A DNA stretch of 64,000 bases, from IMG/VR virus record IMGVR_UViG_3300006846_000010, positions 39,487 to 103,486 of that record. One strand, written 5' to 3'. Positions 1 to 64,000 of the stretch are shown piece by piece (position 1 is the stretch's first letter; every line of letters begins with the position of its first letter). Under the pieces are notes generated by a model. That model was not told the origin of the DNA. It worked only from the letters and a program-made list of their open reading frames with translations, and did no database searches. A program made the translations under genes and the position numbers. Origin of the DNA: a virus.

Positions 1-323
1 GCCGGGTGCGCATTCAGTGGGTCGCCGACTGGCAGATCCGGACCGCGGGTCAGCCGGGTGGCGCCACGCCGCTGCTCGCGTGGCCCGACACCGTGACGTT
101 CATGATCTACGCCGCGGGTACGTTCTTCCGCGGCAACGGCATGTCGCTGGACCTGGGTGTCGTGCGGGATTCGGTGCTCAACGCAACCAACGACCACACG
201 GCGGCCTGGTCCGAGGAGTGTCACCTGATCGGTCGGCAGGGTCACCAGTCGCGCCTCTACACCTTGCCCGTCTGTGTCGGTGGTCTCACCGGCGGTACCT
301 GCTCCGAGTGCCACGTCGCGTAG
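1..323 (+). CDS. Major capsid protein, C-terminal part (5' end outside window)
   Basis: The reading frame is open from the first bases and ends at TAG 321-323, so only about the last 106 residues are present. The pattern WPDTVTFMIYAAGTFF, a helix-rich stretch, then a Glu-Glu-Cys-His segment and a Cys-containing tail is typical of the C-terminal A-domain of HK97-fold capsid proteins in actinobacteriophages. Its place just before connector genes fits. The next gene ends in a recognisably similar way. Family assignment is from remembered sequence patterns; the N-terminal half cannot be judged. Confidence 0.7.
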   Translation, partial: RVRIQWVADWQIRTAGQPGGATPLLAWPDTVTFMIYAAGTFFRGNGMSLDLGVVRDSVLNATNDHTAAWSEECHLIGRQGHQSRLYTLPVCVGGLTGGTCSECHVA

Positions 324-376
324 TGTCGGGGTTCGTACGAACCACGACGCATGAGCCACGAGGGAGGTGAGCGCGG

Positions 377-1300
377 GTGGTCGCATTTCGCGAGTATGTG
401 TCGGCACCCGCGTTCACCTCGCGCCCGTTCGGCCTACTCTCGACCCTACGGACGGAGACGCGCAACCCGACTAATCGTCACTGGCAGGCCGGGGTTACAT
501 ACGAGCCGCTGTGCGCGGTGGCGTCAACCACGTATGACGCGTGCTTCGCGGTCACGGGATCGGGGTCGGCGCCCGCCCCGCCGGCCCCGGCGAAGTCCGA
601 AACGTCCCAGCTAACGAAGCGCGGCGCCACATCATTCACCGTCTACAGCACGGTGGACTGCTCCGCGCCGGGCTTCTGGGAGCGCCTCGAGGAGCTTCGC
701 GATCGCGCGCTCACCGAGGCCGAGCACTACCAGGTGGAGCGGGCGTTCTGGACCGGTACCGCGGCGGGCCAGCCCGTGGTGTATCCGCACCTGGCGGCCA
801 ACGCCGCGGTGACTGATGACGCCGGTGTGACGCTGCAGACGGCCGCGACCGTCGTCGTATCCGGCGCCGTGGCGTTGGACATCGTGGAGGCGCTCGGCCG
901 CCTGGAGGCGACGCTGGGTGACTGCTACGACGGCGTAGGCGTCATTCACGTTCCGCTGGTGCTCGCACCCGCTCTGGCGAACGCGAACCTGCTGATACGT
1001 GACGGCTTCCGCTACCGGACGCCGACCGGGAACGTCATCGTGCTGGGCGCCGGGTACACCGGGTCGTCGCCGGCGGGGGTGTCGTCCGGCGCGTCCGCGT
1101 GGATGTACGCGACCGGTGCGATGTTCGTGTATAAGGGTGATCTCGAGGTGGTGTCGGGACGCGAGTCGATCAACCGCGCAACGAACAACCTGCGTACCCT
1201 GGCCGAGAGGACGTTCGTCATCGGCTGGGAGTGTTGTCACATTGCGGTCAACGTCTCGACCGGCGGCGTCGTCGCCGGCGCGGCGGGCACGTCTAGCTAG
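377..1300 (+). CDS. Second capsid-like structural protein
   Basis: A 307-residue protein starting at GTG 377, with GGAGGTG at 362-368 ahead of it. The last 80 residues (ATGAMFVYKGDLEVV, then a helix, then GWECCHIAV) parallel the end of the preceding capsid protein, including the paired Glu-Cys and Cys-His positions, so the two look like distant paralogs. The middle contains GVIHVPLVLAPAL and a glycine-rich GAGYTGSSPAG loop seen in minor capsid or head proteins of actinophages. Likely a virion head component with an HK97-related fold. Whether it is a pentamer, vertex or accessory protein cannot be told. Confidence 0.6.
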   Translation: MVAFREYVSAPAFTSRPFGLLSTLRTETRNPTNRHWQAGVTYEPLCAVASTTYDACFAVTGSGSAPAPPAPAKSETSQLTKRGATSFTVYSTVDCSAPGFWERLEELRDRALTEAEHYQVERAFWTGTAAGQPVVYPHLAANAAVTDDAGVTLQTAATVVVSGAVALDIVEALGRLEATLGDCYDGVGVIHVPLVLAPALANANLLIRDGFRYRTPTGNVIVLGAGYTGSSPAGVSSGASAWMYATGAMFVYKGDLEVVSGRESINRATNNLRTLAERTFVIGWECCHIAVNVSTGGVVAGAAGTSS

Positions 1301-1309
1301 GAGGAAGCC

Positions 1310-1972
1310 GTGGTAGCGAGGTGCGTGTCGCCGATCCAGGCACGGGTCGCGCGCCTGATCAAGCTGGACGTGTGCGGTAACCCGGTGACCGGCGCGTCGA
1401 GCGCCGTCGTAGTCACCGACGGCTTCATCTCCATTGAGCCGTCGCCGCAGTACCAGGACGGCGAGGAGCACACCCAGCGGAAGGCCAACGGGGCGCTGTG
1501 CGTCTATCAGAAGGACGCGTCTGAGCTGACCCGGGTGGACCTGACGACCAACTTCTGCGTGCTCGACCCGGACGCGATCGTTGTGATCACCGGCGAGAGG
1601 CTGCTGACGACCAACACGGTCACCGGCACGGGCGTCGCGTACGGCGAGGGTCTGCTGACGTCCCGCCACTCGCTCGAGGTGTGGCAGCCCGTCACCGGGC
1701 TCGGGGCGTGTGATGCGAGCGGACAGCAGCAGTTCGTGTACTGGGCGTTTATGAACGCGGGCAACGCGAAGATCCAGGACTTCACCTTCGAGAACGCGCC
1801 GTTCCAGTTCACCACGCTGGTCGAGACCCGGTCGGTCGGACCGCTGTGGCTGTCTCGGTCCGGCGCGGCGACGTGGCTGGGTATCAACACCGTCGAGTCC
1901 GGCGAACACTTCCTGCACAACATCACGACCGCCGCGCCGCCGACGGCGACGTGCGGCGCCGTGCTCCTGTAG
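1310..1972 (+). CDS. Virion structural protein, possibly major tail protein
   Basis: A 220-residue protein starting at GTG 1310 after TAGGAGGAA. It is rich in beta-type sequence, with segments such as GVAYGEGLLTSRHSLEVW and FVYWAFMNAGNAKIQDFTF that recur in structural proteins of actinophages. It lies between the capsid-like gene and the connector gene, 9 nt after the former. The position is early for a tail tube protein, so a head decoration or connector role is also possible. No catalytic motif is visible. Confidence 0.5.
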   Translation: MVARCVSPIQARVARLIKLDVCGNPVTGASSAVVVTDGFISIEPSPQYQDGEEHTQRKANGALCVYQKDASELTRVDLTTNFCVLDPDAIVVITGERLLTTNTVTGTGVAYGEGLLTSRHSLEVWQPVTGLGACDASGQQQFVYWAFMNAGNAKIQDFTFENAPFQFTTLVETRSVGPLWLSRSGAATWLGINTVESGEHFLHNITTAAPPTATCGAVLL

Positions 1973-1988
1973 CGGGAGGTGACGTCGC

Positions 1989-2759
1989 GTGCCGCTTCCC
2001 TCGGGACTGTGCGAGACGTGGACGCCGACCTTCTCGTGTGCCGTACCGACGAGTTCATACGCGTTCACCGGCCTAGCCGCCGAGGCATCCACCGAGATCT
2101 TGTTCGCCCTGACGGGGCGCCAGTTCGGCCTGTGCCCGGTGACGATTCGTCCCTGTCGCGAGACGTGCTACGGCGGGTGGGACGGCGGCGCCGGGTTCAG
2201 CACGTACCCGGTGCCACTTCTTCACGCCGGTTCGTGGTACAACATCACGTGTGGTGAGTGTACGACGGGATGCTCGTGCTCGCCCGTCTCCGAGGTAGTG
2301 TTGCCGGGGCCGGTGTACGCCGTCATCCAGGTCAAGGTAGATGGGATCGCGCTACCTACGGGATCATACCGTCTCGATGACGGACGACGTCTCGTGCGCC
2401 TCGGCGGAAGCTGGCCCGAATGCAACGACCTCAACCTGGCCGATACCGAGCCTAACACGTGGTCTGTGACCTTCCAGATCGGTTTGCCGATACCGACGCT
2501 CGCTCTGCTGGCACACGGGGTCCTGACGGCCGAGATCGCGAAGATGCTCGCGTGTGACGAGACGTGCGGCCTACCGAAGCAGGTGCAGTCGCTGTCACGT
2601 CAGGGCGTCAATATCACGTTTTTGGACCCAAATGAGGTCTTCGCGAACGGTAGGACCGGACTCTACCTGCCGGACCTGCTGATACAGACGTACAACCCAC
2701 GCGGACTCACGCGTCGCGCGCAGGCGTACGACATCGACAACCCGCCGCGGTACACGTAG
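1989..2759 (+). CDS. Head-to-tail connector (adaptor) protein
   Basis: A 256-residue protein with a GTG start at 1989 behind GGGAGGTGACG. It is cysteine-rich in the first 100 residues (CPVTIRPCRETC and CGECTTGCSC). It then carries VDGIALPTGSYRLDDGRRLV and, near the C terminus, LPKQVQSLSRQGVNITFLDP followed by GRTGLYLPDL. These segments are characteristic of a head-to-tail adaptor family in actinophages. The gene order head, adaptor, further connectors, tail agrees. Confidence 0.65.
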   Translation: MPLPSGLCETWTPTFSCAVPTSSYAFTGLAAEASTEILFALTGRQFGLCPVTIRPCRETCYGGWDGGAGFSTYPVPLLHAGSWYNITCGECTTGCSCSPVSEVVLPGPVYAVIQVKVDGIALPTGSYRLDDGRRLVRLGGSWPECNDLNLADTEPNTWSVTFQIGLPIPTLALLAHGVLTAEIAKMLACDETCGLPKQVQSLSRQGVNITFLDPNEVFANGRTGLYLPDLLIQTYNPRGLTRRAQAYDIDNPPRYT

Positions 2760-2796
2760 TTCGGCCGCGCACTAACGACGGAGGTGGGACAGCACG

Positions 2797-3297
2797 ATGA
2801 GCGTAACGATGACTCCGCTAACGGTACGCAAGCTGGCGGACCGGTCAACGGGTACCCGGGAGGTGCGCTTCGACCCGGTGACGGGACTGAAGAAGCTGGT
2901 TAACCCGGCGACTCCGGGTGAGGAACACGAGCCGTGGCCCCTCATGGGCGTCGAGGTCGTAGGTGACGTGCCGGCCGCGACGCGCGTGCCTACCCGCTGG
3001 GTGGCACGTGGCATCTCGGAGGGATGGCTCCAGGGGATCGGCGGCAACCCGGTGGTTCGGCCGGCCGGACCGGCGCAGACCGACTGGAACAGCTCACAGA
3101 CCGGTGCTCCGCACATGTTCATGCACTACGACCGAATCGTCATCAAAGCGGTGACCGGCGACGTGGTGTATCGTGTGACACACCAGCCCGACAAGTACGT
3201 CGCGGACGGCGCTGATGACGCCTCGGTGACGCCGGAGTTGTACGCGGCCGGCGAGACGCGGGTTGACCACTTCTACGACCTCGTGCTGGAGGGCTGA
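2797..3297 (+). CDS. Structural protein of unknown role, connector region
   Basis: A 166-residue protein starting at ATG 2797 with GGAGGTG 12-18 nt ahead. I do not recognise a domain. It sits between the adaptor and the next small structural gene and ends 3 nt before that gene's GTG. The acidic, Trp-rich middle and lack of membrane segments suit a head-completion or tail-terminator role, but that rests only on position. Confidence 0.55.
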   Translation: MSVTMTPLTVRKLADRSTGTREVRFDPVTGLKKLVNPATPGEEHEPWPLMGVEVVGDVPAATRVPTRWVARGISEGWLQGIGGNPVVRPAGPAQTDWNSSQTGAPHMFMHYDRIVIKAVTGDVVYRVTHQPDKYVADGADDASVTPELYAAGETRVDHFYDLVLEG

Positions 3298-3300
3298 GTC

Positions 3301-3774
3301 GTGGCCGATCTCGTGTTCAACATCGCTAAGGGGAAGGTCGCGGAGTACGCCGCGCGCGTCAACGCAAATGACCCGACCAACTCGGCGCTGATCATCTCGA
3401 TTTGGAACAACGACGGCAGCTCGACCGACGACCAGGTGCGTGACGCGAATACGGTGGCCGACGTGGAGGCGTTGACCGGCGTCACCGAGCGGGTCGCGAC
3501 GGGGTGGACGCGCAAGACGCTGAGTGATGCCGGCGGCATCACGGTAACCGTGGATGACACGAACAACTGGGTCGACGTCGACTGCCCGGACCAGACGTGG
3601 ACATCGGTTACCGCAGGTACGGCGACAGACCTGTCATTCTCGTATGACAGTGACACCACCGCGGGTACCGACGCGAACATCGTACCGTGCACCTGGCACG
3701 ACTTCGTGGTGACTCCGGACGGCAGTGACGTCACCGCACAGATCGCGACGGCCGGCTTCTTCCGGGCGCAGTAG
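3301..3774 (+). CDS. Small virion structural protein
   Basis: A 157-residue acidic protein starting at GTG 3301. It begins MADLVFNIAKGKV, includes a DDTNNWVDVDCPDQTW segment and ends with a DGSDVTAQIATAGFFRA tail. This layout is familiar from a widespread actinophage structural family encoded among head-tail genes. Its exact place in the particle is unknown to me. The gene is separated from the next by 28 nt with a GGAGCTAGGGGG ribosome site. Confidence 0.55.
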   Translation: MADLVFNIAKGKVAEYAARVNANDPTNSALIISIWNNDGSSTDDQVRDANTVADVEALTGVTERVATGWTRKTLSDAGGITVTVDDTNNWVDVDCPDQTWTSVTAGTATDLSFSYDSDTTAGTDANIVPCTWHDFVVTPDGSDVTAQIATAGFFRAQ

Positions 3775-3802
3775 ATCCCCTAGGAGCTAGGGGGATGCGC
3801 AC

Positions 3803-5989
3803 ATGGCGCTCGGCGTACGCACACTGGCCAGCAACACGGCCACCACCGACGGTGCCACCACGCTCTCCGTGTCCCCGACGGGGATGGAGCAGTTTGACTG
3901 GTTGATCATCGGTGTGTGTTCGGCCGGCGGCACAGGGGCGCACACTAACACGGCCGGTGGGCTGTCACGAGCCACGGCCGCAGACATCGCCGGCGGCACG
4001 GTCACCGTTGCGTCGACGTGGAAGAAGAAGTGCGGGGCGGGTGAGGCCGGACCGTACACGTTCTCCTTCGGTGGGTCGACACGCCGGGCGGTGATCATCG
4101 CTGTCGCGTACTCCGGCGGCGACGCGACAGACATCGTGGAATCGGCGCCGGCCGGCGTCGCCTCGGGCGCGTCTGACTCGTCACTGGCCGTTCCCGGGGT
4201 GGATCCGGCCGGTCTCGGTACCACTCACCTCGTCTGGGAGTTCTCCCGCACGGCGGGTGGTGTCCAGCAAGACTTCAACGCGATCACTAACTACCCCGAG
4301 ACGGTTGAGGTCTCCTCAACACACGCCACGAACGCAAACGCCAACGCGGCGGTGTCGACGCGGGCACTACCGAACGCTAACGCAACTGGTGACATCACCT
4401 TCTCGGTCGTTACGGCGGACCGGCTGTCCGGGACGAGCGTTCTTCTCAAGCCCGGTCTTCAGACCGTTGCGATAGGGCAGGTCACCGAGACCGACTCCGC
4501 GGGGGTTCTAACTCGTCGTCACACGTACGTCATCGGCCAGGTTACCGAGACAGACTCCGCCGCGGTCATCACACCGGTCCAGACGGGTGGCGGTCAGACG
4601 ATCGCGGTCGGTCAAGTTACGGAGACCGACTCGGCCGGTGTTATTACCGTTCGTAAGACCGTAATTCTCGGCCAAGCCACCGAGACGGATGCGGCCGGCA
4701 TCGTGACGATGCGTAAGACGATAGCCGTCGGCCAGGTCACCGAAACCGACACCGCCGGTGTCGTCTCACCGATGCGTGTGTATGACGTTGGTCAAGCCGT
4801 CGAGACCGACACGGCAGGTGCCCTCGAGACCGCGAAGACCGTCACGGTCAACCGGGCAACGGAGACGGACTCAGCCGGCACGGTAATCGCAACGCACGTT
4901 ATCACGGTGGGACAGGCGACCGAGACCGACGTCGCCGGGGCGCTCGAGGTCGCTAAAGCTGCGGACGTCGCACAAGTCGTCGAGACAGACTCCGCGGGTA
5001 CCGTGACGGCCCGTGAGACGTTCGCACTAGGTCAGGCCGTCGAGACCGATACCGCGAGCGCGATCACATTTAGCAAGACTGTTCACCTGGGTCAGGTGAC
5101 CGAGCTCGACACCGCCCAGCAGATCACATCGCAGGGCACCAAGGTCATCGAGGTCGTCAAGGTCACGGAGACCGACTCCGCGGGTACGATCACCGCGCTC
5201 AAGACGGTCGACGTAGCCCAGGTGACCGAGACCGATACGGCCGGAGCCGTCGAAGCGGCGAAGACCGCGGCGGTTGGTCGTGCGGTGGAGAACGACTTGG
5301 CCGGCGTCGTATCACCGCGTCACACGACGGCGATCGGCCAGGTTTCGGAGACGAACGTCGCCCTCCCGCTGGGCGCGCTCAGCACGGTTGGCGTCGCGCA
5401 GACGACGGAGATCGACACAGCACAACCTATCACCTCGAGCGGGGGTGCAGCGCCCGAGCCCGGAACGGAGGTGGACCTCGTGACGCTGGCATTTATCATT
5501 GTGACAGGTGTCGGGCAGTGCGTCGTGGACGCGCTGGCCGAGACGGAGGGAGGTCCGCCGGCACGGGCCTGCCTAGCCGTTCCGGGCGAGATCGCCTGGG
5601 ATAACTGCGAGTGTGGCCAGTTCGCGCAGAGCATCACCAGCGACACACCCGCGCAGACCAACATGACCGCGGCGACCAGCTCGCCGTTCAGCGGATGCGG
5701 TCCGCCACTTCTGGTGATGGACGTCACGGCGTCCATAACACGGTGCGTTCCGGGCATCGACAGTACCGGACATCCGCCGTCGTGCGCCGCGCTGCTCGAC
5801 GCGGCGCGGATCCTCGAGGATGACCGGGAGGCCATGCGCCAGGCGATCACGTGTTGTCTCAAGACGCTGTTTGAGGCGTACCGGATCTCCGGGTACACGG
5901 TGGGCGCGTCCGTCACGGTGGGTCCCCAGGGCGAGTGCGCGGGCGTCAACATCACATATCAGTTCGGGCTCAGCCGGGCGTGCTGCTAG
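3803..5989 (+). CDS. Large repeat-containing virion protein (fibre or decoration-like)
   Basis: A 728-residue protein in three parts. Residues 1-215 form a Thr/Ala/Gly-rich beta domain like those in phage surface proteins. Residues about 220-550 hold some 16 copies of a 20-residue unit built on GQVTETDSAG followed by a variable half. Residues 560-728 form a Cys-rich domain that in related phages can be a protein on its own. An internal GTG at 5480 with a strong ribosome site precedes that last domain. I infer a surface-exposed stalk that links a binding domain to a virion-anchored domain; the target is unknown. Confidence 0.6.
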   Translation: MALGVRTLASNTATTDGATTLSVSPTGMEQFDWLIIGVCSAGGTGAHTNTAGGLSRATAADIAGGTVTVASTWKKKCGAGEAGPYTFSFGGSTRRAVIIAVAYSGGDATDIVESAPAGVASGASDSSLAVPGVDPAGLGTTHLVWEFSRTAGGVQQDFNAITNYPETVEVSSTHATNANANAAVSTRALPNANATGDITFSVVTADRLSGTSVLLKPGLQTVAIGQVTETDSAGVLTRRHTYVIGQVTETDSAAVITPVQTGGGQTIAVGQVTETDSAGVITVRKTVILGQATETDAAGIVTMRKTIAVGQVTETDTAGVVSPMRVYDVGQAVETDTAGALETAKTVTVNRATETDSAGTVIATHVITVGQATETDVAGALEVAKAADVAQVVETDSAGTVTARETFALGQAVETDTASAITFSKTVHLGQVTELDTAQQITSQGTKVIEVVKVTETDSAGTITALKTVDVAQVTETDTAGAVEAAKTAAVGRAVENDLAGVVSPRHTTAIGQVSETNVALPLGALSTVGVAQTTEIDTAQPITSSGGAAPEPGTEVDLVTLAFIIVTGVGQCVVDALAETEGGPPARACLAVPGEIAWDNCECGQFAQSITSDTPAQTNMTAATSSPFSGCGPPLLVMDVTASITRCVPGIDSTGHPPSCAALLDAARILEDDREAMRQAITCCLKTLFEAYRISGYTVGASVTVGPQGECAGVNITYQFGLSRACC
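4464..5445 (+). repeat. Tandem coding repeats, about 16 units of 60 bp
   Basis: Within the large structural gene, units of about 60 bp encode variants of GQVTETDSAG plus ten less conserved residues. Two units are longer. The DNA copies differ at many third positions while the protein core (E-T-D or E-x-D) is kept, so the array is old and under protein-level selection rather than freshly amplified. Units drift towards the 3' end (GQVSETNVAL, AQTTEIDTAQ). Confidence 0.85.
5480..5989 (+). CDS. Possible separately translated C-terminal domain of the repeat protein
   Basis: GTG at 5480-5482 is in frame with the large gene and is preceded by GGAGGTG at 5467-5473, a six-nt spacing that equals the best start sites in this window. 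The product would be 169 residues: a hydrophobic start (VTLAFIIVTGVGQCVVDALA), eight or more cysteines and a helical middle (LLDAARILEDDREAMRQAIT). Its coordinates lie entirely inside the 3803-5989 gene. Both the long form and this short form may be made. Confidence 0.45.
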   Translation: MTLAFIIVTGVGQCVVDALAETEGGPPARACLAVPGEIAWDNCECGQFAQSITSDTPAQTNMTAATSSPFSGCGPPLLVMDVTASITRCVPGIDSTGHPPSCAALLDAARILEDDREAMRQAITCCLKTLFEAYRISGYTVGASVTVGPQGECAGVNITYQFGLSRACC

Positions 5990-5998
5990 GAGGACGCC

Positions 5999-6412
5999 GT
6001 GGGCATCGACCGCGCTAAGTTGACCGCGCGTCTTCGAGAAAAACAGGCGAAGGATCTGCTGCGCCGAGGTTTCAAGGTTCAGGCGCGCGCCCGAGTCCTC
6101 CTCGGCGGAGCCGCTGGGCATCCGCGGCGTATCCGTACCAAGCGTCTCTGGTCGAGCGTCCAGGTACAGCTCAGGGCGTTCGGAGGCAGCCCCGTCGTCC
6201 GGATCGGAACCAACGTACGGTACTCCCGCCGGGTGCATGACGGTACCGGGATCTACGGTCCGCGCCGTCGGCCGATCCGACCGAAGCGCGGCAAGTTCCT
6301 GGTGTTCACTCCGAGGAACGGCATCCAGAGTCGAAAGGTGTTCGTACGTGAGGTTAAGGGTATGCGTCAGAACCAGTACCTGAGAGACGCACTACCCGCG
6401 GCCCGTGATTAG
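5999..6412 (+). CDS. Neck or tail-completion protein (HK97 gp10-like)
   Basis: A strongly basic 137-residue protein starting at GTG 5999 behind TAGGAGGACGCC. It has the pattern VRIGTNVRYSRRVHDGTG, then a proline/arginine stretch and a C-terminal VKGMRQNQYLRDAL. This matches the neck or minor-capsid family placed before the tail chaperones in many siphoviruses. It probably joins the head connector to the tail. Confidence 0.6.
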   Translation: MGIDRAKLTARLREKQAKDLLRRGFKVQARARVLLGGAAGHPRRIRTKRLWSSVQVQLRAFGGSPVVRIGTNVRYSRRVHDGTGIYGPRRRPIRPKRGKFLVFTPRNGIQSRKVFVREVKGMRQNQYLRDALPAARD

Positions 6413-6504
6413 GTGCTCGTGCGCGAAGACGCGCGGAGATGAGACCTACCGTGCATCGGCTACGGTTAACCTCGAAGGGGCCGCACACAGCGAGGAGACG
6501 CACT

Positions 6505-6990
6505 ATGACGTACCCGACCGCTCTGGTAGAGCTACCCGACGCGGATGACTCGATCGAGATCAAGGACTTTACGATCCCCGTCCGGCGGATCAGGTTCAGG
6601 ATCGCACCGGAGGTCTACGAGGCGCATCCGATGCTCGGCCTGCCGCTCATGCAGCAGCTGACACGACTCGGTCGAACGATCGGAGACATCACTCGGTCGA
6701 CGTCAAGCGACGATGACGACTCGGGGATTGAGAAGAAACTAGACGTCATCTACGCCATCTTCGACAAGCTGCTCCTGCCGGAGTCGGCGGATAGGTTCAA
6801 GGCTCGGATCGCTGCGAACGAGGTCGACACGACGAGGCAGCTGATCCCGATCGTCATGCACCTACTGGAGGCCTACGGCGCCCGCCCTACACAGCCGTCA
6901 TCGGACTCGTCCACTGGATCACCCAGCGGGACCGGTGGCACATCTTCCACGGACGCTGCGTCGAGCGTGGTGTCCGCCTCGCCGAGCTGA
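6505..6990 (+). CDS. Tail assembly chaperone, zero-frame product
   Basis: A 161-residue protein. I choose ATG 6505 because GAGGAG at 6491-6496 precedes it; an upstream in-frame ATG at 6439 has no usable ribosome site. The helical first 125 residues and the low-complexity Ser/Thr/Gly tail after residue 130 are typical of the short form of a gpG/gpGT-like chaperone just upstream of the tape measure. The tail is encoded over the start of the overlapping -1 frame described next. Confidence 0.65.
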   Translation: MTYPTALVELPDADDSIEIKDFTIPVRRIRFRIAPEVYEAHPMLGLPLMQQLTRLGRTIGDITRSTSSDDDDSGIEKKLDVIYAIFDKLLLPESADRFKARIAANEVDTTRQLIPIVMHLLEAYGARPTQPSSDSSTGSPSGTGGTSSTDAASSVVSASPS

Positions 6991-7217
6991 GCGTCCCCGA
7001 GTTTCTGGACCTGGTACACGTGTACCTGCTGGGCATGCTCGAGCAAGAGGAGGACCGCGTGCGCGTTAACCGGACCCTGGTCGGTCCGCCGCGCGTCGAC
7101 AGACCGACGGTCGTGGACGAGCGCACCGGCATCGTGCCTCCTCCGTGGTGGCGCGGCGACGAGTACGCGTCGCGCAGCTCGGCGGCCGCCGCACTGACCC
7201 TGCGGCGTAGGGCGTAG
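6888..7217 (+). CDS. Tail assembly chaperone extension, reached by -1 frameshift
   Basis: The frame one base back from the chaperone is open through this stretch and reads coherently: YTAVIGLVHWITQRDRWHIF, then SVPEFLDLVHVYLLGMLEQE, ending in a basic tail at TAG 7215-7217. It has no start of its own with a ribosome site near its beginning. The shift probably occurs about 6875-6890, around the C-rich GCCCGCCCT stretch. The start given is approximate. Long chaperone forms normally bind the tape measure. Confidence 0.6.
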   Translation, partial: YTAVIGLVHWITQRDRWHIFHGRCVERGVRLAELSVPEFLDLVHVYLLGMLEQEEDRVRVNRTLVGPPRVDRPTVVDERTGIVPPPWWRGDEYASRSSAAAALTLRRRA

Positions 7218-7233
7218 TCGAGGAGGTAGCGAC

Positions 7234-9780
7234 GTGACCCAGCCGGGCGGACCGATCGACGTCACATACGTCGAGCTGCGCGCCTCCGGGGAGCGCGATG
7301 CGGTCCGGGACATCGACCGTGCCGCGGACGACATCGAGCGTCGGATCGAGAAGCTGTCCAAGGACATGAGCCGGGACATCGACCGGTCATTTAACGAGTC
7401 CACGAAGAGCGTCGTAAAGCATCTGAATAAGTTAGATGACGGCGTTCGCGACGCGTCGGCACGGCAGCGCGCGGAGATCACCAAGGTCACTAAGACGCTC
7501 GGCGACAGCTTCGAGGAGGGTGTGGACGCCGCGGCCGCCGCGGTGGGTCGGCTGTCGCGTAGCGTGGACGGCGAGCTCGAGAAGGTTCGGCGACGGGGTA
7601 AGGACACCGGTGAGTCACTAGGTAAGCAGCTAGGCGAGGCGCTGGACGGACCGGGACTATTTGCCGACCTGGCGCGGATCGGTACCCAGCTCAAGGGGAT
7701 ATCGGCGTTGCTGCCGTCCCCGCTGGTGGCCGCGCTGGTGGCCGCGGTTCCGGCGATCATAGCTCTGGGTGGCGCGTTGCTGGACCTGAGCGCGTTGCTG
7801 TTGGCCCTGCCCGCGGCGATCTCGGTAGTGATCGCCGCGTTCGCGACGCTGAAGGTGGCGTTCGGCGGCGTCAACGACGCGATCAGCGCGCTGGCGACCG
7901 GCGACCTGAAGAAGATCGAGGAGGCGATGCGCAACCTGTCGCCCAGCGCGCGCCTGTTCGCGCGTGAGGTCGACAAGCTCAGGAAGCCGTTTCTCGAGCT
8001 TCGGAAGGTCGTCCAGGAGTCGTTCTTCGGACCGCTACGCGGTGATCTCACGGCGCTCGCCAACGCGACGCTGCCGACGCTGCGAACCGGGATGTCCGCG
8101 GTCGCGGCGGCGTTCGCCGGCATGTTCAAGCAGATCGGCGAGCTGCTCGGTTCGAACGACATCGTGGAGGCGCTCGGGGATGTCTTCGAGTCCACGGCAC
8201 GCATCATCACCAACATCTCGCCGCAGCTGACCAAGTTCCTGGGTACGCTGTTCGGGGTGATTGAGCACGGGTTGCCGTTCATCGAGCGTGCGTTCGCGGC
8301 GCTGGGTCGTGGGCTGGAGTCGCTGTCTGGTTTCTTAAGTGGGTCGCTCAAGACGGGCGACTTCGAGGATTTCCTCGAGACCGCGTTCTCCCTCATGAAG
8401 GACCTCGGTGCGCTGACGGCGTCGGTCGGTAAGCTGTTGGTGGCGCTGTTCGGCAACGCCGGCGACGAGGGCCAGAACCTGATCCGGTCACTTACCCAGA
8501 TGGTCGACAAGATGACCGAGTTCCTGAACAGCGCGGAGGGGCAGGAGGCTCTCCAGCGACTGCTAGACAGCTTGCCGGTTCTCATCCAGTCCCTTCAGGC
8601 AGGTCTGATCATCTTCGGTGCGCTGATCGTTCTGCAGGAGCAGACGTTCCAGATGTTCGAGCTGATCGGTCGCGGGGTCGTAGTTGCCGCGCAGGCGGTC
8701 GGTGGCTTCTTCGCGATGTTGTGGGGCTGGATCCAGACCGCGGGAAGCGCCACCGGTGGCTTCTTCGCCTCGGTCGGTAACTTCTTCGCCACGATCGGCG
8801 GTAAGATCGCAGCGGGTGCGGCGGCCATGTTCTCATTCTTCGGCCAGGTGGTTGAATCTGTGAGGACTCTGCCCGGTCGTCTGCTCGCGGCGCTCAAGGC
8901 GCTGCCGGGTGTCGTGGCTGACATCTTCAACCGGACGTTCGACCAGGCGACGTACATCGTCGGGTTTGCGATCGGGTCGATCATTAAGTTCGCACTGGAG
9001 CTACCCGGCAGGATTAAGACCGCGATCTCGACCATGATCACGTTTGTGTCACAGGTGTTTACACAGACCAAAGACGCGGCTATCCGGCTCGTGGTCAGTA
9101 TGATCGAGGGTACCCTGGCGTTCCTCCGGGCGCTGCCGGGTCGCGTACGCGCCGCGATTGCGGCGATTATCGGCTTCATCGGCGGCGTGTTCACGTCAGC
9201 TAAGAACGCGGCGCTGGGTCAGATCGTAGGTATGGTTAACACGACGCTGGCATACCTAAAGGCGCTGCCAGGACGTGCTAAAACGGCGGTGTCGGCCTTG
9301 CCGGGACTGGTGCTCGGCGTCCTCAGGTCGGTCGTTAGCGGCGCGTATAACATCGGTCTGGACATCCTGCGAGGTGTCGCGAACGGCATTAGCGCGGGCA
9401 TCGGGTGGGTGTATGACATGGCGCGCCGCGCAGCTAGCAACATCCTCCAAGGTATGAAGGACGCGTTAGGCATCGGCTCGCCGTCGAAGGTCTTCGCGGA
9501 TGAGGTCGGTCGGCAGATCACGGCGGGTATCGGTGTCGGCGTTCGCGCCGAGATACCGGATCTCCGACGACTGGTGGACTCGCTGGGTGGTCGACTCGTG
9601 CCGGGTAGTGCAAGTACGACGGATCGGAGCATCAACTTCGGTCGCGGCGCCGTTCAGATCGACATGCACGGCGACCCGCCGGACCGCGCGAACGCCGAAC
9701 GACTTGGGGGTACGGTTGGCACGGCGATCGCCCGAACGTTGGCGAGGCGGGATGTTCGGACCGCGGTGAGGACGGCGTAG
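7234..9780 (+). CDS. Tape measure protein
   Basis: An 848-residue protein from GTG 7234 behind GAGGAGGTAG. The first 170 residues are coiled-coil and charged, followed by a hydrophobic block (about 165-230), long amphipathic helices, and a hydrophobic half with recurring LPGR or LPGV turns around residues 500-720. The end has GIGSPSKVFADEVGRQITAG, a hallmark of actinophage tape measures. By the usual 0.15 nm per residue it predicts a tail near 125 nm. No lytic domain is visible. Confidence 0.9.
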   Translation: MTQPGGPIDVTYVELRASGERDAVRDIDRAADDIERRIEKLSKDMSRDIDRSFNESTKSVVKHLNKLDDGVRDASARQRAEITKVTKTLGDSFEEGVDAAAAAVGRLSRSVDGELEKVRRRGKDTGESLGKQLGEALDGPGLFADLARIGTQLKGISALLPSPLVAALVAAVPAIIALGGALLDLSALLLALPAAISVVIAAFATLKVAFGGVNDAISALATGDLKKIEEAMRNLSPSARLFAREVDKLRKPFLELRKVVQESFFGPLRGDLTALANATLPTLRTGMSAVAAAFAGMFKQIGELLGSNDIVEALGDVFESTARIITNISPQLTKFLGTLFGVIEHGLPFIERAFAALGRGLESLSGFLSGSLKTGDFEDFLETAFSLMKDLGALTASVGKLLVALFGNAGDEGQNLIRSLTQMVDKMTEFLNSAEGQEALQRLLDSLPVLIQSLQAGLIIFGALIVLQEQTFQMFELIGRGVVVAAQAVGGFFAMLWGWIQTAGSATGGFFASVGNFFATIGGKIAAGAAAMFSFFGQVVESVRTLPGRLLAALKALPGVVADIFNRTFDQATYIVGFAIGSIIKFALELPGRIKTAISTMITFVSQVFTQTKDAAIRLVVSMIEGTLAFLRALPGRVRAAIAAIIGFIGGVFTSAKNAALGQIVGMVNTTLAYLKALPGRAKTAVSALPGLVLGVLRSVVSGAYNIGLDILRGVANGISAGIGWVYDMARRAASNILQGMKDALGIGSPSKVFADEVGRQITAGIGVGVRAEIPDLRRLVDSLGGRLVPGSASTTDRSINFGRGAVQIDMHGDPPDRANAERLGGTVGTAIARTLARRDVRTAVRTA

Positions 9781-9783
9781 GCC

Positions 9784-12279
9784 ATGGGTGAGTACAACGC
9801 ACACGCACCGTACATCCTGGGTCAGGAGTGGGTACCGATCCGGTACGCGCCCTACCGCATGGACATCGAGACCGAGACCGGACACACGTTCCGGATTCCG
9901 ACGTCGACGACGATTGTCACAGGTGCCTACTACCTCGACAACTTCGTTGAGAGTGGCATCAACATGATGACCGCGCTGATGAGTGTGTATCCGCGCGGGC
10001 AGGAGACCCTCACCGGTCCGATTAAGAAGTTGACTATCCCGGTCAACGCGACCACAACCTTGTTCGGTACGCCTCTTCTCAATGGTGCGGTTAGCATCGT
10101 AGACGCACTTCTGTTGCCGGATGACGGTAAGTCTGTCGCATTTGACGACATACCCGGAGTGACGGCATTTTCTATGTTTTTTGACGTAGACTCGTTCGCG
10201 ACCGAACTCCAGGGAAAGCGCATACTCAACGTGGACCTGGTGTACATGGCGAGTGGTCCGCCACCAAACACCGCGATTCGGACGCTGTACTCGGTTCTTG
10301 AGCTGGTGGCAACTCCCAGCTCACGTGCCTTCTACTCGTTAACACCGGAACTCTACGCCAGCACCGGAAACGCCACCCGGATGCTTCGTGTAGGCATGGG
10401 CAACGTTAATCACTTTACGGGTATCACACCCGACGACCAGCGCCGATACCCGTGGCGACTTCAAGACCTACAGCGGATCCAGTCGGGAGCACCCGCGGCG
10501 ACTCGCCTCGAACTGGTGTGGGAATCAACCGGTACAAACGCCACAATTAACGACAACATCAGTATGACCTACTCAGCTCTCGAGGTGACGTACTGCGAGG
10601 AAACACGTGTCGCCTACGGTGGATGGTCCGGTCGTAAGAGTAGCCTCTTCTCAGACCTGACGACTCAGGTTCCGTTCAAGGCCGGACAAAACATCGTTCA
10701 TCTTCGTACGGCGGCAACCGGTGCGACCACCGGAACGGCGCTCGCCGCAGGTGAATACACGGTGACCGTAGGCGTCGCGGACGCCGGTCCCAGCATCCAG
10801 AACGTTGGGGCCAAGCCGGTGATACGTGCCCTGCACGAGCTGTACGGCATGCCCGCACACACCGGTGTGCAGGTCACCCGGTCGCTGGTCCTCGATGACA
10901 CGCCTAGCATCGACACCGTGAATGTGCTGCCGCAACTGTCGCTACATACCAGCAGCGCCGCGGTGACCGGGGTCCACGGCTACGGCGTGCAGGTGAAGGC
11001 ACCCGTGTACGCGGGAAATGATGTCACACAAGACGTGTTACAGCACGCCGGCGCCTCCGGTGTGTCATTTCCGCAGGTTCGGTTCTACGCACGGCGATAC
11101 GGCACGGCGTCCGGGACACTTGAACTGTTTCGGACGGCCACCCCGACGCAGACGGTCAACATCACGCAGGCTGACTTCGACGCACTGGCCGAAATCATGA
11201 ACGGCTGGCGCGAGGTTAACCTGAGGTTCTCGGTCGTGCCAACGTTCGACAACTCGGGAAGCAACTCCGAGTGGACGTGGCGCGCGGCGGCCGCAGCGGT
11301 TGGTAGTCAGTGGCAGATACTGGTGGCCGACGCGCCTAGCGTCACAGGTACCGGTGTGCTGAACATCGACCAGACGACGTACGGAGGCCGAGGTACCGAC
11401 GTGTCTTACCTCGGCGTCGAAGACGACTCGGCGGATGCCGTGTTGCTGTTCTCACAGGACCCGCCGGCCGTGACCGGCCTAGGTGTGTCTGTGCAGACGC
11501 AGACTCTGACGACCGGGCAGGAGTGCTTACTTCCGCCGGAGTGCGTTCCGACAGGGCTTTACTACCACAGGGTGACGTGGCTACCTGTCACCAGCCTGCC
11601 CGCGACGGGTTTCGGTTACTACGAGCTTCAGCGACAAGATGACGTCGACACCGAGTGGAACACAGTCCTTCGCGCGACGTCGACGGCGGTGACCGGATAC
11701 TCGGACTACGAGGCTCGCGTGGGGCTGGAGTCCCGGTATCGGATCCGTACGGCTAACGTGCTAGACTTCTTCGGTGCGTGGTCCGCGACAGCGTCATCGA
11801 CGCTGACGACTCCCGGTGTGCTCGGCGTCGCCGACTCGGGAAACTCGGTACTGATCTTCACCACCAACCACCTACAGGACGGGAGCGCCAACCTCGCGTA
11901 CGTCGAGGTGTGGAACGGCGCGGTGGCGGAGGACGTGCAGTTCCCGGAGGCCGACCGCGTCCGGATCAACGAGTTGTACGGCCGGGACTACGCGGTCGCG
12001 TTTCGGACGGCGGAGCGCGGCGGCGAACGGTTCTCACGCACGATGCTCGTTCAGAACTCGGCGGTGTCGACCGGCCGGATGCGCGACGGTTTCACATCAC
12101 TACGCGACATGGCGTGGCAGGACTCGCCGTACGTCTGTGTTCGAAATGAGTTGGGAGACCGCTGGCTGGCGACGGTGTTGGTGCCGGGTGGCTCGATTCG
12201 ACGAAATCGCCAGCTGTATATGGCGCGTGTGGACATCATCGAGGTCACCGTGACACCCGAGATCGTCGAGCTGCCGTAG
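9784..12279 (+). CDS. Large minor tail protein with fibronectin III-like domain
   Basis: An 831-residue protein starting at ATG 9784, four nt after the tape measure stop. Residues about 590-680 look like a fibronectin type III fold (the segments YYHRVTWLPV, GFGYYELQRQ, GLESRYRIRTANVLDFFGAW). A late stretch (SPYVCVRNELGDRWLATVLV) resembles the C-terminal ends of tail-tip structural proteins. Directly after the tape measure, this is expected to be a distal tail or tip component. Confidence 0.65.
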   Translation: MGEYNAHAPYILGQEWVPIRYAPYRMDIETETGHTFRIPTSTTIVTGAYYLDNFVESGINMMTALMSVYPRGQETLTGPIKKLTIPVNATTTLFGTPLLNGAVSIVDALLLPDDGKSVAFDDIPGVTAFSMFFDVDSFATELQGKRILNVDLVYMASGPPPNTAIRTLYSVLELVATPSSRAFYSLTPELYASTGNATRMLRVGMGNVNHFTGITPDDQRRYPWRLQDLQRIQSGAPAATRLELVWESTGTNATINDNISMTYSALEVTYCEETRVAYGGWSGRKSSLFSDLTTQVPFKAGQNIVHLRTAATGATTGTALAAGEYTVTVGVADAGPSIQNVGAKPVIRALHELYGMPAHTGVQVTRSLVLDDTPSIDTVNVLPQLSLHTSSAAVTGVHGYGVQVKAPVYAGNDVTQDVLQHAGASGVSFPQVRFYARRYGTASGTLELFRTATPTQTVNITQADFDALAEIMNGWREVNLRFSVVPTFDNSGSNSEWTWRAAAAAVGSQWQILVADAPSVTGTGVLNIDQTTYGGRGTDVSYLGVEDDSADAVLLFSQDPPAVTGLGVSVQTQTLTTGQECLLPPECVPTGLYYHRVTWLPVTSLPATGFGYYELQRQDDVDTEWNTVLRATSTAVTGYSDYEARVGLESRYRIRTANVLDFFGAWSATASSTLTTPGVLGVADSGNSVLIFTTNHLQDGSANLAYVEVWNGAVAEDVQFPEADRVRINELYGRDYAVAFRTAERGGERFSRTMLVQNSAVSTGRMRDGFTSLRDMAWQDSPYVCVRNELGDRWLATVLVPGGSIRRNRQLYMARVDIIEVTVTPEIVELP

Positions 12280-12299
12280 CCGCGGTGAGGAGGTAGTAC

Positions 12300-13445
12300 G
12301 TGACTGAACCGTCGCACTGGGGCGCACAAGCACTAACAGTCGTAGATTCCGACCCGCCATCACTCAACCTACCGACGTATGTCGGACAGGTACAGGCACG
12401 GTTTCGGTTCAACTTGGTGGACGGTGTGACGAATGAGCCGCTGGGTGAGGTGCATCCTCGGCTGGACTCGCCGCCGACCCTCACGCACGACACCACACGT
12501 GTGATCATGCGGTCGCTGTCGCCGATTAACCTCGAACCGGATGAGGCTGAGATCGTTAACCCGGTGCGCGACCGCATCGAACCGGTCATGATCATAGGTG
12601 ACGTCGAGTATCCGCTGGGTCGATACATGTTCGGAGATAGCACCGCGTTTGCGGTTAAGCTCGGATATCCGACGTCAGTGGCGGCTGACGCTATGTGGTC
12701 GTCCAGCGCACTTCTTGACGAGATGTTCCTGGTGGATCAGCAACTCGACGTCGGGTTTAGCACGCAAGAGTTTCGTTTGCAAGACATTAACATCGAAAGT
12801 GCCGACGCGGCGATCAGGAGACTTCTTAGGGAGCTTCCCGTAACTGTGGTTAGCGAGCCCACGCAGTTCTTCTCGAAGGGTGCGTGGCCGGCAGGCACCC
12901 AGCGGGGAACGGTGGTCAATGACCTCGCACTGTTCGGAGACTACCTCGCACCGTGGTTCGGGCACGACGGTTTCATGCACCTCGTGCGTGTGTTTGACCC
13001 GGCAACGGTGCCACTTAACTTCAACTGGGACGAAAACCTCGTCGTGGTACGCGACTCGCCGGCGGTCACCAGTGACCTGCTGGTGGCGCCAAACCGGATC
13101 GTCATCGTGTCGAATGATGTGATATCCGAGTCGAGCGCGCCGATCGTGGGGTCATATGATATCCCGGCATCTGCTCCTCACTCGATCACCAACCGAGGAT
13201 TCGTCGTGCCGGCCGTCTATGAGATGCAGGTGACGACCGTCGAGCAGGCGAGCGCCGTGGCGGCCAACATCGGCCAGCGGCAGACGATCGTCGAGCGACT
13301 CGAGGTGGTCACACCGCCGGACCCACGGCACGACTCATATGACGTGATTAGGTGGCAGGACATCAACTGGCTGGAGATCGGCTGGGCGATGCAGCTTCGT
13401 GAGGGCGGCGAGATGCGTCATACACTTCGAAGGACGTATGTATGA
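12300..13445 (+). CDS. Minor tail protein, tail-tip hub candidate
   Basis: A 381-residue protein, GTG 12300 behind GAGGAGGTAG. The central part (residues 90-330) resembles hub proteins, with LGRYMFGD, a ALLDEMFLVDQ helix and a HPHSIT-like loop region (APHSITNRGF). The last residues VIRWQDINWLEIGWAMQLRE are typical of phage hub or Gp28-like tail proteins. It overlaps the next gene by four nt (ATGA). Host-binding or baseplate function is inferred from order. Confidence 0.55.
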   Translation: MTEPSHWGAQALTVVDSDPPSLNLPTYVGQVQARFRFNLVDGVTNEPLGEVHPRLDSPPTLTHDTTRVIMRSLSPINLEPDEAEIVNPVRDRIEPVMIIGDVEYPLGRYMFGDSTAFAVKLGYPTSVAADAMWSSSALLDEMFLVDQQLDVGFSTQEFRLQDINIESADAAIRRLLRELPVTVVSEPTQFFSKGAWPAGTQRGTVVNDLALFGDYLAPWFGHDGFMHLVRVFDPATVPLNFNWDENLVVVRDSPAVTSDLLVAPNRIVIVSNDVISESSAPIVGSYDIPASAPHSITNRGFVVPAVYEMQVTTVEQASAVAANIGQRQTIVERLEVVTPPDPRHDSYDVIRWQDINWLEIGWAMQLREGGEMRHTLRRTYV

Positions 13446-14341
13446 CGCAACCTATACTGCCACCCGAGCTGATCGGCACGTTAATCCAGGAGATAACGGC
13501 ACGTGCTCCCGCGCTCGGACTGACCTGGCGGCTGCGACCGGGTGAGGTTATCGCGGTGGTCGGGGACGGCACCGCGACGGTCCGGTATGACGGCGACGAG
13601 ACCGACATGCGCACCATCATTCTGATCAATCGTGTGCGCATTGGCCAGCGTGTTATGGTGATATTCGTACCGCCGGCCGGCAACTACATCATCGGAACGC
13701 TGGTGCGTGGCGGAGATCCGGTTGTGCAGACGTTTCCCGGCACCGACACGTGGACCAAGCTCGACGGTCTGCTGTGGGTGGATGTTGAGGTGCAAGCCGC
13801 CGGTGGGCCAGGTGGCGGAGCACCGGCCACCGCAGCCGGTCAGACCAGCGCGGGAGCAGGTGGACAGGGAGGTGGGTGGGCTCGGTCGATCCTACTGGCC
13901 GCCGACTTGACCGATACCGAGACCGTTACTCTCGGAGCCGCGGCGTCCGGCGGTACGGGCGCGGGTAGCAAGTCGCCCGACTCCAGCTTCGGCGTTCACG
14001 TCGTCGCGGAAGGTGGTGCCGGCGGTGGAATTCTCAGCGCGTCCGCGACGCCGTTGATCGGTCAAGGCGCCGAGGACAGCATGATCCTTAGTGGTCAGGT
14101 TGTCGCAAACGGCGGTGGCTCGGGAGGGGCGATTCGTCTCGGCGCAACCGGCAGCGCCGGTGGCCACGGCGGCAACTCATACATGGGAGCGGGAGCCCGA
14201 ACCACCGGTACGGGTAACAACGGAGGCACCGGCGGACGGTGGGGTGGCGGAGGCTCCGGTGCGTCGAACAACCCGTCGGGTGGAGCGAAGACGGGTGGCG
14301 ACGGAGGACCTCCTATCATCATTGTGAGCGGGTACTTCTAG
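13442..14341 (+). CDS. Glycine-rich tail fibre or tip protein
   Basis: A 299-residue protein starting at ATG 13442. The first 85 residues form an OB-like beta unit (VIAVVGDGTATVRYDG and VMVIFVPPAGNYIIGTLV), common in tail-tip proteins. After residue 120 it becomes glycine-rich (GGHGGNSYMGAGARTTGTG) and ends GGPPIIIVSGYF. Such C termini form polyglycine-like receptor-binding tips in phage adhesins. It closes the structural operon and may contact the host. Confidence 0.65.
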   Translation: MTQPILPPELIGTLIQEITARAPALGLTWRLRPGEVIAVVGDGTATVRYDGDETDMRTIILINRVRIGQRVMVIFVPPAGNYIIGTLVRGGDPVVQTFPGTDTWTKLDGLLWVDVEVQAAGGPGGGAPATAAGQTSAGAGGQGGGWARSILLAADLTDTETVTLGAAASGGTGAGSKSPDSSFGVHVVAEGGAGGGILSASATPLIGQGAEDSMILSGQVVANGGGSGGAIRLGATGSAGGHGGNSYMGAGARTTGTGNNGGTGGRWGGGGSGASNNPSGGAKTGGDGGPPIIIVSGYF

Positions 14342-14363
14342 CGATGATAACCTCACCACGTGG

Positions 14364-14369
14364 TATGCT
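14364..14369 (+). promoter_or_regulatory. -10 element ahead of the glycan island
   Basis: TATGCT within TGGTATGCTGGGAAT lies six bases before the GTG at 14376, the spacing expected for a leaderless actinobacterial mRNA. It sits just past the end of the tail operon, so it would give the sugar genes their own start. No clear -35 was seen. Confidence 0.45.
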
Positions 14370-14375
14370 GGGAAT

Positions 14376-15074
14376 GTGACAGAGATTCCCCGGATCGCGG
14401 TGGTGACCACACGTGATCGTCCGCACCACCTCGCCGACCTCGCCCAACAGCTCGGCACCCAGCGGGTCGAACTGATTGTCGTTGTGGACAACTTATCCGA
14501 TCCGCCGGTGATGTCCGGCCAGGTAAGAGAGGCCTCCGGCGGCTGGTCTGCCGTGGCGGTAAAGCCGTACGACAGTGATCCGCCTAACCTCTACGCGATG
14601 TGGAACGTTGGGCTCCGGGCCGCGACCCGCTGGGCGACCGAACACGCCTACGGCGCGTGGGATGTCGGCCTGTTCAACGATGACGCCACGCTACCGGCGG
14701 GGTGGTTCGACGCCGTGGCGAGTGCGATGCGCGCCGGTTCCGCGGGCGCGGCGTCTGGCGACGCGCACGGTCACATCATCGCACCGCACATCGCAACACG
14801 GCGGGGTGAGGGCAGCATCGTGACCCGCATGTGTCCATGGGCGTTCATCATCCGAGGTGAGCTCGGGATCTTCGCAGATGAGGACTACGGATGGTGGTAC
14901 GGTGATACCGACCTGGAGTGGCGAGTGCGTGAGCAACACGGCGGGGTGCTGGTGCTGCCCGGCCTGATCTGCGGCAACACGTGCGCTAACTCGACGACCG
15001 TCGGGGCGCTGGCCGAGCAAGCCGGCCGCGACGCGGAGACGTTCGCTCGGAAGTGGGGAGGTCGACCGTGGTAG
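14376..15074 (+). CDS. Glycosyltransferase-like protein (GT-A fold)
   Basis: A 232-residue protein with N-terminal RIAVVTTRDRPHHL and a strand ending VELIVVVDN. A DVGLFNDDATLPAGWF segment supplies the acidic metal-binding motif (NDD near residue 103). Late in the protein DEDYGWWYGDTDLEWRVR looks like the acceptor-side acidic motif. It lacks membrane segments, so it acts in the cytoplasm on a soluble or protein acceptor. Donor and acceptor are unknown. It opens the sugar island and probably starts on a leaderless transcript. Confidence 0.65.
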   Translation: MTEIPRIAVVTTRDRPHHLADLAQQLGTQRVELIVVVDNLSDPPVMSGQVREASGGWSAVAVKPYDSDPPNLYAMWNVGLRAATRWATEHAYGAWDVGLFNDDATLPAGWFDAVASAMRAGSAGAASGDAHGHIIAPHIATRRGEGSIVTRMCPWAFIIRGELGIFADEDYGWWYGDTDLEWRVREQHGGVLVLPGLICGNTCANSTTVGALAEQAGRDAETFARKWGGRPW

Positions 15075-15131
15075 ATCTGACATCGGATTTGACTTCATTG
15101 ATAGCTAACACACGCTAGGAGAGAGCGATAA

Positions 15132-16367
15132 GTGACGAGGATACTCACCGAGTGCGCCGTCTGCGCCGGCGACATCGAGACGTTTCTGGACTTGGGGGAG
15201 TCGCCGCTGGCGAATAAACTTCCGCAGACCGTGGATGACAAGGAGGACTTCATCCCCCTCCAGGTCGCCGTATGTACCACGTGTTGGCTGGTCCAGCAGA
15301 CATACGTACCGGCGGCCGCGGACGTGTTCGAAGACGACTACTCGTTCTACTCGGGTACGTCGCCGGCCCTGGTCGCGCATCACAAGACGCGTGCCCAGGA
15401 GCTACTGAAGCTGTTCCCGCAGCAGGCTCGGAGGCTGACGCTCGAGGTCGCGTGCAACGACGGCGACCTGCTGCGACACTTTCAGGAGGCGGGTTGCCGG
15501 ACTCTCGGCGTCGACCCGGCGGTAGGTCCGGTCGAGGTGGCACGTGAACGCGGTCTAACCGTCTGGCTCACCTCGTTCGACGTCAACGTCGCGGCCGAGA
15601 TACGTAACACCCACGGACCGGTCGGGTTGCTGATCGCGAATCACGTCGTGGCGCACGTCGAGGACCTGGTCGGATTTATGACCGCGGTGCGTTCGGCACT
15701 CGCGCGCGACGGCGTCGCGTCGCTGGAGTTCCAGTACCTGCCGGACCTCCTGCTGGGTAACCAGCTCGACCACGTGTACCACGAGCACCGCTACTACCTG
15801 TCACTGACGGCGTTGAAGTTTGTGTGTGACCAGGTTGGCCTGGACGTGATCGACGCCCGGCGCGTCTCACCACAGGGCGGCAGCCTGCAGGTCACACTCG
15901 CGATTCGCGGAGACGGCACGTATCCCGCACAAGACCCGGGCATCTCGCGTCGTTTGCTGTCCGAGAGGTGGCTGCGTCAGAGCGAGTCATACCACGGCAC
16001 GCAGGGTCGTGCCGAGTACCTACGAACACGCCTACAAGATGAGCTGGCGGAGGCCTGGAAGATCGGCTCGGTGGCCGGCTACGGCATGCCGGCCAAGGCT
16101 GCGACGCTGTTGAACTTCTGCGGCATCGGACCGGACACGTTGACACACATCATCGACAGCACACCTCACAAGATCGGTCGGCTGTCGCCGGGTATGAAGA
16201 TCCCGATCGTCGGACTTGGTGACAGGCCGGATCCGGTGACGTACCTGCTGTTCGTGTGGAATTACCGAGGTACGGTGATCCAGCGAGAGGTCAACTTCAT
16301 TAAGAACGGTGGTCGGTTCATCATACCGATCCCGGTCCCACTAACGACTAAGGCACTAGGTGGTTAG
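15132..16367 (+). CDS. Sugar C-methyltransferase (TylC3/NovU type)
   Basis: A 411-residue protein from GTG 15132 with AGGAGAG upstream. It begins with a zinc-binding module (CAVCAGDIETFLDLGESPLA, then CTTCW at about residue 49). Next comes a SAM-binding Rossmann part (LEVACNDGDLLRHF, residues about 103-116). The C-terminal third has GYGMPAKAATLLNF and a STPHKIGRLSPGMKIPI segment. That three-part order is that of C-methyltransferases acting on nucleotide-linked keto-sugars. In a phage it points to a branched or modified sugar being made or adjusted for the nearby transferases. Confidence 0.8.
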   Translation: MTRILTECAVCAGDIETFLDLGESPLANKLPQTVDDKEDFIPLQVAVCTTCWLVQQTYVPAAADVFEDDYSFYSGTSPALVAHHKTRAQELLKLFPQQARRLTLEVACNDGDLLRHFQEAGCRTLGVDPAVGPVEVARERGLTVWLTSFDVNVAAEIRNTHGPVGLLIANHVVAHVEDLVGFMTAVRSALARDGVASLEFQYLPDLLLGNQLDHVYHEHRYYLSLTALKFVCDQVGLDVIDARRVSPQGGSLQVTLAIRGDGTYPAQDPGISRRLLSERWLRQSESYHGTQGRAEYLRTRLQDELAEAWKIGSVAGYGMPAKAATLLNFCGIGPDTLTHIIDSTPHKIGRLSPGMKIPIVGLGDRPDPVTYLLFVWNYRGTVIQREVNFIKNGGRFIIPIPVPLTTKALGG

Positions 16368-16385
16368 AAAGTGGGGTGGCATGCT

Positions 16386-17357
16386 GTGACGGTGAGGCGT
16401 CGAGTTTTCGCGTGGATTACGGCTGTGGACGCCTGTTTCATCTACAGGATCAAGCTACCACTTGAGGCGCTCGACACGACCCGCTGGGCGGCGACGTGGG
16501 GACCACCTCCGCCGGACATTCACGACTACGATGTTGTGATCGGCCAGCGGCTTGCCGGTTCGAATCCCGAGTGGCTGGCGCTGTGCGCCGATCCGAACGT
16601 ACTTACCGTCTACGACGCGGACGACGACCTCATCTGGCTGGATCCCGAGAACGAGGTGCCGTACTCGATCTACGCGCCGCTCTCGGAGGACACGAAGAGA
16701 AACGTCCAGGCGGCCGACGTCGTAACGACATGCACGCCGTACGTCGCCGAGCGGTACACCGAGCTCAACGACAATGTGCACGTGCTGCCGATCTGCGTCG
16801 ATGCTATCACGGTCGAGCGTCCGCTGCTGACGACGCCAGACCGACTGACTGTCGGCTGGGCCGGCTCGCCGTTCCACAGGCACGACTGGGAGGCCGAGAG
16901 GCTTACTGAGGTCCTCGTCAAGTACCTGACTACGCAGCCGCGTGCGACCTTCCACGCTCTCGGCTCCGACTACACCGACGGGCGTCTGGAAGGTCGTGCA
17001 CGGGTTAGTGGATACCAGACACACAACGCGCACCTCGCGTCGTTTGACATCGATATCGGTCTGGCACCGCTCAACCGGACGTCGCACAACCGAGGTAAGT
17101 CGTGGACCCGGCCGCTCGAGTACGCGGCGCGCGGAGCACCGGTCATCGCCACGCGGTGGGGTCAGTATCCGGACTGGGTCCAGCACGGCGTGAACGGCTT
17201 TATCGTCGACACGTTCGGCGAGTGGCTGGATGCGCTAGATGCGCTCACCGATGACACGATGCGTGGGCCGATGAGTACCGCGGCACGTGAAAGTGCGCGT
17301 CGCGCTACGATTGGTAAGCACATTCACTTGTGGGAGAGAGCGTATGAAGCGAACTGA
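16386..17357 (+). CDS. Glycosyltransferase, GT4-like (GT-B)
   Basis: A 323-residue protein. I prefer GTG 16386 because GGGGTGG lies six nt ahead; an in-frame GTG at 16371 would add five residues. It has VYDADDDLIWL, a LTVGWAGSPFHRHDWE segment at the start of the C-terminal Rossmann domain, and KSWTRPLEYAARGAPVIATR, the usual GT4 nucleotide-sugar-binding region. It shares those last two segments with the 19980-21065 protein, so the two are related. Confidence 0.75.
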   Translation: MTVRRRVFAWITAVDACFIYRIKLPLEALDTTRWAATWGPPPPDIHDYDVVIGQRLAGSNPEWLALCADPNVLTVYDADDDLIWLDPENEVPYSIYAPLSEDTKRNVQAADVVTTCTPYVAERYTELNDNVHVLPICVDAITVERPLLTTPDRLTVGWAGSPFHRHDWEAERLTEVLVKYLTTQPRATFHALGSDYTDGRLEGRARVSGYQTHNAHLASFDIDIGLAPLNRTSHNRGKSWTRPLEYAARGAPVIATRWGQYPDWVQHGVNGFIVDTFGEWLDALDALTDDTMRGPMSTAARESARRATIGKHIHLWERAYEAN

Positions 17358-17366
17358 GTGCTAGCT

Positions 17367-17873
17367 GTGAGACTTAATCTCGGCTGCGGTGACCAGTACG
17401 CCCCGGGGTGGGTTAACGTCGACTTCGGTTCTCCGCACCCGAAGGACCTGGAGGTCGACCTCACCGGCGAGCTGCCGTGGGCGCCACTGACGATCGAACG
17501 CATCTACGCGGGCCACGTGTTGGAACACCTAATGCCACAGCAGTGCGTCGCCCTGCTAACGCGGCTGCTCGACTGCACAGTGCCGGGTGGCCAGTTGCTC
17601 GTCGTAGGGCCAGACCTCGACCGCGCGCAGGCGATGGCCGACGCGGGAACGCTTATTGACATTACCCTGGGAGAGTTGCGCGACGGTGCCGGGCGCTGGA
17701 GCGGAGACGTGCACCACTGGGAGTGCACACCAGGCAAGATCATCGATATGATGCGGGATGCGGGATGGTGCGAGGTATCCGAGGTGTATATGCATACGGT
17801 GCCGCCGGACTGGCCGATCGCGTACCGGGGACCGGCGTGGCAGTGCGTCGTGAGTGGAGTGAGGTGGGCGTGA
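17367..17873 (+). CDS. SAM-dependent methyltransferase
   Basis: A 168-residue class I methyltransferase. Starting at GTG 17367 gives VRLNLGCGDQYAPGW, the usual N terminus of this family; an in-frame GTG at 17358 overlaps less sensibly. Motif I is LNLGCGD. The segment ERIYAGHVLEHL is the post-motif helix, and GGQLLVVGPDLDRA follows the substrate strand. It sits between glycosyltransferases, so a sugar O-methylation role is likely but not shown. It ends inside the next start (GTGA). Confidence 0.7.
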   Translation: MRLNLGCGDQYAPGWVNVDFGSPHPKDLEVDLTGELPWAPLTIERIYAGHVLEHLMPQQCVALLTRLLDCTVPGGQLLVVGPDLDRAQAMADAGTLIDITLGELRDGAGRWSGDVHHWECTPGKIIDMMRDAGWCEVSEVYMHTVPPDWPIAYRGPAWQCVVSGVRWA

Positions 17874-18157
17874 GTGAGAACGACGGTCTGCAGAGTAGGT
17901 ACCGTGTTCAACGGGTCGACGGCCGAGATCGCCCCGGCGGTGACAAGGCCGGCGCCCGCTACTTCGTCCTGGACTACGTGCACGACCCATACGCGCGGGC
18001 AGCGTTAAACGCCTACGCCGACGCGTGCGAGATGGGCCTGCCGAAGTTGGCAGCCGACTTGCGTGTAGAGCTGTCGAACACACTTTCGTCGATCGATAAA
18101 CCGACGGGTGTCGTGCGAGATGAGGGTGGGGCTGTCGTGGACTATGAGTGGAGCTAG
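17870..18157 (+). CDS. Conserved phage protein of unknown function
   Basis: A 95-residue protein starting at GTG 17870, overlapping the previous stop by four nt. The central ARYFVLDYVHDPYARAALNA is familiar from small actinophage proteins that appear in various gene contexts. No catalytic or membrane signature. Coupled translation suggests it is part of the same operon, although it need not be a sugar enzyme. Confidence 0.6.
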   Translation: MSENDGLQSRYRVQRVDGRDRPGGDKAGARYFVLDYVHDPYARAALNAYADACEMGLPKLAADLRVELSNTLSSIDKPTGVVRDEGGAVVDYEWS

Positions 18158-18158
18158 G

Positions 18159-18728
18159 ATGAGTAAGGTTTCGGTCACAGTCGCGCTGCCGACCATTCCG
18201 CCGCGCGTCGGCGGTCTCCTCAACCGTGCCGTTCAGAGCGTCAAGGACCAGACTAGGCAACCATCCGGCGGCATCTCGTGCGCCTTAGACGTGTTGAAGG
18301 AGGGTGCCGCGGCTACCCGGCAGCGTGCGCTGGATGCCGTGCGTACGGAGTGGGTGGCGTTCTTGGATGATGATGACTACTTCTACCCACATCACCTCGA
18401 GACGCTGATGAAGCTAGCCGCAGATCACGACGCGTCATACTGTTACTCGTGGTTTGACGGCAACAACCCGTTTCCGATGCACCGGGGACGGCAGATGAAT
18501 CCGTCCGATCCGCACCACACAACGATGACCGTCATGGTGCGAACGGAGCTGGCCCGTGAGGCCGGCTTCCGAAACCACGAGGACGAGAATGACGTGTGGC
18601 CCGGTGAGGACTGGCGATTCACGTTGCGATGTCTCGAGCTAGGTGGTAAGTTCATAGGTACCGGTGATATCACGTGGTGTTACGCGGTGCACTCCGGTAA
18701 CACCAGCGGACTGGCTACTAGGTGGTAG
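18159..18728 (+). CDS. Family 2-like glycosyltransferase, first of three tandem copies
   Basis: A 189-residue GT-A protein starting at ATG 18159. VSVTVALPTIPPRV opens the nucleotide-binding domain, WVAFLDDDDYFYPHHLETL holds the DxD-type metal motif, and the protein ends HSGNTSGLATRW. The next two genes keep the same order and endings, so they arose by duplication. Short length for GT2 (usually 250 or more) suggests a minimal catalytic core. Cytoplasmic; the acceptor is unknown. Confidence 0.75.
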   Translation: MSKVSVTVALPTIPPRVGGLLNRAVQSVKDQTRQPSGGISCALDVLKEGAAATRQRALDAVRTEWVAFLDDDDYFYPHHLETLMKLAADHDASYCYSWFDGNNPFPMHRGRQMNPSDPHHTTMTVMVRTELAREAGFRNHEDENDVWPGEDWRFTLRCLELGGKFIGTGDITWCYAVHSGNTSGLATRW

Positions 18729-19291
18729 CAAGCTTTCCGAGCGACGTCACAGCCGTGATCCCCAGCGTACCGCCGCGGGCGCACGTACTGGTGCAGGCGC
18801 TGGAGAGCGTCACCGCGCAGAGCCGTTCAGTGCGTGGGATCAGCATCGCCGTGGACACACAGCGCGAGGGATCTGCTGTGACGCGCACGCGCGCGTTGGC
18901 AGCAGCAGACACGTCGTGGGTGGCGTTTCTCGACGACGATGATCTCTGGTTGCCGCATCACATCGAGACGCTGCTGGATCACGCGGAGCGGACCGGAGCT
19001 GATGTCGTCTACACAAACTGCATCGTCACGAACGAGGCCAACGAGGTGGTGTGGAACCCGTTCGGTCAGCCGTTCGATCCGGAGCTGCTGTTCGTTCGAC
19101 CTTACATCACCGTTACGATGCTGGTGCGTACCGAGTTGGCACAGCGGGTTAAGTTCACGAACGAGTGGGATGAGTGGGGTTTTCAGCAGCGTGCGTTTCG
19201 CGCCGGCGCACAGTTCACACACGTCCCCGAGGTTACGTGGATCTGGCGGCACAACCGACACAATACCTCTGGACAACCTGATAGGTGGTAG
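18722..19291 (+). CDS. Family 2-like glycosyltransferase, second tandem copy
   Basis: A 189-residue paralog whose GTG start lies inside the last codons of the previous gene (overlap of seven nt). Same landmarks: VTAVIPSVPPRA, WVAFLDDDDLWLPHHIETL, EVTWIWRHNRHNTSGQPDRW. The middle third (residues about 95-140), which usually binds the acceptor, differs most from its neighbours, which hints at different acceptors or successive sugars. Confidence 0.75.
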   Translation: MVASFPSDVTAVIPSVPPRAHVLVQALESVTAQSRSVRGISIAVDTQREGSAVTRTRALAAADTSWVAFLDDDDLWLPHHIETLLDHAERTGADVVYTNCIVTNEANEVVWNPFGQPFDPELLFVRPYITVTMLVRTELAQRVKFTNEWDEWGFQQRAFRAGAQFTHVPEVTWIWRHNRHNTSGQPDRW

Positions 19292-19294
19292 AAC

Positions 19295-19891
19295 GTGAAC
19301 TTTCCGCGAGACGTTACGGCGGTCATCCCGCACATCCCGACCCGACCCAACGCCCTGGCGACGGCGGTGAAGAGCGTGGCGGTTCAGACTCAGCGGGTTA
19401 CCGCCATCGCCGTCGAGGTGGACGTCGAGCACACCGGCTCGGCCGCGACGCGAAACCGTGCGCTGTCACGCGTGGACACCGAGTGGGTCGCGTTTCTGGA
19501 CGATGATGACCGGTGGCTGTCGCATCACGTGAACGTGCTGCTGGAGGCTGCCGAGCTAACCAATTCCGACGTCGTGTATTCGGGCTGCCAGGTCTTGGAT
19601 AAGGACGAAAATGAGATACCTCTCCGGGAGGAGTGGGGACGCTTCGGTCAGGAGTTCTCTGCCGCGCTACTGCGTGAGAAGTCGTATATCCCGGTGACCA
19701 GTCTGGTGCGATCGGAGCTCGCGTGCAGCGCACAATTCGGGCCGCCGGTCGGGGTGGAGATCGACTACGACGACTGGGGCTTTTACGTCCGGTTGCTGGA
19801 CGCCGGTGCGCGTTTTCACCACGTACCTGAGGTGACGTGGATCTGGAACCACGACGGCAAGAACACCTCGGGAAGGCCGGACAGGTGGTAG
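19295..19891 (+). CDS. Family 2-like glycosyltransferase, third tandem copy
   Basis: A 198-residue paralog with VTAVIPHIPTRPNAL, WVAFLDDDDRWLSHHVNVLL and the same closing signature (GKNTSGRPDRW). It starts at GTG 19295, three nt after the previous stop. It is nine residues longer than its siblings through an insert near residues 120-140. The three copies are clearly more like one another than like the other glycosyltransferases here. Confidence 0.75.
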   Translation: MNFPRDVTAVIPHIPTRPNALATAVKSVAVQTQRVTAIAVEVDVEHTGSAATRNRALSRVDTEWVAFLDDDDRWLSHHVNVLLEAAELTNSDVVYSGCQVLDKDENEIPLREEWGRFGQEFSAALLREKSYIPVTSLVRSELACSAQFGPPVGVEIDYDDWGFYVRLLDAGARFHHVPEVTWIWNHDGKNTSGRPDRW

Positions 19892-19983
19892 TGACCGGGC
19901 AAGTAGCGCTAGGAGCTCTACTCGGCGTCGTGATTCTCGCACTCACGTGGTGGATTACGCGGAGAGGTGGACACAACCTGTGA
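19891..19983 (+). CDS. Tiny single-pass membrane protein
   Basis: A 30-residue frame from GTG 19891: a hydrophobic run (VALGALLGVVILALTWW) followed by the basic tail ITRRGGHNL. It overlaps the previous stop by one nt and its own TGA overlaps the next GTG (19980), the same coupling used by recognised genes here. No function can be assigned. Confidence 0.5.
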   Translation: MTGQVALGALLGVVILALTWWITRRGGHNL

Positions 19984-21065
19984 AAACGTACGTGTATCCC
20001 GCCGATGAACACGGGTGTGGGTATCACCGGCTAATATGGCCCGCACGACAGCTTCATGCAGACGGACACGACGTTGTCATTGTTATGCCCAAGGATCGAA
20101 ACGCCGCGTTCCAGGGACGGGTGGACGCGGACGGTAAACTCGTAGACGTCCAGGTACCCGAGGACGCCGATATGATCATTTTGCAACGCATCACACACAA
20201 GCACCTGGTGGATGCGATCGGCATGCTGCGTAGGCGTGGCATCGCAGTGGTGATCGACATGGACGACGACCTCGCCGCTGTGAATCCGAACAATCCCGCG
20301 TTTGCCGCCATGCACCCGGTCTTCGGCGCAAGCAAGGATCATAACTGGCAGTACGCCCAGCGAGCGTGCGAGGAGGCCACCTTCGTCACCGTGTCCACGG
20401 ACGCGTTGCTGACGCGGTATGCACCGCACGGACGCGGCAGGATCCTGTACAACTGTGTGCCGGCGCGCTATCTCGCGGTCGAGCGGGTAGACTCGACGGT
20501 AGTAGGTTGGGCAGGTTCAACGCACTCTCACCCGGATGACCTTCAGGCAACGGGAACCGCACTAGCTCAGTTGTCTCGAGACACCGGAACGCCGTTCCAC
20601 GTGGTAGGTGACGGCATCGGGGTCCGGGACGCGCTACGGCTGGATGTCGAGCCTACGAACACCGGACCGCAGGATCCGCTGGTCGGCTGGCCTGCGGAGG
20701 TCGCTAAACTGGGCGTCGGAGTCGCACCGCTGGCGGCGACGAAATTCAACGACGGAAAGTCGTGGCTCAAGCCGTTGGAGTACGCGGCGCTGGGTGTGCC
20801 GTGGGTCGCGTCGCCGAGTCCGGAGTACTTACGCTTTCACCGGCTGGGCGTAGGTCTGATCGCAGATAAACCGAAGCGTTGGTTACGGCATCTGAGGTCT
20901 CTGGTCGAGAGTCGTGACGCACGTGATGAACTGTCTGGTCGAGGACGCGAAATCGCGGCGAACTGGACGACGGAGGGCAACACGTGGCGCTGGGCGGAGG
21001 CCTGGGCCGACGCGTTCGAGACCGAGCGTAGGTTGGCCGGAGAGGTTGCCCGGTACCGTGTTTGA
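19980..21065 (+). CDS. Glycosyltransferase, GT4-like
   Basis: A 361-residue protein. GTG 19980 gives VKTYVYPADEHGCGYHRLIW, and GAGAGGTGG lies upstream; an earlier in-frame GTG (19947) would add only residues read from the tiny upstream gene. Features include IAVVIDMDDDLAAVNP, VVGWAGSTHSHPDDL and KSWLKPLEYAALGVPWVASP. It is a relative of the 16386 protein. Last gene of the plus-strand sugar island. Confidence 0.75.
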   Translation: MKTYVYPADEHGCGYHRLIWPARQLHADGHDVVIVMPKDRNAAFQGRVDADGKLVDVQVPEDADMIILQRITHKHLVDAIGMLRRRGIAVVIDMDDDLAAVNPNNPAFAAMHPVFGASKDHNWQYAQRACEEATFVTVSTDALLTRYAPHGRGRILYNCVPARYLAVERVDSTVVGWAGSTHSHPDDLQATGTALAQLSRDTGTPFHVVGDGIGVRDALRLDVEPTNTGPQDPLVGWPAEVAKLGVGVAPLAATKFNDGKSWLKPLEYAALGVPWVASPSPEYLRFHRLGVGLIADKPKRWLRHLRSLVESRDARDELSGRGREIAANWTTEGNTWRWAEAWADAFETERRLAGEVARYRV

Positions 21066-21125
21066 GTCACTTGAGAGCACGCTCGGAACGCCCGGCCGTA
21101 GTTCGATCCGGGGTAAAAACCGGCA

Positions 21126-21437
21126 CTAACTGAGCCACGATAGGCCGCACGCCCGGCAGATCTGGCCACGGCCGGTAGGTGATGCGTAAACCTCGTGCGA
21201 CCGACAGCCGGGACAGCGAACACGTGTTTTCCGGTAGACCAGGACCCGCCGGGCGTCCTCGGTTAGTCCGCCCCAGACGCCGTACTCCTGCCTGGTCTCC
21301 AACGCCCACGTTAGGCAGTCGAGGCGAACTTGACATAATTCACACACGGCGATGGCCTTGGCTGCACGGTCCTTGTCGAAGAACATGTCACGGTCGAGAT
21401 TACGACACGCCGCTCGGGACCAGTCTACGTTAACCAC
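21126..21437 (-). CDS. WhiB-family iron-sulfur regulator with extra zinc-ribbon-like tail
   Basis: A 103-residue protein. Four cysteines in WhiB order (CRNLD near residue 11, then CELCQVRLDC) would hold a 4Fe-4S cluster, and GVWGGLTEDARR is the WhiB turn followed by the basic helix. Unlike most WhiB proteins it continues with VRCPGCRSHEVY and ICRACGLSW, two CxxC pairs resembling a zinc ribbon. Phage WhiB proteins can interfere with host sigma-factor complexes or superinfection; the role here is inferred. RBS GAGGTGG precedes the GTG start. Confidence 0.85.
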   Translation of the reverse strand: MVNVDWSRAACRNLDRDMFFDKDRAAKAIAVCELCQVRLDCLTWALETRQEYGVWGGLTEDARRVLVYRKTRVRCPGCRSHEVYASPTGRGQICRACGLSWLS

Positions 21438-21476
21438 AAATCACCACCTCATCCTGGCGCGTTGACGTACGACCGA

Positions 21477-21501
21477 CCGTCGGGACCTGAGGTCCCGACG
21501 G
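21477..21501 (-). terminator. Perfect 11-bp hairpin between DUF932 gene and WhiB gene
   Basis: CCGTCGGGACC, a three-base loop TGA, then GGTCCCGACGG. It lies 30 nt beyond the stop of the DUF932 gene on the minus strand and 40 nt before the WhiB start. No T-tract follows, which is common for actinobacterial terminators; an operator role for WhiB expression is the alternative. Confidence 0.55.
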
Positions 21502-21530
21502 ATCGGACGTTGCCTCCCCTAGGTGGTGAC

Positions 21531-22493
21531 TTACGTGTGACTAAGAACGTTTCCGGCGACCTTGTTGATGACGGCGTGCGTCGGTCCCTGGAGGGCGTTG
21601 AGGAACCGAGACTCCGGGGTACCGCCGGTACGACACCAGTCGTAGTACTCGGAGGTGGCGTTTACCAGTCCCCACCCGGTCCAGTCGAAGCCAACCTGCT
21701 CTGAGGTGTGCCAGAGTTGCATGATGCGGTCGACCTGGTCGCCGCGACGGGGCCGGTTGGGTAGGGTGTCGGTCAAGATGCCGCGTGCCTGATCGTCGGT
21801 GATTTTTGTCTTGATGAGACGCCTGACGACCAGCGGGTAAGCCTGGCCGTACTTCAGCAGGTTGGTCAGCGACTTCTGCGCCTCGGCCAGCTTCGTGTGC
21901 ATGTTGGTGGTGTGCGTAACCGCCCAGCGGTGCTCCACACCCGCGGAGAAGCTGCGCAGCGTCAGCTGATTCATGCACCGACCTCGCAGCGGCATCACCA
22001 TGGCCTCAACCGCACGTGAACCGTCGTGGCTGGTACGTAGCACGAGGAACATCTCGTGCGGGTCGACGTCCGCGAGTACGGTGTGTTCGGGGAGCTGGGC
22101 GACCACGAAGCCCTGTCGACCGCCCTTGAGGGCGCCGGCCGCGACGTAGATCGGGTTGACGTGATCGAGGAAGTCGAAGGCCTCGGCGTACTGCAGCAGC
22201 GGGTAGTTCTTGGACATGATACCGAGCCACTTACCGGTGTCCGCCCGAACGATCGCGAACCGCTCGGAGACACGGTGTGACGGCTGCGACGTCGCCGTGT
22301 CATCGCTGTCGCCGTACCACAGCGGTCGCTTCTCGACGGTGAAGTTGAGACCGCCCAGTTCGGCGGCTTTCGCGGCGGAGCCGGTCGGTTCGCCGAGCTT
22401 GCCGAGCTTCAGCCACGGCACCTCGCGGGTGCTGAACTGCGTGTTGGTCTGTGGCGCGGCGGTGGTCGTCGGCGCCTCGATTACCTGGGTCAT
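21531..22493 (-). CDS. DUF932 / phage-plasmid-like protein
   Basis: A 320-residue protein starting at ATG 22493 behind GAGAGGATGAGAG. Segments FAIVRADTGKWLGIMSKNY, HEMFLVLRTSHDGSRAVEAM and WAVTHTTNMHTKLAEAQK match the DUF932 family found on phages and plasmids. The family's biochemical role is not settled. It is the last gene of an operon read from the promoter at 23600-23628. Confidence 0.8.
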   Translation of the reverse strand: MTQVIEAPTTTAAPQTNTQFSTREVPWLKLGKLGEPTGSAAKAAELGGLNFTVEKRPLWYGDSDDTATSQPSHRVSERFAIVRADTGKWLGIMSKNYPLLQYAEAFDFLDHVNPIYVAAGALKGGRQGFVVAQLPEHTVLADVDPHEMFLVLRTSHDGSRAVEAMVMPLRGRCMNQLTLRSFSAGVEHRWAVTHTTNMHTKLAEAQKSLTNLLKYGQAYPLVVRRLIKTKITDDQARGILTDTLPNRPRRGDQVDRIMQLWHTSEQVGFDWTGWGLVNATSEYYDWCRTGGTPESRFLNALQGPTHAVINKVAGNVLSHT

Positions 22494-22496
22494 CTC

Positions 22497-22934
22497 TCAT
22501 CCTCTCATCTGAGTGTTACGTCTTGCATCTGACTGTCCTCTTTGGTAGCCGAGGTCCCACATCACGTTGAGTAGGTGAACGTCGGTCTCTTCAAGATCCT
22601 GGAGACAGCACTCACACATGTGTGTTTGTCTTCGTGTGCCTAATCTCACCGCGCATTTCCGGTCGCCGTACTTACAGCCGTGTAAGGCGCAACAGTGTTC
22701 GGTGTGGACGTCTCCGTCATCGGTCAGATGACCGATCGACTCTCTCATTATGACATCTTCACCGGTATGCCACCCAACCGGTCGATCATTGGCACCTTTC
22801 GTTGGCCCGTGATGATGATTTCCGGTGAAGTGATGGTGATCGGACGCGTGAACTTGGTGAAGATCTGCACTTGCACGTGGAATGTGTACTCGTGGGTGTA
22901 GATCTCGTAGGTGCTGACGAAGGGTATTCACCAC
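22497..22934 (-). CDS. His- and Cys-rich protein, probably metal-binding
   Basis: A 145-residue protein. The N-terminal half begins TLRQHLRDLHPRVHIPRA and contains the histidine-dense stretch HASDHHHFTGNHHHGP. The C-terminal half has HCCALHGCKYGDRKC and CECCLQDLEE, a likely zinc-binding cluster. It overlaps the preceding gene by seven nt (GTGGTGA). Similar proteins occur in actinophages; the function is unknown. Confidence 0.65.
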   Translation of the reverse strand: MVNTLRQHLRDLHPRVHIPRASADLHQVHASDHHHFTGNHHHGPTKGANDRPVGWHTGEDVIMRESIGHLTDDGDVHTEHCCALHGCKYGDRKCAVRLGTRRQTHMCECCLQDLEETDVHLLNVMWDLGYQRGQSDARRNTQMRG

Positions 22935-23557
22935 TTCCAGCCCCAGATCTTGGCGCAGTCGTGACCGACCTTGGCGGCGCGCGACCGCGGGTTGGACAGC
23001 GGCGCGTCGCAGCGGGCGCAGGTCTGGAAGTGCGTGGCATACAGCTTCGCCGAGGCCACCCAGTCACCCGAGATGGCACGCGCGGCGGCCGCTTGCAGGT
23101 TGATCGATAGCTTGTCGCGGTTCCACGTTCCGGGGTAGCCGAGCAGCCGGTTCACCCAGCGGGTGGGCGGCTTGCCGTTCTGATCGGGACGCTCGATGAT
23201 CTCGAAGAAGTCGAGCACGTCGTCAACCTTGCGCGGCAGCGCGTAGTGGCCGACCTGCAAGGTCCTCAGCAGCGTCTGCAGCTCGATGAACCCGGTGGTG
23301 GCGGACTTCAGCGTCTGGGTAGGCTTCAGCATCTGTGTGGGCTTCGCGACCGCGAACAGCGCCTTGATCGCGGCTTTGGCCTCGAACAGCGACACAAACT
23401 TGGGGTCCGGGTTGCCCACGTTGCCCAGGATGTCGAAGACCGTCTCGTACGGCTGACCATTAAGCTGGTCCTGCCAGGCGGGTCGCTCGGCGGCCAGGTT
23501 GCGGATCAGCTCCAGTTGGGGACCGGTAGCGTGTCGTGTGTCCGTGGTGATCATCAT
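22928..23557 (-). CDS. DUF6011-type zinc-ribbon protein
   Basis: A 209-residue protein starting at ATG 23557, preceded by GAGGAGGCGACG. The C terminus, CARCDAPLSNPRSRAAKVG followed by HDCAK, is the DUF6011 zinc-binding signature. The N-terminal part is helical. It is the first gene after the strong minus-strand promoter at 23600-23628, so it is probably made early and in quantity. Nucleic-acid binding is a reasonable guess only. Confidence 0.7.
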   Translation of the reverse strand: MMITTDTRHATGPQLELIRNLAAERPAWQDQLNGQPYETVFDILGNVGNPDPKFVSLFEAKAAIKALFAVAKPTQMLKPTQTLKSATTGFIELQTLLRTLQVGHYALPRKVDDVLDFFEIIERPDQNGKPPTRWVNRLLGYPGTWNRDKLSINLQAAAARAISGDWVASAKLYATHFQTCARCDAPLSNPRSRAAKVGHDCAKIWGWKW

Positions 23558-23599
23558 TTCGTCGCCTCCTCGGGAGGGTGGTGCGTCGCCGTCCGTTTA

Positions 23600-23628
23600 A
23601 TCATATCACAATTGTGACACTGTGTAAA
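23600..23628 (-). promoter_or_regulatory. Minus-strand promoter with palindrome in the spacer
   Basis: Read on the minus strand: -35 TTTACA (23628-23623), 17-nt spacer, -10 TATGAT (23605-23600). The sequence is almost the same as the promoter at 48409-48437, from GCCTGTTTACAC to GATTAAACGGAC. The spacer here contains TCACAATTGTGA (23606-23617), a perfect 12-bp palindrome that would suit a dimeric repressor. It drives the 23557 to 21531 operon. Confidence 0.75.
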
Positions 23629-23671
23629 CAGGCAAACACACACCTAACCGTGAGGTTTTTGACCGGTCTAG

Positions 23672-24019
23672 CTACGTGCGCCGGACGCCGTCCTCGCCGA
23701 CGGGTGCCACGACGCGGTCGCGGGTCCAGATAGCGACGACCGCCAGCGCGATTCCCATGATTACCGCTTGCCGGTCCGGCGGCAAACCCCAGCCCCACGC
23801 GACGGATACGGCCAAGCTAGCCTCCAGTAGGCCTAGGATCGCCGGTACGACGCGCTCCCTGAGGATCGTTAGCGCGACCAGCAGGCCGATCACCGCGGCG
23901 CTAATCGCGTTTACCCAGCCCTGTTGGTCAACGGTGAAACCCATGATGAACGTAGACACGAGCAGCACGACGGCGCGTGCCAGCGCACCCCACAGTGCGG
24001 GCTCCCGACCAAACAACAT
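23672..24019 (-). CDS. Four-span membrane protein, holin candidate
   Basis: A 115-residue protein starting at ATG 24019 behind GGAGGAGGAATC. Four hydrophobic stretches are visible (about residues 10-25, 33-50, 58-72, 82-95), with a short charged C terminus. Its place at the end of an operon that contains the endolysin makes it a holin candidate. The adjacent 24054-24380 gene is an equally good one. Confidence 0.55.
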   Translation of the reverse strand: MLFGREPALWGALARAVVLLVSTFIMGFTVDQQGWVNAISAAVIGLLVALTILRERVVPAILGLLEASLAVSVAWGWGLPPDRQAVIMGIALAVVAIWTRDRVVAPVGEDGVRRT

Positions 24020-24053
24020 TGTGATTCCTCCTCCACTGGGTGGTACGTGTTTT

Positions 24054-24380
24054 CTACGTGATACGCTTGGTGACGGGATCATCGCGGTGCTCGTGAAAGA
24101 TTTTCTCGATCAACCAGACGCGGCCCCAGATGACATACGTAAGGACGCCGAGCAGCGTCGTGACCAGCAGCTCGCGTCCTGGGTAGTCGCCGAGGAACGC
24201 ATGTGCGACGTCGAGCAGCATAATGAGTGCTAGTGACATCATCAACACCATGACGTTGCGGCCGATCGCCGTACGACGCCACGCACCGCGGCTCCTCATC
24301 CAGTAGAGCACGATGAACACGAGTGTGCCGGCCGCGCCGACGCACAGTTCGATAAGTGTGATGATGTGGACCCACGTCAC
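24054..24380 (-). CDS. Three-span membrane protein, second holin candidate
   Basis: A 108-residue protein. GTG 24380 is chosen for the TAGGAGGTTCACC ahead of it. Hydrophobic spans are at residues about 4-25, 42-60 and 72-90, followed by the charged tail EKIFHEHRDDPVTKRIT. Two neighbouring multi-span proteins next to an endolysin often act as holin and antiholin; which is which cannot be told. Confidence 0.55.
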   Translation of the reverse strand: MTWVHIITLIELCVGAAGTLVFIVLYWMRSRGAWRRTAIGRNVMVLMMSLALIMLLDVAHAFLGDYPGRELLVTTLLGVLTYVIWGRVWLIEKIFHEHRDDPVTKRIT

Positions 24381-24390
24381 GGTGAACCTC

Positions 24391-24612
24391 CTACGGCCTG
24401 TCCTGGAACAACCTGTGCATCTCCTCACCAAAGTGGTTTCTGCCGCTCTCTCCGATCAGGTATGAGGTAGTGCGGTGTACACGATCCCATCGCTCGTGCG
24501 TCTCCTGGAGATGCTTATCTGCCCGCTTGCGAGCCTGTCGAGCTTCTGTGGTGCAACGCGGCCGTCGGCGGCCGATACCGAACAGTCGGGCGACACGTCG
24601 AAGTATCTTCAC
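24391..24612 (-). CDS. Small basic helical protein
   Basis: A 73-residue protein starting at GTG 24612 behind GAGGAGG. It starts VKILRRVARLFGIGRRRPRC and continues as one charged helix with a HERWDRVHR segment. Similar short proteins lie in lysis regions of actinophages. It overlaps the previous gene by four nt. Function unknown. Confidence 0.5.
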   Translation of the reverse strand: MKILRRVARLFGIGRRRPRCTTEARQARKRADKHLQETHERWDRVHRTTSYLIGESGRNHFGEEMHRLFQDRP

Positions 24613-24884
24613 GTACGACCTCCTCGGTCGTCACCCCTGAGGGCCCGGATGAGCTGTTCGAGGGTCTCGAACCCACGAAGCATCTCCTCGATCTGCGCAC
24701 CCTGCTGAATGCGGCTCTCCTCGCTAACGCGGTGAGCCTCGCGCCACTCCTGGCGATCCTCACGAATGTCATCGTAGGTGCGCCGCGGTACGAGCAGCCC
24801 ACGCATGAGAAAGAACACGGCGAGCGCGAGCAGTACCCAGGGCGACGACGACAGGAGCCTAGCTCCGGTGATCCCGTCCAGCAA
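24609..24884 (-). CDS. Membrane-anchored coiled-coil protein, spanin-like in layout
   Basis: A 91-residue protein with a probable TTG start at 24884 and a G-rich site upstream. A hydrophobic segment (WVLLALAVFFLMRGLLV) is followed by a long charged helix (DRQEWREAHRVSEESRIQQG). This N-anchor plus coiled coil resembles lysis accessory proteins. It lies just downstream of the endolysin. The start codon is uncertain. Confidence 0.5.
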   Translation of the reverse strand: MLDGITGARLLSSSPWVLLALAVFFLMRGLLVPRRTYDDIREDRQEWREAHRVSEESRIQQGAQIEEMLRGFETLEQLIRALRGDDRGGRT

Positions 24885-24917
24885 GGTTGGTGTCCCCCGA
24901 ATCTCGGTCGCGGTGCG

Positions 24918-25727
24918 TCACGCACCGCCGGTCAGCTCTCCGAGTCTCGCAGCTACCGCGGCGGCACGCTCCAGACCCCACGCCGCCAGCAGCGTCTCGG
25001 CGGCGATCTCTACGGTGGTCGTGCCGAGGGTCTCGATGACGCGCTCGGACGTACGTGTCGCGATCCTCTCCGACAGGTCGGCGCGCAGCTCCTCCGGTAC
25101 GTCGACCGGAGTCTCGGAGTCGTTGTGGGCCGCCGCCAGCACGTCCTCGACCGACAACTTAAGCTCGGCTTCCGTGACCCGACGCGCGGCCTCGTAGTTG
25201 AGGAACGCCTCGAACGTACCCACGAGTGTCCGTCCCGGGATCGCCCACGCCTTGCCGAGTACCTTGGCCGCGGTCGCGTCCGACACGCGCTTGATGTCGT
25301 CATTGGTGAGCGGCACCGTGACCTCCCAGTCACTCGTGTCGTCGGCGATCGACATCCCGACGACGGAGACGTGCATGTGCTTGGTGTGTAGGTTATCCCC
25401 GTCGTACGGACCCCACTCCCACGCGTCGCGTAGTGATGTTGCATATGACGAGAAGATTCGTTTATCGAAGATCGTGTACTTAACGCGTTGATCACGGGAC
25501 AGCCGGATCGCCTCGGCGATCGCGTGCATGTTGGCCCCGGCCATCGGATCGTGAGTGAAGTCACGTGCCCGGACGACGCCCTGGTCGTCGGGGTTGTGAT
25601 CGGAGGACGTACCCTGGTGCGCCGGGTCGCCGATGGAGCCGTCGGACACCTTCGAGCGATTCGGCGCGATCTCGTTGACCTGTGCTAGCAGCTTCTCCAG
25701 TCCGCGCGCGACCCGCCAGTCGGCCAC
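24918..25727 (-). CDS. Endolysin, M15-type peptidase
   Basis: A 269-residue protein from GTG 25727. The N-terminal 150 residues carry HQGTSSDHNPDDQG, ARDFTHDPMAGANM and NLHTKHMHVSV, giving the His, Asp and His of a zinc M15 peptidase that cleaves peptidoglycan stem peptides. The C-terminal 120 residues are helical and repetitive and may bind the cell wall or oligomerise; no known wall-binding motif was seen. Its neighbours are membrane proteins of lysis type. Confidence 0.75.
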   Translation of the reverse strand: MADWRVARGLEKLLAQVNEIAPNRSKVSDGSIGDPAHQGTSSDHNPDDQGVVRARDFTHDPMAGANMHAIAEAIRLSRDQRVKYTIFDKRIFSSYATSLRDAWEWGPYDGDNLHTKHMHVSVVGMSIADDTSDWEVTVPLTNDDIKRVSDATAAKVLGKAWAIPGRTLVGTFEAFLNYEAARRVTEAELKLSVEDVLAAAHNDSETPVDVPEELRADLSERIATRTSERVIETLGTTTVEIAAETLLAAWGLERAAAVAARLGELTGGA

Positions 25728-25924
25728 TACGTCACGTCCGCTCGACGCTTGAGTGATACCTCGTGCACGACCAGCTCTAGCTCGAGGTTACCAGACCCGT
25801 CACCCAGCTGAAACGTGGTTCGGCTGTCGCCGAGACGCATCACGACTCGTCCGGCACGCTCCACCTGCTCCGAGGTCACAGTGCCACCGCTTACGGCTAG
25901 TTCAACCAGATCTTTCGCGTTCAC
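25727..25924 (-). CDS. Small protein upstream of the endolysin
   Basis: A 65-residue acidic protein starting at GTG 25924 behind GAAGAGGTGATTGC. Its TAG overlaps the endolysin GTG by one base, so the two are likely translated together. Predicted helix then a beta-rich half (NLELELVVHEVSLKRR). No known domain. Confidence 0.55.
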   Translation of the reverse strand: MNAKDLVELAVSGGTVTSEQVERAGRVVMRLGDSRTTFQLGDGSGNLELELVVHEVSLKRRADVT

Positions 25925-25950
25925 GCAATCACCTCTTCCTCAAAACGCAC

Positions 25951-25982
25951 GAGGACCGGGCCGCCACGAGCGCCCGGTCCTC
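25951..25982 (-). terminator. Hairpin terminator after the AT-hook/winged-helix gene
   Basis: GAGGACCGGGC, a ten-base loop, then GCCCGGTCCTC: a perfect 11-bp stem. Read on the minus strand it is followed by GTGCGTTTTG, a short T-rich run. It lies 48 nt after the stop of the 26350-26030 gene and before the lysis genes, so it separates the two units. Confidence 0.7.
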
Positions 25983-26029
25983 ACGCGTGTCTGCGTCCAC
26001 CGGAAGTACCTCCGTGCGGTCGTCTCCGC

Positions 26030-26350
26030 CTAGGCGGGCGCCGGCTCGGTCGGCGTTACCGCCGGCTGCTCGCCCTCCGGGACGCGCTCCCACGTATGTG
26101 TCGAACCGTTGCGGATCGACCGTACACGCTTGTTGTAACGCAGTCGCCACAGGGAGAGGTAGGCCTCCGACCGGCTGATGCCGGCGACCTCGGCCACGGT
26201 GTTCTTCGTCATCGGCGACGTCAGCACCTCGTACACGTGCTCGTCACGCTTGAGGGTCGCGTCCGGTCGCGGCCGACCGCGCCGGCGGCCTTCCGACTCC
26301 TCACCCGCGCCGGCCGTTGTCTCCGGGCTCGCCTCTGTTACGTCAGTCAC
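26030..26350 (-). CDS. DNA-binding protein with AT-hook-like and winged-helix parts
   Basis: A 106-residue protein starting at GTG 26350. RRRGRPRPD near residue 23 resembles an AT hook. Residues 35-90 (DEHVYEVLTSPMTKNTVAEV and SRSEAYLSLWRLRYNKRV) look like a winged helix-turn-helix with a following beta hairpin. The C terminus is proline-rich. A transcriptional or nucleoid role is likely. It stands alone between two terminator-like or noncoding stretches. Confidence 0.65.
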   Translation of the reverse strand: MTDVTEASPETTAGAGEESEGRRRGRPRPDATLKRDEHVYEVLTSPMTKNTVAEVAGISRSEAYLSLWRLRYNKRVRSIRNGSTHTWERVPEGEQPAVTPTEPAPA

Positions 26351-26388
26351 AAGTTGTCCTCTCGCCTCAACATCTTACTGTCTAGGGT

Positions 26389-27402
26389 CTACATTAGCAC
26401 ATCTACAGCGGTATCGTCTCGCGCGACCACGCTGCTGCGCGAGACGGCGCTCTTCCAGGCGTGCGTCACATCGATATCATACTCACGCTCGCCGATCAGA
26501 GATCCTACGTGAGTGCCGGGGTTGCCGTCCAGCGCGCGGGCGATCCACCCGCCGATCCACCGGCCGCAGTGCACAGATATTCCCTTTCCCCACGTGAGAT
26601 TGAGACCGCTGACGCCGCGCAGTGGCTTGATCAGCCAGTCGTCCGGGAAGCCGAGGATGCGCGCGGCCTCACGGTGTGTGATCATGCGGTCGAGCCACGG
26701 GTGAATGACCAGCTGCAGCGACGCGCCGGTAATGACGCGCGCCGGCTGCTCGCCGCGCCAGCGCGTCACGGTCGTGAAACCCATCGCGAAGTCGTTGGCG
26801 ACGATCTTAGCCTCACCCTGTGCCATCGACGCCGGTAGCCGGCCGTGCTTCTCGTAGTACCGGCGACAGATCTCACCCAGCGACGCGCCGGGCTCCCAGC
26901 CACAGCCGTCGATCAGGTCGGCCACTCGCTGTGTGAGTGGGTTGCTGACGTGAACGTGGCCGTCCACTGCGCCGGACGCCGACCGCAGCTGCTCCGTCCA
27001 CATGTGTGTGACGGGTGCCCGGTACGGCTGCGCGTGCCACGTCCGCCCGAGAGGCGCGAGGTCTGCTATCACGTCTGCCAGTACGGGCAGTGTTCTCGGC
27101 TGTGGCACCTCGACGCCGAACGGAACCCGCGAGATGAGCCAGAAGTAGCGCTTCCGCTGGGCACATCCGCCCACCGAATACGCGTTGTGCCGGACGTGGT
27201 AGAGCGTCCACCGGTCGCCGGTGTCCTCCTCCACGTGGGCGCGCAGCCGGCGCATGAGATCCAGACCGTCGGGGCGGTTGCGCGCCTGCTGAACGCTCTC
27301 GAAGACGGCGATCGTGGGACGTGCTCGAATGACGTAGTCGGCAAATGCCCACATACACGCGTTCACTTTAGAGTTTGCTCCGCGAAATGACTTGGCGCTC
27401 AT
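26389..27402 (-). CDS. C5-cytosine DNA methyltransferase, C-terminal fragment
   Basis: A 337-residue frame that begins just after catalytic motif IV. It holds the ENV-like motif (TIAVFESVQQA), QRKRYFWLISR (motif VIII) and a C-terminal REAARILGFPDDWLI typical of motif IX-X. The bases just upstream (27420-27403) read CSGFSV in this frame, the rest of motif IV, but the N-terminal half lies in another frame. An independent ATG at 27402 would give an enzyme without the catalytic Cys or the SAM motif, so this alone should be inactive. Confidence 0.8.
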   Translation of the reverse strand: MSAKSFRGANSKVNACMWAFADYVIRARPTIAVFESVQQARNRPDGLDLMRRLRAHVEEDTGDRWTLYHVRHNAYSVGGCAQRKRYFWLISRVPFGVEVPQPRTLPVLADVIADLAPLGRTWHAQPYRAPVTHMWTEQLRSASGAVDGHVHVSNPLTQRVADLIDGCGWEPGASLGEICRRYYEKHGRLPASMAQGEAKIVANDFAMGFTTVTRWRGEQPARVITGASLQLVIHPWLDRMITHREAARILGFPDDWLIKPLRGVSGLNLTWGKGISVHCGRWIGGWIARALDGNPGTHVGSLIGEREYDIDVTHAWKSAVSRSSVVARDDTAVDVLM

Positions 27403-27425
27403 GACGGAAAATCCTGAGCACGGTC

Positions 27426-27659
27426 TTACGGGGGGTTGCCGAATACAACATCACAACCCCCACTGATCACCTCCCACGACTCGGCAGGTCCTATCTGTGC
27501 CTGCCAACTATTACCAAGAAGTGCGCGATTAGCGAGACAGTTTGCTACACCGAAGCCGCCTGGAAGTTCCTTCTTACCAACCAGTTTAAAGCCCGCCTGG
27601 ACCATCCCGAGGGTAAAACCTCCAGCAAACCCAAGAACGTCCACCGCGGTGTATGTCAT
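27426..27659 (-). CDS. C5-cytosine DNA methyltransferase, N-terminal fragment
   Basis: A 77-residue frame starting at ATG 27659, which overlaps the stop of the HNH gene (ATGA). VDVLGFAGGFTLGMVQAGF is the SAM-binding motif I. It ends CDVVFGNPP then TAA at 27428-27426, exactly before the expected catalytic Cys of NPPCSGFS. The missing part follows eight nt later in the -1 frame. Recoding or a simple frameshift mutation are both possible; see findings. Confidence 0.75.
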   Translation of the reverse strand: MTYTAVDVLGFAGGFTLGMVQAGFKLVGKKELPGGFGVANCLANRALLGNSWQAQIGPAESWEVISGGCDVVFGNPP

Positions 27660-28288
27660 GTGTTCACGTCCATAGGTACACACATTCCGTTGTCCTTGTG
27701 GCGTTGCATCCAGCGGGATGCATAAGGTTTACCGCATACCTGGCAGATCACCTTAGGCTCGATACCACGCACACGCACAACACCGTTGACTGTGATGCAC
27801 TTTTTCGGCTGGCAACCACTTGCCTGGTGCCGACGAATCCAGTGCGCTGCGATCTCGACACCACACATTTCACAAATCACCATTCGCCGGTTGGCGCGGC
27901 TGATAGCTTGTCGTGTGTGAAGTGGTAGTGGTTTTCTAAACTGGTGATTGTCTGATCCGTGATGCGCTTTCTTGGCATTCACCTCTGCGGAGAACCGCAT
28001 ACCTTTCGTAGGTGACTCACGTCCGCGAAACGCATCACTTAGCTTACTTCTTGCGACGTCAGACAGCCCGTGGTGTTTTCGGTGACAAAGCACGTGTGTC
28101 ATCGCGAGATTATCTGCGGTGTCATTCGTAACATCATCATCAATGTGATGAATGTTACCGTTCCATGTGCCACGCCCAATCTCTAGCACCGGAATCACAC
28201 AGAAGAAACACGACCAGGGACCGTAACCGTACGCTTTGTGAAACGCTTTAACCGTGCGTCCACGGTTGCGACTCGGGTTTGTTCCCAT
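27656..28288 (-). CDS. HNH homing endonuclease with NUMOD and zinc-finger-like parts
   Basis: A 210-residue protein. GNIHHIDDDVTNDTADNL followed by CHRKHH is the HNH core. GRESPTKGMRFSAEVNAKKA is a NUMOD3-type DNA-binding repeat. Two CxxC-H-C modules near the C terminus (CEMCGVEIAAHWIRRH and CQVCGKPYASRWMQRH) look like zinc fingers. I choose ATG 28288; the longer frame would overlap the dUTPase gene by 130 nt. No ribosome site is seen, but TACAGT seven nt ahead could give a leaderless message. It abuts its probable target, the methyltransferase gene. Confidence 0.85.
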   Translation of the reverse strand: MGTNPSRNRGRTVKAFHKAYGYGPWSCFFCVIPVLEIGRGTWNGNIHHIDDDVTNDTADNLAMTHVLCHRKHHGLSDVARSKLSDAFRGRESPTKGMRFSAEVNAKKAHHGSDNHQFRKPLPLHTRQAISRANRRMVICEMCGVEIAAHWIRRHQASGCQPKKCITVNGVVRVRGIEPKVICQVCGKPYASRWMQRHKDNGMCVPMDVNT

Positions 28289-28301
28289 GGACTGTACTGT
28301 A

Positions 28302-28814
28302 TCAGGTGTTGTGGGTGGTTTCTGATGTAGCGGAGAGTGTACCGGGTCCGACCAGCCGACCGGCTTCCACGCACCAGGCCGGCGTTCCGCCGGTCGCGAC
28401 ACACGACGGGGTGCACCGGACTCCTTGGTCATCGTACGACCGTCGACAGTGCGGGCACTTGCCCGTCACACCGTCGTAGCCCTCGCGCTGGCGTCGCTCG
28501 TTCTTCTCACGCTTTCGGCGGTAGCCCTCGTACAGGTCATCTGCGGTCACGTTAAGGTGCAGCGCGAGGTTCATGAGAAAGTGCCAGCAGTCAACGACCT
28601 CGCCGCGTGCCGCCTCGTAGTTGATGTGACGACTGGTCGCCCAGCTCTTCCAGCCAATCTCATCCAGAACCTCGCCGAGCTCCTTGATAAGCGCGACGTA
28701 GCTCTCCTTGATGTTCGCGATGCGCAGCTCGTCTGACTGACTCTCGAGCGTGTAGCCGTTGATCAGCTCCTGGAGCTCCCGCTGGGCGTGTAACATCTCC
28801 TCGAGGCGATCCAT
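28302..28814 (-). CDS. Dimeric dUTPase / MazG-like NTP pyrophosphohydrolase with zinc tail
   Basis: A 170-residue protein starting at ATG 28814, which shares one base with the previous stop. The helices SYVALIKELGEVLDEIGWKS and ARGEVVDCWHFLMNLAL supply the EExxE...ExxD pattern of all-alpha NTP pyrophosphohydrolases, closest in layout to the dimeric dUTPase family. The C-terminal CPHCRRSYDDQGVRCTPSC looks like an added zinc-binding knot. It would remove dUTP, which fits with the dCMP deaminase and synthase further along. Confidence 0.7.
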   Translation of the reverse strand: MDRLEEMLHAQRELQELINGYTLESQSDELRIANIKESYVALIKELGEVLDEIGWKSWATSRHINYEAARGEVVDCWHFLMNLALHLNVTADDLYEGYRRKREKNERRQREGYDGVTGKCPHCRRSYDDQGVRCTPSCVATGGTPAWCVEAGRLVGPGTLSATSETTHNT

Positions 28815-28996
28815 CAACTCACCAGTTTCTTCCGAGCATCACGCATTGCACTTATCATTGTCCTACGCGCGGCGCGATGTGCCCGCGCCTCGATCAGCTG
28901 ATCGATGTAGTTGTGTTTACGACGCTCGGCGGCAGCCGTACTCTTCTTAGCCGCGCGCCGGCGCTGGCGCGGGGTCAGCTTACCTGCTCGCATCAT
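28814..28996 (-). CDS. Very basic 60-residue protein
   Basis: Starts ATGATG at 28996 after AAAAATGAGAG. About a third of residues are Arg or Lys (KLTPRQRRRAAKKSTAAAE), with no hydrophobic core, so it probably binds nucleic acid. It is coupled to the dUTPase-like gene by TGATG. Similar short basic proteins are common in phages and have no assigned role. Confidence 0.5.
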   Translation of the reverse strand: MMRAGKLTPRQRRRAAKKSTAAAERRKHNYIDQLIEARAHRAARRTMISAMRDARKKLVS

Positions 28997-29008
28997 CTCT
29001 CATTTTTC

Positions 29009-29695
29009 CTAGGTCACCCGGCGTACCGCGTCGGGCGTGCCGATATCCTGCGTTAACACGTGTACCAGCGCGAAGCTGGGCGCCATCTCATTGAGCACCG
29101 GACCGATCTTCTCCTGGCCGGCCAGTGCGTTGAGACCGCGGTACCGGTCGATGACCAGCGGGCCGCACCAGACCGTTACCGCCTGTGTAGCGTCGTCGCT
29201 CCATTTCGCTACCTCATCATCGAGCGGGTCTTGGTCATATCTACGCTCCACCCAGCGGTCGCCTCGGAGACGAGTAAACCTCTCGGCCTCAACCCGGTGA
29301 ACGACTCGCACGCCGACCGCGTAGTTCGCCGCCGTGCATACCGCGTAGACGTCCTCGGGTCCGTGGATGTTGTCGCTCATCAGCACCAGAACGCGTTGTG
29401 TTTGACACAGCTCGAGACCTCGGCGAAGCGCGCGGCCGGGTCCGCCGGTGGCCAGCATCACGCGAATCTCCGGGCGGTGACCCACCAGTTGAAACACCGG
29501 CAGGGCGTTCTCGCCGGCGGACACCACGATCACCCGACGCGCACCCATCGCCAGCGCGCTATCCACCGCGGCGACCAGCAGCGACCTGCCCTCGATGACG
29601 ACGAACGGCTTGAAGTAGGGAGGTACCACCCCGTTCAGTCGCTCACTCTTACCACCGGCGAGAATCACGGCGTCCAACCCGGCGTGGTCGATCAC
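29009..29695 (-). CDS. Sugar- or choline-phosphate nucleotidyltransferase
   Basis: A 228-residue Rossmann-like protein from GTG 29695. It begins LDAVILAGGKSERLNG with a later FKPFVVIEGRSLL, the GG...K signature of nucleoside-triphosphate transferases that make NDP-sugars or CDP-choline-like compounds. LVLMSDNIHGPEDV supplies the metal-binding Asp. It lacks the long C-terminal beta-helix of GlmU-type enzymes. With the HAD hydrolase and kinase-like genes just downstream it forms a small activation pathway. Confidence 0.75.
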   Translation of the reverse strand: MIDHAGLDAVILAGGKSERLNGVVPPYFKPFVVIEGRSLLVAAVDSALAMGARRVIVVSAGENALPVFQLVGHRPEIRVMLATGGPGRALRRGLELCQTQRVLVLMSDNIHGPEDVYAVCTAANYAVGVRVVHRVEAERFTRLRGDRWVERRYDQDPLDDEVAKWSDDATQAVTVWCGPLVIDRYRGLNALAGQEKIGPVLNEMAPSFALVHVLTQDIGTPDAVRRVT

Positions 29696-30303
29696 GCTGT
29701 TTTCAACTCTCTGGTGATAAGTTCTCCTAAGACATCGGCGAGCTCGGCGCGTAGTTGCTCGTAGGTTTGCCCGGTGTAGTGCAGCAACCGGAGACCCGGA
29801 ACGTCCTCGGTGAGTCGCTCGACGGTGCTGCCCATGTCATCAACATATACCACGGAACCGGTACCTCGATGCTTGGCGACGGACATCGCACGCGACAAAA
29901 TCACGCGTCGTGCGTCATACGTTAACTGTGGCTTGACGGGTACGCTTAGACCTAGTCGACGAAGTAGGGTACGTGCACACTCGTGTGACGCAGCCGTTAG
30001 ACACGACACGGTCGCCGACCGCCGAGCATCACCGTACAGCAGGGTACGTGCGAGTCGGGTCGGCGGCAGAGCTAAGGTGTGCGGATCTACGTCACCCAGC
30101 AGGATGCCGTACCACACCTGCTTAGCGGTGTGAACACGCTCAACATCACCGATACCGACCAGATCGCCGAGCCACTCACGGTATGACAAGCCGGCGGCGT
30201 TCGGCGGTACCTCAACACCAACTCGTCGATATGCCTCCCGGTTAAGCGCGTCGGTGTCGGCGAGTGTGCCATCCAGATCAAGGAAGAAACGTAGTTGCGT
30301 CAC
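29692..30303 (-). CDS. HAD-superfamily phosphatase
   Basis: A 203-residue protein with DLDGTLADTD (motif I nucleophile and acid) near residue 9, SCLTAAS (motif II) near 97, and VVYVDDMGSTVERL (motif IV) near 150. The alpha-helical cap between motifs I and II is of C1 type. It overlaps the nucleotidyltransferase start by four nt. Likely removes a phosphate from a sugar or polyol intermediate; 5'-nucleotidase activity is the alternative. Confidence 0.75.
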   Translation of the reverse strand: MTQLRFFLDLDGTLADTDALNREAYRRVGVEVPPNAAGLSYREWLGDLVGIGDVERVHTAKQVWYGILLGDVDPHTLALPPTRLARTLLYGDARRSATVSCLTAASHECARTLLRRLGLSVPVKPQLTYDARRVILSRAMSVAKHRGTGSVVYVDDMGSTVERLTEDVPGLRLLHYTGQTYEQLRAELADVLGELITRELKTA

Positions 30304-31072
30304 CGATCATGCCTCTCACGTCATCTTGAACCTTAGGTGCCGCACATCGTGCGAGGTAGGGTAGGGTGCGTAGTAGGTGAATGACGCACCAGAGTACGGC
30401 CGCGTTCCACTCGTTATCATCTTGCGCGTACGTTTGCACGTGGTACGGGTTGATTCGCGCACTGCCACCGAGCGTGTCGAGAGCTCCCGTTACCTCACGG
30501 TAGCCGTACCGAACCCGCTCCCAGCCCAGCGCTGATTGGAGCATCTTACCGAGGTCCACAGCCCGGATGTCGGGCACCGCCGAGGTCGCGGGAACCGGGT
30601 CGATGATGACCAGTTCGGATGTACCGGGCCTAAACATCACGTTGTCCAGCGTCGGGTCGCCGTGCGTTAGGCACCGTGGAAGTGCGTTCCAGTCGATCGA
30701 CTCGTGCGTCTTTTCCAGCCACAGCTGAACCTCAACACCGACGTCGAACATTCCGAGTAGGTCTGCCACCTTGTCGACCGTCGCCTGCTGTGACCACTCG
30801 ACCTCGGCGGACTGTGACCACACGTGCTGCTCGAGTTGTTCCACGATCCCGGCGAGCACCACACGGTGGTTTAACCACATGTAAGAGATGTCGTCGAGCC
30901 GCTCCATCTGGTAGCCGTGCTCATATACCGACAGTACCTTCGGAACGGCGGGAGACTGGTGCTGACGTAACCACAGTCCCTGGCGTGATGTACGCCCGTC
31001 GTCCGTCCGGCACATCTTGCCGACGCTCTCGAGGTAGTACCGGAACGTGGCGCCCGACGATCCCCTAGTCAC
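30278..31072 (-). CDS. Aminoglycoside/choline kinase-fold phosphotransferase
   Basis: A 264-residue protein with the catalytic loop LTHGDPTLDNVMF and, ten residues on, LVIIDPVP in the position of the metal-binding DxD/DFG. This is the APH/choline kinase fold. The phosphoacceptor is probably small. Its stop lies 26 nt inside the HAD gene and its start inside the neighbouring glycosyltransferase stop. A kinase, HAD phosphatase and nucleotidyltransferase set also occurs in capsule and teichoic-acid decoration loci. Confidence 0.7.
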   Translation of the reverse strand: MTRGSSGATFRYYLESVGKMCRTDDGRTSRQGLWLRQHQSPAVPKVLSVYEHGYQMERLDDISYMWLNHRVVLAGIVEQLEQHVWSQSAEVEWSQQATVDKVADLLGMFDVGVEVQLWLEKTHESIDWNALPRCLTHGDPTLDNVMFRPGTSELVIIDPVPATSAVPDIRAVDLGKMLQSALGWERVRYGYREVTGALDTLGGSARINPYHVQTYAQDDNEWNAAVLWCVIHLLRTLPYLARCAAPKVQDDVRGMIGDATTFLP

Positions 31073-32420
31073 CGGTACCTCGCAGCCCGAGGCGCGCTTC
31101 GATCAGCCGGGCAAAGCGTAACTCCCGAACGGCGTCATTGAAGTGTATGCGCTGGGCGGCTACGAGCTCATACCAGTCGGTGCGACCCGCGTCTGAGCTG
31201 AGGTGCTTAACCCGGTGTACCAACTCGTCGGGCGAGGTGACGCGCAGCCAGTCCTTCAACCACAACGGTGCGTCGCCGAGGATGTTATCCTGGACGTCGT
31301 AGCCGGGGTGAAAGAAGCACACGGTACCGGCCGCGAACGCTTCCCACGGCTTAGCCGTGGCCCAGCCGGTGCCGCTGGCCGGTGAGGTGAAGGTACAGCG
31401 TACGGAGTGAAGCTTAGGTACGTAGTCGCCCCACGGTGCCGGGGTGATCTCGCGGTTGATCTCCTCCTGGCCGGCCTGTGACCACGTGCCGTGAATCCAC
31501 GCCGGTTCCAGTGGTAGTACCCACTCACGCATTACGTGTGACCGGGTTATGTCCTGGCGCACGTAGCGTCGCGTCTCATTCATGAAGAGGCCGAACCCCG
31601 CGCGATCTTCCCAGCGGTCGTTGAACGACAGCAGGTCGCCGAACGGTGTGCTGGGCAAGAGACCGTTGACCTCCAACCGGGCGTATACATTCCGCACGGA
31701 CGCCTTCCACACCTTATCGACATCGCTCGGCGTCTCGACGCCGAGGTCGCACGTGGCAGACCACTCCTCAAAAGCGCCGTTCGGGCCCGGGTCTCCGTAC
31801 CGCGCGTGCTTGATCCTGTGATGATACGTGTGTTGTGCGAGCACCGGGTGACGCAGCGGCCACTTGAGGTCGCGTAACTTGAGGTAGTTGCGCGGATCGG
31901 AGTTGAGCCAGATCTCCTCGCGCTTCCACGGGTTGACGTCGCGCCAGATGTTGATCGCTCGTGTCAGAAACGCGACGTAGTGCGCCGACCAGTCGTGTGG
32001 CTTGGTGTACTTACCGGGTTCACGTACGCCGGGCAGCGGCACGTTGGTCGTACCGTGCTGGCCGGCCCAGAGTACGATGCCGTCGAGCTTCGTTATGAAG
32101 TCGAGCGTTACCGAGTCATAGATGTCTTGCAGAGCGAGGTGGTCGGCCACGGAGTAGTTCGCGTGATTCAAGCCGGTACGGCGCTTGGCGTCGAGCAGCT
32201 GCGGACCCCACTTGATCCACGGGTTGTGCACGTTGCTCGGCAGGCCGACCGACGTGGGCTCCTCGCCGCTGTTCTTTCCGATGAGGTAGAAGTCTGACTC
32301 CGGGTTGCGCCGCGCGAGTTCGCCGATCGTCGCGGCCATCTCCACGTCGCCGCCGAGACTACCGCACTTCGTGATGCTGAGCGGCATCGATCTTCCTATC
32401 TTTCCGTACCCAACACGCAT
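31065..32420 (-). CDS. Glycosyltransferase-like protein
   Basis: A 451-residue protein; ATG 32420 has GGAGGTGATAAGT ahead of it, which rules out longer starts. It begins VGYGKIGRSMPL and KCGSLGGDVEMAATI, then DFYLIGKNSGEE. Near the C terminus are TGWATAKPWEAFAAGTVCFF and a typical donor-domain ending. Related proteins occur as presumptive glycosyltransferases in actinophages. No membrane segment. Paired with the next gene. Confidence 0.6.
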   Translation of the reverse strand: MRVGYGKIGRSMPLSITKCGSLGGDVEMAATIGELARRNPESDFYLIGKNSGEEPTSVGLPSNVHNPWIKWGPQLLDAKRRTGLNHANYSVADHLALQDIYDSVTLDFITKLDGIVLWAGQHGTTNVPLPGVREPGKYTKPHDWSAHYVAFLTRAINIWRDVNPWKREEIWLNSDPRNYLKLRDLKWPLRHPVLAQHTYHHRIKHARYGDPGPNGAFEEWSATCDLGVETPSDVDKVWKASVRNVYARLEVNGLLPSTPFGDLLSFNDRWEDRAGFGLFMNETRRYVRQDITRSHVMREWVLPLEPAWIHGTWSQAGQEEINREITPAPWGDYVPKLHSVRCTFTSPASGTGWATAKPWEAFAAGTVCFFHPGYDVQDNILGDAPLWLKDWLRVTSPDELVHRVKHLSSDAGRTDWYELVAAQRIHFNDAVRELRFARLIEARLGLRGTGD

Positions 32421-32436
32421 ACTTATCACCTCCGTT

Positions 32437-33567
32437 CTAGATCCGGGATGCCGCGACGCCGAAGAACGCACAGGCCAGTGCGGCGGGGTTGTGGTGCGTA
32501 GCGAGCACCTGCCGGTTGTGCGAGGCGTCATATGACGATACGTATAGCGCGTGGTTTACCGCCTCACTCAGCGACCGCAGCTCGCCGGACAGCGCGGTCT
32601 TGAGGCCGCGCGGCTCCCACGGGTACGTCCACTGCCGCAGCACGCCGAGCGTCGCGGGCTCGGTCATGTGATCCGGTACGACGATCCGACAACCCGCGTC
32701 GATGGCCTCCAGCAGGGCGAACTCGGTACCCGCCGAGAAGCCCAGACGCGTCGCCGACACGTGCACGGTGTGATGCAGCGACACATCGTAACCCTCCCCG
32801 TAGGGACCTTCGTAGTGTAGAGGTAGATCAGGCGCGGTCCACGGCTCCTCCGCGCGAAACTTCCGGTCGCCGAGGTACGTGTGTTGAAGACCGTAGGCGT
32901 AGGGGTAGCCGCCACCCGGCGACGCGCCGTGAAGACAGACATCGACGTCGAGGTGCTTGGCCAGCGCGGCAACGTGCGCCACACCCTTGTCCGGCGCGAG
33001 ACGACCGTGGAAGCCGACCAGCGGCGGCTTATCACCTCCAGGTCCGGCCGGAGGATCATACGTCGCCGACCGCAGGTTCCAGGGACGAGATAGCGGCACC
33101 AGCGTCGCGCGGTCGTCACGGACGAGCGCCTCGGGCACGTTGCCCGGGGTCTGCCAGATGACGCCCGTAGAGCGCGGCGAGCGGAGGATACGGTCCCAGT
33201 TGACGGTCGGATACAGGTTTCCGTTCAGCTGGAGCGTCCACGGCGTCTCGAGGAGCTCGAGCGTCTGGTACCACCACTCCTGCGAGCTCGGTGTCGTCTC
33301 CGCCTCGTTGACGTGTACGAGATCGAAGTTACGCGCCAGGTGTGCGATCTCGGCGGGTGTGCCCCAGTGGTCCGGGCGCCACGTCGTCGCGTCGGCGCGT
33401 TTCACGTCGGCGATGTCGCGTCCCCACTTACCGGACGGTCGGCCGGAACGCGTGGGCACGGCGATCGGCGGCGTCGGCCACTCCGGCGGCCAGCCGAGCG
33501 TCAGCTCGCGAATGTGCGTGACGGTGCCTGAGATCCAGAAGTTAGGCACCAGCATGAGTATCTTCAC
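32437..33567 (-). CDS. Glycosyltransferase, GT4 family (GT-B)
   Basis: A 376-residue protein from GTG 33567. MLVPNFWISGTVTHIRELTL is the N-terminal acceptor domain start, PPLVGFHGRLAPDKGVAHVA opens the donor domain, and AGTEFALLEAIDAGCRIVVP is the nucleotide-sugar-binding E(x)7E region. It is a full-length member. It precedes the 32420-31065 gene by 16 nt in the same operon as the kinase, HAD and nucleotidyltransferase genes. Confidence 0.8.
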   Translation of the reverse strand: MKILMLVPNFWISGTVTHIRELTLGWPPEWPTPPIAVPTRSGRPSGKWGRDIADVKRADATTWRPDHWGTPAEIAHLARNFDLVHVNEAETTPSSQEWWYQTLELLETPWTLQLNGNLYPTVNWDRILRSPRSTGVIWQTPGNVPEALVRDDRATLVPLSRPWNLRSATYDPPAGPGGDKPPLVGFHGRLAPDKGVAHVAALAKHLDVDVCLHGASPGGGYPYAYGLQHTYLGDRKFRAEEPWTAPDLPLHYEGPYGEGYDVSLHHTVHVSATRLGFSAGTEFALLEAIDAGCRIVVPDHMTEPATLGVLRQWTYPWEPRGLKTALSGELRSLSEAVNHALYVSSYDASHNRQVLATHHNPAALACAFFGVAASRI

Positions 33568-33618
33568 GTATGTGTCACCGTCTCTCGTCTACGACGTGCG
33601 CGTCGACGCGCACCGGCG

Positions 33619-33653
33619 CCGGGTCCGACTCGCGGGTGCGACGCCGGACCCGG
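33619..33653 (-). terminator. Hairpin between SSB-like gene and glycosyltransferase operon
   Basis: CCGGGTCCG and CGGACCCGG form a perfect nine-bp stem with a 17-base loop, 28 nt beyond the SSB-like stop on the minus strand. No T-run follows. It likely ends the replication operon and lets the sugar operon be controlled on its own. Confidence 0.55.
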
Positions 33654-33680
33654 TCACCTCGGTCGTACTACACGTTAGTC

Positions 33681-34394
33681 CTAGAAGGTCGGCACCGGCG
33701 GAGGTTGTGCCGGCGTCGTGACCGGTGACGCCGACGGCGTCGCCGGTCCCGCCCCGACCGTCGGGGCCTGACCTACCGTCGGGGTGGTCGGGGCGACCGG
33801 AGATGTGGAAACTACGGGAGCCACCGGAACCGGAGGACCGGACCGCGTCACAGAGGAAGCTCCGGGCACCGGCGGACCGGCGGGTGGGCCGACCGGTCCT
33901 CCCGGGACCGGAGGACCGGCCGGAGCTCCCGACAGCAACTGCTTGTCCACGACCGGTCGCGCGTTGGCGCCGGGCACCGCAGCAAATGACACGATCTCGT
34001 TGCGATCTTGTCCCTGGAACTGACGCGTCCCGATCTCGGCCTTCACGGCCCGGTCCGGCAGCTGCGCGGCGATGATCTGGAGGCCGTCTTCGACGTCGAG
34101 CTCCGCGGCCTCCAGCTCCCGGAAGAACTGGTCGTCGAAGCCGAACGCCGCCAGCTTCCGGAAGAACAGGTTAAGTGCGAAGCTGTTGTCCGGCGAGAAC
34201 ACCAGGTTGGTGAACGCCGACTTGCCGAATTGTGGTCCGTCATCCACCTTGAACTGACAGTAGATCATCAAGGACCCGGTGCTGGCGGTCTTACAGGTCG
34301 CCTTCGCGCAGACGAGACGGTACCAGTCGTCCGGTAGCGGGCGGGTGGCATCGTCCGCCTGCTTCTTAAGTGCGCCCCACGTTGTCCCGGTCAT
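33681..34394 (-). CDS. Single-stranded DNA-binding-like protein with proline-rich tail
   Basis: A 237-residue protein from ATG 34394. Residues 20-145 resemble the DUF669/OB-type phage SSB group (WYRLVCAKATCKTASTGSL, then FTNLVFSPDNSFALNLFFRK). Residues 150-237 are Pro/Val/Gly-rich and end PPPVPTF, in the place where SSBs have a protein-docking tip. It is followed on the replication strand by genes for a RecA-like ATPase, nuclease and helicase, which fits a recombination and replication role. Confidence 0.6.
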   Translation of the reverse strand: MTGTTWGALKKQADDATRPLPDDWYRLVCAKATCKTASTGSLMIYCQFKVDDGPQFGKSAFTNLVFSPDNSFALNLFFRKLAAFGFDDQFFRELEAAELDVEDGLQIIAAQLPDRAVKAEIGTRQFQGQDRNEIVSFAAVPGANARPVVDKQLLSGAPAGPPVPGGPVGPPAGPPVPGASSVTRSGPPVPVAPVVSTSPVAPTTPTVGQAPTVGAGPATPSASPVTTPAQPPPVPTF

Positions 34395-34402
34395 ACATCC
34401 TC

Positions 34403-35215
34403 CTAGCTCGAGCCGTTCGGCGGACCGAACAGCTGTTCCATCATTCTACCGATGTGTGGGTGGTCCACGATGTCGGGCAGGGCACCCTGGAACCGCTCGC
34501 CCGACACGATCGTAGGACTGATGCCCTCGGCGATCATCAACTGCTTAAACCGCGCCGTCGTGGTCCCCTGGTCATCCACCGTTACGTTGGTGAACAGGTA
34601 GCCGCAGCAGTCGACCAGGTACGGCAGCGAATGCCCGATCTGTCCCTGCATCGCGGGACGCCACTGGTTATCCTTCATCGCCGTCTCGGCGATAAAGACC
34701 ACGCAGCGCAGCGGATTGGGGTTGGGCAGCAGCACCAGGTCGCGTATGTCACGGATCAACTGATCCATGTTGACCAGTAAAGCCTCCCAGTTCTCCCATC
34801 CCTTCATGCTTCCGCTGGGTGCGAGGTGTCGCTTCAGCCTCCGCTGAGCCTCCGTAATGGAGTCCAGCACGATCGACCTAAAGTCGTGCTGGTCGGTCCG
34901 GGATAGATACTGATACGCTGCGGTGAGTGTGGTCCACTTACGCACGATCACGTGACAGAAGTCCCACGTTCCGTCCCAGCGGGGAGGCGGACCAACCAGC
35001 GGATCCCACTCCACACGACGCAGCGGAACGCCCGTTCGGTAGCCGGCCTCTCGTACGAACTTCCAACCTCCTTCGGCGTCCAGGACGCAGATGGGCATGG
35101 GTGCCGTCGTGGACAGCGTCGACTTACCCGCCTTCGACACAGCGTGAATAAGCCACGCCACTGTGTCATAGTTATACAGCGCCGACGTCGACATCTCGGT
35201 GGTTGCTCCGGTCAC
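34403..35215 (-). CDS. RecA-like ATPase (Sak4-type recombinase candidate)
   Basis: A 270-residue single-domain ATPase. The Walker A is SKAGKST (residues about 27-33). RSIVLDSITEAQRRL gives a Walker B-like strand, and RCVVFIAETAMKDNQWRP resembles the sensor strand. Size and neighbouring SSB-like gene match Sak4-type single-strand annealing ATPases. The start GTG 35215 overlaps the previous stop (GTGA). Confidence 0.7.
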   Translation of the reverse strand: MTGATTEMSTSALYNYDTVAWLIHAVSKAGKSTLSTTAPMPICVLDAEGGWKFVREAGYRTGVPLRRVEWDPLVGPPPRWDGTWDFCHVIVRKWTTLTAAYQYLSRTDQHDFRSIVLDSITEAQRRLKRHLAPSGSMKGWENWEALLVNMDQLIRDIRDLVLLPNPNPLRCVVFIAETAMKDNQWRPAMQGQIGHSLPYLVDCCGYLFTNVTVDDQGTTTARFKQLMIAEGISPTIVSGERFQGALPDIVDHPHIGRMMEQLFGPPNGSS

Positions 35216-35670
35216 AGCTTAACGCACCTCTCGCACTTCCAGTCGCTGTGCTTCTCGCCTCCGCCGCGCATGGGACCGGGGCGCCGCACGAGTGCGATCC
35301 AGTCACCTACGAACATGTCCCGCTCGCAGCTTCCGCACCGCCGGGTGACGCGCGCCTGCGTCCACGCCGAGATGATGTCGGCCCCTTCCCACCGGCGTAG
35401 CCACTCGATCTGACGAAACAGAGCGTCATCGCCGGGACACGTCTCATGTACGTAAAGCACAGGTTGCAGACCCGGACGTCTCGCCTGTACGATTAGGTCC
35501 CCGGGCGACACGGTTAGACCACAGTCATCACACCTATTCTGCCGCCGGGCGCCGAACGGAAAGTCATCCCGTTCCGGAGGTCCGTGCATCTGTCGGTCCG
35601 CCAGCGCCAGCAGCACCGACCGACCTACGGTCAGCTTACGGTATCGGACGGGCGCATCACTTGTCGTCAA
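35212..35670 (-). CDS. Protein with two zinc-binding modules
   Basis: A 152-residue protein with a TTG start at 35670 behind GGGAG. Two modules share a layout: CDDCGLTVSPGDLIVQARRP ending in HETC, and CGSCERDMFVGDWIALVRRP ending in CERC. The repeated GDxIxxxRRPG core suggests an internal duplication. Nucleic-acid binding or a clamp-like role is possible; no catalytic residues seen. Confidence 0.6.
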   Translation of the reverse strand: MTTSDAPVRYRKLTVGRSVLLALADRQMHGPPERDDFPFGARRQNRCDDCGLTVSPGDLIVQARRPGLQPVLYVHETCPGDDALFRQIEWLRRWEGADIISAWTQARVTRRCGSCERDMFVGDWIALVRRPGPMRGGGEKHSDWKCERCVKL

Positions 35671-35673
35671 TCG

Positions 35674-37104
35674 CTACACTCCCTTCAGGTAGTAACCCGT
35701 AGGATCTCCCTCGACGAAGTACGCGGCGAGCGCGCTCTCCACCCGGGAGCCGTCATCAAACATCGAGCAGTGTCGGTTGAAGTTACACCGGTACGTGCAA
35801 TCCGAGTCCGGCAGCGGGTACGCGACGAGGTTCGGCGACACACCGGCGTCGAGCCGCTCGCGCAGTGCGAGGAGGTCGTGGACGACGCCGCGCAGCCTCA
35901 CCTCAAACGCGTCCAGCTCGACGACGCTGTGGTGAACCTCAACTCGCTTATAGAACGGCGGCGTCGCCGTCGCGGTCCGCTTAACCCGACGCATCATGTT
36001 GTACAGCGCGCCGACGCACCGGACGTTCTCGTCCTGGTAGCGCTCGAGCGTCATGTAGAACAGCATCTGCTCGTCCAGCGGAAGCATCCGTACCGCCGCA
36101 CCGAAGGCCCCGAGTGTCTTATGGTCCATGAAGAGGCGTAGGCCGTCCGAGACACGGCGGACACGGGCATCGATCTTACCGACCAGCCGGACGTTAGGCA
36201 TACCCGGCAACTCCGCCTCGAGGAACTGCTCGGAGCCGACCACCTGGAGGTCCGAGTCCTCGCCGGTCTCCGCGAGCCACTCGACGTATCCCTCCACCAT
36301 GATACGCTCGAGGTCGGACTCCTTCTTAAATGCGTCGGCAACATCGCTCGGTACCATCTCAGACTCCGGATATCGGTCGCAGATCGCCTGCCAGTCAAAC
36401 GCGATCACGTTTTCGATCGCGTCGCGTACGTCGACGCGCAGCGCCGTGTCGCCGTGGTAGTGCCACCGCAGCGCGCGGTGGATCCGGTCCCCGACGGCAC
36501 GAGCCCCGGTGTTGGGTTCGGAGATCGGCGTGAGACGACGGTAGTACGAGAGCCACCACGAGCGCCGGCAGCGACGGAAGAGGCGAAGCTCGCTGTTCGA
36601 CAGCCGTGTGATGCCGTCTCGCTGGGTGAGTTGCCACGGCGACAGCGGAACCTGTACGAGAGGCTCGGCGGGAATGTCACTCACGTTGACTAGGCTCGGT
36701 GACAGCGACACCGAACTGATACCCGGAAACACCACGACGGGATCATCGTGAAACTGGATCACGGAAGTGCGAACCGGCGGCTCGGTTGTCGTGGTAACGT
36801 CGACCCACTGGATGAGCTCCAGGTCCTCCTCGAGCAGGTCGTTCGTGGCCGCCGGTGCGCCCGTTACGGTCTCCGGTACGGCGAGCTGTCCGGGTGACTC
36901 ACCGACCTTCGAGGTGTCTTCCGACGGAAACGCGATCAGCAGCCGCTCCAGCTCGCCGGCCTTGAACCGACCGTGCGTCTCGATCCGCCAGACCGCGGCG
37001 GGTTTTACATCGGCGGCCTCGGCGAAGCGCTCTCGTGATAACCCGGAGGTCTTACGGATCTTAGCCCAGTGCGCCGCGACCTGTGGGTCAGACTCAGCAG
37101 CCAC
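35674..37104 (-). CDS. PD-(D/E)XK nuclease (Cas4/RecB type) with N-terminal HTH
   Basis: A 476-residue protein. Residues 10-60 resemble an XRE-like helix-turn-helix (SRERFAEAADVKPAAVWRIE). After a linker comes the nuclease: LSNSELRLFRRCRRSWWL, AVGDRIHRALR (motif His), LVGKIDARV (Asp) and LFMDHKT (D-x-K). The first Cys in FRRCRR plus CTYRCNFNRHC near the C terminus could bind a 4Fe-4S cluster as in Cas4 and AddB. Likely an exonuclease in recombination. The start lies within the next tiny gene. Confidence 0.8.
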   Translation of the reverse strand: MAAESDPQVAAHWAKIRKTSGLSRERFAEAADVKPAAVWRIETHGRFKAGELERLLIAFPSEDTSKVGESPGQLAVPETVTGAPAATNDLLEEDLELIQWVDVTTTTEPPVRTSVIQFHDDPVVVFPGISSVSLSPSLVNVSDIPAEPLVQVPLSPWQLTQRDGITRLSNSELRLFRRCRRSWWLSYYRRLTPISEPNTGARAVGDRIHRALRWHYHGDTALRVDVRDAIENVIAFDWQAICDRYPESEMVPSDVADAFKKESDLERIMVEGYVEWLAETGEDSDLQVVGSEQFLEAELPGMPNVRLVGKIDARVRRVSDGLRLFMDHKTLGAFGAAVRMLPLDEQMLFYMTLERYQDENVRCVGALYNMMRRVKRTATATPPFYKRVEVHHSVVELDAFEVRLRGVVHDLLALRERLDAGVSPNLVAYPLPDSDCTYRCNFNRHCSMFDDGSRVESALAAYFVEGDPTGYYLKGV

Positions 37105-37225
37105 TGGCCACCGCCAGCACGCACCAAATCACCGTCGTGCACACCATGCCAACCGCTATGAGAAGTCCGAGTAGGACCAGACCGGGGTGGATCGAGGTGT
37201 CATGATCGTCGTCTCTGTCGGTCAT
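37094..37225 (-). CDS. Tiny single-pass membrane protein in replication operon
   Basis: A 43-residue protein from ATG 37225, which overlaps the helicase stop (ATGA). Acidic N terminus (TDRDDDHDTSIHPG), then one hydrophobic span (VLLGLLIAVGMVCTTVIWCV). It runs ten nt into the nuclease gene. The tight coupling to two real genes supports it; function unknown. Confidence 0.6.
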   Translation of the reverse strand: MTDRDDDHDTSIHPGLVLLGLLIAVGMVCTTVIWCVLAVASGC

Positions 37226-39240
37226 TCGGAACTCTCCGGTAGTCCTAGGAAGCTGTTCACAACCCTGCTCTCCGCCAGGTCGAGACGGTACGCCTCGTCG
37301 GGCTTGATGCCCGCCGCGTGAAGTCTCGCCCGGTCCCGTGTGATCTCGTCGAGCCGCTCCCACTTACTGACAAGTCGTGGGTAGAGCGTCGTCTCCTCGA
37401 TCGTATCACGTGCTACGTACTCGACGATGTGCACCGAGTCATGTACCTCTGATCCGATCCGGTGCACGCGACCGTCCAGCTGCACGTTCTTGAGCATGGA
37501 CCACGACCGCTGGACGCACAGCAGCGTGTCGGCGCACTGGAGACCGTCGAGACCGACGCCGCCCGCGCCGATCGTGAGTAGCACAGCTTGGATGCGCTCC
37601 TCGTTGAACCGGCGGATGACGTCTTGACGTTCATACGTGTCGCCGACGTCGCCGGCTATGACGCCGAACGGGATCTTCAACTTGATGAGTCGCTTCTCGG
37701 CGAGGCCGATGAGCTGGCGCGACTCGGCGGCCACAACGACACGCCGACCTCCGAGTGACAGTAGATCCTCCTCCAGCGCATCCAGCTTGCTGGACGGCTC
37801 GGCGAGCGTCACAACGCATTTCAGTCGCCGAGAACATCCTTCATTGTGATACTTGTCGCCCGTGGTCGTGCACCAACACTCGGACCCGGGACAGTTGGTG
37901 ACGTGGCGCGTACCGCCGTTAGCCGCACAGTCACACATCTCACGGGTCGGGATGAGTTGCTCGACCCACTCCACGTTCGCGTAGGACGAAGACAGCTGTA
38001 GCAACCGGGTCGCCTTCACGAGGTTATTCGGCGACACAAGGATTTGACCGTCATCGGTCACCGCAATGCTTCGTGCGTGCATCTCACGGTAGACGGACGC
38101 CTGGCGCGGAGACATGTCCACCCAGCGGACCGATCGCACGATCGGGGGAAGCTGGTCGAGTACGACGGCCTTCGGCGTCCGGCGAAACCGTGGGTCGATG
38201 ATGCGAAAGAATTCATCACGTGTGTCGGGTGCGACACCTACGATGTCGAGACCGCCGTGCGCGTTCCACGCTCTTAAGGCATATCTGTCCACAAACTGTG
38301 TCTTAGTGGGATGCTCACGCGGTACGAGAAAGTGCATGATCGACCAGACGTCGCCGACGTTCGACGCGATCGGCGTTCCGGTGGTCGCCCAGCGACGTCG
38401 CACCGACGGGTCGTGACCGACGGACCAGCACGCCCGGGTCTGCTTCGACAGCGGGTTGACGATCGAGTGCGCCTCGTCCAGAATCACCGTGCGGAACCCG
38501 AAACCGTTCAGCGGCTTAGGGTGAACCTCACAGCGTGCCGGTGTGAGTTTCTCCTCACCGCGCTTCTTATCGCACTCCCGGCAGCGCTTCAGGCGTGTGG
38601 ACCCGTACGGCGCGAGCCGGGCCAGCAGCCGCACGGCCTCGGTGTTCACGATCACGACGGCACCCGGGTCCTGACGCGCCCGCTCGAGCATCTTACGTCG
38701 ACCTACCGTGCCGCCGGTGAGCACGTAGGGCGTCACCGGCGTTTGCCACAGTGCGATCTGACGCTCCCACCCCAGCTTCACACCGTTGGGGCAGATCACC
38801 AGGGCCGGCAGGGCGTCGGCTGGGTCCAGCTCTGTTAGTCCCTGGATGACAGCTAGTACCTGTGCCGTCTTACCGAGACCTAAGTCGTCCGCGAGTAACC
38901 CACCCTCGCCGCACCCGAGGAGGAACTCGGCTCCGGCCGTCTGGAAGTCGTAGAGCCTGTCACTCCAGCCGTCCACACGTGTCAGCCGGCTACGCATCTC
39001 CAGCGACGGACCGACCCGCTGCGACCACTCCCGCTGTGACCACAGGGCCAGCTCGTCACCGACCTCGAGGGTGTTGCGGAACAGACCGCGTAGCTGGAGA
39101 CACGCTGCCCACGTAAGTGGTACGAACCACATCTTATCGTCCGGGCTCCAGCGGGCACCGGGAACTTGCTTGACCAGCTCAGCCTCGGTCCACCGTGTAG
39201 TTAGTGCGATCCGGTCGCCGAGAACGTCGGCGTGAGGCAC
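37222..39240 (-). CDS. SNF2/DEAD-type DNA helicase
   Basis: A 672-residue superfamily 2 helicase from GTG 39240. LLADDLGLGKTAQVLAV is the Walker A, ILDEAHSIVNP the DEAH box, and ATGTPIASNV motif III. ERIQAVLLTIGAGGVGLDGL and VQRSWSMLKNVQLDGRVHRI are motifs V and VI. Cys clusters after residue 210 (CRECDKK) and near 440 may bind zinc. The first 100 residues (WSPDDKMWFVPL) resemble a HARP-type annealing domain. Likely replication-fork remodelling. Confidence 0.85.
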   Translation of the reverse strand: MPHADVLGDRIALTTRWTEAELVKQVPGARWSPDDKMWFVPLTWAACLQLRGLFRNTLEVGDELALWSQREWSQRVGPSLEMRSRLTRVDGWSDRLYDFQTAGAEFLLGCGEGGLLADDLGLGKTAQVLAVIQGLTELDPADALPALVICPNGVKLGWERQIALWQTPVTPYVLTGGTVGRRKMLERARQDPGAVVIVNTEAVRLLARLAPYGSTRLKRCRECDKKRGEEKLTPARCEVHPKPLNGFGFRTVILDEAHSIVNPLSKQTRACWSVGHDPSVRRRWATTGTPIASNVGDVWSIMHFLVPREHPTKTQFVDRYALRAWNAHGGLDIVGVAPDTRDEFFRIIDPRFRRTPKAVVLDQLPPIVRSVRWVDMSPRQASVYREMHARSIAVTDDGQILVSPNNLVKATRLLQLSSSYANVEWVEQLIPTREMCDCAANGGTRHVTNCPGSECWCTTTGDKYHNEGCSRRLKCVVTLAEPSSKLDALEEDLLSLGGRRVVVAAESRQLIGLAEKRLIKLKIPFGVIAGDVGDTYERQDVIRRFNEERIQAVLLTIGAGGVGLDGLQCADTLLCVQRSWSMLKNVQLDGRVHRIGSEVHDSVHIVEYVARDTIEETTLYPRLVSKWERLDEITRDRARLHAAGIKPDEAYRLDLAESRVVNSFLGLPESSE

Positions 39241-39404
39241 TAGGCTACGTCTTCTCGAACGTGTTGGTCGATGAACCGGTGATACGCCGGGTAGGCGACT
39301 CGAAACTCTCGGACCAGTCGGGTCGCCTCGACCTCGGTTACGGTGCGGTTCGGTGGAAACTCACGTGTGGGTTGCGTGTCACCGATGTTAGACGCATCAC
39401 TCAT
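39240..39404 (-). CDS. Short protein ahead of the helicase
   Basis: A 54-residue protein. ATG 39404 is chosen because GAGGAG lies 6 nt upstream. MSDASNIGDTQPTREFPPNR then a helix (VTEVEATRLVREFRVAYPAY). Its TAG shares one base with the helicase GTG, so translation is coupled. No known domain. Confidence 0.5.
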   Translation of the reverse strand: MSDASNIGDTQPTREFPPNRTVTEVEATRLVREFRVAYPAYHRFIDQHVREDVA

Positions 39405-39445
39405 CGTCGACTCCTCGATCATCGGACGGTGCGAGTTAGATCCTA

Positions 39446-39922
39446 TCAGGTTAGCGGTTCGGGTCCCAGCAGGCGAACGTACCTCGCCGGATCGGTGAGG
39501 GACAACGCCAGGGCGACCTGGCCACACGCACGACGCACGTGGTCGGGTGCACCTATGATCCACCAGCCCAGCCGGGTGAGCACGTCACGCGCGGCGAACG
39601 GGTCGGCGTCTGCGGATCCCTGCACACGAAACGCGGTAGGTTCGTGGTGGCGGGCGATGAACCGCGCGGCGCCGATCAGCTCCAACGCGTCTGGCTGAGA
39701 TGTTCGCGCCCGACCACCTACGATCGTAAACCTCTCCATCGCGATGATGCCGGGCGGATGCTTGCCGTAGAACGTCGTCAGCAGGGCGTCCTCGGCTTCG
39801 ATGCGGGTTAACTCACACGCCTCGAAGTGGTCGTCGGCCCACAGCCGGGCGAAACCCACGTGAATGCCGGGATCGACGCCGACGATCACGAAGGCGGGCG
39901 GCCGGGTGGGTGGCGCGGTCAC
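39446..39922 (-). CDS. RuvC-like Holliday-junction nuclease
   Basis: A 158-residue RNase H-fold protein starting at GTG 39922. FVIVGVDPGIHVGFARL supplies the first Asp, GIIAMERFTIVGG the Glu, and DPFAARDVLTRLGWW the last Asp pair. That order and length match RuvC-like resolvases of actinophages. It would resolve recombination intermediates before packaging. Translation is coupled to the tiny gene upstream. Confidence 0.8.
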   Translation of the reverse strand: MTAPPTRPPAFVIVGVDPGIHVGFARLWADDHFEACELTRIEAEDALLTTFYGKHPPGIIAMERFTIVGGRARTSQPDALELIGAARFIARHHEPTAFRVQGSADADPFAARDVLTRLGWWIIGAPDHVRRACGQVALALSLTDPARYVRLLGPEPLT

Positions 39923-40011
39923 GAGAACCACACGTAGAGGATGATGAGGGTAACGCACGCCCAGATCACGAGGATCTGCGTGACCACGGGAGGCCAGCTC
40001 GGGCGTCTCAC
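39919..40011 (-). CDS. Tiny single-pass membrane protein between polymerase and RuvC genes
   Basis: A 30-residue frame from GTG 40011, which overlaps the polymerase stop (GTGA), to TGA 39921-39919, which overlaps the RuvC start in the same way. Sequence: a short basic start (VRRPSWPPV), then the hydrophobic ILVIWACVTLIILYVWF. Filling the gap between two genes exactly by start-stop overlaps makes it likely real. Confidence 0.55.
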   Translation of the reverse strand: MRRPSWPPVVTQILVIWACVTLIILYVWFS

Positions 40012-41834
40012 GCGGCGACCTGCGCGTGCTGCTCACTCCAGTCGAGCTTGGACCCCCACCTCTCGCCGAACGACACGGACGCGGTGATCGGCACCGACAG
40101 CATCTGGTCGTCATTCATGATCTTCTGTAGGATGTGCACCGCGTCGAGGACATGCTCGCCGGGTACGTCGAGCAGTACCTCATCGTGAACGGTCGCGAAC
40201 ATGTACGGGCCGAGACCGGCCGCGTCAAGCTGCACCAGCTTCATCTTGTTGATCTCGGCCGCACCACCCTGGGTGAGGTAGTTGATGAGGGCATACTCCT
40301 TGCGGCGATCCGCGACGTACCGGCGGTTGGTGAAGGGTGACCGGGCGTACGCGATGCCCTCGGTGGCTTGCTGCCCCAAGGCTAGCTCGAGAACGGTGTC
40401 TTGAAATTGCCGCACACCCGGGTAGAGCTGATCGAAGCGCTGGAGGAACGAACGCGCCTGTGGTACCGGGATCCCGGCGGTCTGGGCGAACTTGTTAACG
40501 CCTGCCGAGTAGATCTTGGCGTAACCCGCGTTCTTGGTGATCTGGCGGCGCTTGTCCTGCTTAGTGATTGTCTCATCCTCGTAGATCTGGCGAGCAAGTG
40601 TCACGAAGAAGTCTTGCGGCAGCTTGAACGCCTCGATCATCGCGAACTCCTGCGCGAAGTGCGCCAGCAGCCGCATCTCGATCTGGTCGAAGTCGCACAT
40701 GATCAGACAGCCGTGTGTGAGTGCGTTCGCAACCGGGGTCAGGTTGGGATCCCAGGGACCGTAGCGCGTTACGATACAGTTACGCACCAGGTCGGCGAAC
40801 GGCGTGGAGCCGGCGCGCGGCAGGTTCTGCAGGTTGGGGTCGCTGCACGACATACGCGACGTTCGGGCGCCCAGTGTGTTGAACGACGGGTGAATGAGAC
40901 TGTTCACGTCTGAGCGTTCGACGTAGAACCGGAGGTACGTGGATGACATCTTCTGGGCGCGCCGGCGACCGAGGACGGCCGTCGCTAGCGGGTGATCGAT
41001 GCCCTCCAGCACCTCGGCATCCAGCGACTTCGCGCCGGCCTGGGTCGCCTTCGAGAAGCGGTAGCCCTCCTCCTCGAGGATACCTACGATCGCCGCGTTG
41101 GAGCCGGGCTTGACCCGGTACGTGTCTCGACACCACCGCTCCACGCTCTCGCAGTACCGCTCCAACTTACCGTGGTGCTCTTGCGCGTAGGGCACGTCCA
41201 CCCGGGTACCGTAGGTTCGCATGCGTTCGACCACCCAGAGGACGGCCATCTCCAGGTCGTACGCCGCGGGCGCCTCGGACAGGACGCGCGGTCGGTGGTA
41301 GCCATCCAGAGCGTACGTCAGCACCGGGTCCAGCGCGGCGTACGTCCAGTACTCGGGGAACTCGACCGGTACCGTCGCCCAGTCGAAGCCCGTGCCGCCG
41401 AGCTCGAGCTGCAGCCCGGCGGCGCGCGGGTCCACGTGGCGGGCCGCCTGTGACTTGAGCGCCATCGACATGTGTGACTCGTTGACTCGTGACTGCACCA
41501 TCGTGTCATGAGTCCGGTGACGCGGCACCTCGATACCACACGAGTTGGCCAGCATCGACGTGTCGAACGGCGCGTTGTGTCCGATGAGGTCGCCCTGCCA
41601 GTTGGCGAACACCCAGCGGGCCACGCCGAGCCAGTCATCCCGGTCGAACGCCCACCCCGCCGCGTCGTCGCCGAACTGGATGAGGCGAACTCGGTCACGG
41701 ATCGTATCCAGACCCGACGTCTCCGTGTCGAAGGCGATCGCATCGTTCTCGCGGCGCCGGCCGAGCCACTCTCTGAAGGCGAGCACCTCATCCAGTGAGT
41801 TGACGAGGTGAAGTTCGACATCATCGAGGATCAA
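40008..41834 (-). CDS. polA: DNA polymerase, family A
   Basis: A 608-residue polymerase with a TTG start at 41834 behind AGGAGAGTAGC. The 3'-5' exonuclease part shows AFDTETSGLDTIRDR and GHNAPFDTSML (residues about 34-100). The polymerase part shows IMCDFDQIEMRLLAHF (motif A), KQDKRRQITKNAGYAKIYSA (motif B) and TVHDEVLLD (motif C). Short against bacterial Pol I because there is no 5' nuclease domain. This is the replicative polymerase candidate of the phage. Confidence 0.92.
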   Translation of the reverse strand: MILDDVELHLVNSLDEVLAFREWLGRRRENDAIAFDTETSGLDTIRDRVRLIQFGDDAAGWAFDRDDWLGVARWVFANWQGDLIGHNAPFDTSMLANSCGIEVPRHRTHDTMVQSRVNESHMSMALKSQAARHVDPRAAGLQLELGGTGFDWATVPVEFPEYWTYAALDPVLTYALDGYHRPRVLSEAPAAYDLEMAVLWVVERMRTYGTRVDVPYAQEHHGKLERYCESVERWCRDTYRVKPGSNAAIVGILEEEGYRFSKATQAGAKSLDAEVLEGIDHPLATAVLGRRRAQKMSSTYLRFYVERSDVNSLIHPSFNTLGARTSRMSCSDPNLQNLPRAGSTPFADLVRNCIVTRYGPWDPNLTPVANALTHGCLIMCDFDQIEMRLLAHFAQEFAMIEAFKLPQDFFVTLARQIYEDETITKQDKRRQITKNAGYAKIYSAGVNKFAQTAGIPVPQARSFLQRFDQLYPGVRQFQDTVLELALGQQATEGIAYARSPFTNRRYVADRRKEYALINYLTQGGAAEINKMKLVQLDAAGLGPYMFATVHDEVLLDVPGEHVLDAVHILQKIMNDDQMLSVPITASVSFGERWGSKLDWSEQHAQVAA

Positions 41835-41843
41835 GCTACTCTC

Positions 41844-42368
41844 CTACGCGTTATACGTGACCACGGGACCCGAACCGGATAGGTTACCGGTGTGCACGAT
41901 GACCGATAACCCACACCTCTCGAGAAACCGGTACGTGTCGTCGGGCTTGCGGTGGGCGGCGAGGCCGTCCGACAGCACGACCACGGTCGCCAGACCCGAG
42001 TTGGCTACGACCTTAGCACAGGCGAAGCAGACGTCACCCGTCGTGTAGAGGGTGCCGCCGCGACCCAGCTCGCGGTCCATCTTGAGCAGAGCGTTGACCT
42101 CCGCGTGCACCGTGTAGCAGTCGTCGTATGACGGGCTAAAGCGCCGAAACTTCTGGGCGCGCGGGCACCACTCGACGCACGGCCGATCGTTGTGCTCGAA
42201 CCCCGCCGGGACGCCGTTGTACCCGACCCACGTGCGGCTGTTGTCCGAGGACACGATGACCGCACCGACCTGGGCGCGCGAGCAGAGGCTGCGCGCGCCG
42301 ATGGCCCGCGCCTGCGCGAGCCACGTCTCGTCCCACGACGGGCGAACCCTAGGTGGTGAGCCAGTCAC
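41844..42368 (-). CDS. dCMP/deoxycytidylate deaminase
   Basis: A 174-residue zinc deaminase. GTG 42368 overlaps the end of the synthase gene. YTVHAEVNALLKMDR contains the HAE motif; GDVCFACAKVVANSG supplies the CxxC pair (with Val in place of the common Pro). An extra Cys/His set near residue 55-75 (HNDRPCVEWCPRA) recalls the structural zinc site of T4-type dCMP deaminases. Product dUMP would feed the adjoining synthase. Confidence 0.85.
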   Translation of the reverse strand: MTGSPPRVRPSWDETWLAQARAIGARSLCSRAQVGAVIVSSDNSRTWVGYNGVPAGFEHNDRPCVEWCPRAQKFRRFSPSYDDCYTVHAEVNALLKMDRELGRGGTLYTTGDVCFACAKVVANSGLATVVVLSDGLAAHRKPDDTYRFLERCGLSVIVHTGNLSGSGPVVTYNA

Positions 42369-43188
42369 GCAAGATCCTCTCGGAGACGGACAACTCATCG
42401 GGCTTCACGGCGTCGAACAGCAGGTCACGTGCCCGCTGGGTGGTCGAGTGTGGGTTGCCGAGAACCTCTCCAACACCGGTGTGAGGTTGCTGAGTTCGAT
42501 GCTCGGCGGGTGGCGGATCGGTCAGCCAGTCGAGCTTTGTGATATCACGCTCGTAGATGTGTGTGGACCATGTTGTGTGATGATAGAGCGCCGGTTCGAC
42601 CCCAAGTAGTCGGGCAACGGTCATCTGAAGGAGTGAGAACTGGAACCAGTCGTAGGGCGTTCCGAGCCAGACATCCTGACTGCGCATGGTGACGTTCATG
42701 TCGAGGCCTCGACCTCGAACTACCTCGAACCCAATCGCAACGGTGCATGGGTAGTCCTTCTTGCCCGGTTGGTTGTCCAGCCACGGATCCCACAGGGTGA
42801 TGACGGCCTGCCGTGAGCCGGGGTCCTCGCGCAACTTCGTCACAACCTGGACCAGTTGGCCGCGAATTCGGTCGCCGTATGCGCCGTGAAACCGTCGGGT
42901 GTCGGGCTCCAGCAGCTCGCCGAAGAACGGCGCGGCGTCTACCAGCGACCGAGGATCCGAGTGACCTCCAACGAGTTGAAGCGCCTCCAGCGCCGCGATT
43001 TTTGTGCTGACCTGGCGACCGACATCGAGTGGCAGCGACTGGGTGACGTCGTGAAGCACAACCACCGTAAAACCGGCGTCACGCGTCGGCAGGCCGCGCG
43101 CGGTTCTTGGATGTGATCGGTTGAGCACGTGATTCACGTAGTCGCCGTAGCCACGAACGCCGTTGGCGATCTCGATGAGAGCACCCAC
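42349..43188 (-). CDS. Thymidylate synthase-fold enzyme, possibly dCMP hydroxymethylase
   Basis: A 279-residue protein of the ThyA fold from GTG 43188. HGAYGDRIRGQL (phosphate site), DPGSRQAVITLWDP, KKDYPCTVAIGFEV with the catalytic Cys, MRSQDVWLGTPYDWFQFSLL, and WSTHIYERDI are all in order. The residue aligned with E. coli ThyA Asn177 is Asp (GTPYD), as in dCMP hydroxymethylases, while true thymidylate synthases have Asn. So it may act on dCMP rather than dUMP. The adjacent dCMP deaminase argues for dUMP use; the call stays open. Confidence 0.75.
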   Translation of the reverse strand: MGALIEIANGVRGYGDYVNHVLNRSHPRTARGLPTRDAGFTVVVLHDVTQSLPLDVGRQVSTKIAALEALQLVGGHSDPRSLVDAAPFFGELLEPDTRRFHGAYGDRIRGQLVQVVTKLREDPGSRQAVITLWDPWLDNQPGKKDYPCTVAIGFEVVRGRGLDMNVTMRSQDVWLGTPYDWFQFSLLQMTVARLLGVEPALYHHTTWSTHIYERDITKLDWLTDPPPAEHRTQQPHTGVGEVLGNPHSTTQRARDLLFDAVKPDELSVSERILRDWLTT

Positions 43189-43203
43189 GTTGCATCTCCT
43201 TAT

Positions 43204-43413
43204 CTAGCGGTTGGTTGCCATGATCTCACTCGGTCCGACGTGACGACGCGTGAGCGTCGCACCCCAGCCGTTGACCGGCGTCTCCGCGGCGAGCGTCGCA
43301 CGCGCGGCTAACTCGTCGGGACCACGATACAGTATGATGTCCCGTGGGTCGCCGTCCGCCGTAACCGTCCACTCGTACGGTAAGTCACCGTTGCTGCACT
43401 TCGAGCAGTTCAC
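43204..43413 (-). CDS. Small protein of unknown function
   Basis: A 69-residue protein from GTG 43413 with AGGTGAGAG ahead. VNCSKCSNGDLPYEWTVTA opens it (one CxxC pair), then a DGDPRDIILYRGPDELAARA half. Beta-rich then helical. It sits between the kinase fusion and the synthase in the same operon. No recognised family. Confidence 0.5.
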   Translation of the reverse strand: MNCSKCSNGDLPYEWTVTADGDPRDIILYRGPDELAARATLAAETPVNGWGATLTRRHVGPSEIMATNR

Positions 43414-43427
43414 GTTAATCTCTCACC

Positions 43428-44450
43428 TTAGTTCTCACCGGTGGTATCGACATCGTGCCACCTACGCACGTGCTCCCCGTATCGCCCCGCGCGGTGGATC
43501 GCTTGACCGTACCTGACGGCGTCGTTAAAGTGAAATCGCCGTGCGTACTGCGGGTGAGGCGTCGAGCCTCGTGCGAATGATCCTAACTCACGTGTCGCAC
43601 GTACGCCCAGCGTCACGATCAGTGGTTCGCCGAGCACGTCCCACAGATCCTTCCAGTCATCCACGTCGCAGGCGTTCGCGACGCCGATGCCCGCGTCGCC
43701 GCCGGCGTGAAACATCGCCTCGGGAAGGTACGTTAACAGGTAGTGGCCTGACGTGCCGGGATACGGCCCAAACGCCGGACCGTACGCGACGCTGTGCCGA
43801 GGTGTTAAAAACGAACCAACACGGTCGCGCAACTGGTGGCGCACGTCGCCCAGCAGGAGGTAGTGGGGTCGCGCAGGACCCGCGTACGTGGCGAATCGGC
43901 CGAGTGGGATAGCCTCATCCTCCGCGCGTCGTGCCTCCTCGAGAACCACCTCGGCGACGCCGGCCGCCGACCAGCTGTCGTGTGTCAGGTGCCACCGGCG
44001 CAGCCGTGACCGGGCGACCTCGGCGTGATAACGGAGAAACAGCTCGGGTAGCTGTCCGGGGACAACCGTGCTGTCGCCACGTGCTCGGAGCTGCGCCTCG
44101 ACACGTGACAGCGGCGGGTTCACGTGAACTAACAGGGCGCCACGCGCCTGCAGGAACATGTCCAGCCACCGGCGACTCGCCTCATCCGCCCGGGACGGGC
44201 GACCGAACACGGCGGGGTACACCCACTCCCCGACGTGCCACCGGTCGCAGATGATGTGACGACCGACGCCCGGCCGATAGTCGTACAGCGGCCGGGCGTA
44301 CAGGTCCAGCGGGTGCGCGCCCGGAGGTGGAGGTCCGGCGTGCCAGACCTCCACATCATCGTGGGGACACGTGGCGCGGAGGGCGGCGGCGACCGCGGCG
44401 ACGAGGGTGGACTTACCCGCGCCGTCCGGGCCCTCAACTATACACAGCAA
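43428..44450 (-). CDS. Deoxynucleotide kinase fused to a UDG-like C-terminal domain
   Basis: A 340-residue protein, probable TTG start at 44450 behind AGGACGG. Residues 1-190 are a thymidylate-kinase-like P-loop enzyme: CIVEGPDGAGKSTLVAAVA, HIICDRWHVGEW (DRxH/DR-Y type), then a LID region. Residues about 200-340 (PHYLLLGDVRHQ, FGPYPGTSGHYLLTYL, EPLIVTLGVRATREL, HPQYARRFH) recall the uracil-DNA-glycosylase-like fold. The second assignment is tentative. The kinase would phosphorylate a dNMP made by the neighbouring enzymes. Confidence 0.65.
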   Translation of the reverse strand: MLCIVEGPDGAGKSTLVAAVAAALRATCPHDDVEVWHAGPPPPGAHPLDLYARPLYDYRPGVGRHIICDRWHVGEWVYPAVFGRPSRADEASRRWLDMFLQARGALLVHVNPPLSRVEAQLRARGDSTVVPGQLPELFLRYHAEVARSRLRRWHLTHDSWSAAGVAEVVLEEARRAEDEAIPLGRFATYAGPARPHYLLLGDVRHQLRDRVGSFLTPRHSVAYGPAFGPYPGTSGHYLLTYLPEAMFHAGGDAGIGVANACDVDDWKDLWDVLGEPLIVTLGVRATRELGSFARGSTPHPQYARRFHFNDAVRYGQAIHRAGRYGEHVRRWHDVDTTGEN

Positions 44451-44459
44451 GTTGCCGTC

Positions 44460-45251
44460 CTAACGATTCATCAGCTTCTGCATCTGATCCCACTTCTCGG
44501 CCTTCTCGAGCACCTGCGAGTCGGCGTGAGCGCTCGCCACGGCGACGCGGTCTGCAAGCTCCAGCAGGTCGTGCTCGAGCTGCGCCAGGTGGAGCGCCGC
44601 GGCGGCGGCCCGGGTCGCCAAGGCACGTGTCTGGGTCTCGAGGTCAACATGTGTTGTACGGCGCGGCCGCCGTGCCTTAGGCGCCGTGTCGGGCGCGTGC
44701 GCGACGTCGGCGGTCTCGGTCGCCGAAGTTACAGTCGTGGTGGGCGTCTGGGTGTCCAGATCCGGCTGCGGCTGCGGCTGCGGCTGCGGCGGTCGGAGTG
44801 AACGGGACGGCCGGTTCCGGAACTTGTCCATGTGCGTGCGATACAGCTGTGACACGTTCTGGCCGTTCCACGGTCGGCCGTCACGACGCGGGACGCCGCG
44901 CCGGTTCAGCTCGGCCGCGGTCTTCTCGCACTTACCACGAACGTGCTGACTCTCGAAGTCCCGGACCAGCTGAACGAGGGTGCGCAGGACGTCGACCGGG
45001 TAGTCGGGGGCGTTCTTGGTCGGAGAGTGTGCGGGCATGTGCGAGACCACAGACTTGAGGTTCACGTGACGCCACCCGCAGTGATCGCACTCGTAGAGCT
45101 CCCGCTCGTCGGCGAGCAGTAGGTGGTTGGCGTGCGTTATCGATACGATCTTGCCGTTGAAGCGGGGGTGGGGGTGAGGACCCTCGGCGGGCCTCCGCTC
45201 GATGATCTCTACGCCGTCGACGTGCGTTGATCTCTGCAGCAACTTCATCAC
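44460..45251 (-). CDS. DNA-binding protein with zinc finger and recombinase-like segment
   Basis: A 263-residue protein, GTG 45251 or ATG 45248. A zinc finger (YECDHCGWRHVNLKSVVSHM ending in a His) is followed by AAELNRRGVPRRDGRPWNG, which resembles the recombinase domain of large serine recombinases although no catalytic domain is present. Then a Pro-Gln repeat (about residues 150-160), an Arg/Thr linker and a C-terminal coiled coil. The promoter at 45347-45352 would give it a leader of about 90 nt. Likely a regulatory or structural DNA-binding protein. Confidence 0.6.
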   Translation of the reverse strand: MMKLLQRSTHVDGVEIIERRPAEGPHPHPRFNGKIVSITHANHLLLADERELYECDHCGWRHVNLKSVVSHMPAHSPTKNAPDYPVDVLRTLVQLVRDFESQHVRGKCEKTAAELNRRGVPRRDGRPWNGQNVSQLYRTHMDKFRNRPSRSLRPPQPQPQPQPDLDTQTPTTTVTSATETADVAHAPDTAPKARRPRRTTHVDLETQTRALATRAAAAALHLAQLEHDLLELADRVAVASAHADSQVLEKAEKWDQMQKLMNR

Positions 45252-45346
45252 CTCGTCGTAGTTGGCACGTGCGTAGCCGGGGAGTGTGGGCCCCGGCCGG
45301 GCCGGAGTTCGGGTCGCGACTGCACGGTCGGGGCCGCCTATGTATG

Positions 45347-45352
45347 ACTATA
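45347..45352 (-). promoter_or_regulatory. Extended -10 promoter for the 45251-44460 gene
   Basis: Minus-strand reading CGTGATATAGT: TATAGT with the extended TG, the same core as the plus-strand promoter at 58743-58748. It lies just beyond the stop of the upstream gene and about 95 nt before the next start. Confidence 0.5.
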
Positions 45353-45361
45353 TCACGTTTG

Positions 45362-45796
45362 TCACGCCTGTGCCGGCGGACCCGGCTCGGGTGCCTGCGA
45401 CGGCGGTGGATCGGTCGACCCTCCCGATCGACCCAGCAGTCGTTCCAGCAGGAAGTTGGTGTACCGCTGGGCGTACAGCAGCTCGACCAGCGCGTATGTG
45501 TTGGCGAGCCGGATCCCCCAGCGCTCGTTCGCCACCGGACCGGTGAACTTCGGGTCGCCGGCCAGCCGCCGGTCGAGGGCGAACGAGACCTCCTGGGCTG
45601 ACGGCATCACGTGAGCACGCTGACGACCGGCCTCGCCGGACCGCTGTGTTAGATCACGTTCCACGTCCGGCCGTAGAAAATCCGCGTACCGGAACGCCTT
45701 TAGCCGGTTGTCGTGCGCGAACTTGAGTGCGGCGTGCATGCGCTCGATGTACGTGCCGCGCAGGGCCAGGTAGTCGCCGTCGCCTGAAGTCGTCAC
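45362..45796 (-). CDS. Conserved-looking protein of unknown function
   Basis: A 144-residue protein from GTG 45796, overlapping the previous stop. Mostly helical: GTYIERMHAALKFAHDNRLK, then SAQEVSFALDRRLAGDPKF, a WGIRLANTYALVELLYAQRY helix, and a proline-rich C-terminal tail. No motif recognised. Confidence 0.5.
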   Translation of the reverse strand: MTTSGDGDYLALRGTYIERMHAALKFAHDNRLKAFRYADFLRPDVERDLTQRSGEAGRQRAHVMPSAQEVSFALDRRLAGDPKFTGPVANERWGIRLANTYALVELLYAQRYTNFLLERLLGRSGGSTDPPPSQAPEPGPPAQA

Positions 45797-46191
45797 GTCT
45801 CTCTCCCCTCGGCCGGTGGCTGTCCGCCGGTTAGTACATACGCGTAACTCTCGAGCCAGCCGCGCAGCGCCTCATACTCGCGGAGCTCGAACTCGCGTTC
45901 GGCGACCGCCGCGGCGCGACGTACCCGGTTCGCCGGCACGACCGGCGACGAGAGAGCGACCTGGCGACGACGTCGGCGAATCTCATCGCGTCTTGCGTTG
46001 TGCGGTCGTTTACACGGTCGGCCGACACGGTTGACCAGCCGCCAGGTGTCGGCCGATCGAACCGTCGACGTCGGGTTGACGCCGTGTGGCCAGACGTAGA
46101 CGCACGGCTTGCCTGATCGCGCGGCGCACGTACCGCACGGCACGGTCAGCGCGACCTCATCGGACACCGCGTCGTACCACGCGTAACCCAC
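45793..46191 (-). CDS. Zinc-finger protein (CxxC...C...H type)
   Basis: A 132-residue protein. VPCGTCAARSGKPCVYVWPH and a following arginine-rich HNARRDEIRRRRRQ are the pattern of small phage zinc fingers found repeatedly in actinophages (compare 59330-59539). The C-terminal half is a charged helix. Probably binds nucleic acid. Confidence 0.6.
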   Translation of the reverse strand: MGYAWYDAVSDEVALTVPCGTCAARSGKPCVYVWPHGVNPTSTVRSADTWRLVNRVGRPCKRPHNARRDEIRRRRRQVALSSPVVPANRVRRAAAVAEREFELREYEALRGWLESYAYVLTGGQPPAEGRET

Positions 46192-46982
46192 TAGGTTGCC
46201 TTCGGCATCTGGCCGACACGGTCGCCGACCTCGTTCACGATCGCGTGTGCCGCCAGTCCGACGCCGCGGTGCTCCGCGGTCCGCTCGAGATGATCGCCAA
46301 AGCTGTAGATCTCACGGGCGATCTTAGATCGGTACTTAGACTCAGTCAGACGTTCGGCGGGTACGCCGTCGAGCGCCTCACGAAGCTCGGCGACGACGGC
46401 AGATGACACGTTGGGGTTGAGCGCCAACCGGTCGGTCAGGTCACTCACTTCGGCAAGTTGGTCCTCTAGCTCGTGAATCCGCGCTAGATGCTTCTCGCAC
46501 TGAGCAACCAAGTCGCGTACTCCGACGAGACCGAGCGGATGCTCGATTTCGGCATTGCGCAGAATCTTCGACAGCTGCTCGTGCACTTCGTCAAACTTCT
46601 CGTGCCAGTCGATCCGGTCGCCCGTCTCGTCATCCAGACCGGTTGCCCAGGCGCACAGCGTCGCGAGGTTAACGCACGCGAGAGGCTCGACGCGGAGCTG
46701 CCGGCCGTCGTGTATCTCGGTGCGCCACAAGATGACGTTCAGCTCGACCGGTCCGCGGTACTCGTGACGATCGGATACCCAGCGGGTGGCGCCCTCGCGG
46801 GGCAGGTCAATCGTCGTTACGGTGTGGCCGTGCATCTCTGCCGGCCAGAACCCGGCGTTGTCGAAGTCTGTGCCCTCGACGGTCGCCGTGAGGCTCTGCT
46901 CGTCGGGCTCGTGCCAGCACGCTCGGACGCCGAGCTCTTCGGCGAGGGCGACCAGCTCGGCCCGGGTGATGATTCGTCTCAC
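46191..46982 (-). CDS. Coiled-coil protein of unknown function
   Basis: A 263-residue protein. GTG 46982 overlaps the previous stop (GTGA). Residues 1-110 look like an alpha/beta domain (ITRAELVALAEELGVRACWH, HGHTVTTIDLPREGATRW). Residues 115-263 form heptad-like helices (CEKHLARIHELEDQLAEV, SSAVVAELREALDGVPAERL). No family recognised. Confidence 0.5.
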   Translation of the reverse strand: MRRIITRAELVALAEELGVRACWHEPDEQSLTATVEGTDFDNAGFWPAEMHGHTVTTIDLPREGATRWVSDRHEYRGPVELNVILWRTEIHDGRQLRVEPLACVNLATLCAWATGLDDETGDRIDWHEKFDEVHEQLSKILRNAEIEHPLGLVGVRDLVAQCEKHLARIHELEDQLAEVSDLTDRLALNPNVSSAVVAELREALDGVPAERLTESKYRSKIAREIYSFGDHLERTAEHRGVGLAAHAIVNEVGDRVGQMPKAT

Positions 46983-47185
46983 CGGTTCACCTCGCCGAAC
47001 AGCGCCGCGAGTAGCGTTCCGCATAAGACGGAAAATATGATCGGCAGGCTGGCCCAGAACCAGGTCCAGTAGTTCGGTGCCGTGAGACCGACCTCGGGTA
47101 GCAGCACCCGGCCCCACCAGTAGAACAGCGCGGACCCGAGCAGCCAGCTACCGAAAAACAGAAGTGAAAGCAACAACCTACGCAT
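46979..47185 (-). CDS. Two-span membrane protein
   Basis: A 68-residue protein, ATG 47185 behind GATGATGAGAG. Hydrophobic spans at residues 4-24 (LLLSLLFFGSWLLGSALFYW) and 40-62. Basic N terminus, acidic end. Coupled to the next gene by GTGA. Function unknown. Confidence 0.55.
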   Translation of the reverse strand: MRRLLLSLLFFGSWLLGSALFYWWGRVLLPEVGLTAPNYWTWFWASLPIIFSVLCGTLLAALFGEVNR

Positions 47186-47209
47186 CTCTCATCATCCTCT
47201 CGTCAAACT

Positions 47210-47650
47210 TCACTCTCGGTTGTGGGTGATCTCCTCGACCGCCGGATACCGGGCGGCCTGGGTGCGTACGTGCTCACCTGCGGCGGCCAGCAGCGCGTCG
47301 ATCAACGGTCTCACCGCATTGACGTCTAGGTTCTCACGTTCGCCGAAGAACCTCGCCACCGCGGGGGAGACCCACGACAGGTCTACGTGCGGTGGCTCGT
47401 CGGTGGCCTCCCACTCGTCATCGAGACTCAGCGACACATCGTCATTACTCCAGCCCGCGCACTGCGCGCAGATCGAGGGCGCCAGCTCGTGGGCTTTATC
47501 CAGAACCGTCTCACTCAGGTCGGCGAGGGTTAGGTCGGCGACCGGAACGCCGAGGTTCTCGGCGATCGCGGTCAGCTCGTCGTCGGATAGCTCAACCTTG
47601 ATGACGGCGTCGGCGCCGGTGGTGAGGTTGACGGAGAACCTGCGACTCAC
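47210..47650 (-). CDS. Acidic protein of unknown function
   Basis: A 146-residue protein. GTG 47650 has GGAGAGAG seven nt ahead and overlaps the previous stop. VSRRFSVNLTTGADAVIKVE then ELSDDELTAIAENLGVPVAD; a CAQC pair near residue 65; helical C terminus. No recognised domain. Confidence 0.5.
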   Translation of the reverse strand: MSRRFSVNLTTGADAVIKVELSDDELTAIAENLGVPVADLTLADLSETVLDKAHELAPSICAQCAGWSNDDVSLSLDDEWEATDEPPHVDLSWVSPAVARFFGERENLDVNAVRPLIDALLAAAGEHVRTQAARYPAVEEITHNRE

Positions 47651-47898
47651 GGTGACTCTCTCCTTCGAAGTTCGGCGTCGGTCGGCCGGTACAGCCGCTG
47701 GAACCGCGAGATCGTAGCGGACAGTGAGTTGCACTCGGCCATGATGTGAGGGCTGTGGAACACGGTGTGGCGCAACAGCGCGTCGACGACGAGATCAAAG
47801 GCCACCTCCGCCGTCGTGCCCTCGATCGCACGGTTGAGGACCTCGAGGCTCTCGTAGAGCTCCTTCGGGTCGGTGGGACCCGGCAGCGGAGCCCTCAC
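47647..47898 (-). CDS. Small helical protein
   Basis: An 83-residue protein starting at GTG 47898 inside the previous stop (GTGA) and ending in the same way over the next start. TDPKELYESLEVLNRAIEG then HSPHIMAECNSLSATISRFQ, all helix. Function unknown. Confidence 0.5.
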   Translation of the reverse strand: MRAPLPGPTDPKELYESLEVLNRAIEGTTAEVAFDLVVDALLRHTVFHSPHIMAECNSLSATISRFQRLYRPTDAELRRRESP

Positions 47899-48344
47899 GA
47901 CGTCACAACCGTCAAGGTCACCGTCACGGGCGTGCAGTACGCCCGCGGCACCTTCGGCCAGTACCGGCCGCCCTCGCCGCCGGCCCTGACCAGCTTGACG
48001 TTCTCGACGTTGTCGCGGATGACGGAGTAGATCACGTCTAGTGGCTGCTTCCAGCCGGGCCCGGCGACGGTCACGAACTGGCCGGTGACCAGCGGCGGGT
48101 GGTACGCGATCGGCGTGGCCTCGGCCGCCGACACGCCGGGACGCCTGGGTTCGGCGCCGGGGCAGCGGCGCACGATCTCACGGTCGGCTCGCAGGCCGCG
48201 GGTCTCACCCGGGACCTCGAGCTGCACGTTGACCTGCATGATCTTCTTGACCCGAAAGCGCCAGCCCGCCCGGCGGGCGGACGTACCGGGGATGAACTCG
48301 ACGACGTCACCTACCCGGTAGCCGAGGTCCTGGGTGCCTGTCAC
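47895..48344 (-). CDS. Beta-rich protein, first gene after a strong promoter
   Basis: About 149 residues. The longest frame would begin at ATG 48413, but that ATG lies inside the promoter's -10 box, so I choose GTG 48344 (VTGTQDLGYRVGDVVEF); GTG 48353 is possible. Segments RRAGWRFRVKKIMQVNVQLE and GQFVTVAGPGWKQPLDVI suggest SH3-like or KOW-like barrels. No function known. Confidence 0.5.
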   Translation of the reverse strand: MTGTQDLGYRVGDVVEFIPGTSARRAGWRFRVKKIMQVNVQLEVPGETRGLRADREIVRRCPGAEPRRPGVSAAEATPIAYHPPLVTGQFVTVAGPGWKQPLDVIYSVIRDNVENVKLVRAGGEGGRYWPKVPRAYCTPVTVTLTVVTS

Positions 48345-48408
48345 GTGAACCACATCCCATCGATCATCCGAATCGTCCCGGACCCGGCGTAGCCGGTCCG
48401 TCCGTTTA

Positions 48409-48437
48409 ATCATATCACATCAACATCACGGTGTAAA
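48409..48437 (-). promoter_or_regulatory. Minus-strand promoter, near copy of the one at 23600
   Basis: Minus strand: -35 TTTACA (48437-48432), 17-nt spacer, -10 TATGAT (48414-48409). It shares GCCTGTTTACAC and TGTGATATGATTAAACGGAC with the 23600-23628 promoter while the centre of the spacer differs. It drives the string of small genes towards 44.4 kb. Confidence 0.75.
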
Positions 48438-48445
48438 CAGGCGAG

Positions 48446-48715
48446 TTAGCCGAGGAACACGCAGACGTCGCCGTCGTTGCCGAGGCCCGGGTACACACGC
48501 GCCACCGCGACCAGGTCGGCGGACGGAACGAGGTGGACGGCTCGCAGCACGTAGCACGCGGACTCGCCTCGCGGGCAGCTCGAGCTGCGGTAGATCACGT
48601 ACACCCGGCCGTTGAAGTTCGCCTTCAGCTCGGCACGGAACCGGATGTCGTCCCACGGCTCGCAGCGGTGCCGCGCGGCGGGCTCGGGGACGTCGGGAAC
48701 GTCGGACGGCGTCAC
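48446..48715 (-). CDS. Small protein of unknown function
   Basis: An 89-residue protein from GTG 48715 behind AGGAGTCCGCC. CEPWDDIRFRAELKANFNGR and a beta-rich second half with SCPRGESACYVLRAVHLV. Base composition is more GC-rich than the genes to its left. No family recognised. Confidence 0.5.
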   Translation of the reverse strand: MTPSDVPDVPEPAARHRCEPWDDIRFRAELKANFNGRVYVIYRSSSCPRGESACYVLRAVHLVPSADLVAVARVYPGLGNDGDVCVFLG

Positions 48716-48724
48716 GGCGGACTC

Positions 48725-49315
48725 CTACGCCGCCGCGCACGACACGTAGGCCTCCCGGAGGCCCTCGTCCCACCGCGCGGCCTGGGAGAGGGCCCGTGCG
48801 GACCGTGCCGGCACGAAGACGTCGGCGCCGTTCCGCTGGGTGAGCAGCTCACGGACCTCCCAGGGCGAGTCGGTCCACACCGCCCGGCGGCGGTTCACCT
48901 CGCCCGGTACGACGCTGGGGCCGGAGGTGGCGACCAGGTAGCGCGCGCGGGCGTCCACGACTCCGCAGTCCCGGTCGTGGATCGCCGGGTCCGGGGAGGG
49001 CGACACCCGCCCGGACACGCCGGCGGTCGCCTCGCACGTGCAGTCCTCGACGTACTCGACGTCCACCTCGTAGATCCGGACCTCGAACCACCGACATGCG
49101 GAGCACCGTCGGCCGGGAGGCGCGACGTCGCCGTCGTGCGAGTGCCGGGTCCGCTCGCTGCTGGAGTACCCGAGGAGCCGGGCCCGGACGCGAAGTTCCC
49201 CGCTGTCGTCGTCGGGCAGCGGCACCGTGACGTCGCGGAGCCGCGGCGCCTCGACGGAGCCGTAGGTCTCGGGGGGACTCACGCGGGGTCGCTCCCGCCG
49301 GTCGCTCGGAATCAT
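48725..49315 (-). CDS. Conserved actinophage/prophage protein of unknown function
   Basis: A 196-residue protein. ATG 49315 is behind GGAGGCGAGAG. It holds CSACRWFEVRIY, VEDCTCEATAGVSGRV, a GPSVVPGEVNRRRAVWTDSP segment and the C-terminal VPARSARALSQAARWDEGLR. This layout is familiar from phage and prophage genes of Streptomyces-like hosts. The Cys set may bind zinc. First gene of a minus operon, 67 nt after its -10. Confidence 0.6.
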   Translation of the reverse strand: MIPSDRRERPRVSPPETYGSVEAPRLRDVTVPLPDDDSGELRVRARLLGYSSSERTRHSHDGDVAPPGRRCSACRWFEVRIYEVDVEYVEDCTCEATAGVSGRVSPSPDPAIHDRDCGVVDARARYLVATSGPSVVPGEVNRRRAVWTDSPWEVRELLTQRNGADVFVPARSARALSQAARWDEGLREAYVSCAAA

Positions 49316-49381
49316 CTCTCGCCTCCCTGGAGGGGTCGGGAGCCGGCGCCGGCCGTGGCCGGAGGCGTCGGCTCCTACCAG

Positions 49382-49387
49382 ATCATA
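49382..49387 (-). promoter_or_regulatory. Minus-strand extended -10 in the divergent region
   Basis: TATGAT within TTGTGGTATGATCTGG on the minus strand, 67 nt ahead of the 49315 start. It belongs to the same TGnTATRAT group as the other promoters here. Confidence 0.55.
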
Positions 49388-49469
49388 CCACAACCGGGGC
49401 GCCGGGGCGGCGACCAGATCCCGCCGGAACGAGCCGCGTCTGGGAAATGATCACAGCGGCCACCGGTGG

Positions 49470-49475
49470 TAGGCT
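49470..49475 (+). promoter_or_regulatory. Plus-strand -10 and leader for the primase operon
   Basis: TAGGCT within GTGGTAGGCTGCC resembles the 14364 element (GTGGTATGCTGGG). The leader of about 85 nt contains GGGCGCCC at 49500-49507 and again at 49524-49531, which can pair with each other as a hairpin or serve as two operator half-sites. The primase start follows at 49565. Confidence 0.4.
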
Positions 49476-49564
49476 GCCTGTCTACCCGGAGAAACACGGG
49501 GGCGCCCTCGGCCAGGAAGTCAGGGGCGCCCGCGCTAAACAACAGAATAGGAGGTCTACGCTAC

Positions 49565-50635
49565 GTGTCGACAATACCACGGCAGACCGGCGAGGTGTAC
49601 CCGGCGGGAGACGTCATTCGCGCGGCCGGTCACCGGTACATAGCCGAGCGCGGCTGGGCCGTCTTCCCGGAGCGCACCGGACCGGACGGCGTCCGGCGGT
49701 CGCTGCCGATGTGTCCGGCGTGCCGGGCGACGCCGCACCGGCCGGACGCCTGCCCGCACACCACCTGCCACGGCCTCTACGCGGGAACCCGCGACCCGGA
49801 CGCCTGGGACCGCACGTGCGACGCGTTCCCGGACGCGGACGTGCTCGCCGTGCGCACCGGGCGCGCGTCGGGCATCTTCGTCGTGGACTTCGACGTCAAG
49901 CACGGCGGACCGGAGGCGCACGACGCGTGGGAGGAGGTCACCGGGCTGCCGTGGTCGTTCCCGAACACGCTGCGCCAGCGAACACGGTCGGGCGGCTTCC
50001 ACCTGGTGTACGCCCTGCCGAACGGGACGGACGTCCGGTCCCGCAACGCGGTGACACGGCGGGGCGTTGACGTCAAGGCGGAGGGCGGACTGGTCATCGT
50101 ACCGCCGTCCCCCGGCTACGAGTGGCTGAACGACCTCGCGCCGCGGCCGCCGTCCCCGGAGGTCACGGAGTGGGCGCGGACGGCGCCGGTGTTCCGGTCC
50201 GGCACCCGCCGGAGGCTGGGGGTGGTCACCGCCCAGCGGGTCGGGTCGCGGGTCGGGACGGACGCCGGCACCCGGCTGGTCCGGCTGGTGACGGACGTCG
50301 TGCCGGTGGGATCACGTGACGAGTTCGTGAACAACGTGGCGTTCCTGCTGCGCAAGGCGGGCCTGGCGTGGGACGACGCGCGGGAGGTGATGCGCGAGCA
50401 GCACGCGCTGCTGGAGCACCCGGAGGGCGACGAGTTCCGCTGGGAGTGGTGCGAGTATAAGCTCCGGAAGGTCTGGCGAGACGTGAAACCGGACCCCGTT
50501 GCGGCGGCGGGCCGGAGCTGGTACGACCGGGCGCGAGGATTCGGCGCCGGGAGACCGGCGGGTAGCTCCTCGGATACCTCGGCGAACATCTACCGGCGAA
50601 ACGGTCGCCGGGCGTTCACAGGGGACCAGCCGTGA
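49565..50635 (+). CDS. Primase-polymerase (bifunctional Prim-Pol N-terminal domain)
   Basis: A 356-residue protein from GTG 49565, AGGAGG upstream. GRASGIFVVDFDVKHGG gives the DxD metal motif and QRTRSGGFHLVYALPNG the catalytic His region of the primase-polymerase domain. An early Cys/His set (CPACRATPHRPDACPHTTCH) likely binds zinc. The C-terminal third (NNVAFLLRKAGLAWDD, EFRWEWCEYKLRKVW) is a helical domain seen in such primases. Overlaps the helicase start (GTGA). Confidence 0.85.
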   Translation: MSTIPRQTGEVYPAGDVIRAAGHRYIAERGWAVFPERTGPDGVRRSLPMCPACRATPHRPDACPHTTCHGLYAGTRDPDAWDRTCDAFPDADVLAVRTGRASGIFVVDFDVKHGGPEAHDAWEEVTGLPWSFPNTLRQRTRSGGFHLVYALPNGTDVRSRNAVTRRGVDVKAEGGLVIVPPSPGYEWLNDLAPRPPSPEVTEWARTAPVFRSGTRRRLGVVTAQRVGSRVGTDAGTRLVRLVTDVVPVGSRDEFVNNVAFLLRKAGLAWDDAREVMREQHALLEHPEGDEFRWEWCEYKLRKVWRDVKPDPVAAAGRSWYDRARGFGAGRPAGSSSDTSANIYRRNGRRAFTGDQP

Positions 50636-52200
50636 CCGCGCCCGGCGGTTCGGCTGCGAACGTAGACGCGGAGCTGGGCGCGCCGGAGGGCGTGGCTGAT
50701 GCCGTGGCCTGGGCGACCGCCGCGTCGGACGGCTTAGGTCTCACGGACTCCGCGAACGCCGTGCGGTTCGCGCGGCTGTACGGCGAGATCGCGCGCTACC
50801 TCACGGACGCCGAGCGCTGGATATTCTGGTGCGGCGAGCGCTGGGAACTGGACACGGCGGGGCACCACCGTGCGCTGGCCCTGACGCTCGGGGTGGTGCG
50901 TGAGATCCGGCGGGAGGCGGAGGAGGCGTCGGACGAGCCGCCGGAGGGTGGCGGCGACAGCCCGCTGGTCCGGCTCGCGAAGCACGCGACGGCGTCGGAG
51001 TCGGTGGCCCGGCGCGCCGCGACGCTGCGCGCCGCGGAGACGCTTCCGGAGCTGCAGGCCCGGCTCACGGACTTCGACGCGAACGACCGGGAGCTGGTGT
51101 GCGGTCCGGATGTTGTGACACTTGACCGGCCCGCGCCCCGGAGACCGGCGGTCACGACCCGCCCGGTATCACACGTGGACCGGGTAACGCGAACGACGCG
51201 CGCGCACTACCGGCCGGAGATCTTAGTAGGTCCGCCTCCGGCACAGGTAGCGGACTACCTGGCGACGTTTCTCCCGGACGAGGAGCGGCGGCGGCTGCTC
51301 TTTAAGACGCTGGGGTCGTGCCTGGTCGGAGGCAACGCCCAGCGCCTCTTCATCATCATCCAGGGGCCTTCGACCACCGGCAAGACGCAGCTCGTGGAGG
51401 CGCTGCTGGAGACGCTCGGCCCGGACTACGCGACGGCCGGCTCGGCGTCTGTGTTTCGCGGCAACCTGGATGACCGCGGAAGACCGGACATCCTGAAGGC
51501 CGTCGCCCGGCGGGTCGCGTTCTTCTCGGAGGCGTCGCAGGCGTGGGAGCTGCACGGGGACCGGGTGAAGGACCTCACCGGCGGCGGCACGATCACCGCG
51601 CGGCTGTTCCGTGAGAACGAGTACCGTGACGTCCGGCCCGCGTTTACACCGGTGCTGGTCACCAACGTGCTGCCCCGGATCGTCGGCGCGGACGCGGCGC
51701 TGCGCCGGCGCATGGTCGTGTTCGACTTCACACACACACCGCTGGTGGAAGACCCGGAGATCCGCGACCGCTTCGTGAGGTCTCCGGAGGTGCACGAGTG
51801 GCTGCTGGCCCGGTTGATCACCGGCTACGAGGAGGCGGCCCGGGACGGCCTCGCAGACGTCATCGTGGCGCAGGGACTTACGACGATGAACGCCTTCGAC
51901 AACCTCACTCACCTGGGTTCGTTCTTCCGGTGGCTCACCGACACCGACCAGCTGACGGCGGTGGACACGAACGCGTACGGCGTCAAGTCCACGTACGTAC
52001 CTCTTAAGAGTATGTACGACCGGTACGCGCTCTGGGTCAAGGACTACGGCGCCCAGCGGGACCGCGCGGAGAAGTTGAACTACGACGACTTCAACGCGCA
52101 GCTACGGTCGAGCGGCTGGAGGAGCACGAAGTCGGGGGTGCACCGGTGGGAGGGCTGGCGGCTGTCGACGCTGCTGTCGCTGTACGCGAGCGACGCGTAG
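50632..52200 (+). CDS. Replicative helicase, D5/P4 primase C-terminal, superfamily 3
   Basis: A 522-residue protein. A D5_N-like region (RYLTDAERWIFWCGERWEL) is followed by the SF3 ATPase: LFIIIQGPSTTGKTQLVEAL (Walker A), ARRVAFFSEASQAWELHG (Walker B and B'), and TPVLVTNVLPRI with the sensor Asn (motif C). The C terminus is winged-helix-like (NAQLRSSGWRSTKSGVHRWE). It pairs with the primase just upstream; the iteron region follows at once. Confidence 0.88.
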   Translation: MTAPGGSAANVDAELGAPEGVADAVAWATAASDGLGLTDSANAVRFARLYGEIARYLTDAERWIFWCGERWELDTAGHHRALALTLGVVREIRREAEEASDEPPEGGGDSPLVRLAKHATASESVARRAATLRAAETLPELQARLTDFDANDRELVCGPDVVTLDRPAPRRPAVTTRPVSHVDRVTRTTRAHYRPEILVGPPPAQVADYLATFLPDEERRRLLFKTLGSCLVGGNAQRLFIIIQGPSTTGKTQLVEALLETLGPDYATAGSASVFRGNLDDRGRPDILKAVARRVAFFSEASQAWELHGDRVKDLTGGGTITARLFRENEYRDVRPAFTPVLVTNVLPRIVGADAALRRRMVVFDFTHTPLVEDPEIRDRFVRSPEVHEWLLARLITGYEEAARDGLADVIVAQGLTTMNAFDNLTHLGSFFRWLTDTDQLTAVDTNAYGVKSTYVPLKSMYDRYALWVKDYGAQRDRAEKLNYDDFNAQLRSSGWRSTKSGVHRWEGWRLSTLLSLYASDA

Positions 52201-52778
52201 AGAGACGGCTGTTGGATCTACAGGTGTCGATTAAAGTGACCGAAACGTCGCCCGGAAGGTCGCCCGGAAACTCGCCCGAAAACTTGGAACACACCGCGGC
52301 GTAGAGCGTCCAAGTTACCGGTCCAAGTTGGCATGTGCCAAAGTCGAAGCGGTAACGTAGCACTGTGAAGCGATGACGTATGATCGTTTTCGGGCGACTT
52401 TGGCCGTGTTTTGGGGACAGGTGGACGGCGGTTGGACCGAGGTTGGACAGAGCGCGACGACGGGAAGCGGAATTAAGACTTATGACATTCTTCCAGCTCA
52501 GAGCTAGTTTGTTGGTATTTATCTCTCTATTTTTTCAAGATACTTGGACAGTTGGACTACAAACGCAGTTGTTACGCGGGTACGCACACACATGACACAC
52601 TACGCGCTACGCGCCCGAACCCGAAAATGGGTTTCGTGGTCCAAAGTCCAACTTCTACATAGTGTAGTACTTCAAACAATCAAGATCGTTGATTTATGGC
52701 TAAAATGTAACAGCCACCGGCGATACGGTGCACGAGAATGGTGTAAGTCACGATAATGAGATGTGATACTGTTGGCTC
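52201..52778 (+). other. Noncoding iteron region, candidate replication origin
   Basis: No convincing gene in 578 bp. Eight exact TTGGAC/GTCCAA hexamers occur: GTCCAAGTT at 52308 and 52321, TTGGAC at 52432, 52443, 52544 and 52552, GTCCAA at 52639 and 52646, paired at 7-13 bp intervals, plus the near-copies GTTGGATC (52211) and CTTGGAAC (52293). TCGCCCGGAA repeats near 52248-52268, with an inverted partner TTTTCGGGCGACTT at 52387. An AT-rich stretch lies at 52505-52540. Position right after primase and helicase supports an origin. Confidence 0.6.
52765..52770 (+). promoter_or_regulatory. Extended -10 ahead of the terminase-like gene
   Basis: GATACT in ATGTGATACTGTTGG, an extended -10 eight nt before the GTG at 52779, so the message would be leaderless or nearly so. 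No ribosome site is seen at that start, which agrees. Confidence 0.4.
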
Positions 52779-53738
52779 GTGACCGACATCCAGCTACCGT
52801 GTGTGGGAACACAGGTACTTACTGTGCCGCGCTCGTACGTCGCGGGACGTCGGATCACGTGGGTGCTCGGCTCACCAGATGTGACACGCCTCGGACATCG
52901 CTGGGTGGGAGGCGATTCCGCCGAGTTCAACGACTCGCGGTACCTGAAGCTGGCGCGGTGGCAGACGGAGGCTCTGGAGCAGGCGCGGGACGCCTGGAAG
53001 GACCGGGAGGATGATGGACCGCCGCGGCGTTGCGGCAAGCCCATACCGCTCTCCTGGACCCGGCCGGGACGATCTGGCCGGCCCTCCCGCTGGGCGGGCC
53101 GGGCGTGGGAGCCGTGCGAGCGGCCGGCGGGTGATAGGACCGAGAACGAGGGGTACGGACCCTGTGCCGCGCACGGCGGTCGCAGGGCACGAGGAAGAGC
53201 GGAGGCGGCCTGGGTGGCGGCGCACGCGTACTCGCAGGAGCTCAACCTGTCGCCGTGGGACGCGCTGCTCATGGCGGTGCGGATCGCGGCGGGGAAGGTC
53301 GCCTACTGTCAGCTCGTGCTGTCGCGGGCGACCAGCGACCTGGAGATCGAGGGCCGGCTCGTCAAGAGCGACGAGGGGCTGCTGGTGGACCCGGACACCG
53401 GCGAGCCGCTGGGCGTCGGGAAGCTGCGCGACCTCACGTTCTGGAACACGAAGCTCGAGTTCTGGCACGCACGCATGGCACAGTGCGCGAAGTGGGCCGT
53501 GGACGCGGGCGTCGCGGCGTACCTGGTGCAGCGGACGCAGGACGAGGCGACCGCGATCGCACGCGTGATCAACGCGACGATCGAGGAGCTGGGCGACGAG
53601 ATCAGCCCGGCGACCCGCGCCCGCATTCGCGCGACCGCCCGCCGCGAGTTGCTGCTCATCGACGCGGAGCAGCGGCGGGTCGCCGGGACGACCGACCCGG
53701 ACGGAGCGGTCGTGGACAGCACGTGGCAGGAGGGCTGA
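52779..53738 (+). CDS. Terminase small subunit-like protein
   Basis: A 319-residue protein. A Cys/His-containing N-terminal part (RRCGKPIPLSW, then GPCAAHGGRRARGRAEAAW) leads into LNLSPWDALLMAVRIAAGKV and a long helical region ending TARRELLLIDAEQRR. This order resembles small terminase proteins of actinophages, which recognise DNA for packaging. The large subunit is not beside it, so the call is moderate. Confidence 0.5.
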   Translation: MTDIQLPCVGTQVLTVPRSYVAGRRITWVLGSPDVTRLGHRWVGGDSAEFNDSRYLKLARWQTEALEQARDAWKDREDDGPPRRCGKPIPLSWTRPGRSGRPSRWAGRAWEPCERPAGDRTENEGYGPCAAHGGRRARGRAEAAWVAAHAYSQELNLSPWDALLMAVRIAAGKVAYCQLVLSRATSDLEIEGRLVKSDEGLLVDPDTGEPLGVGKLRDLTFWNTKLEFWHARMAQCAKWAVDAGVAAYLVQRTQDEATAIARVINATIEELGDEISPATRARIRATARRELLLIDAEQRRVAGTTDPDGAVVDSTWQEG

Positions 53739-53741
53739 CGG

Positions 53742-53963
53742 GTGAGAGTTCCCCACCGTTGGACGAGGACGCACCGAGGTGAGACGTCGCGTGAGCGTGC
53801 GTTGTGCGACGGGCGACGGGCGGTGCGGGCGGCGAGACGCCAGTCGGCGTACCTCGCACTGAGGCCGTTCTCGGACAAGTACGGGTATGACCGGCTGGGT
53901 GGCGGTGACTGGTCGAACGACAGGCACAACGACGATGACGGCTCGGAGCGTAGGCGCCGATAG
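53742..53963 (+). CDS. Small arginine-rich protein
   Basis: A 73-residue protein from GTG 53742 with AGGAGGG upstream, four nt after the previous stop. About a quarter Arg, with ALRPFSDKYGYDRLGGGDW in the middle and an acidic-basic C terminus. Possibly nucleic-acid binding. No family known to me. Confidence 0.5.
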   Translation: MRVPHRWTRTHRGETSRERALCDGRRAVRAARRQSAYLALRPFSDKYGYDRLGGGDWSNDRHNDDDGSERRRR

Positions 53964-53975
53964 CGTCATTTGTGG

Positions 53976-53981
53976 TATAAT
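53976..53981 (+). promoter_or_regulatory. Extended -10 promoter
   Basis: TATAAT in TTTGTGGTATAATCGAGG, 73 nt ahead of the ATG at 54055. The leader includes a GCCCGGGTC...GCCGGGTAC stretch able to form a hairpin before the ribosome site GAGAGGATGAGAG. Confidence 0.6.
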
Positions 53982-54054
53982 CGAGGTAGCCGTGCCCGGG
54001 TCGCGGATCGTCATCTTCGTCGGCTGCCGGGTACTTGTGATGAGAGGATGAGAG

Positions 54055-54339
54055 ATGACACCGGATGACACCGCTCCCATGACCGATGAGGAGAAGGAGT
54101 CGGCGGCCTGGCTGGAGGATCGCACGGTCGCACGTGAGGAGACCACGCGGCGGTTCATCGTCGTGGGCGTCGCGCTGTGCGTCATCGCGCTGATCGCCGC
54201 GGTGTTCGTGGGCTGCGACCGGGCGAGTGACCGTGAGCGGGACACCAAGAAGGCGTGCATCACGTCCGGCGGCACGTGGCTAGGCGCGCCGGACACCGGT
54301 AGCGACGGCCACTGCGTCCGGGGCGCGGTGGGGTCGTGA
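54055..54339 (+). CDS. Single-pass membrane protein
   Basis: A 94-residue protein, ATG 54055. Acidic N terminus (TDEEKESAAWLEDRT), one span (FIVVGVALCVIALIAAVFVG), then an outer part with two or three Cys (KKACITSGGTWLGAP, DGHCVRG). N-in topology is likely. Its stop overlaps the next GTG. Function unknown. Confidence 0.6.
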   Translation: MTPDDTAPMTDEEKESAAWLEDRTVAREETTRRFIVVGVALCVIALIAAVFVGCDRASDRERDTKKACITSGGTWLGAPDTGSDGHCVRGAVGS

Positions 54340-54455
54340 GTCAGAAACCTCAACACGTTGGGAACGTGTACTACGACTCGGCAACGTGTGGTCTGCGGAT
54401 GATAGGCGAGGTTGACTGGTCTGGTTGCCGGAAACCGGCGGTCTCGACGTCTTAA
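54336..54455 (+). CDS. Very small protein, 39 residues
   Basis: GTG 54336 overlaps the previous stop (GTGA) and the frame reads VSQKPQHVGNVYYDSATCG, then LRMIGEVDWSGCRKPAVSTS, ending TAA 54453-54455. It is soluble with two Cys. The overlap is the only strong support. Confidence 0.4.
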   Translation: MSQKPQHVGNVYYDSATCGLRMIGEVDWSGCRKPAVSTS

Positions 54456-54565
54456 AGACGCACCTGGAACTTCGTCGTCGTGAGACTCGGCGGGTCTATG
54501 CACGTGATCGCGCGCACGCGATCGCCGAGCTGCTGGAGCGCACACACCTGGCGGGTCTACGATGA
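54425..54565 (+). CDS. Possible small helical protein, 46 residues
   Basis: From TTG 54425 a frame reads LPETGGLDVLKTHLELRRR, then ETRRVYARDRAHAIAELLER, ending TGA 54563-54565. The amphipathic, charged helix looks protein-like, but the start is weak and it overlaps the previous small gene by 31 nt. Offered as a possibility only. Confidence 0.25.
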   Translation: MPETGGLDVLKTHLELRRRETRRVYARDRAHAIAELLERTHLAGLR

Positions 54566-54584
54566 TCGGCTTAGGAGACGAGAG

Positions 54585-55670
54585 ATGACCCAGAACTACA
54601 TCAACCACATCGCGCTGGTGTTGGACGCGTCCGCGTCCATGCGAGGACGTAAGCGGGACGTCGTCACGGTGGCGGAGGGCGAGATCGCGCACCTCGCGCG
54701 ACGGTCGCAGGAGCTGGACCAGGAGACACGCGTCACCGTGTACGCGTTCGCGGACCAGGTCGAGTGCCTGGTGTACGACAAGGACGTGCTGCGACTGCCC
54801 TCGCTGGGTGGCCTGTACCGCACGGGCGGCAACACGGCGCTGATCGCCGCGACGATGAAGTCGCAGGACGACCTCGCGGCGACCGCACAGCTGTACGGAG
54901 ATCACGCTTTCCTGACGTACGTCCTGACGGACGGCGAGGAGAACGTCAGCCGGTACAGCGAGGTGTTCACGGGTCACCGGCAGGGAAGGTGGGGCCCGAC
55001 CTCGTACACCACCGCCGGCGTCACTCGGCTTCTGGGAACCCGTCTCGCCGGCCTCGCGGACAACTGGACCGTCGCGTGTCTCGTCCCGGACCAGCGCGGC
55101 GCGCACGAGGCTAAGAGCTTCGGATTCCCGGGCGAGAACGTCGCCGTCTGGGACACGACGTCGCGGCGCGGCGTGGAGGACGTCGGCGGTACGATCCGGC
55201 GCGCCACCGAGACGTTCATGACCAACCGGGCGCGCGGCATCCGGGGATCACGGACGCTGTTCACGGCGGGAGCCGATGTCGTCAACCGAGAGACGGTGCG
55301 TGATGCGGGTCTCAAGCCGCTAGGTAGGGACACGTACAGGTTGTTCACGGTGTGCGATGACTACGACCTGGCCATCCGGCCACACGTCGCGTACGTCACC
55401 GGCGAGCCGTACCGGACGGGCTCGGCGTTCTACGAGCTGACGAAACCTGAGAAGGTCCAGGCCTACAAGCAGGTGTGCGTCCGGAACCGTAAAAGTGGGC
55501 GGATCTACGCCGGCGCCGAGGCGCGGGAGCTGCTCGGTCTGCCCGACGCGGAGGTTCGTGTTCGTCCCGAGGCCAACCCGGAGTACCAGGTCTTCGTGCA
55601 GTCGACCTCCGTTAACCGGAAGCTGGTCGCCGGTACGAAGCTGCTGGTCCTGCAGGACGTGCCGTCGTGA
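54585..55670 (+). CDS. VWA-domain protein
   Basis: A 361-residue protein; ATG 54585 is behind AGGAGACGAGAG. HIALVLDASASMRGRKRDVV holds the DxSxS of the MIDAS metal site, LYRTGGNTALIAA gives the Thr, and TYVLTDGEENVSRY the distal Asp. Residues 240-361 are a separate alpha/beta domain (FTVCDDYDLAIRPHVAYVTG, NRKSGRIYAGAEARELLGLP). VWA proteins mediate metal-dependent binding and often partner with AAA ATPases, but none is next to it. Confidence 0.8.
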   Translation: MTQNYINHIALVLDASASMRGRKRDVVTVAEGEIAHLARRSQELDQETRVTVYAFADQVECLVYDKDVLRLPSLGGLYRTGGNTALIAATMKSQDDLAATAQLYGDHAFLTYVLTDGEENVSRYSEVFTGHRQGRWGPTSYTTAGVTRLLGTRLAGLADNWTVACLVPDQRGAHEAKSFGFPGENVAVWDTTSRRGVEDVGGTIRRATETFMTNRARGIRGSRTLFTAGADVVNRETVRDAGLKPLGRDTYRLFTVCDDYDLAIRPHVAYVTGEPYRTGSAFYELTKPEKVQAYKQVCVRNRKSGRIYAGAEARELLGLPDAEVRVRPEANPEYQVFVQSTSVNRKLVAGTKLLVLQDVPS

Positions 55671-55825
55671 GGCCACGCCTGTGGCGCGGATTTAGTCTCA
55701 CCTTCATACCCACGCAGTGGTACGTGGGTGTCTGGTGGTGGCCTGTCGCGAAGGATCTGGCGGTCGGCGTCAACCTGGGACCGTTCAGCTTGATGTGGAC
55801 GCGTGATCGTTACTGGAGAGGATGA
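55667..55825 (+). CDS. Small aromatic-rich protein
   Basis: A 52-residue protein whose GTG 55667 overlaps the VWA stop. TQWYVGVWWWPVAKDLAVG and NLGPFSLMWTRDRYWRG: Trp-rich, beta-like rather than a membrane helix. Ends TGA 55823-55825. Function unknown; the overlap supports translation. Confidence 0.45.
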   Translation: MRPRLWRGFSLTFIPTQWYVGVWWWPVAKDLAVGVNLGPFSLMWTRDRYWRG

Positions 55826-55832
55826 GACCTAG

Positions 55833-56144
55833 GTGACTAGGTTCAGGCGGGTGTACGTCGCCGCGTATCTCTGGCTGTGCGGCCGAGTGGCGGTCACCGG
55901 GCCCGGCGGCTGGCGGTATAAGCGGCAGTTCGCGCGTAAGCCGCTGCCGCGAGGCGCGGCGTGGGTGTGTCGTGCCGGTGGCGCGATCTCGGTGACGTGT
56001 GCCGCCGCGTACTACGTCGTCCGGGAGACGTCTGCACCCCGCTGGGTTGCCACGACGCTCGGAGTGCTGAGCACGATGGGCTTCTACACCTGGGTGCTCG
56101 TCGGGATCTACGGCCGGGAGCGCGGGGATGAGATTAGGCACTGA
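55833..56144 (+). CDS. Two-span membrane protein
   Basis: A 103-residue protein, GTG 55833 behind GAGGATGAGACC. Hydrophobic parts around residues 46-62 (GGAISVTCAAAYYVV) and 72-93 (TTLGVLSTMGFYTWVLVGIY) with a basic N-terminal 40. Its TGA shares a base with the next ATG. Confidence 0.5.
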   Translation: MTRFRRVYVAAYLWLCGRVAVTGPGGWRYKRQFARKPLPRGAAWVCRAGGAISVTCAAAYYVVRETSAPRWVATTLGVLSTMGFYTWVLVGIYGRERGDEIRH

Positions 56145-56344
56145 TGGTTAGCCAATACGTACGATTGGATGATGCAATGCGTGACGTAGAGCGTACGGTT
56201 GGGTTGATCGGTCTCATCGTACTCGCGACGGTAGCTGGCCTGATCTTCGCGTCCGTAGGCGGCGCCGGTGCGGTCGTCGCCGTGGTGTTCCTCGGGGCGT
56301 TGGTGCTGTTCGCCGTCACGACGATAGGTAGGCGTTGGTCGTGA
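56144..56344 (+). CDS. Two-span membrane protein
   Basis: A 66-residue protein from ATG 56144. Spans at residues about 18-37 (TVGLIGLIVLATVAGLIFAS) and 39-60 (GGAGAVVAVVFLGALVLFAV). Short polar ends. Coupled to genes on both sides by overlapping stops and starts. Confidence 0.5.
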   Translation: MVSQYVRLDDAMRDVERTVGLIGLIVLATVAGLIFASVGGAGAVVAVVFLGALVLFAVTTIGRRWS

Positions 56345-56547
56345 AGGTTACGGTGATCGTAGGCGAGACGTCTCGCAGCCTGGATGTTCCGGACGACTTG
56401 CTCACGGCGAAGCACAACGTCGACTCGCTGCAAGACTGGACGCAACACTGTGTGGCTACGGCGTTCGTCACGGCCTACCGTGACGAGTGCGCCCGCCTCG
56501 TCGCGAACGCCGTCGCCGCCCGGCTCACGGAGGTCACCGAGCTGTGA
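56341..56547 (+). CDS. Small soluble protein
   Basis: A 68-residue protein from GTG 56341 (GTGA overlap). VKVTVIVGETSRSLDVPDDL, then a helix with DWTQHCVATAFVTAYRDECA. No known family. Its stop overlaps a further possible start at 56544. Confidence 0.45.
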   Translation: MKVTVIVGETSRSLDVPDDLLTAKHNVDSLQDWTQHCVATAFVTAYRDECARLVANAVAARLTEVTEL

Positions 56548-56606
56548 CCGATGTTGTGAACCTACGTGAGCGGTTCCGTGTGTGGTGGCGCCTCAGACAC
56601 TGTTAG
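56544..56606 (+). CDS. Possible 20-residue peptide
   Basis: GTG 56544 overlaps the previous TGA (GTGA) and the frame ends TAG 56604-56606 after RERFRVWWRLRHC. The basic, Trp-rich peptide could associate with membranes. Support is only the overlap geometry. Confidence 0.25.
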   Translation: MTDVVNLRERFRVWWRLRHC

Positions 56607-56625
56607 ACGTGCTAGGGTGTCGCAC

Positions 56626-56787
56626 GTGGTAGCAACCTCAGGTAGGCCGTTCAGGAGGCGCAGGGATGTCATCGGGGCGCTCGCCGGGCCGGTGTTCTGG
56701 CTCCTCGTGTGCCTGCTGGTCGCCTCGGTTTCGGGTCTGTGCGGCGACGTCGTCGCGACGATCGCAGACCTGACCCGACACAGGTAA
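56626..56787 (+). CDS. Small single-span membrane protein on a probable leaderless message
   Basis: A 53-residue protein from GTG 56626. TAGGGT at 56613-56618, seven nt ahead, with TTAGAC before it, could be the promoter; no ribosome site is seen. Basic N terminus (TSGRPFRRRRDV) then a long span (ALAGPVFWLLVCLLVASVSG). Confidence 0.45.
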   Translation: MVATSGRPFRRRRDVIGALAGPVFWLLVCLLVASVSGLCGDVVATIADLTRHR

Positions 56788-56814
56788 CCGTCGACGGCGA
56801 CGCGGTACATATGC

Positions 56815-56820
56815 TATGAT
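56815..56820 (+). promoter_or_regulatory. -10 element TATGAT
   Basis: TATGAT in ACATATGCTATGATCTAG, about 60 nt ahead of the Cys-rich gene at 56878. The -35 region is weak. Confidence 0.4.
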
Positions 56821-56877
56821 CTAGTCGAGGGATCGACCGGGAGTCGGTTCCGGCCCGGACATGGGAGATCCAGACAC

Positions 56878-57063
56878 GTGGTGATGAGGACGGGCGGGCC
56901 GCACGAGCCCTCCGCCGCCGAGCGCCTGGGCGCGGACGTCGCGGACCCGAGGTGCGTCGCGTGTCTCGAGGTCGGGTGTCCGACCGAGGTACGCACCGTC
57001 GAGGGACACACCTTGCGGCTGTGCGTCGACGCCCGGGCATGTCGATCCCGCTGGGTGAGTTAA
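56878..57063 (+). CDS. Small Cys-rich protein
   Basis: A 61-residue protein from GTG 56878 (ATG 56884 is possible) with GGGAGATCC upstream. DPRCVACLEVGCPTEVRTVE followed by LRLCVDARAC gives five Cys in a zinc-ribbon-like order. Likely metal-binding; role unknown. Confidence 0.5.
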   Translation: MVMRTGGPHEPSAAERLGADVADPRCVACLEVGCPTEVRTVEGHTLRLCVDARACRSRWVS

Positions 57064-57090
57064 GATGTGTTACGATCGGGAGGATGAGAG

Positions 57091-57552
57091 ATGACGAGCG
57101 ACGGCGACGGCGACGTCAAGGTGACGCTGACGGACGGTTCCACCGTTGAGCTCGCCTGGCACGACGTGGCGAGCATATCCGCGAAGGAGCTGCACAACGC
57201 AGGATCCGCCGCACTGCGAGACCCGCGAAACCGGATCACCGACGACCGGCGGGTGGTACTCGCGGTGCTCGGCGACTCGGCGAAGATCGCCGCCAGCCTC
57301 GCGGTCACGGCCGAGCTCCGGAAGCTGCGTGAGCTGTTCGAGGGCGCGCTGCTGACGCTGGTCGGCAGCTACGTCGACAAGATCAACCCGGGCTTCATCG
57401 AGCGGATGGCGGCGGCCGATGAAGACTCTGCTGAGACCGGTGGGACCGGCGATCCCGACCTGTCGAACGACCTTCTGACGCGGATCCGGGAGGCTCAGTG
57501 GCGAACCGCGGACGATGAAGTCACGCTCGTTACACCCGTGGACCTCGGGTGA
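57091..57552 (+). CDS. Protein of unknown function
   Basis: A 153-residue protein, ATG 57091 behind GGGAGGATGAGAG. An N-terminal beta hairpin (KVTLTDGSTVELAWHDVAS), then helices (RRVVLAVLGDSAKIAASLAV, TAELRKLRELFEGALLTLVG) and an acidic end. Its stop overlaps the next GTG. Confidence 0.5.
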   Translation: MTSDGDGDVKVTLTDGSTVELAWHDVASISAKELHNAGSAALRDPRNRITDDRRVVLAVLGDSAKIAASLAVTAELRKLRELFEGALLTLVGSYVDKINPGFIERMAAADEDSAETGGTGDPDLSNDLLTRIREAQWRTADDEVTLVTPVDLG

Positions 57553-57746
57553 CTGACCGGCCGCGTCTTCGGTTGCACTCGGCCGACCTGTACGCGATAG
57601 CACGTGCCGTGGAGAAGCTGAACGAGTCGGGCGTCCGGGTGGAGAGCGCGGTCATAGTGGGACACCGTGTGACGCTGGGGTGGACCGACGACCAGCGCGA
57701 GGGCACGTACTACACCGTGACGAACATCGAGCCGGAGGGGTCGTAA
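57549..57746 (+). CDS. Small alpha/beta protein
   Basis: A 65-residue protein from GTG 57549 (GTGA overlap). RLHSADLYAIARAVEKLNES then a beta meander (RVESAVIVGHRVTLGWTDDQ). The compact helix-plus-sheet resembles a small domain common in phages. Function unknown. Confidence 0.5.
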   Translation: MTDRPRLRLHSADLYAIARAVEKLNESGVRVESAVIVGHRVTLGWTDDQREGTYYTVTNIEPEGS

Positions 57747-57750
57747 GGCC

Positions 57751-57876
57751 GTGGTCGCGGACCGGATCCTCGAGTACGCCGTCGCGGCGACGCCGTACCT
57801 CTGTGCGCCGCTGACCGTGCTTGTGGCCGCATACTTCGTGTTTAGGGGAACGAGTGGTCGCGGCGGTGACACGTGA
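57751..57876 (+). CDS. Tiny membrane protein, first of a three-gene chain
   Basis: A 41-residue protein from GTG 57751. VVADRILEYAVAATPYLCAP then the span LTVLVAAYFVFRG and a polar tail. TGA 57874-57876 overlaps the next GTG at 57873. Confidence 0.45.
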   Translation: MVADRILEYAVAATPYLCAPLTVLVAAYFVFRGTSGRGGDT

Positions 57877-57989
57877 CGTGGGGCGAGTTCCTGGCGTACT
57901 CGGCGCCGTACGTCTGCTGTCCGGCGCTGTGTATCGCCGTCGGGTGGTGGTTCGGCGGACATACGATCCGGCGGTGGTATCGGTGGTGA
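57873..57989 (+). CDS. Tiny membrane protein, second of the chain
   Basis: A 38-residue protein from GTG 57873. VTWGEFLAYSAPYVCCPALC then IAVGWWFGG and a basic aromatic end. The APYxCxPLxxxV layout echoes the previous protein (TPYLCAPL versus APYVCCPAL), so the two are probably duplicates. Confidence 0.45.
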   Translation: MTWGEFLAYSAPYVCCPALCIAVGWWFGGHTIRRWYRW

Positions 57990-58213
57990 CCGGCGCCCTG
58001 GTCATCTCACTCGTGGGCGTCGCCGTCGCGGTGTGCGGTACAGCGGCGGTCGTACGCGGCGTCGACACGGTGTGGTCGGCGAACGGCGCCCACGGCGAAG
58101 CAGGCTCCCGGCTGGTTCTGCGCGGGTTGGTCGCGCTGGGTCTGGGTGTGTTGTTATACGTGGTCGGCATGTGGGTAGGCGTGCTGGTAACGGGAGGTGA
58201 CGGCGGTGGGTAA
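57986..58213 (+). CDS. Two-span membrane protein, third of the chain
   Basis: A 75-residue protein from GTG 57986 (GTGA overlap). Spans at residues about 3-25 (GALVISLVGVAVAVCGTAAV) and 46-68 (GLVALGLGVLLYVVGMWVGV) with a polar loop between. Ends over the next GTG. Confidence 0.5.
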   Translation: MTGALVISLVGVAVAVCGTAAVVRGVDTVWSANGAHGEAGSRLVLRGLVALGLGVLLYVVGMWVGVLVTGGDGGG

Positions 58214-58307
58214 GCCGAAACGTTCGGCGGAGCCCGCCCTGTGGCTCGCGGCGGCGGCGTTCGCGGCGTTCACGGTGCTGTTCGTGGTGCTGGTGTGGCT
58301 GCCGTAA
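58206..58307 (+). CDS. Tiny single-pass membrane protein
   Basis: A 33-residue protein, GTG 58206 inside the previous gene's last codons. Basic start (VGKPKRSAEP) then one span (WLAAAAFAAFTVLFVVLVWL). Its end overlaps the start of the kinase-like gene. Confidence 0.45.
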   Translation: MGKPKRSAEPALWLAAAAFAAFTVLFVVLVWLP

Positions 58308-58747
58308 GACGCGGCATCACCCGCACCGTGTGGTTGGTAGGTCGCTGGGCGGTCAAGGTGCCCTCGCTGCGGCCGTACGGCGACGGGCTGCGGGGCGTCC
58401 TGTGGTCCGTCTGCCGCGGGGTTCTCGCCAACCAGAGCGAGGCGGAGTGGAGCACGTTCGCGGAGGATCGGGGCAAGGTCGCCCCGGTCCTTCGATCGTG
58501 GTTCGGCGGGGTGGTGAACGTCTACCCGCGGTGCGAGGTCCTGGTCGCGGTGGACATCTCCGGCGAGTTGCCGACCGATGTCGCGCTGCGGGTGCCCGAG
58601 CTGCTCGGCGCGCCGCACATGGACCTGAAGGACGAGAACCTGGGTTGGCTGGACGGCCGGCTGGTGTGGCTGGACTACGACCGGTCGTACAACGGCTGCC
58701 TGCACGACCGGTCCGGGGCGCTCAACTCACGTGAACACGTGATATAG
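58295..58747 (+). CDS. Minimal protein-kinase-fold protein
   Basis: A 150-residue protein from GTG 58295. WAVKVPSLRP resembles the ATP-binding VAIK strand, HMDLKDENLGWLDG the catalytic loop (HxDLxxxN), and LVWLDYDRS the metal-binding DFG position. It is under half the size of a normal kinase and lacks a clear C-lobe, like small kinase-like proteins of phages and bacteria. It could phosphorylate host proteins or be a pseudo-enzyme. Confidence 0.6.
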   Translation: MAAVRRGITRTVWLVGRWAVKVPSLRPYGDGLRGVLWSVCRGVLANQSEAEWSTFAEDRGKVAPVLRSWFGGVVNVYPRCEVLVAVDISGELPTDVALRVPELLGAPHMDLKDENLGWLDGRLVWLDYDRSYNGCLHDRSGALNSREHVI

Positions 58748-58748
58748 T
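58743..58748 (+). promoter_or_regulatory. Extended -10 promoter
   Basis: TATAGT inside GTGAACACGTGATATAGTTAACA. The same 23-nt block with four changes recurs at the next promoter (59283), so the conserved part extends well beyond the -10. It lies at the very end of the kinase-like gene. Confidence 0.65.
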
Positions 58749-58778
58749 TAACATATGAACGTGTCGAGGAGGTTCTGG

Positions 58779-59057
58779 ATGGTTGAACTGCCACCCTTTC
58801 CCGTCGATGACGGCACACTGGACATGCTGTGCGCGGCGATGGACCCGCGCGGCGCCGGGGACGAAACCGCTGAACGTTCCTGCATGGGCGATTTTCTGGT
58901 GCTCATGAGCCAGCTCGGTGGCAGCGACACCGAGGCGGTCGAGGAGAACCACGGCACGATTCGGATGATGCGGGATCCGTGCTACGGGGAGTTTGACGTC
59001 ATCAAGGCACTCATCGATGAGGTTCGCCGGTTGCGTTCGGGGTTTAGCTATGGCTGA
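58779..59057 (+). CDS. Conserved small phage protein
   Basis: A 92-residue protein. I choose ATG 58779, with AGGAGG six nt ahead; the upstream ATG at 58755 coincides with the expected transcription start. VELPPFPVDDGTLDMLCAAM then MGDFLVLMSQLGGSDTEAVE and DVIKALIDEVRRLR: a layout common in small actinophage proteins. Function unknown. Confidence 0.6.
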   Translation: MVELPPFPVDDGTLDMLCAAMDPRGAGDETAERSCMGDFLVLMSQLGGSDTEAVEENHGTIRMMRDPCYGEFDVIKALIDEVRRLRSGFSYG

Positions 59058-59274
59058 GCCGCTGTGCCCGTGTATCTATCCCGATGTTGACCCGGACGAA
59101 GAGACCAATCCGGACGGTCTGTGTGCGTGCGGGCACCAGCCGGAAGACGAGCACGATGAGACGGGTCAGTGCCAGATCCCACGGGTGATCGCCGATTCGT
59201 TCGTTTCAGGGGGTTCGGTGTTTCACCGGGAGACGCGCGCCGAGCGCGACGCACGACGCGCCCGATCGGAGTGA
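59050..59274 (+). CDS. Small Cys-rich acidic protein
   Basis: A 74-residue protein from ATG 59050, overlapping the previous stop. CPCIYPDVDPDEETNPDGL then CACGHQPEDEHDETGQC: three CxC or CxxC groups and two His that could bind zinc. Basic tail. Function unknown. Confidence 0.5.
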   Translation: MAEPLCPCIYPDVDPDEETNPDGLCACGHQPEDEHDETGQCQIPRVIADSFVSGGSVFHRETRAERDARRARSE

Positions 59275-59282
59275 ACATGTGA

Positions 59283-59288
59283 TATAAT
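59283..59288 (+). promoter_or_regulatory. Extended -10 promoter
   Basis: TATAAT inside GTGAACATGTGATATAATTGACA, nearly the same block as at 58743. A leader of about 40 nt precedes GTG 59330. Confidence 0.65.
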
Positions 59289-59329
59289 TGACACGGGACA
59301 AGCGATGATCTCATGACAGGAGAACGCCC

Positions 59330-59539
59330 GTGGTACACGTTCGCGGTCGAGGTGGTCGGACGCATCACACGCCTATGATGGTAACACGCCTGCGCGGGGT
59401 GGAGCGGAAGCTGACGGGTAAGTGTCCTACGTGTGACGCCGCCCCGGGCCAGCGCTGCATCTCGCTGGCGAGTCTCCGGTCTAAGACCGAGGGCAAGTAC
59501 CTGCGACGCATCAACGAGCCTCACCGCGAGCGGTGGTAG
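59330..59539 (+). CDS. Small zinc-finger protein
   Basis: A 69-residue protein, GTG 59330 behind CAGGAGAACG. GKCPTCDAAPGQRCISLASL with a late PHRER is the CxxC...C...H zinc finger that recurs in actinophages (compare 45793-46191). Basic, likely nucleic-acid binding. Confidence 0.6.
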   Translation: MVHVRGRGGRTHHTPMMVTRLRGVERKLTGKCPTCDAAPGQRCISLASLRSKTEGKYLRRINEPHRERW

Positions 59540-59548
59540 GTGCGTTCG

Positions 59549-59854
59549 GTGAGCGACGAGCAAACGTGCTGCTTCAACGGCGCGAAGGACGCCGGCGCGG
59601 AGCGCTGGGACCCGCGGTTTGACTGCGCCGAGCTCGCGGTCTGGCACGTGCTGTTCGCCGTAGGTGAGCCCGGCGACGCGGTGTCGAACGGTCCGCCGAC
59701 GCACCGGGCCCGGCACACCTTTACGTGCGAGGAGCACGTCATGAACGTGTATTACACGATCGCGATGCGTCACCGTGCCGGTCCGGGCTGCGACGGTGCC
59801 GGTACGCGGTGGAACCTGCGGCGGAACGAGTGCGTTCCGTCGTTCACGAGATGA
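59549..59854 (+). CDS. Cys-rich protein of unknown function
   Basis: A 101-residue protein. GTG 59549 has AGGTG six nt ahead; GTG 59540 is an alternative. DEQTCCFNGAKDAG, FDCAELAVWHVLFAV and HTFTCEEHVMNVYY suggest a Cys/His metal site. No family recognised. Confidence 0.5.
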   Translation: MSDEQTCCFNGAKDAGAERWDPRFDCAELAVWHVLFAVGEPGDAVSNGPPTHRARHTFTCEEHVMNVYYTIAMRHRAGPGCDGAGTRWNLRRNECVPSFTR

Positions 59855-59866
59855 GGAGATGACGTC

Positions 59867-60478
59867 GTGTCAAATCACGTGTATGAGGTGGGTAAGCGGG
59901 CGCTTCTCGGTGCCGCCGAGGCCGAGGATAAGGCCGAGGCCCGAATGTGGTATGACATGCACACGCACCGGTCCCGTGTGGGGCGACACGCGCACGCGGT
60001 TGCACGTGTATCAGACTCTGGTGACGTGATGAGAGCCGAGCACACGGACGTACCGGTGTTCACGGGAACGCTCGCCGAGGCGCAGACCCGCTGGGTCCAG
60101 CAGTGTGAGACGATGCTCGCCCTAGGCGGTGATGAGGCCCTGGAGGACCTATCTGGTGCCAGCTGGGCGGTCACCGAGCCAGGTCACGACGTGGTCTTCG
60201 ACGCAGACACGGCGGGAGTACCCGAGGCGCCTACGCCGTGGGACAACCGCGACCGACCCGGCGCCGCCCACTACGCCGGACTCGTGCAGCCCATCGACCT
60301 GATCGACGCGTACGGGCTGGGCTTCTACGAGGGCACGATCATCAAGTACGTCGCCCGTCACCGGCGTAAGGGCGGCCTCGAGGACCTGCGCAAGGCGGCG
60401 TGGTACCTGGAGCGGCTGATCGACCGGCTCGCGGGCGTGGGCGTCGACGTAAACGAGCCTGAGCAGGTCGACCGGTGA
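59867..60478 (+). CDS. DUF3310-type protein
   Basis: A 203-residue protein from GTG 59867. Residues 125-195 match DUF3310: HYAGLVQPIDLIDAYGLGFY then GTIIKYVARHRRKGGLEDLR and KAAWYLERLIDRL. The family is widespread in phages and related in fold to helical nucleotide-binding proteins; its role is unknown. The N-terminal 120 residues are an added domain. Stop overlaps the next GTG. Confidence 0.75.
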   Translation: MSNHVYEVGKRALLGAAEAEDKAEARMWYDMHTHRSRVGRHAHAVARVSDSGDVMRAEHTDVPVFTGTLAEAQTRWVQQCETMLALGGDEALEDLSGASWAVTEPGHDVVFDADTAGVPEAPTPWDNRDRPGAAHYAGLVQPIDLIDAYGLGFYEGTIIKYVARHRRKGGLEDLRKAAWYLERLIDRLAGVGVDVNEPEQVDR

Positions 60479-60642
60479 GGGGTTTCGCCGCGGTACAGGC
60501 TGTCCTCTCACTGGTGACGATCGGGTACCTGGCCCTGGCGTGGCTTAACGGCTGGTGGGTCGGGTTCTGGGTGGTGCTGCTCGTCGTAGTTTCGCTGTCC
60601 CTCAGGTCGTGGTGGCGAATCCTCACAGAGTCGCGCCGGTGA
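60475..60642 (+). CDS. Two-span membrane protein
   Basis: A 55-residue protein from GTG 60475 (GTGA overlap). AAVQAVLSLVTIGYLALAWL then WWVGFWVVLLVVVSLSL, basic end. Ends TGA 60640-60642 over the next start. Confidence 0.5.
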   Translation: MRGFAAVQAVLSLVTIGYLALAWLNGWWVGFWVVLLVVVSLSLRSWWRILTESRR

Positions 60643-60821
60643 GGCGACGGCTGTGGCTCGGGGCGTTCGTCGCGCTGTCCGTCGTGGCCGCTGCGCTCGT
60701 GGTGGACGGCGTCCGGCGCCTCGGCGAGACCGGGGACGCGGGCGTGATACGCGTGGTGCTGGGTGTGTTTGTGCTCGGCTACGTGTTCGTGGGCGTCATT
60801 AACGAGCTCAGGCGACCGTAG
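60639..60821 (+). CDS. Two-span membrane protein
   Basis: A 60-residue protein from GTG 60639. VRRRLWLGAFVALSVVAAAL, a polar loop, then VIRVVLGVFVLGYVFVGVIN. Similar in size and topology to its neighbour, possibly a duplicate that has drifted. Confidence 0.5.
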   Translation: MRRRLWLGAFVALSVVAAALVVDGVRRLGETGDAGVIRVVLGVFVLGYVFVGVINELRRP

Positions 60822-60834
60822 GTGGGAGGGTGAT

Positions 60835-61071
60835 GTGACGTTACCGGGACGTGAGGTTCGGCGGCGGGCCTGGGAGCTCATCCTCGACGGCGCGCAGGCC
60901 TACGTCGTTGACGTCGTGAACGCCGTCGCGGTCGGTGACGCCAACTCGTGTTACGAGTTCACACCCGGCGAGGACATCGCGGAGAACTGGGACCGGGTCA
61001 CGGACGAGGCGCTCATCATCATACGTGAGTTACGCGCCCTGTACCTAGGAGGAAAGGTAACGTCGTGGTAA
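60835..61071 (+). CDS. Small soluble protein among membrane proteins
   Basis: A 78-residue protein from GTG 60835 behind GGGAGGGTGAT. Mostly helix: REVRRRAWELILDGAQAYVV and DRVTDEALIIIRELRALYLG. Ends inside the next small gene. Confidence 0.5.
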   Translation: MTLPGREVRRRAWELILDGAQAYVVDVVNAVAVGDANSCYEFTPGEDIAENWDRVTDEALIIIRELRALYLGGKVTSW

Positions 61072-61217
61072 TAGTTGTGGTGGTCATGTGTGTCTTGCTT
61101 CTGGTTGCCGTCGGCTTGCTGCTTAGTCCGTCGAAAAAGTGGCAGTGGGAAGGTTTTCTCTTACTGGTTATGATCACTACAATGTTGATCTCTGTACTTG
61201 TGAATCTCGCGACGTGA
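61065..61217 (+). CDS. Two-span membrane protein
   Basis: A 50-residue protein from GTG 61065. VVIVVVMCVLLLVAVGLLL, a short KKWQWEG turn, then FLLLVMITTMLISVLVNLAT. Base use is more AT-rich than its neighbours. Stop overlaps the next GTG. Confidence 0.45.
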   Translation: MVIVVVVMCVLLLVAVGLLLSPSKKWQWEGFLLLVMITTMLISVLVNLAT

Positions 61218-61342
61218 GGATCTTACTGCTTACCGTCTCACTGGGCGGCGGCATCGTTCTGGTGACATCCGGGTCGTGGTCCGGATACGGGCTACTCGCG
61301 CTCGCCGGAGCGATCTCGTGGCGTGTGTGGCGTGACCGGTGA
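61214..61342 (+). CDS. Tiny membrane protein
   Basis: A 42-residue protein from GTG 61214 (GTGA overlap): VRILLLTVSLGGGIVLVTSG then YGLLALAGAISWRVWRDR. One or two short spans. Function unknown. Confidence 0.45.
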   Translation: MRILLLTVSLGGGIVLVTSGSWSGYGLLALAGAISWRVWRDR

Positions 61343-61527
61343 GGATGTTGATGAGAACTTTGCGAGCGCTCGCCTACCTGCTAGGCGGGTTCGCCGCGGC
61401 GGTCTTCGGGGTGCTGGTGATCCTGTGGGACTACGACCTATACGTCGCCGGCGGCTGCTTCTGCCTGGCGTCCGTGCTGGTGTGTCGGGGCTCGCTGCTG
61501 TGGGTCGACCGGCCCGGGTGGTGGTAG
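61339..61527 (+). CDS. Two-span membrane protein, last of the series before the tRNA region
   Basis: A 62-residue protein from GTG 61339 (GTGA overlap). LRALAYLLGGFAAAVFGVLV then YVAGGCFCLASVLVCRGSLL; basic start, Trp-rich end. Confidence 0.5.
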   Translation: MRMLMRTLRALAYLLGGFAAAVFGVLVILWDYDLYVAGGCFCLASVLVCRGSLLWVDRPGWW

Positions 61528-61568
61528 GCGTGTTCGGTCAAAATCTTGTGTGAAAGTAGGCTAACCTG

Positions 61569-61597
61569 TTGCACCGAGGATGTGATTGAGATATTAT
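61569..61597 (+). promoter_or_regulatory. Promoter of the tRNA region
   Basis: -35 TTGCAC (61569-61574), exact 17-nt spacer, -10 TATTAT (61592-61597). It is one of the few sites here with a recognisable -35. The first clear tRNA begins about 100 nt downstream. Confidence 0.65.
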
Positions 61598-61603
61598 ATA
61601 ACT

Positions 61604-61698
61604 ACCGGGAACGTAGACCGGAGGCCCGCCGCAAGCGGGTCAACCGAGAAGGTTCGCAAGGCCCGGCGCCGGAATCAAGCTGGCGTCGACGTCCCGGT
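61604..61698 (+). ncRNA. Structured leader ahead of the tRNAs
   Basis: ACCGGGA (61604-61610) and TCCCGGT (61692-61698) can pair perfectly, enclosing hairpins such as CCCGC-CGCAA-GCGGG. The closing stem looks like a tRNA acceptor, but no T arm precedes its 3' strand. It may be a processing or transcript-stabilising structure. Confidence 0.3.
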
Positions 61699-61702
61699 TC
61701 TA

Positions 61703-61773
61703 GAACTCATAGGTTAACGGCAGACCGCCGAGTTGTCGACTCGGTCGCCGGGGTTCAACTCCCCGTGAGTTCG
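61703..61773 (+). tRNA. tRNA-Asp (GTC)
   Basis: Full cloverleaf: acceptor GAACTCA/TGAGTTC, T8A9, D arm GGTT...GACC, anticodon arm CCGAG-TTGTCGA-CTCGG with anticodon GTC, four-base variable region, T arm CGGGG-TTCAACT-CCCCG, discriminator G as expected for Asp. CCA is not encoded. 71 nt. Confidence 0.93.
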
Positions 61774-61919
61774 CGTCGAGTGTGGTGGATCGGCCGTGAA
61801 GCCACACGAGACAGGTTCCACCACGAAGCGTCGGAACTGCCAGATGTCTCACATGCTAATTCTGGCTCGACGTGGCCGCAGGCGGGCATGTGCAAATGTG
61901 GCTTGTGCTGGAACCTCAC

Positions 61920-61990
61920 GGTCTCGTAGGTTAGTGGTAGACCGCCGGTCCCTCAAGCCGGCAGCCGGGGTTCGACTCCTCGCGAGACTA
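61920..61990 (+). tRNA. tRNA-Glu (CTC) with C at position 33
   Basis: Same 71-nt plan as the Asp gene: acceptor GGTCTCG/CGAGACT (one G-T pair), T8A9, D arm GGTT...GACC, anticodon arm CCGGT-CCCTCAA-GCCGG with anticodon CTC, T arm CGGGG-TTCGACT-CCTCG, discriminator A. Position 33 is C where U is nearly universal, and the stem closes with a T-G pair. Otherwise well formed. Confidence 0.75.
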
Positions 61991-62354
61991 CGACGGACGT
62001 GTCGGGGACGTAGGTCTCGCAGGCTGTCCGGCGAAAAAGAAGCGGAAAACCGAACGGAAGTCCCGGCGAGCGCGGGGTGAAGGCATCCGGTCAGGGTGCC
62101 GGATCCCGGCGAAGAAGGGGCGAGGCGAGGGCCCGGTAAGCCCGAGTCGCCCGCTCGCTGAGGCTACCGACCTCCGCGGGTGGGTTTGCCGTTCGGGGAG
62201 GCGCGGAGGTGTCCGGGGTAACGTACCGGCTCAGACCGTTTGGTTCTCTCCTCGCATCTGCCGCACCTCTAGGTGGGCTGGTAAGCGGGTTCCTACTCCG
62301 GGCTCACCGCGAGGTTCTCGGATGTCTCGGTCCCGCGGGCCGAGCACATTCGGT

Positions 62355-62459
62355 AGGTGGGACTCGTACGCGGGGCCTAGCGCGTCGCAACGTGCGAGTC
62401 GTCCGGACAAGCGACTCTGCAGAGATCGTCTCAGGCGGGTTCGAATCCCGCCCCACCTG
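62355..62459 (+). tRNA. tRNA-like element, oversized, possible Cys (GCA)
   Basis: Acceptor AGGTGGG/CCCACCT and T arm GCGGG-TTCGAAT-CCCGC are perfect, but the span is 105 nt. A possible anticodon arm CGACT-CTGCAGA-GATCG (GCA, U33 present) has one mismatch. Between acceptor and that arm are 50 nt instead of about 19, with a ten-bp hairpin GACTCGTACG/CGTGCGAGTC in the place of the D arm. It may be a decayed or expanded tRNA. Confidence 0.4.
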
Positions 62460-62677
62460 CGACCCACCGAACGGGGAGATAGCCGTTCGGTTGCGCAGAG
62501 GGGCATTGGTCTTGGGCCCCGGGTCGAAAAGTCACCGGCGGGAGCCGGAGGTAAGTGCGCACGAGCCTTCGGGAACCGTCTAGCACGACGGAGTACCGCT
62601 CGAGACTCCGGTGAAGCGACGAGCGGCCGGCCGGCGCGGGCAACCGCGTGGGAGCACCCCCAGCGGCCGGGAATCAG

Positions 62678-62749
62678 GTGGCACGTGCGCCGGACGCGCG
62701 CGTCGGGATGCGAACCCGACGGTGCCAGGTTCGACTCCTGGGTGTCACG
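62678..62749 (+). tRNA. tRNA-Arg-like (anticodon GCG) with abnormal D arm
   Basis: Acceptor GTGGCAC/GTGTCAC, anticodon arm TCGGG-ATGCGAA-CCCGA (U33 present, anticodon GCG), five-base variable region, T arm CCAGG-TTCGACT-CCTGG, 72 nt in total. The D arm is GTGCGC-CGGAC-GCGCGC, a six-bp stem with a five-base loop and no T8A9. Bacteria normally read CGC with ACG, so a GCG anticodon is unusual. Confidence 0.6.
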
Positions 62750-62777
62750 CTGTCGGCGACGTGGTCGTCGACAACAC

Positions 62778-62873
62778 GGGTCGCACGCGGTGTGCGGCCG
62801 AGGTCTGGGAAACACCACAGGTGTCGCACCCCGGGTAGCCTCGTCCGACCGGGTTCAACTCCCGGGCGGCCCA
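62778..62873 (+). tRNA. tRNA-like element with insert in anticodon arm
   Basis: Acceptor GGGTCGC/GCGGCCC, T arm CCGGG-TTCAACT-CCCGG and a perfect anticodon stem CGAGG/CCTCG at the normal distance from the T arm. The anticodon loop, however, is 35 nt and holds a hairpin ACACC-ACA-GGTGT. The D region is only 14 nt. If about 26-28 nt were removed the loop could be CTGGGAA (GGG, Pro). Uncertain. Confidence 0.35.
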
Positions 62874-63160
62874 CGCGATTAAGATCAGATGCCCGTAGGG
62901 CTTATTGATCCGAAAGTCGTACCTCTCCGACGATACAGGAGGGCGTGTTGGCGGACATGTCACATTCGCTGCGTGCTGTGAACGCGGGTAAGAGCTCCGG
63001 CGCCGTCCACCTGGCAACCGGGCCCAAAGATCACAGGGGTCTCTCGCCGACCCGGCGGACGGTGGTTGCCACGGCGGGCGCGTAGGTTGTGCGTACACGA
63101 GCGGTAGCGGAACGCACTAGGAGGCGGGGGTCGCGCGGCCCCCGACCTCCGAACATTCTG

Positions 63161-63296
63161 GGGAGTAGTGGTCGGTAAACACCGGTTCGAGTCCGGGGAC
63201 GCCTAGGTAGGTTGCGCGGTTCGAGTCCGCTCTATAAGAACTGGTGCGCGAATGGGGCGACGGCCCGCCGGGTGGGTTCAACTCCCATCACTCCCA
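63161..63296 (+). tRNA. tRNA-like halves separated by a long insert
   Basis: A 5' half GGGAGTA with a D arm GGT-CGGTAAAC-ACC (63161-63183) matches a 3' half with T arm GTGGG-TTCAACT-CCCAT and acceptor CACTCCC (63272-63295), six of seven acceptor pairs. The 88 nt between them should be about 23. The insert holds two further T-arm-like hairpins (CCGGTTCGAGTCCGG and GCGGTTCGAGTCCGC). It looks like a rearranged or interrupted tRNA. Confidence 0.3.
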
Positions 63297-63337
63297 CGAT
63301 CACCTAGGCGTAGGTTGCACACGCACATGACACATGA

Positions 63338-63343
63338 TATGAT
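63338..63343 (+). promoter_or_regulatory. -10 element for the last small genes
   Basis: TATGAT in ACACATGATATGATTAATTTG. Six nt separate it from GTG 63350, so a leaderless message is expected, as at 14364. Confidence 0.55.
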
Positions 63344-63349
63344 TAATTT

Positions 63350-63454
63350 GTGATCATAGCTGCTAGCTTACTCGTCGAGTACGGCACCGAGGTCATCTGT
63401 GTCGTCTGCGCGGTCGCGGTGGTCATCGAGCTTATCGCGGTGTGGCGCGAGTGA
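63350..63454 (+). CDS. Tiny single-pass membrane protein
   Basis: A 34-residue protein from GTG 63350: VIIAASLLVEYGTEVICVV then CAVAVVIELIAVWRE. No ribosome site, consistent with a leaderless start. TGA 63452-63454 overlaps the next GTG. Confidence 0.5.
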   Translation: MIIAASLLVEYGTEVICVVCAVAVVIELIAVWRE

Positions 63455-63573
63455 GCGGGGATGTTCCCGCGGCGGCGTTCGTGTGCGTCTGTGTCCTCCT
63501 GTCGCTGGGCGCGGCGTCCGCGCTGACGTACGCCGTCTACCGGTTCATCCGTGCGCTGCTGCGCATCCACTAG
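63451..63573 (+). CDS. Tiny single-pass membrane protein
   Basis: A 40-residue protein from GTG 63451 (GTGA overlap): AAAFVCVCVLLSLGAASALT then YAVYRFIRALLRIH. Basic cytoplasmic end. Function unknown. Confidence 0.45.
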   Translation: MSGDVPAAAFVCVCVLLSLGAASALTYAVYRFIRALLRIH

Positions 63574-63603
63574 TCACCATCACTTCCGAGAGAAAGATGA
63601 GAG

Positions 63604-64000
63604 ATGACACGAGGAAGACTGCGGCGTGCGTTCACCGCCGCGACGCTGGCGGGGGTGGTTGCCGTACCGACGGGGGGCTGCGTTCGTGATCAGACCGAGG
63701 ATGTCGTCGCGTATGAGGACTGTGACGAGGGCGACCAGGGACCGCCGCCCGGATACCCGGGACGCGAGGCCGACTGCGGCTTCTGGATGCGGAATGGCGT
63801 CGCGTCCAACGTCCGGCTCGACGACACGTGGCTGTGGATCTGGTACCCGTGGGTGAGCCTAGGCTATCGAAGTTACCCGTCACCTGGCTGGAAACCGCCG
63901 CGCGGGGTCACAGTTCCGACCCGGGTGATCACCGTTCCGAAGGGTAAGACTCGACCGTGTGCGCGGGGCGCGGCGACCGATGTCGCCGTGGTGTCGCTCG
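63604..64000 (+). CDS. Probable exported lipoprotein-like protein (3' end outside window)
   Basis: ATG 63604 behind AAAGATGAGAG opens a frame that stays open to the window end (132 residues seen). MTRGRLRRAFTAATLAGVVA then VPTGGC looks like a signal peptide ending at a lipobox-like Cys (residue 26), although -3 is Thr. The mature part has a Cys pair and Trp-rich WLWIWYPWVSLGYRSYPSPG. A surface protein made on infection, perhaps for exclusion, is one reading. Confidence 0.55.
   Translation, partial: MTRGRLRRAFTAATLAGVVAVPTGGCVRDQTEDVVAYEDCDEGDQGPPPGYPGREADCGFWMRNGVASNVRLDDTWLWIWYPWVSLGYRSYPSPGWKPPRGVTVPTRVITVPKGKTRPCARGAATDVAVVSL

What the first reader, a model, noticed from the sequence alone, without database searches (positions are those of the whole stretch)
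27400..27440. Methyltransferase gene broken inside its catalytic motif by 8 nt flanked by matching CCG codons
On the minus strand the gene reads N-P-P then TAA, and resumes with CSGFSV (27420-27403) in the -1 frame, so the expected NPPCSGFS catalytic motif is interrupted. The junction is CCG-TAAGA-CCG-TGC: a stop right after one CCG and an identical CCG just before the Cys codon. A ribosome hop from CCG to CCG would restore NPPCSGFS exactly, the same geometry (stop after take-off codon, matching landing codon) as T4 gene 60, where a homing endonuclease also lies beside the bypass. CCCCCCG at 27435-27429 is also a valid -1 slippery heptamer, which would give NPPVRPCSGFS. An HNH endonuclease gene sits directly upstream with an ATGA overlap. 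A plain frameshift mutation or a homopolymer error is the dull explanation.
Basis: partly seen in the sequence, partly recalled or inferred. Interest (0 to 1): 0.65.

Follow-up and report, generated by a model that had tools for sequence, protein, structure and literature searches.

The report
Repeatedly interrupted phage DNA methyltransferase gene
A phage gene for a DNA-modifying enzyme is cut by a few extra bases that begin with a stop codon exactly in its catalytic site; because three other phage lineages carry different short interruptions within a few bases of the same spot, each on a patch of imported DNA (two of the four with a homing-type endonuclease gene in front), this is probably not a random error but a mobile insertion that the ribosome may jump over.

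Summary
On the minus strand a C5-cytosine methyltransferase (MTase) reads NPP, TAA, and resumes with CSGFS after 8 extra bases (27428-27421). It is not an isolated glitch. About 60 distinct relatives are uninterrupted, but three more IMG/VR contigs (L073, L130, L172), from different MTase subclades, are interrupted within 6 nt of the same point by different inserts of 16, 5 and 5 nt. In all four, the first in-frame codon of the insert is a stop, and the frames on both sides stay open. In the three long contigs it is the only clearly broken conserved gene. All four genes carry a compositionally foreign 5' end whose border lies near the motif. Window and L172 (and uninterrupted L093) have orthologous HNH genes between the MazG-like gene and the MTase. 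This matches a homing-endonuclease cassette aimed at the catalytic motif. Whether the MTase is still made is unproven. A stop-hop would restore the motif in all four cases (exact or synonymous landing codons in two); -1 slippage at CCCCCCG could serve only the window. Purifying selection on L073 and the four-of-four stop placement favour recoding (about 0.5) over dead homing scars (about 0.37).

The parts
27421..27428 (-). 8-nt interruption TAAGACCG; TAA is the first in-frame codon, CCG at 27423-27421 the potential landing codon
   Evidence: direct reading; absent from about 60 distinct relatives
27429..27435 (-). CCCCCCG: the two Pro codons; take-off codon CCG at 27431-27429; formally a -1 slippery heptamer
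   Evidence: CCC CCG in 3 of 4 interrupted and 2 of 61 uninterrupted genes
27426..27659 (-). 5' part of the C5-cytosine methyltransferase, ends NPP*
   Evidence: 60-71% identical to close relatives' N-parts
26389..27420 (-). 3' part of the methyltransferase, begins CSGFSVM; PF00145 match
   Evidence: E 7e-7; phrog_116; only PF00145 gene in the contig
27656..28288 (-). HNH endonuclease with HH-N-H motif, weak NUMOD3 match and C-terminal zinc-finger-like CxxC..H..C motifs; stop overlaps MTase start (ATGA)
   Evidence: phrog_15471 E 3.5e-9; NUMOD3 E 0.03, below cut-off; orthologs beside the same MTase in L172 and L093
28302..28817 (-). MazG/dUTPase_2-like gene that directly precedes the MTase in HNH-less relatives
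   Evidence: PF08761 E 6e-17; synteny
27315..28350 (-). low-GC3 (0.53 against 0.82 outside), presumably imported tract: HNH + MTase 5' part + about 105 nt past the break
   Evidence: changepoint analysis, support ranges 28331-28448 and 27306-27324; composition
27395..27421 (-). predicted 7-bp stem about 7 nt 3' of CCCCCCG (possible -1 frameshift stimulator)
   Evidence: not exceptional against relatives

Best explanation
A mobile cassette made of an HNH homing-type endonuclease gene and the 5' end of its neighbour gene has been copied into this phage by recombination that ends near the methyltransferase catalytic motif NPP|C, the likely target of the endonuclease. The cassette allele carries a short insertion in that motif, which would make it uncuttable. 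The methyltransferase is most likely still made by ribosomes that leave CCG, skip the stop, and re-pair at the matching CCG 8 nt downstream: a minimal relative of the T4 gene 60/mobA arrangement. Shown from sequence: the insertion, its recurrence at one motif in four lineages with a stop first each time, compositionally foreign tracts ending near the motif, and orthologous HNH genes at the same place in three phages. Inferred: HNH cleavage of the motif, immunity by insertion, and ribosomal bypass.
For: Interruptions at the same motif in L073 (TCT|TGAATATGTGTAATCC|GCA), L130 (TCT|TGACT|GGC) and L172 (TCT|TAGCT|GGG). Their nearest intact relatives differ, so they look like separate events. Stop first in 4 of 4: chance about 5e-6, or 1e-4 with a generous per-case stop probability. 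Four breaks within a 9-nt span of about 1,170 nt. HNH orthologs found only in front of this MTase: 2 of 4 interrupted, 1 of 61 others. Foreign 5' tracts ending near the motif in all four (GC3 N-C difference -0.20 to -0.27, as low as only 1-3 of 60 intact genes). In L073 a DNA patch of about 60% identity ends just past the insert while flanks are about 92-94% identical to sibling L063. No other clear frameshift in three long contigs. L073 C-part: 26 silent to 2 replacement codons on its own lineage, pairwise dN/dS 0.06. The window protein shows no excess loss of invariant residues. Precedent: T4 gene 60 and synthetic stop-hops (PMC5009743, PMC3014915).
Against: No expression, peptide or methylation data. 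L130 and L073 lack the HNH, and L093 has the HNH but an uninterrupted motif. The landing codon matches exactly or synonymously in only two of four (ACT and GCT against TCT in L130 and L172). No T4-like gap structure; the hairpin over the Pro codons is not exceptional. The L073 substitutions could predate the insertion. HNH target specificity is untested. Natural hops are extremely rare.
Confidence: 0.5

Rival explanations
1. Dead homing scars: an HNH endonuclease cuts the conserved motif, inaccurate repair or template switching leaves short insertions, the MTase is knocked out, and the allele survives because it can no longer be cut. No recoding occurs.
For: Explains the single site, the tracts and the HNH link. 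Insert ends look like short duplications (CCG..CCG; CT-TGA-CT; CT-TAG-CT), as end filling and joining would leave. A methyltransferase may be dispensable.
Against: A stop as first codon in 4 of 4 is unexpected. Both frames are otherwise open in all four; the L073 C-part evolves under strong purifying selection. About 60 relatives keep the gene intact.
Confidence: 0.37
2. Conventional programmed -1 frameshift at C CCC CCG in the window, giving NPP-VRP-CSGFS, with the downstream stem as stimulator.
For: In-frame heptamer, 7-nt spacer, 7-bp stem; only 2 of 61 intact relatives have CCC CCG.
Against: Adds three residues beside the catalytic Cys. In L172 the same slip loses the Cys; L073 needs +1 and meets a second stop. 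No Shine-Dalgarno-like stimulator 10-14 nt upstream. Downstream folding strength is ordinary.
Confidence: 0.08
3. Split enzyme: the two frames are made as separate chains by termination and re-initiation and assemble.
For: A conserved in-frame ATG lies about 24 nt past the stop; L130 has a TTG and L172 a GTG start overlapping the break.
Against: In the window neither chain would contain the catalytic Cys (N ends NPP, C starts MSAK); in L073 the C chain starts after AWSV. No consistent ribosome-binding site.
Confidence: 0.03
4. Sequencing or assembly artefact, or a chance private mutation.
For: Metagenome-assembled contigs; raw reads not seen.
Against: Four contigs from four metagenomes at one motif; not a homopolymer change; no other clear frameshift in three contigs.
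Confidence: 0.02

Closest known systems
Phage T4 gene 60 bypass with mobA (PMC3014915, PMC5009743, PMC2988022)
   Same: HNH homing-type gene directly upstream; short non-coding insert in a conserved gene; stop right after the take-off codon; matched landing codon; intact in relatives; insert thought to protect from the nuclease
   Different: 8 nt (5-16 in the set) instead of 50; no T4-like gap stem-loops found; different target gene; several lineages instead of one; bypass not demonstrated; the endonuclease gene does not itself split the target gene
Synthetic stop-hops in E. coli (reviewed in PMC5009743)
   Same: matched codons flanking a stop over about 9-11 nt
   Different: laboratory constructs; here natural, recurrent and out of frame
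Magnusiomyces capitatus mitochondrial byp elements (PMC5009743)
   Same: many short inserts skipped during translation, landing match not always perfect
   Different: mitochondrial and many genes; here one phage gene at one site
Free-standing phage HNH homing endonucleases such as MobE and MobA (PMC2988022); nuclease genes at exchange borders (PMC10448857)
   Same: HNH between conserved genes, presumed neighbour-gene target, co-conversion-like tract
   Different: target cleavage not tested; linked to an interruption of the neighbour's catalytic motif
C5-cytosine MTases of Gordonia phage GMA2/GodonK and Micrococcus phage Kurnik
   Same: same MTase family; MazG- or dUTPase-like gene just upstream in GMA2 and near in Kurnik; PPCS(G/A)(F/W)S motif
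   Different: those examined are uninterrupted and have no HNH in front

Membership tests
[quoted passage not shown]
   CCG/CCG in the window; TCT/TCC in L073; only 2 of 3 bases in L130 and L172
T4 gene 60-type programmed bypass | stop codon directly 3' of take-off | tested here: met
   TAA, TGA, TGA, TAG in the four cases
T4 gene 60-type programmed bypass | HNH homing endonuclease gene upstream | tested here: met
   window and L172; absent in L130 and L073
T4 gene 60-type programmed bypass | 50-nt coding gap with take-off stem-loop and SD-like GAG before landing | tested here: not met
   gap is 8 nt; no GAG 6 nt before landing; stem over the Pro codons not exceptional
T4 gene 60-type programmed bypass | nascent peptide signal and measured bypass | not testable with these tools
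   needs expression experiments
dnaX-type -1 programmed frameshift | X XXY YYZ heptamer in frame | tested here: met
   C CCC CCG 27435-27429
dnaX-type -1 programmed frameshift | upstream SD-like stimulator and distinctive downstream structure | tested here: not met
   no SD at 10-14 nt (sequence read directly); a stem is present but ordinary in strength
C5-cytosine DNA methyltransferase (PF00145) | profile match and motif order | tested here: met
   PF00145 29.4 bits on the C-part; motif I FAGGF and IV NPPCSGFS split over two frames
C5-cytosine DNA methyltransferase (PF00145) | continuous catalytic PC motif in one reading frame | tested here: not met
   interrupted between NPP and C
Free-standing HNH homing endonuclease | HNH motif, insertion between genes contiguous in relatives, linked conversion-like tract | tested here: met
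Free-standing HNH homing endonuclease | cleaves the neighbouring gene of HNH-less relatives | not testable with these tools
   needs in vitro cleavage

The most novel reading that the evidence does not exclude
A recurrent family of minimal translational-bypass elements (5-16 nt, stop codon first) arises at one homing-endonuclease target, the catalytic motif of an actinophage-type C5-cytosine methyltransferase, and travels with or without its HNH gene on recombination tracts; ribosomes hop over it, so that the gene is both immune to cutting and still expressed.
Probability: 0.42. Interest if true: 0.9.

Novelty: new variant of a known kind. Interest (0 to 1): 0.72.

Why it matters
Efficient natural ribosome bypass is documented in essentially one phage gene and one group of yeast mitochondria. 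Four lineages with short stop-first interruptions at one presumed homing site would turn a curiosity into a system in which the origin, minimal sequence needs and spread of bypass elements can be tested. Even if the alleles are dead, they would document a hot spot, probably of a homing endonuclease, that repeatedly reshapes the catalytic motif of a phage DNA-modifying enzyme.

Tried and rejected
A chance frameshift or homopolymer error was rejected by recurrence and by the frameshift scan. Loss-of-function decay visible in the window protein: 9 of 157 otherwise invariant residues changed, within the range of intact relatives (0-15). A special RNA hairpin upstream of the break: 8-bp inverted repeats occur 1.5 per kb in the window, and folding energies rank at percentiles 0.11-0.30 of 61 relatives. 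A copied template for the 8 nt elsewhere in the window: only chance-level matches. A suppressor tRNA: the window has three ordinary tRNAs; an odd Pro/Ser-like tRNA in L130's genome sits among degenerate tRNA remnants. TET-type hypermodification partner: no match, but the control failed too, so inconclusive. Interrupted copies in isolate phages: those examined were uninterrupted. Bacterial genomes: no relatives found.

Full report
Observation. The reading of the first stage is exact. On the minus strand the MTase starts at 27659, reads to NPP (AAC CCC CCG) and stops at TAA (27428-27426). TGC TCA GGA TTT TCC (CSGFS) begins at 27420 in another frame and stays open to 26389. The extra bases are 27428-27421, TAAGACCG. 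CCCCCCG lies at 27435-27429, and the HNH stop overlaps the MTase start as ATGA. The window is part of an IMG/VR record of 103,486 bases.

What the genes are. The C-part matches PF00145 and phrog_116 and is the only PF00145 gene in the contig. The upstream gene (27656-28288) is an HNH endonuclease (phrog_15471, E 3.5e-9), with a weak NUMOD3 match and CxxC/H/C motifs at its end. In HNH-less relatives the MTase follows a MazG/dUTPase_2-like gene; in the window the HNH gene sits between them.

Relatives. Scans of IMG/VR with C-part, N-part and C-terminal alignments gave about 60 distinct MTases with an uninterrupted PPC motif. The same scans exposed three further interrupted genes at the same motif: L073 (AAT CCC CCG TGT TCT|TGAATATGTGTAATCC|GCA TGG), L130 (AAC CCT CCC TGC TCT|TGACT|GGC TTT) and L172 (AAC CCC CCG TGC TCT|TAGCT|GGG TTC). 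Each has a stop as the first codon after the break and intact frames on both sides. Their nearest intact relatives differ (L130: L143/L135; L172: L148/L082; L073 C-part: L061/L063; window C-part: L093/L017), and the inserts are different, so they look like separate events. No tree with support values was built for this point. No interruption was seen elsewhere in the gene in any relative of this family.

Not noise. ORFs of seven other genomes were searched against each long contig. The MTase break was the only clear within-gene frameshift in 55, 39 and 38 kb of homology-covered sequence of the window contig, L130's and L172's contigs. Two further signals were a fused or separate downstream gene in the window contig and one weak match (E 6e-7, 44-nt gap) in L130's contig.

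Foreign tracts. In the window a low-GC3 tract (0.53 against 0.82) runs from about 28350 to 27315: the HNH gene, the MTase 5' part, the break and about 105 nt more. The same analysis gives tracts ending near the motif in L172, L130, L073 and L093. As control, 60 intact MTases have a mean GC3 difference between N and C parts of -0.014 (sd 0.085). The window, L073, L130 and L172 have -0.27, -0.22, -0.20 and -0.25, each as low as only 1-3 of the 60. A few intact genes are also mosaic, so the tract is not unique to interrupted genes. L073 against its sibling L063 shows it directly at DNA level: about 92% upstream, about 94% downstream, and about 60% between the upstream gene's stop and about 35 nt past the insert.

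HNH linkage. The HNH genes of window, L172 and L093 are orthologs (window and L093 each 46% identical to L172). A profile scan of IMG/VR returned only the L172 and L093 copies, both in front of this MTase. L093 is uninterrupted, with motif NPPCSAWS; that motif also occurs without HNH (L061, L063, L100), so it is not evidence of immunity by itself. L130 and L073 have no HNH now. More distant HNH genes sit at another gene in L030/L032 and behind the MTase in L140.

Mechanism. A stop-hop fits all four: CCG to CCG (window) and TCT to TCC (L073) are cognate landings; in L130 and L172 the codon before the resumption point is ACT or GCT and shares only two bases with TCT. The -1 slip works in the window (NPPVRPCSGFS, with a 7-nt spacer and a 7-bp stem), but in L172 slippage at the same heptamer loses the Cys, and L073 would need +1 and meets TAA. 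Re-initiation would leave the window enzyme without its catalytic Cys. The stop-first rule (chance about 5e-6 for four) and the strong purifying selection on the L073 C-part (26 silent, 2 replacement codons on its own branch; pairwise dN/dS 0.058) speak for continued expression, though the substitutions may predate the insertion. Post hoc associations (CCC CCG 3/4 against 2/61, p 9e-4; Ser TCT 3/4 against 7/61, p 0.01; HNH 2/4 against 1/61, p 0.008) are noted but not corrected for relatedness.

Comparison. T4 gene 60: HNH gene mobA upstream, insert thought to protect against the nuclease, stop after take-off, matched landing codon, intact in relatives (PMC3014915, PMC5009743). HNH MobA and MobE nick their targets; homing endonucleases favour conserved critical sequences, and co-conversion of flanking sequence is the rule (PMC2988022). 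Synthetic stop-hops over 9 nt are on record (PMC5009743). The present case works like these if expressed. It is not filed as a gene 60-type bypass, because the 50-nt structured gap is not met and bypass itself is untested.

Limits. All interrupted copies are metagenome contigs without reads here; close kin of the window may be hidden from the scans; probabilities were computed after seeing the pattern; the HNH target is inferred from position.

Noticed in passing
L185 11564-11641 (genome of L130): Odd tRNA with a two-base anticodon call (Pro/Ser, gg) amid degenerate tRNA remnants, in a phage that carries an interrupted MTase with a Ser take-off codon; probably decay, but worth a look as a recoding tRNA.
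   Followed up: partly
L032 about 765-1157 and L030, L094-L097: A related HNH gene (33-37% identity) inserted between an ATPase-like gene and the next gene in other phages, so this HNH family occupies more than one intergenic site.
   Followed up: partly
L140 3357-3791: Another HNH gene directly downstream of an intact MTase, overlapping its end.
   Followed up: no
L062, L081, L131, L156, L170: Intact MTases with mosaic low-GC3 5' ends but no HNH in front: possible footprints of past conversion without interruption.
   Followed up: partly
window 29009-33567: NTP-transferase, small-molecule-kinase-like and large unassigned genes (phage Kurnik has glycosyltransferases in the matching place) next to the MTase: possibly a DNA hypermodification cluster.
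   Followed up: partly
window 26030-26350: Small gene matching the C-terminal domain that is fused to the MTase in several relatives (e.g. L002, L008).
   Followed up: no
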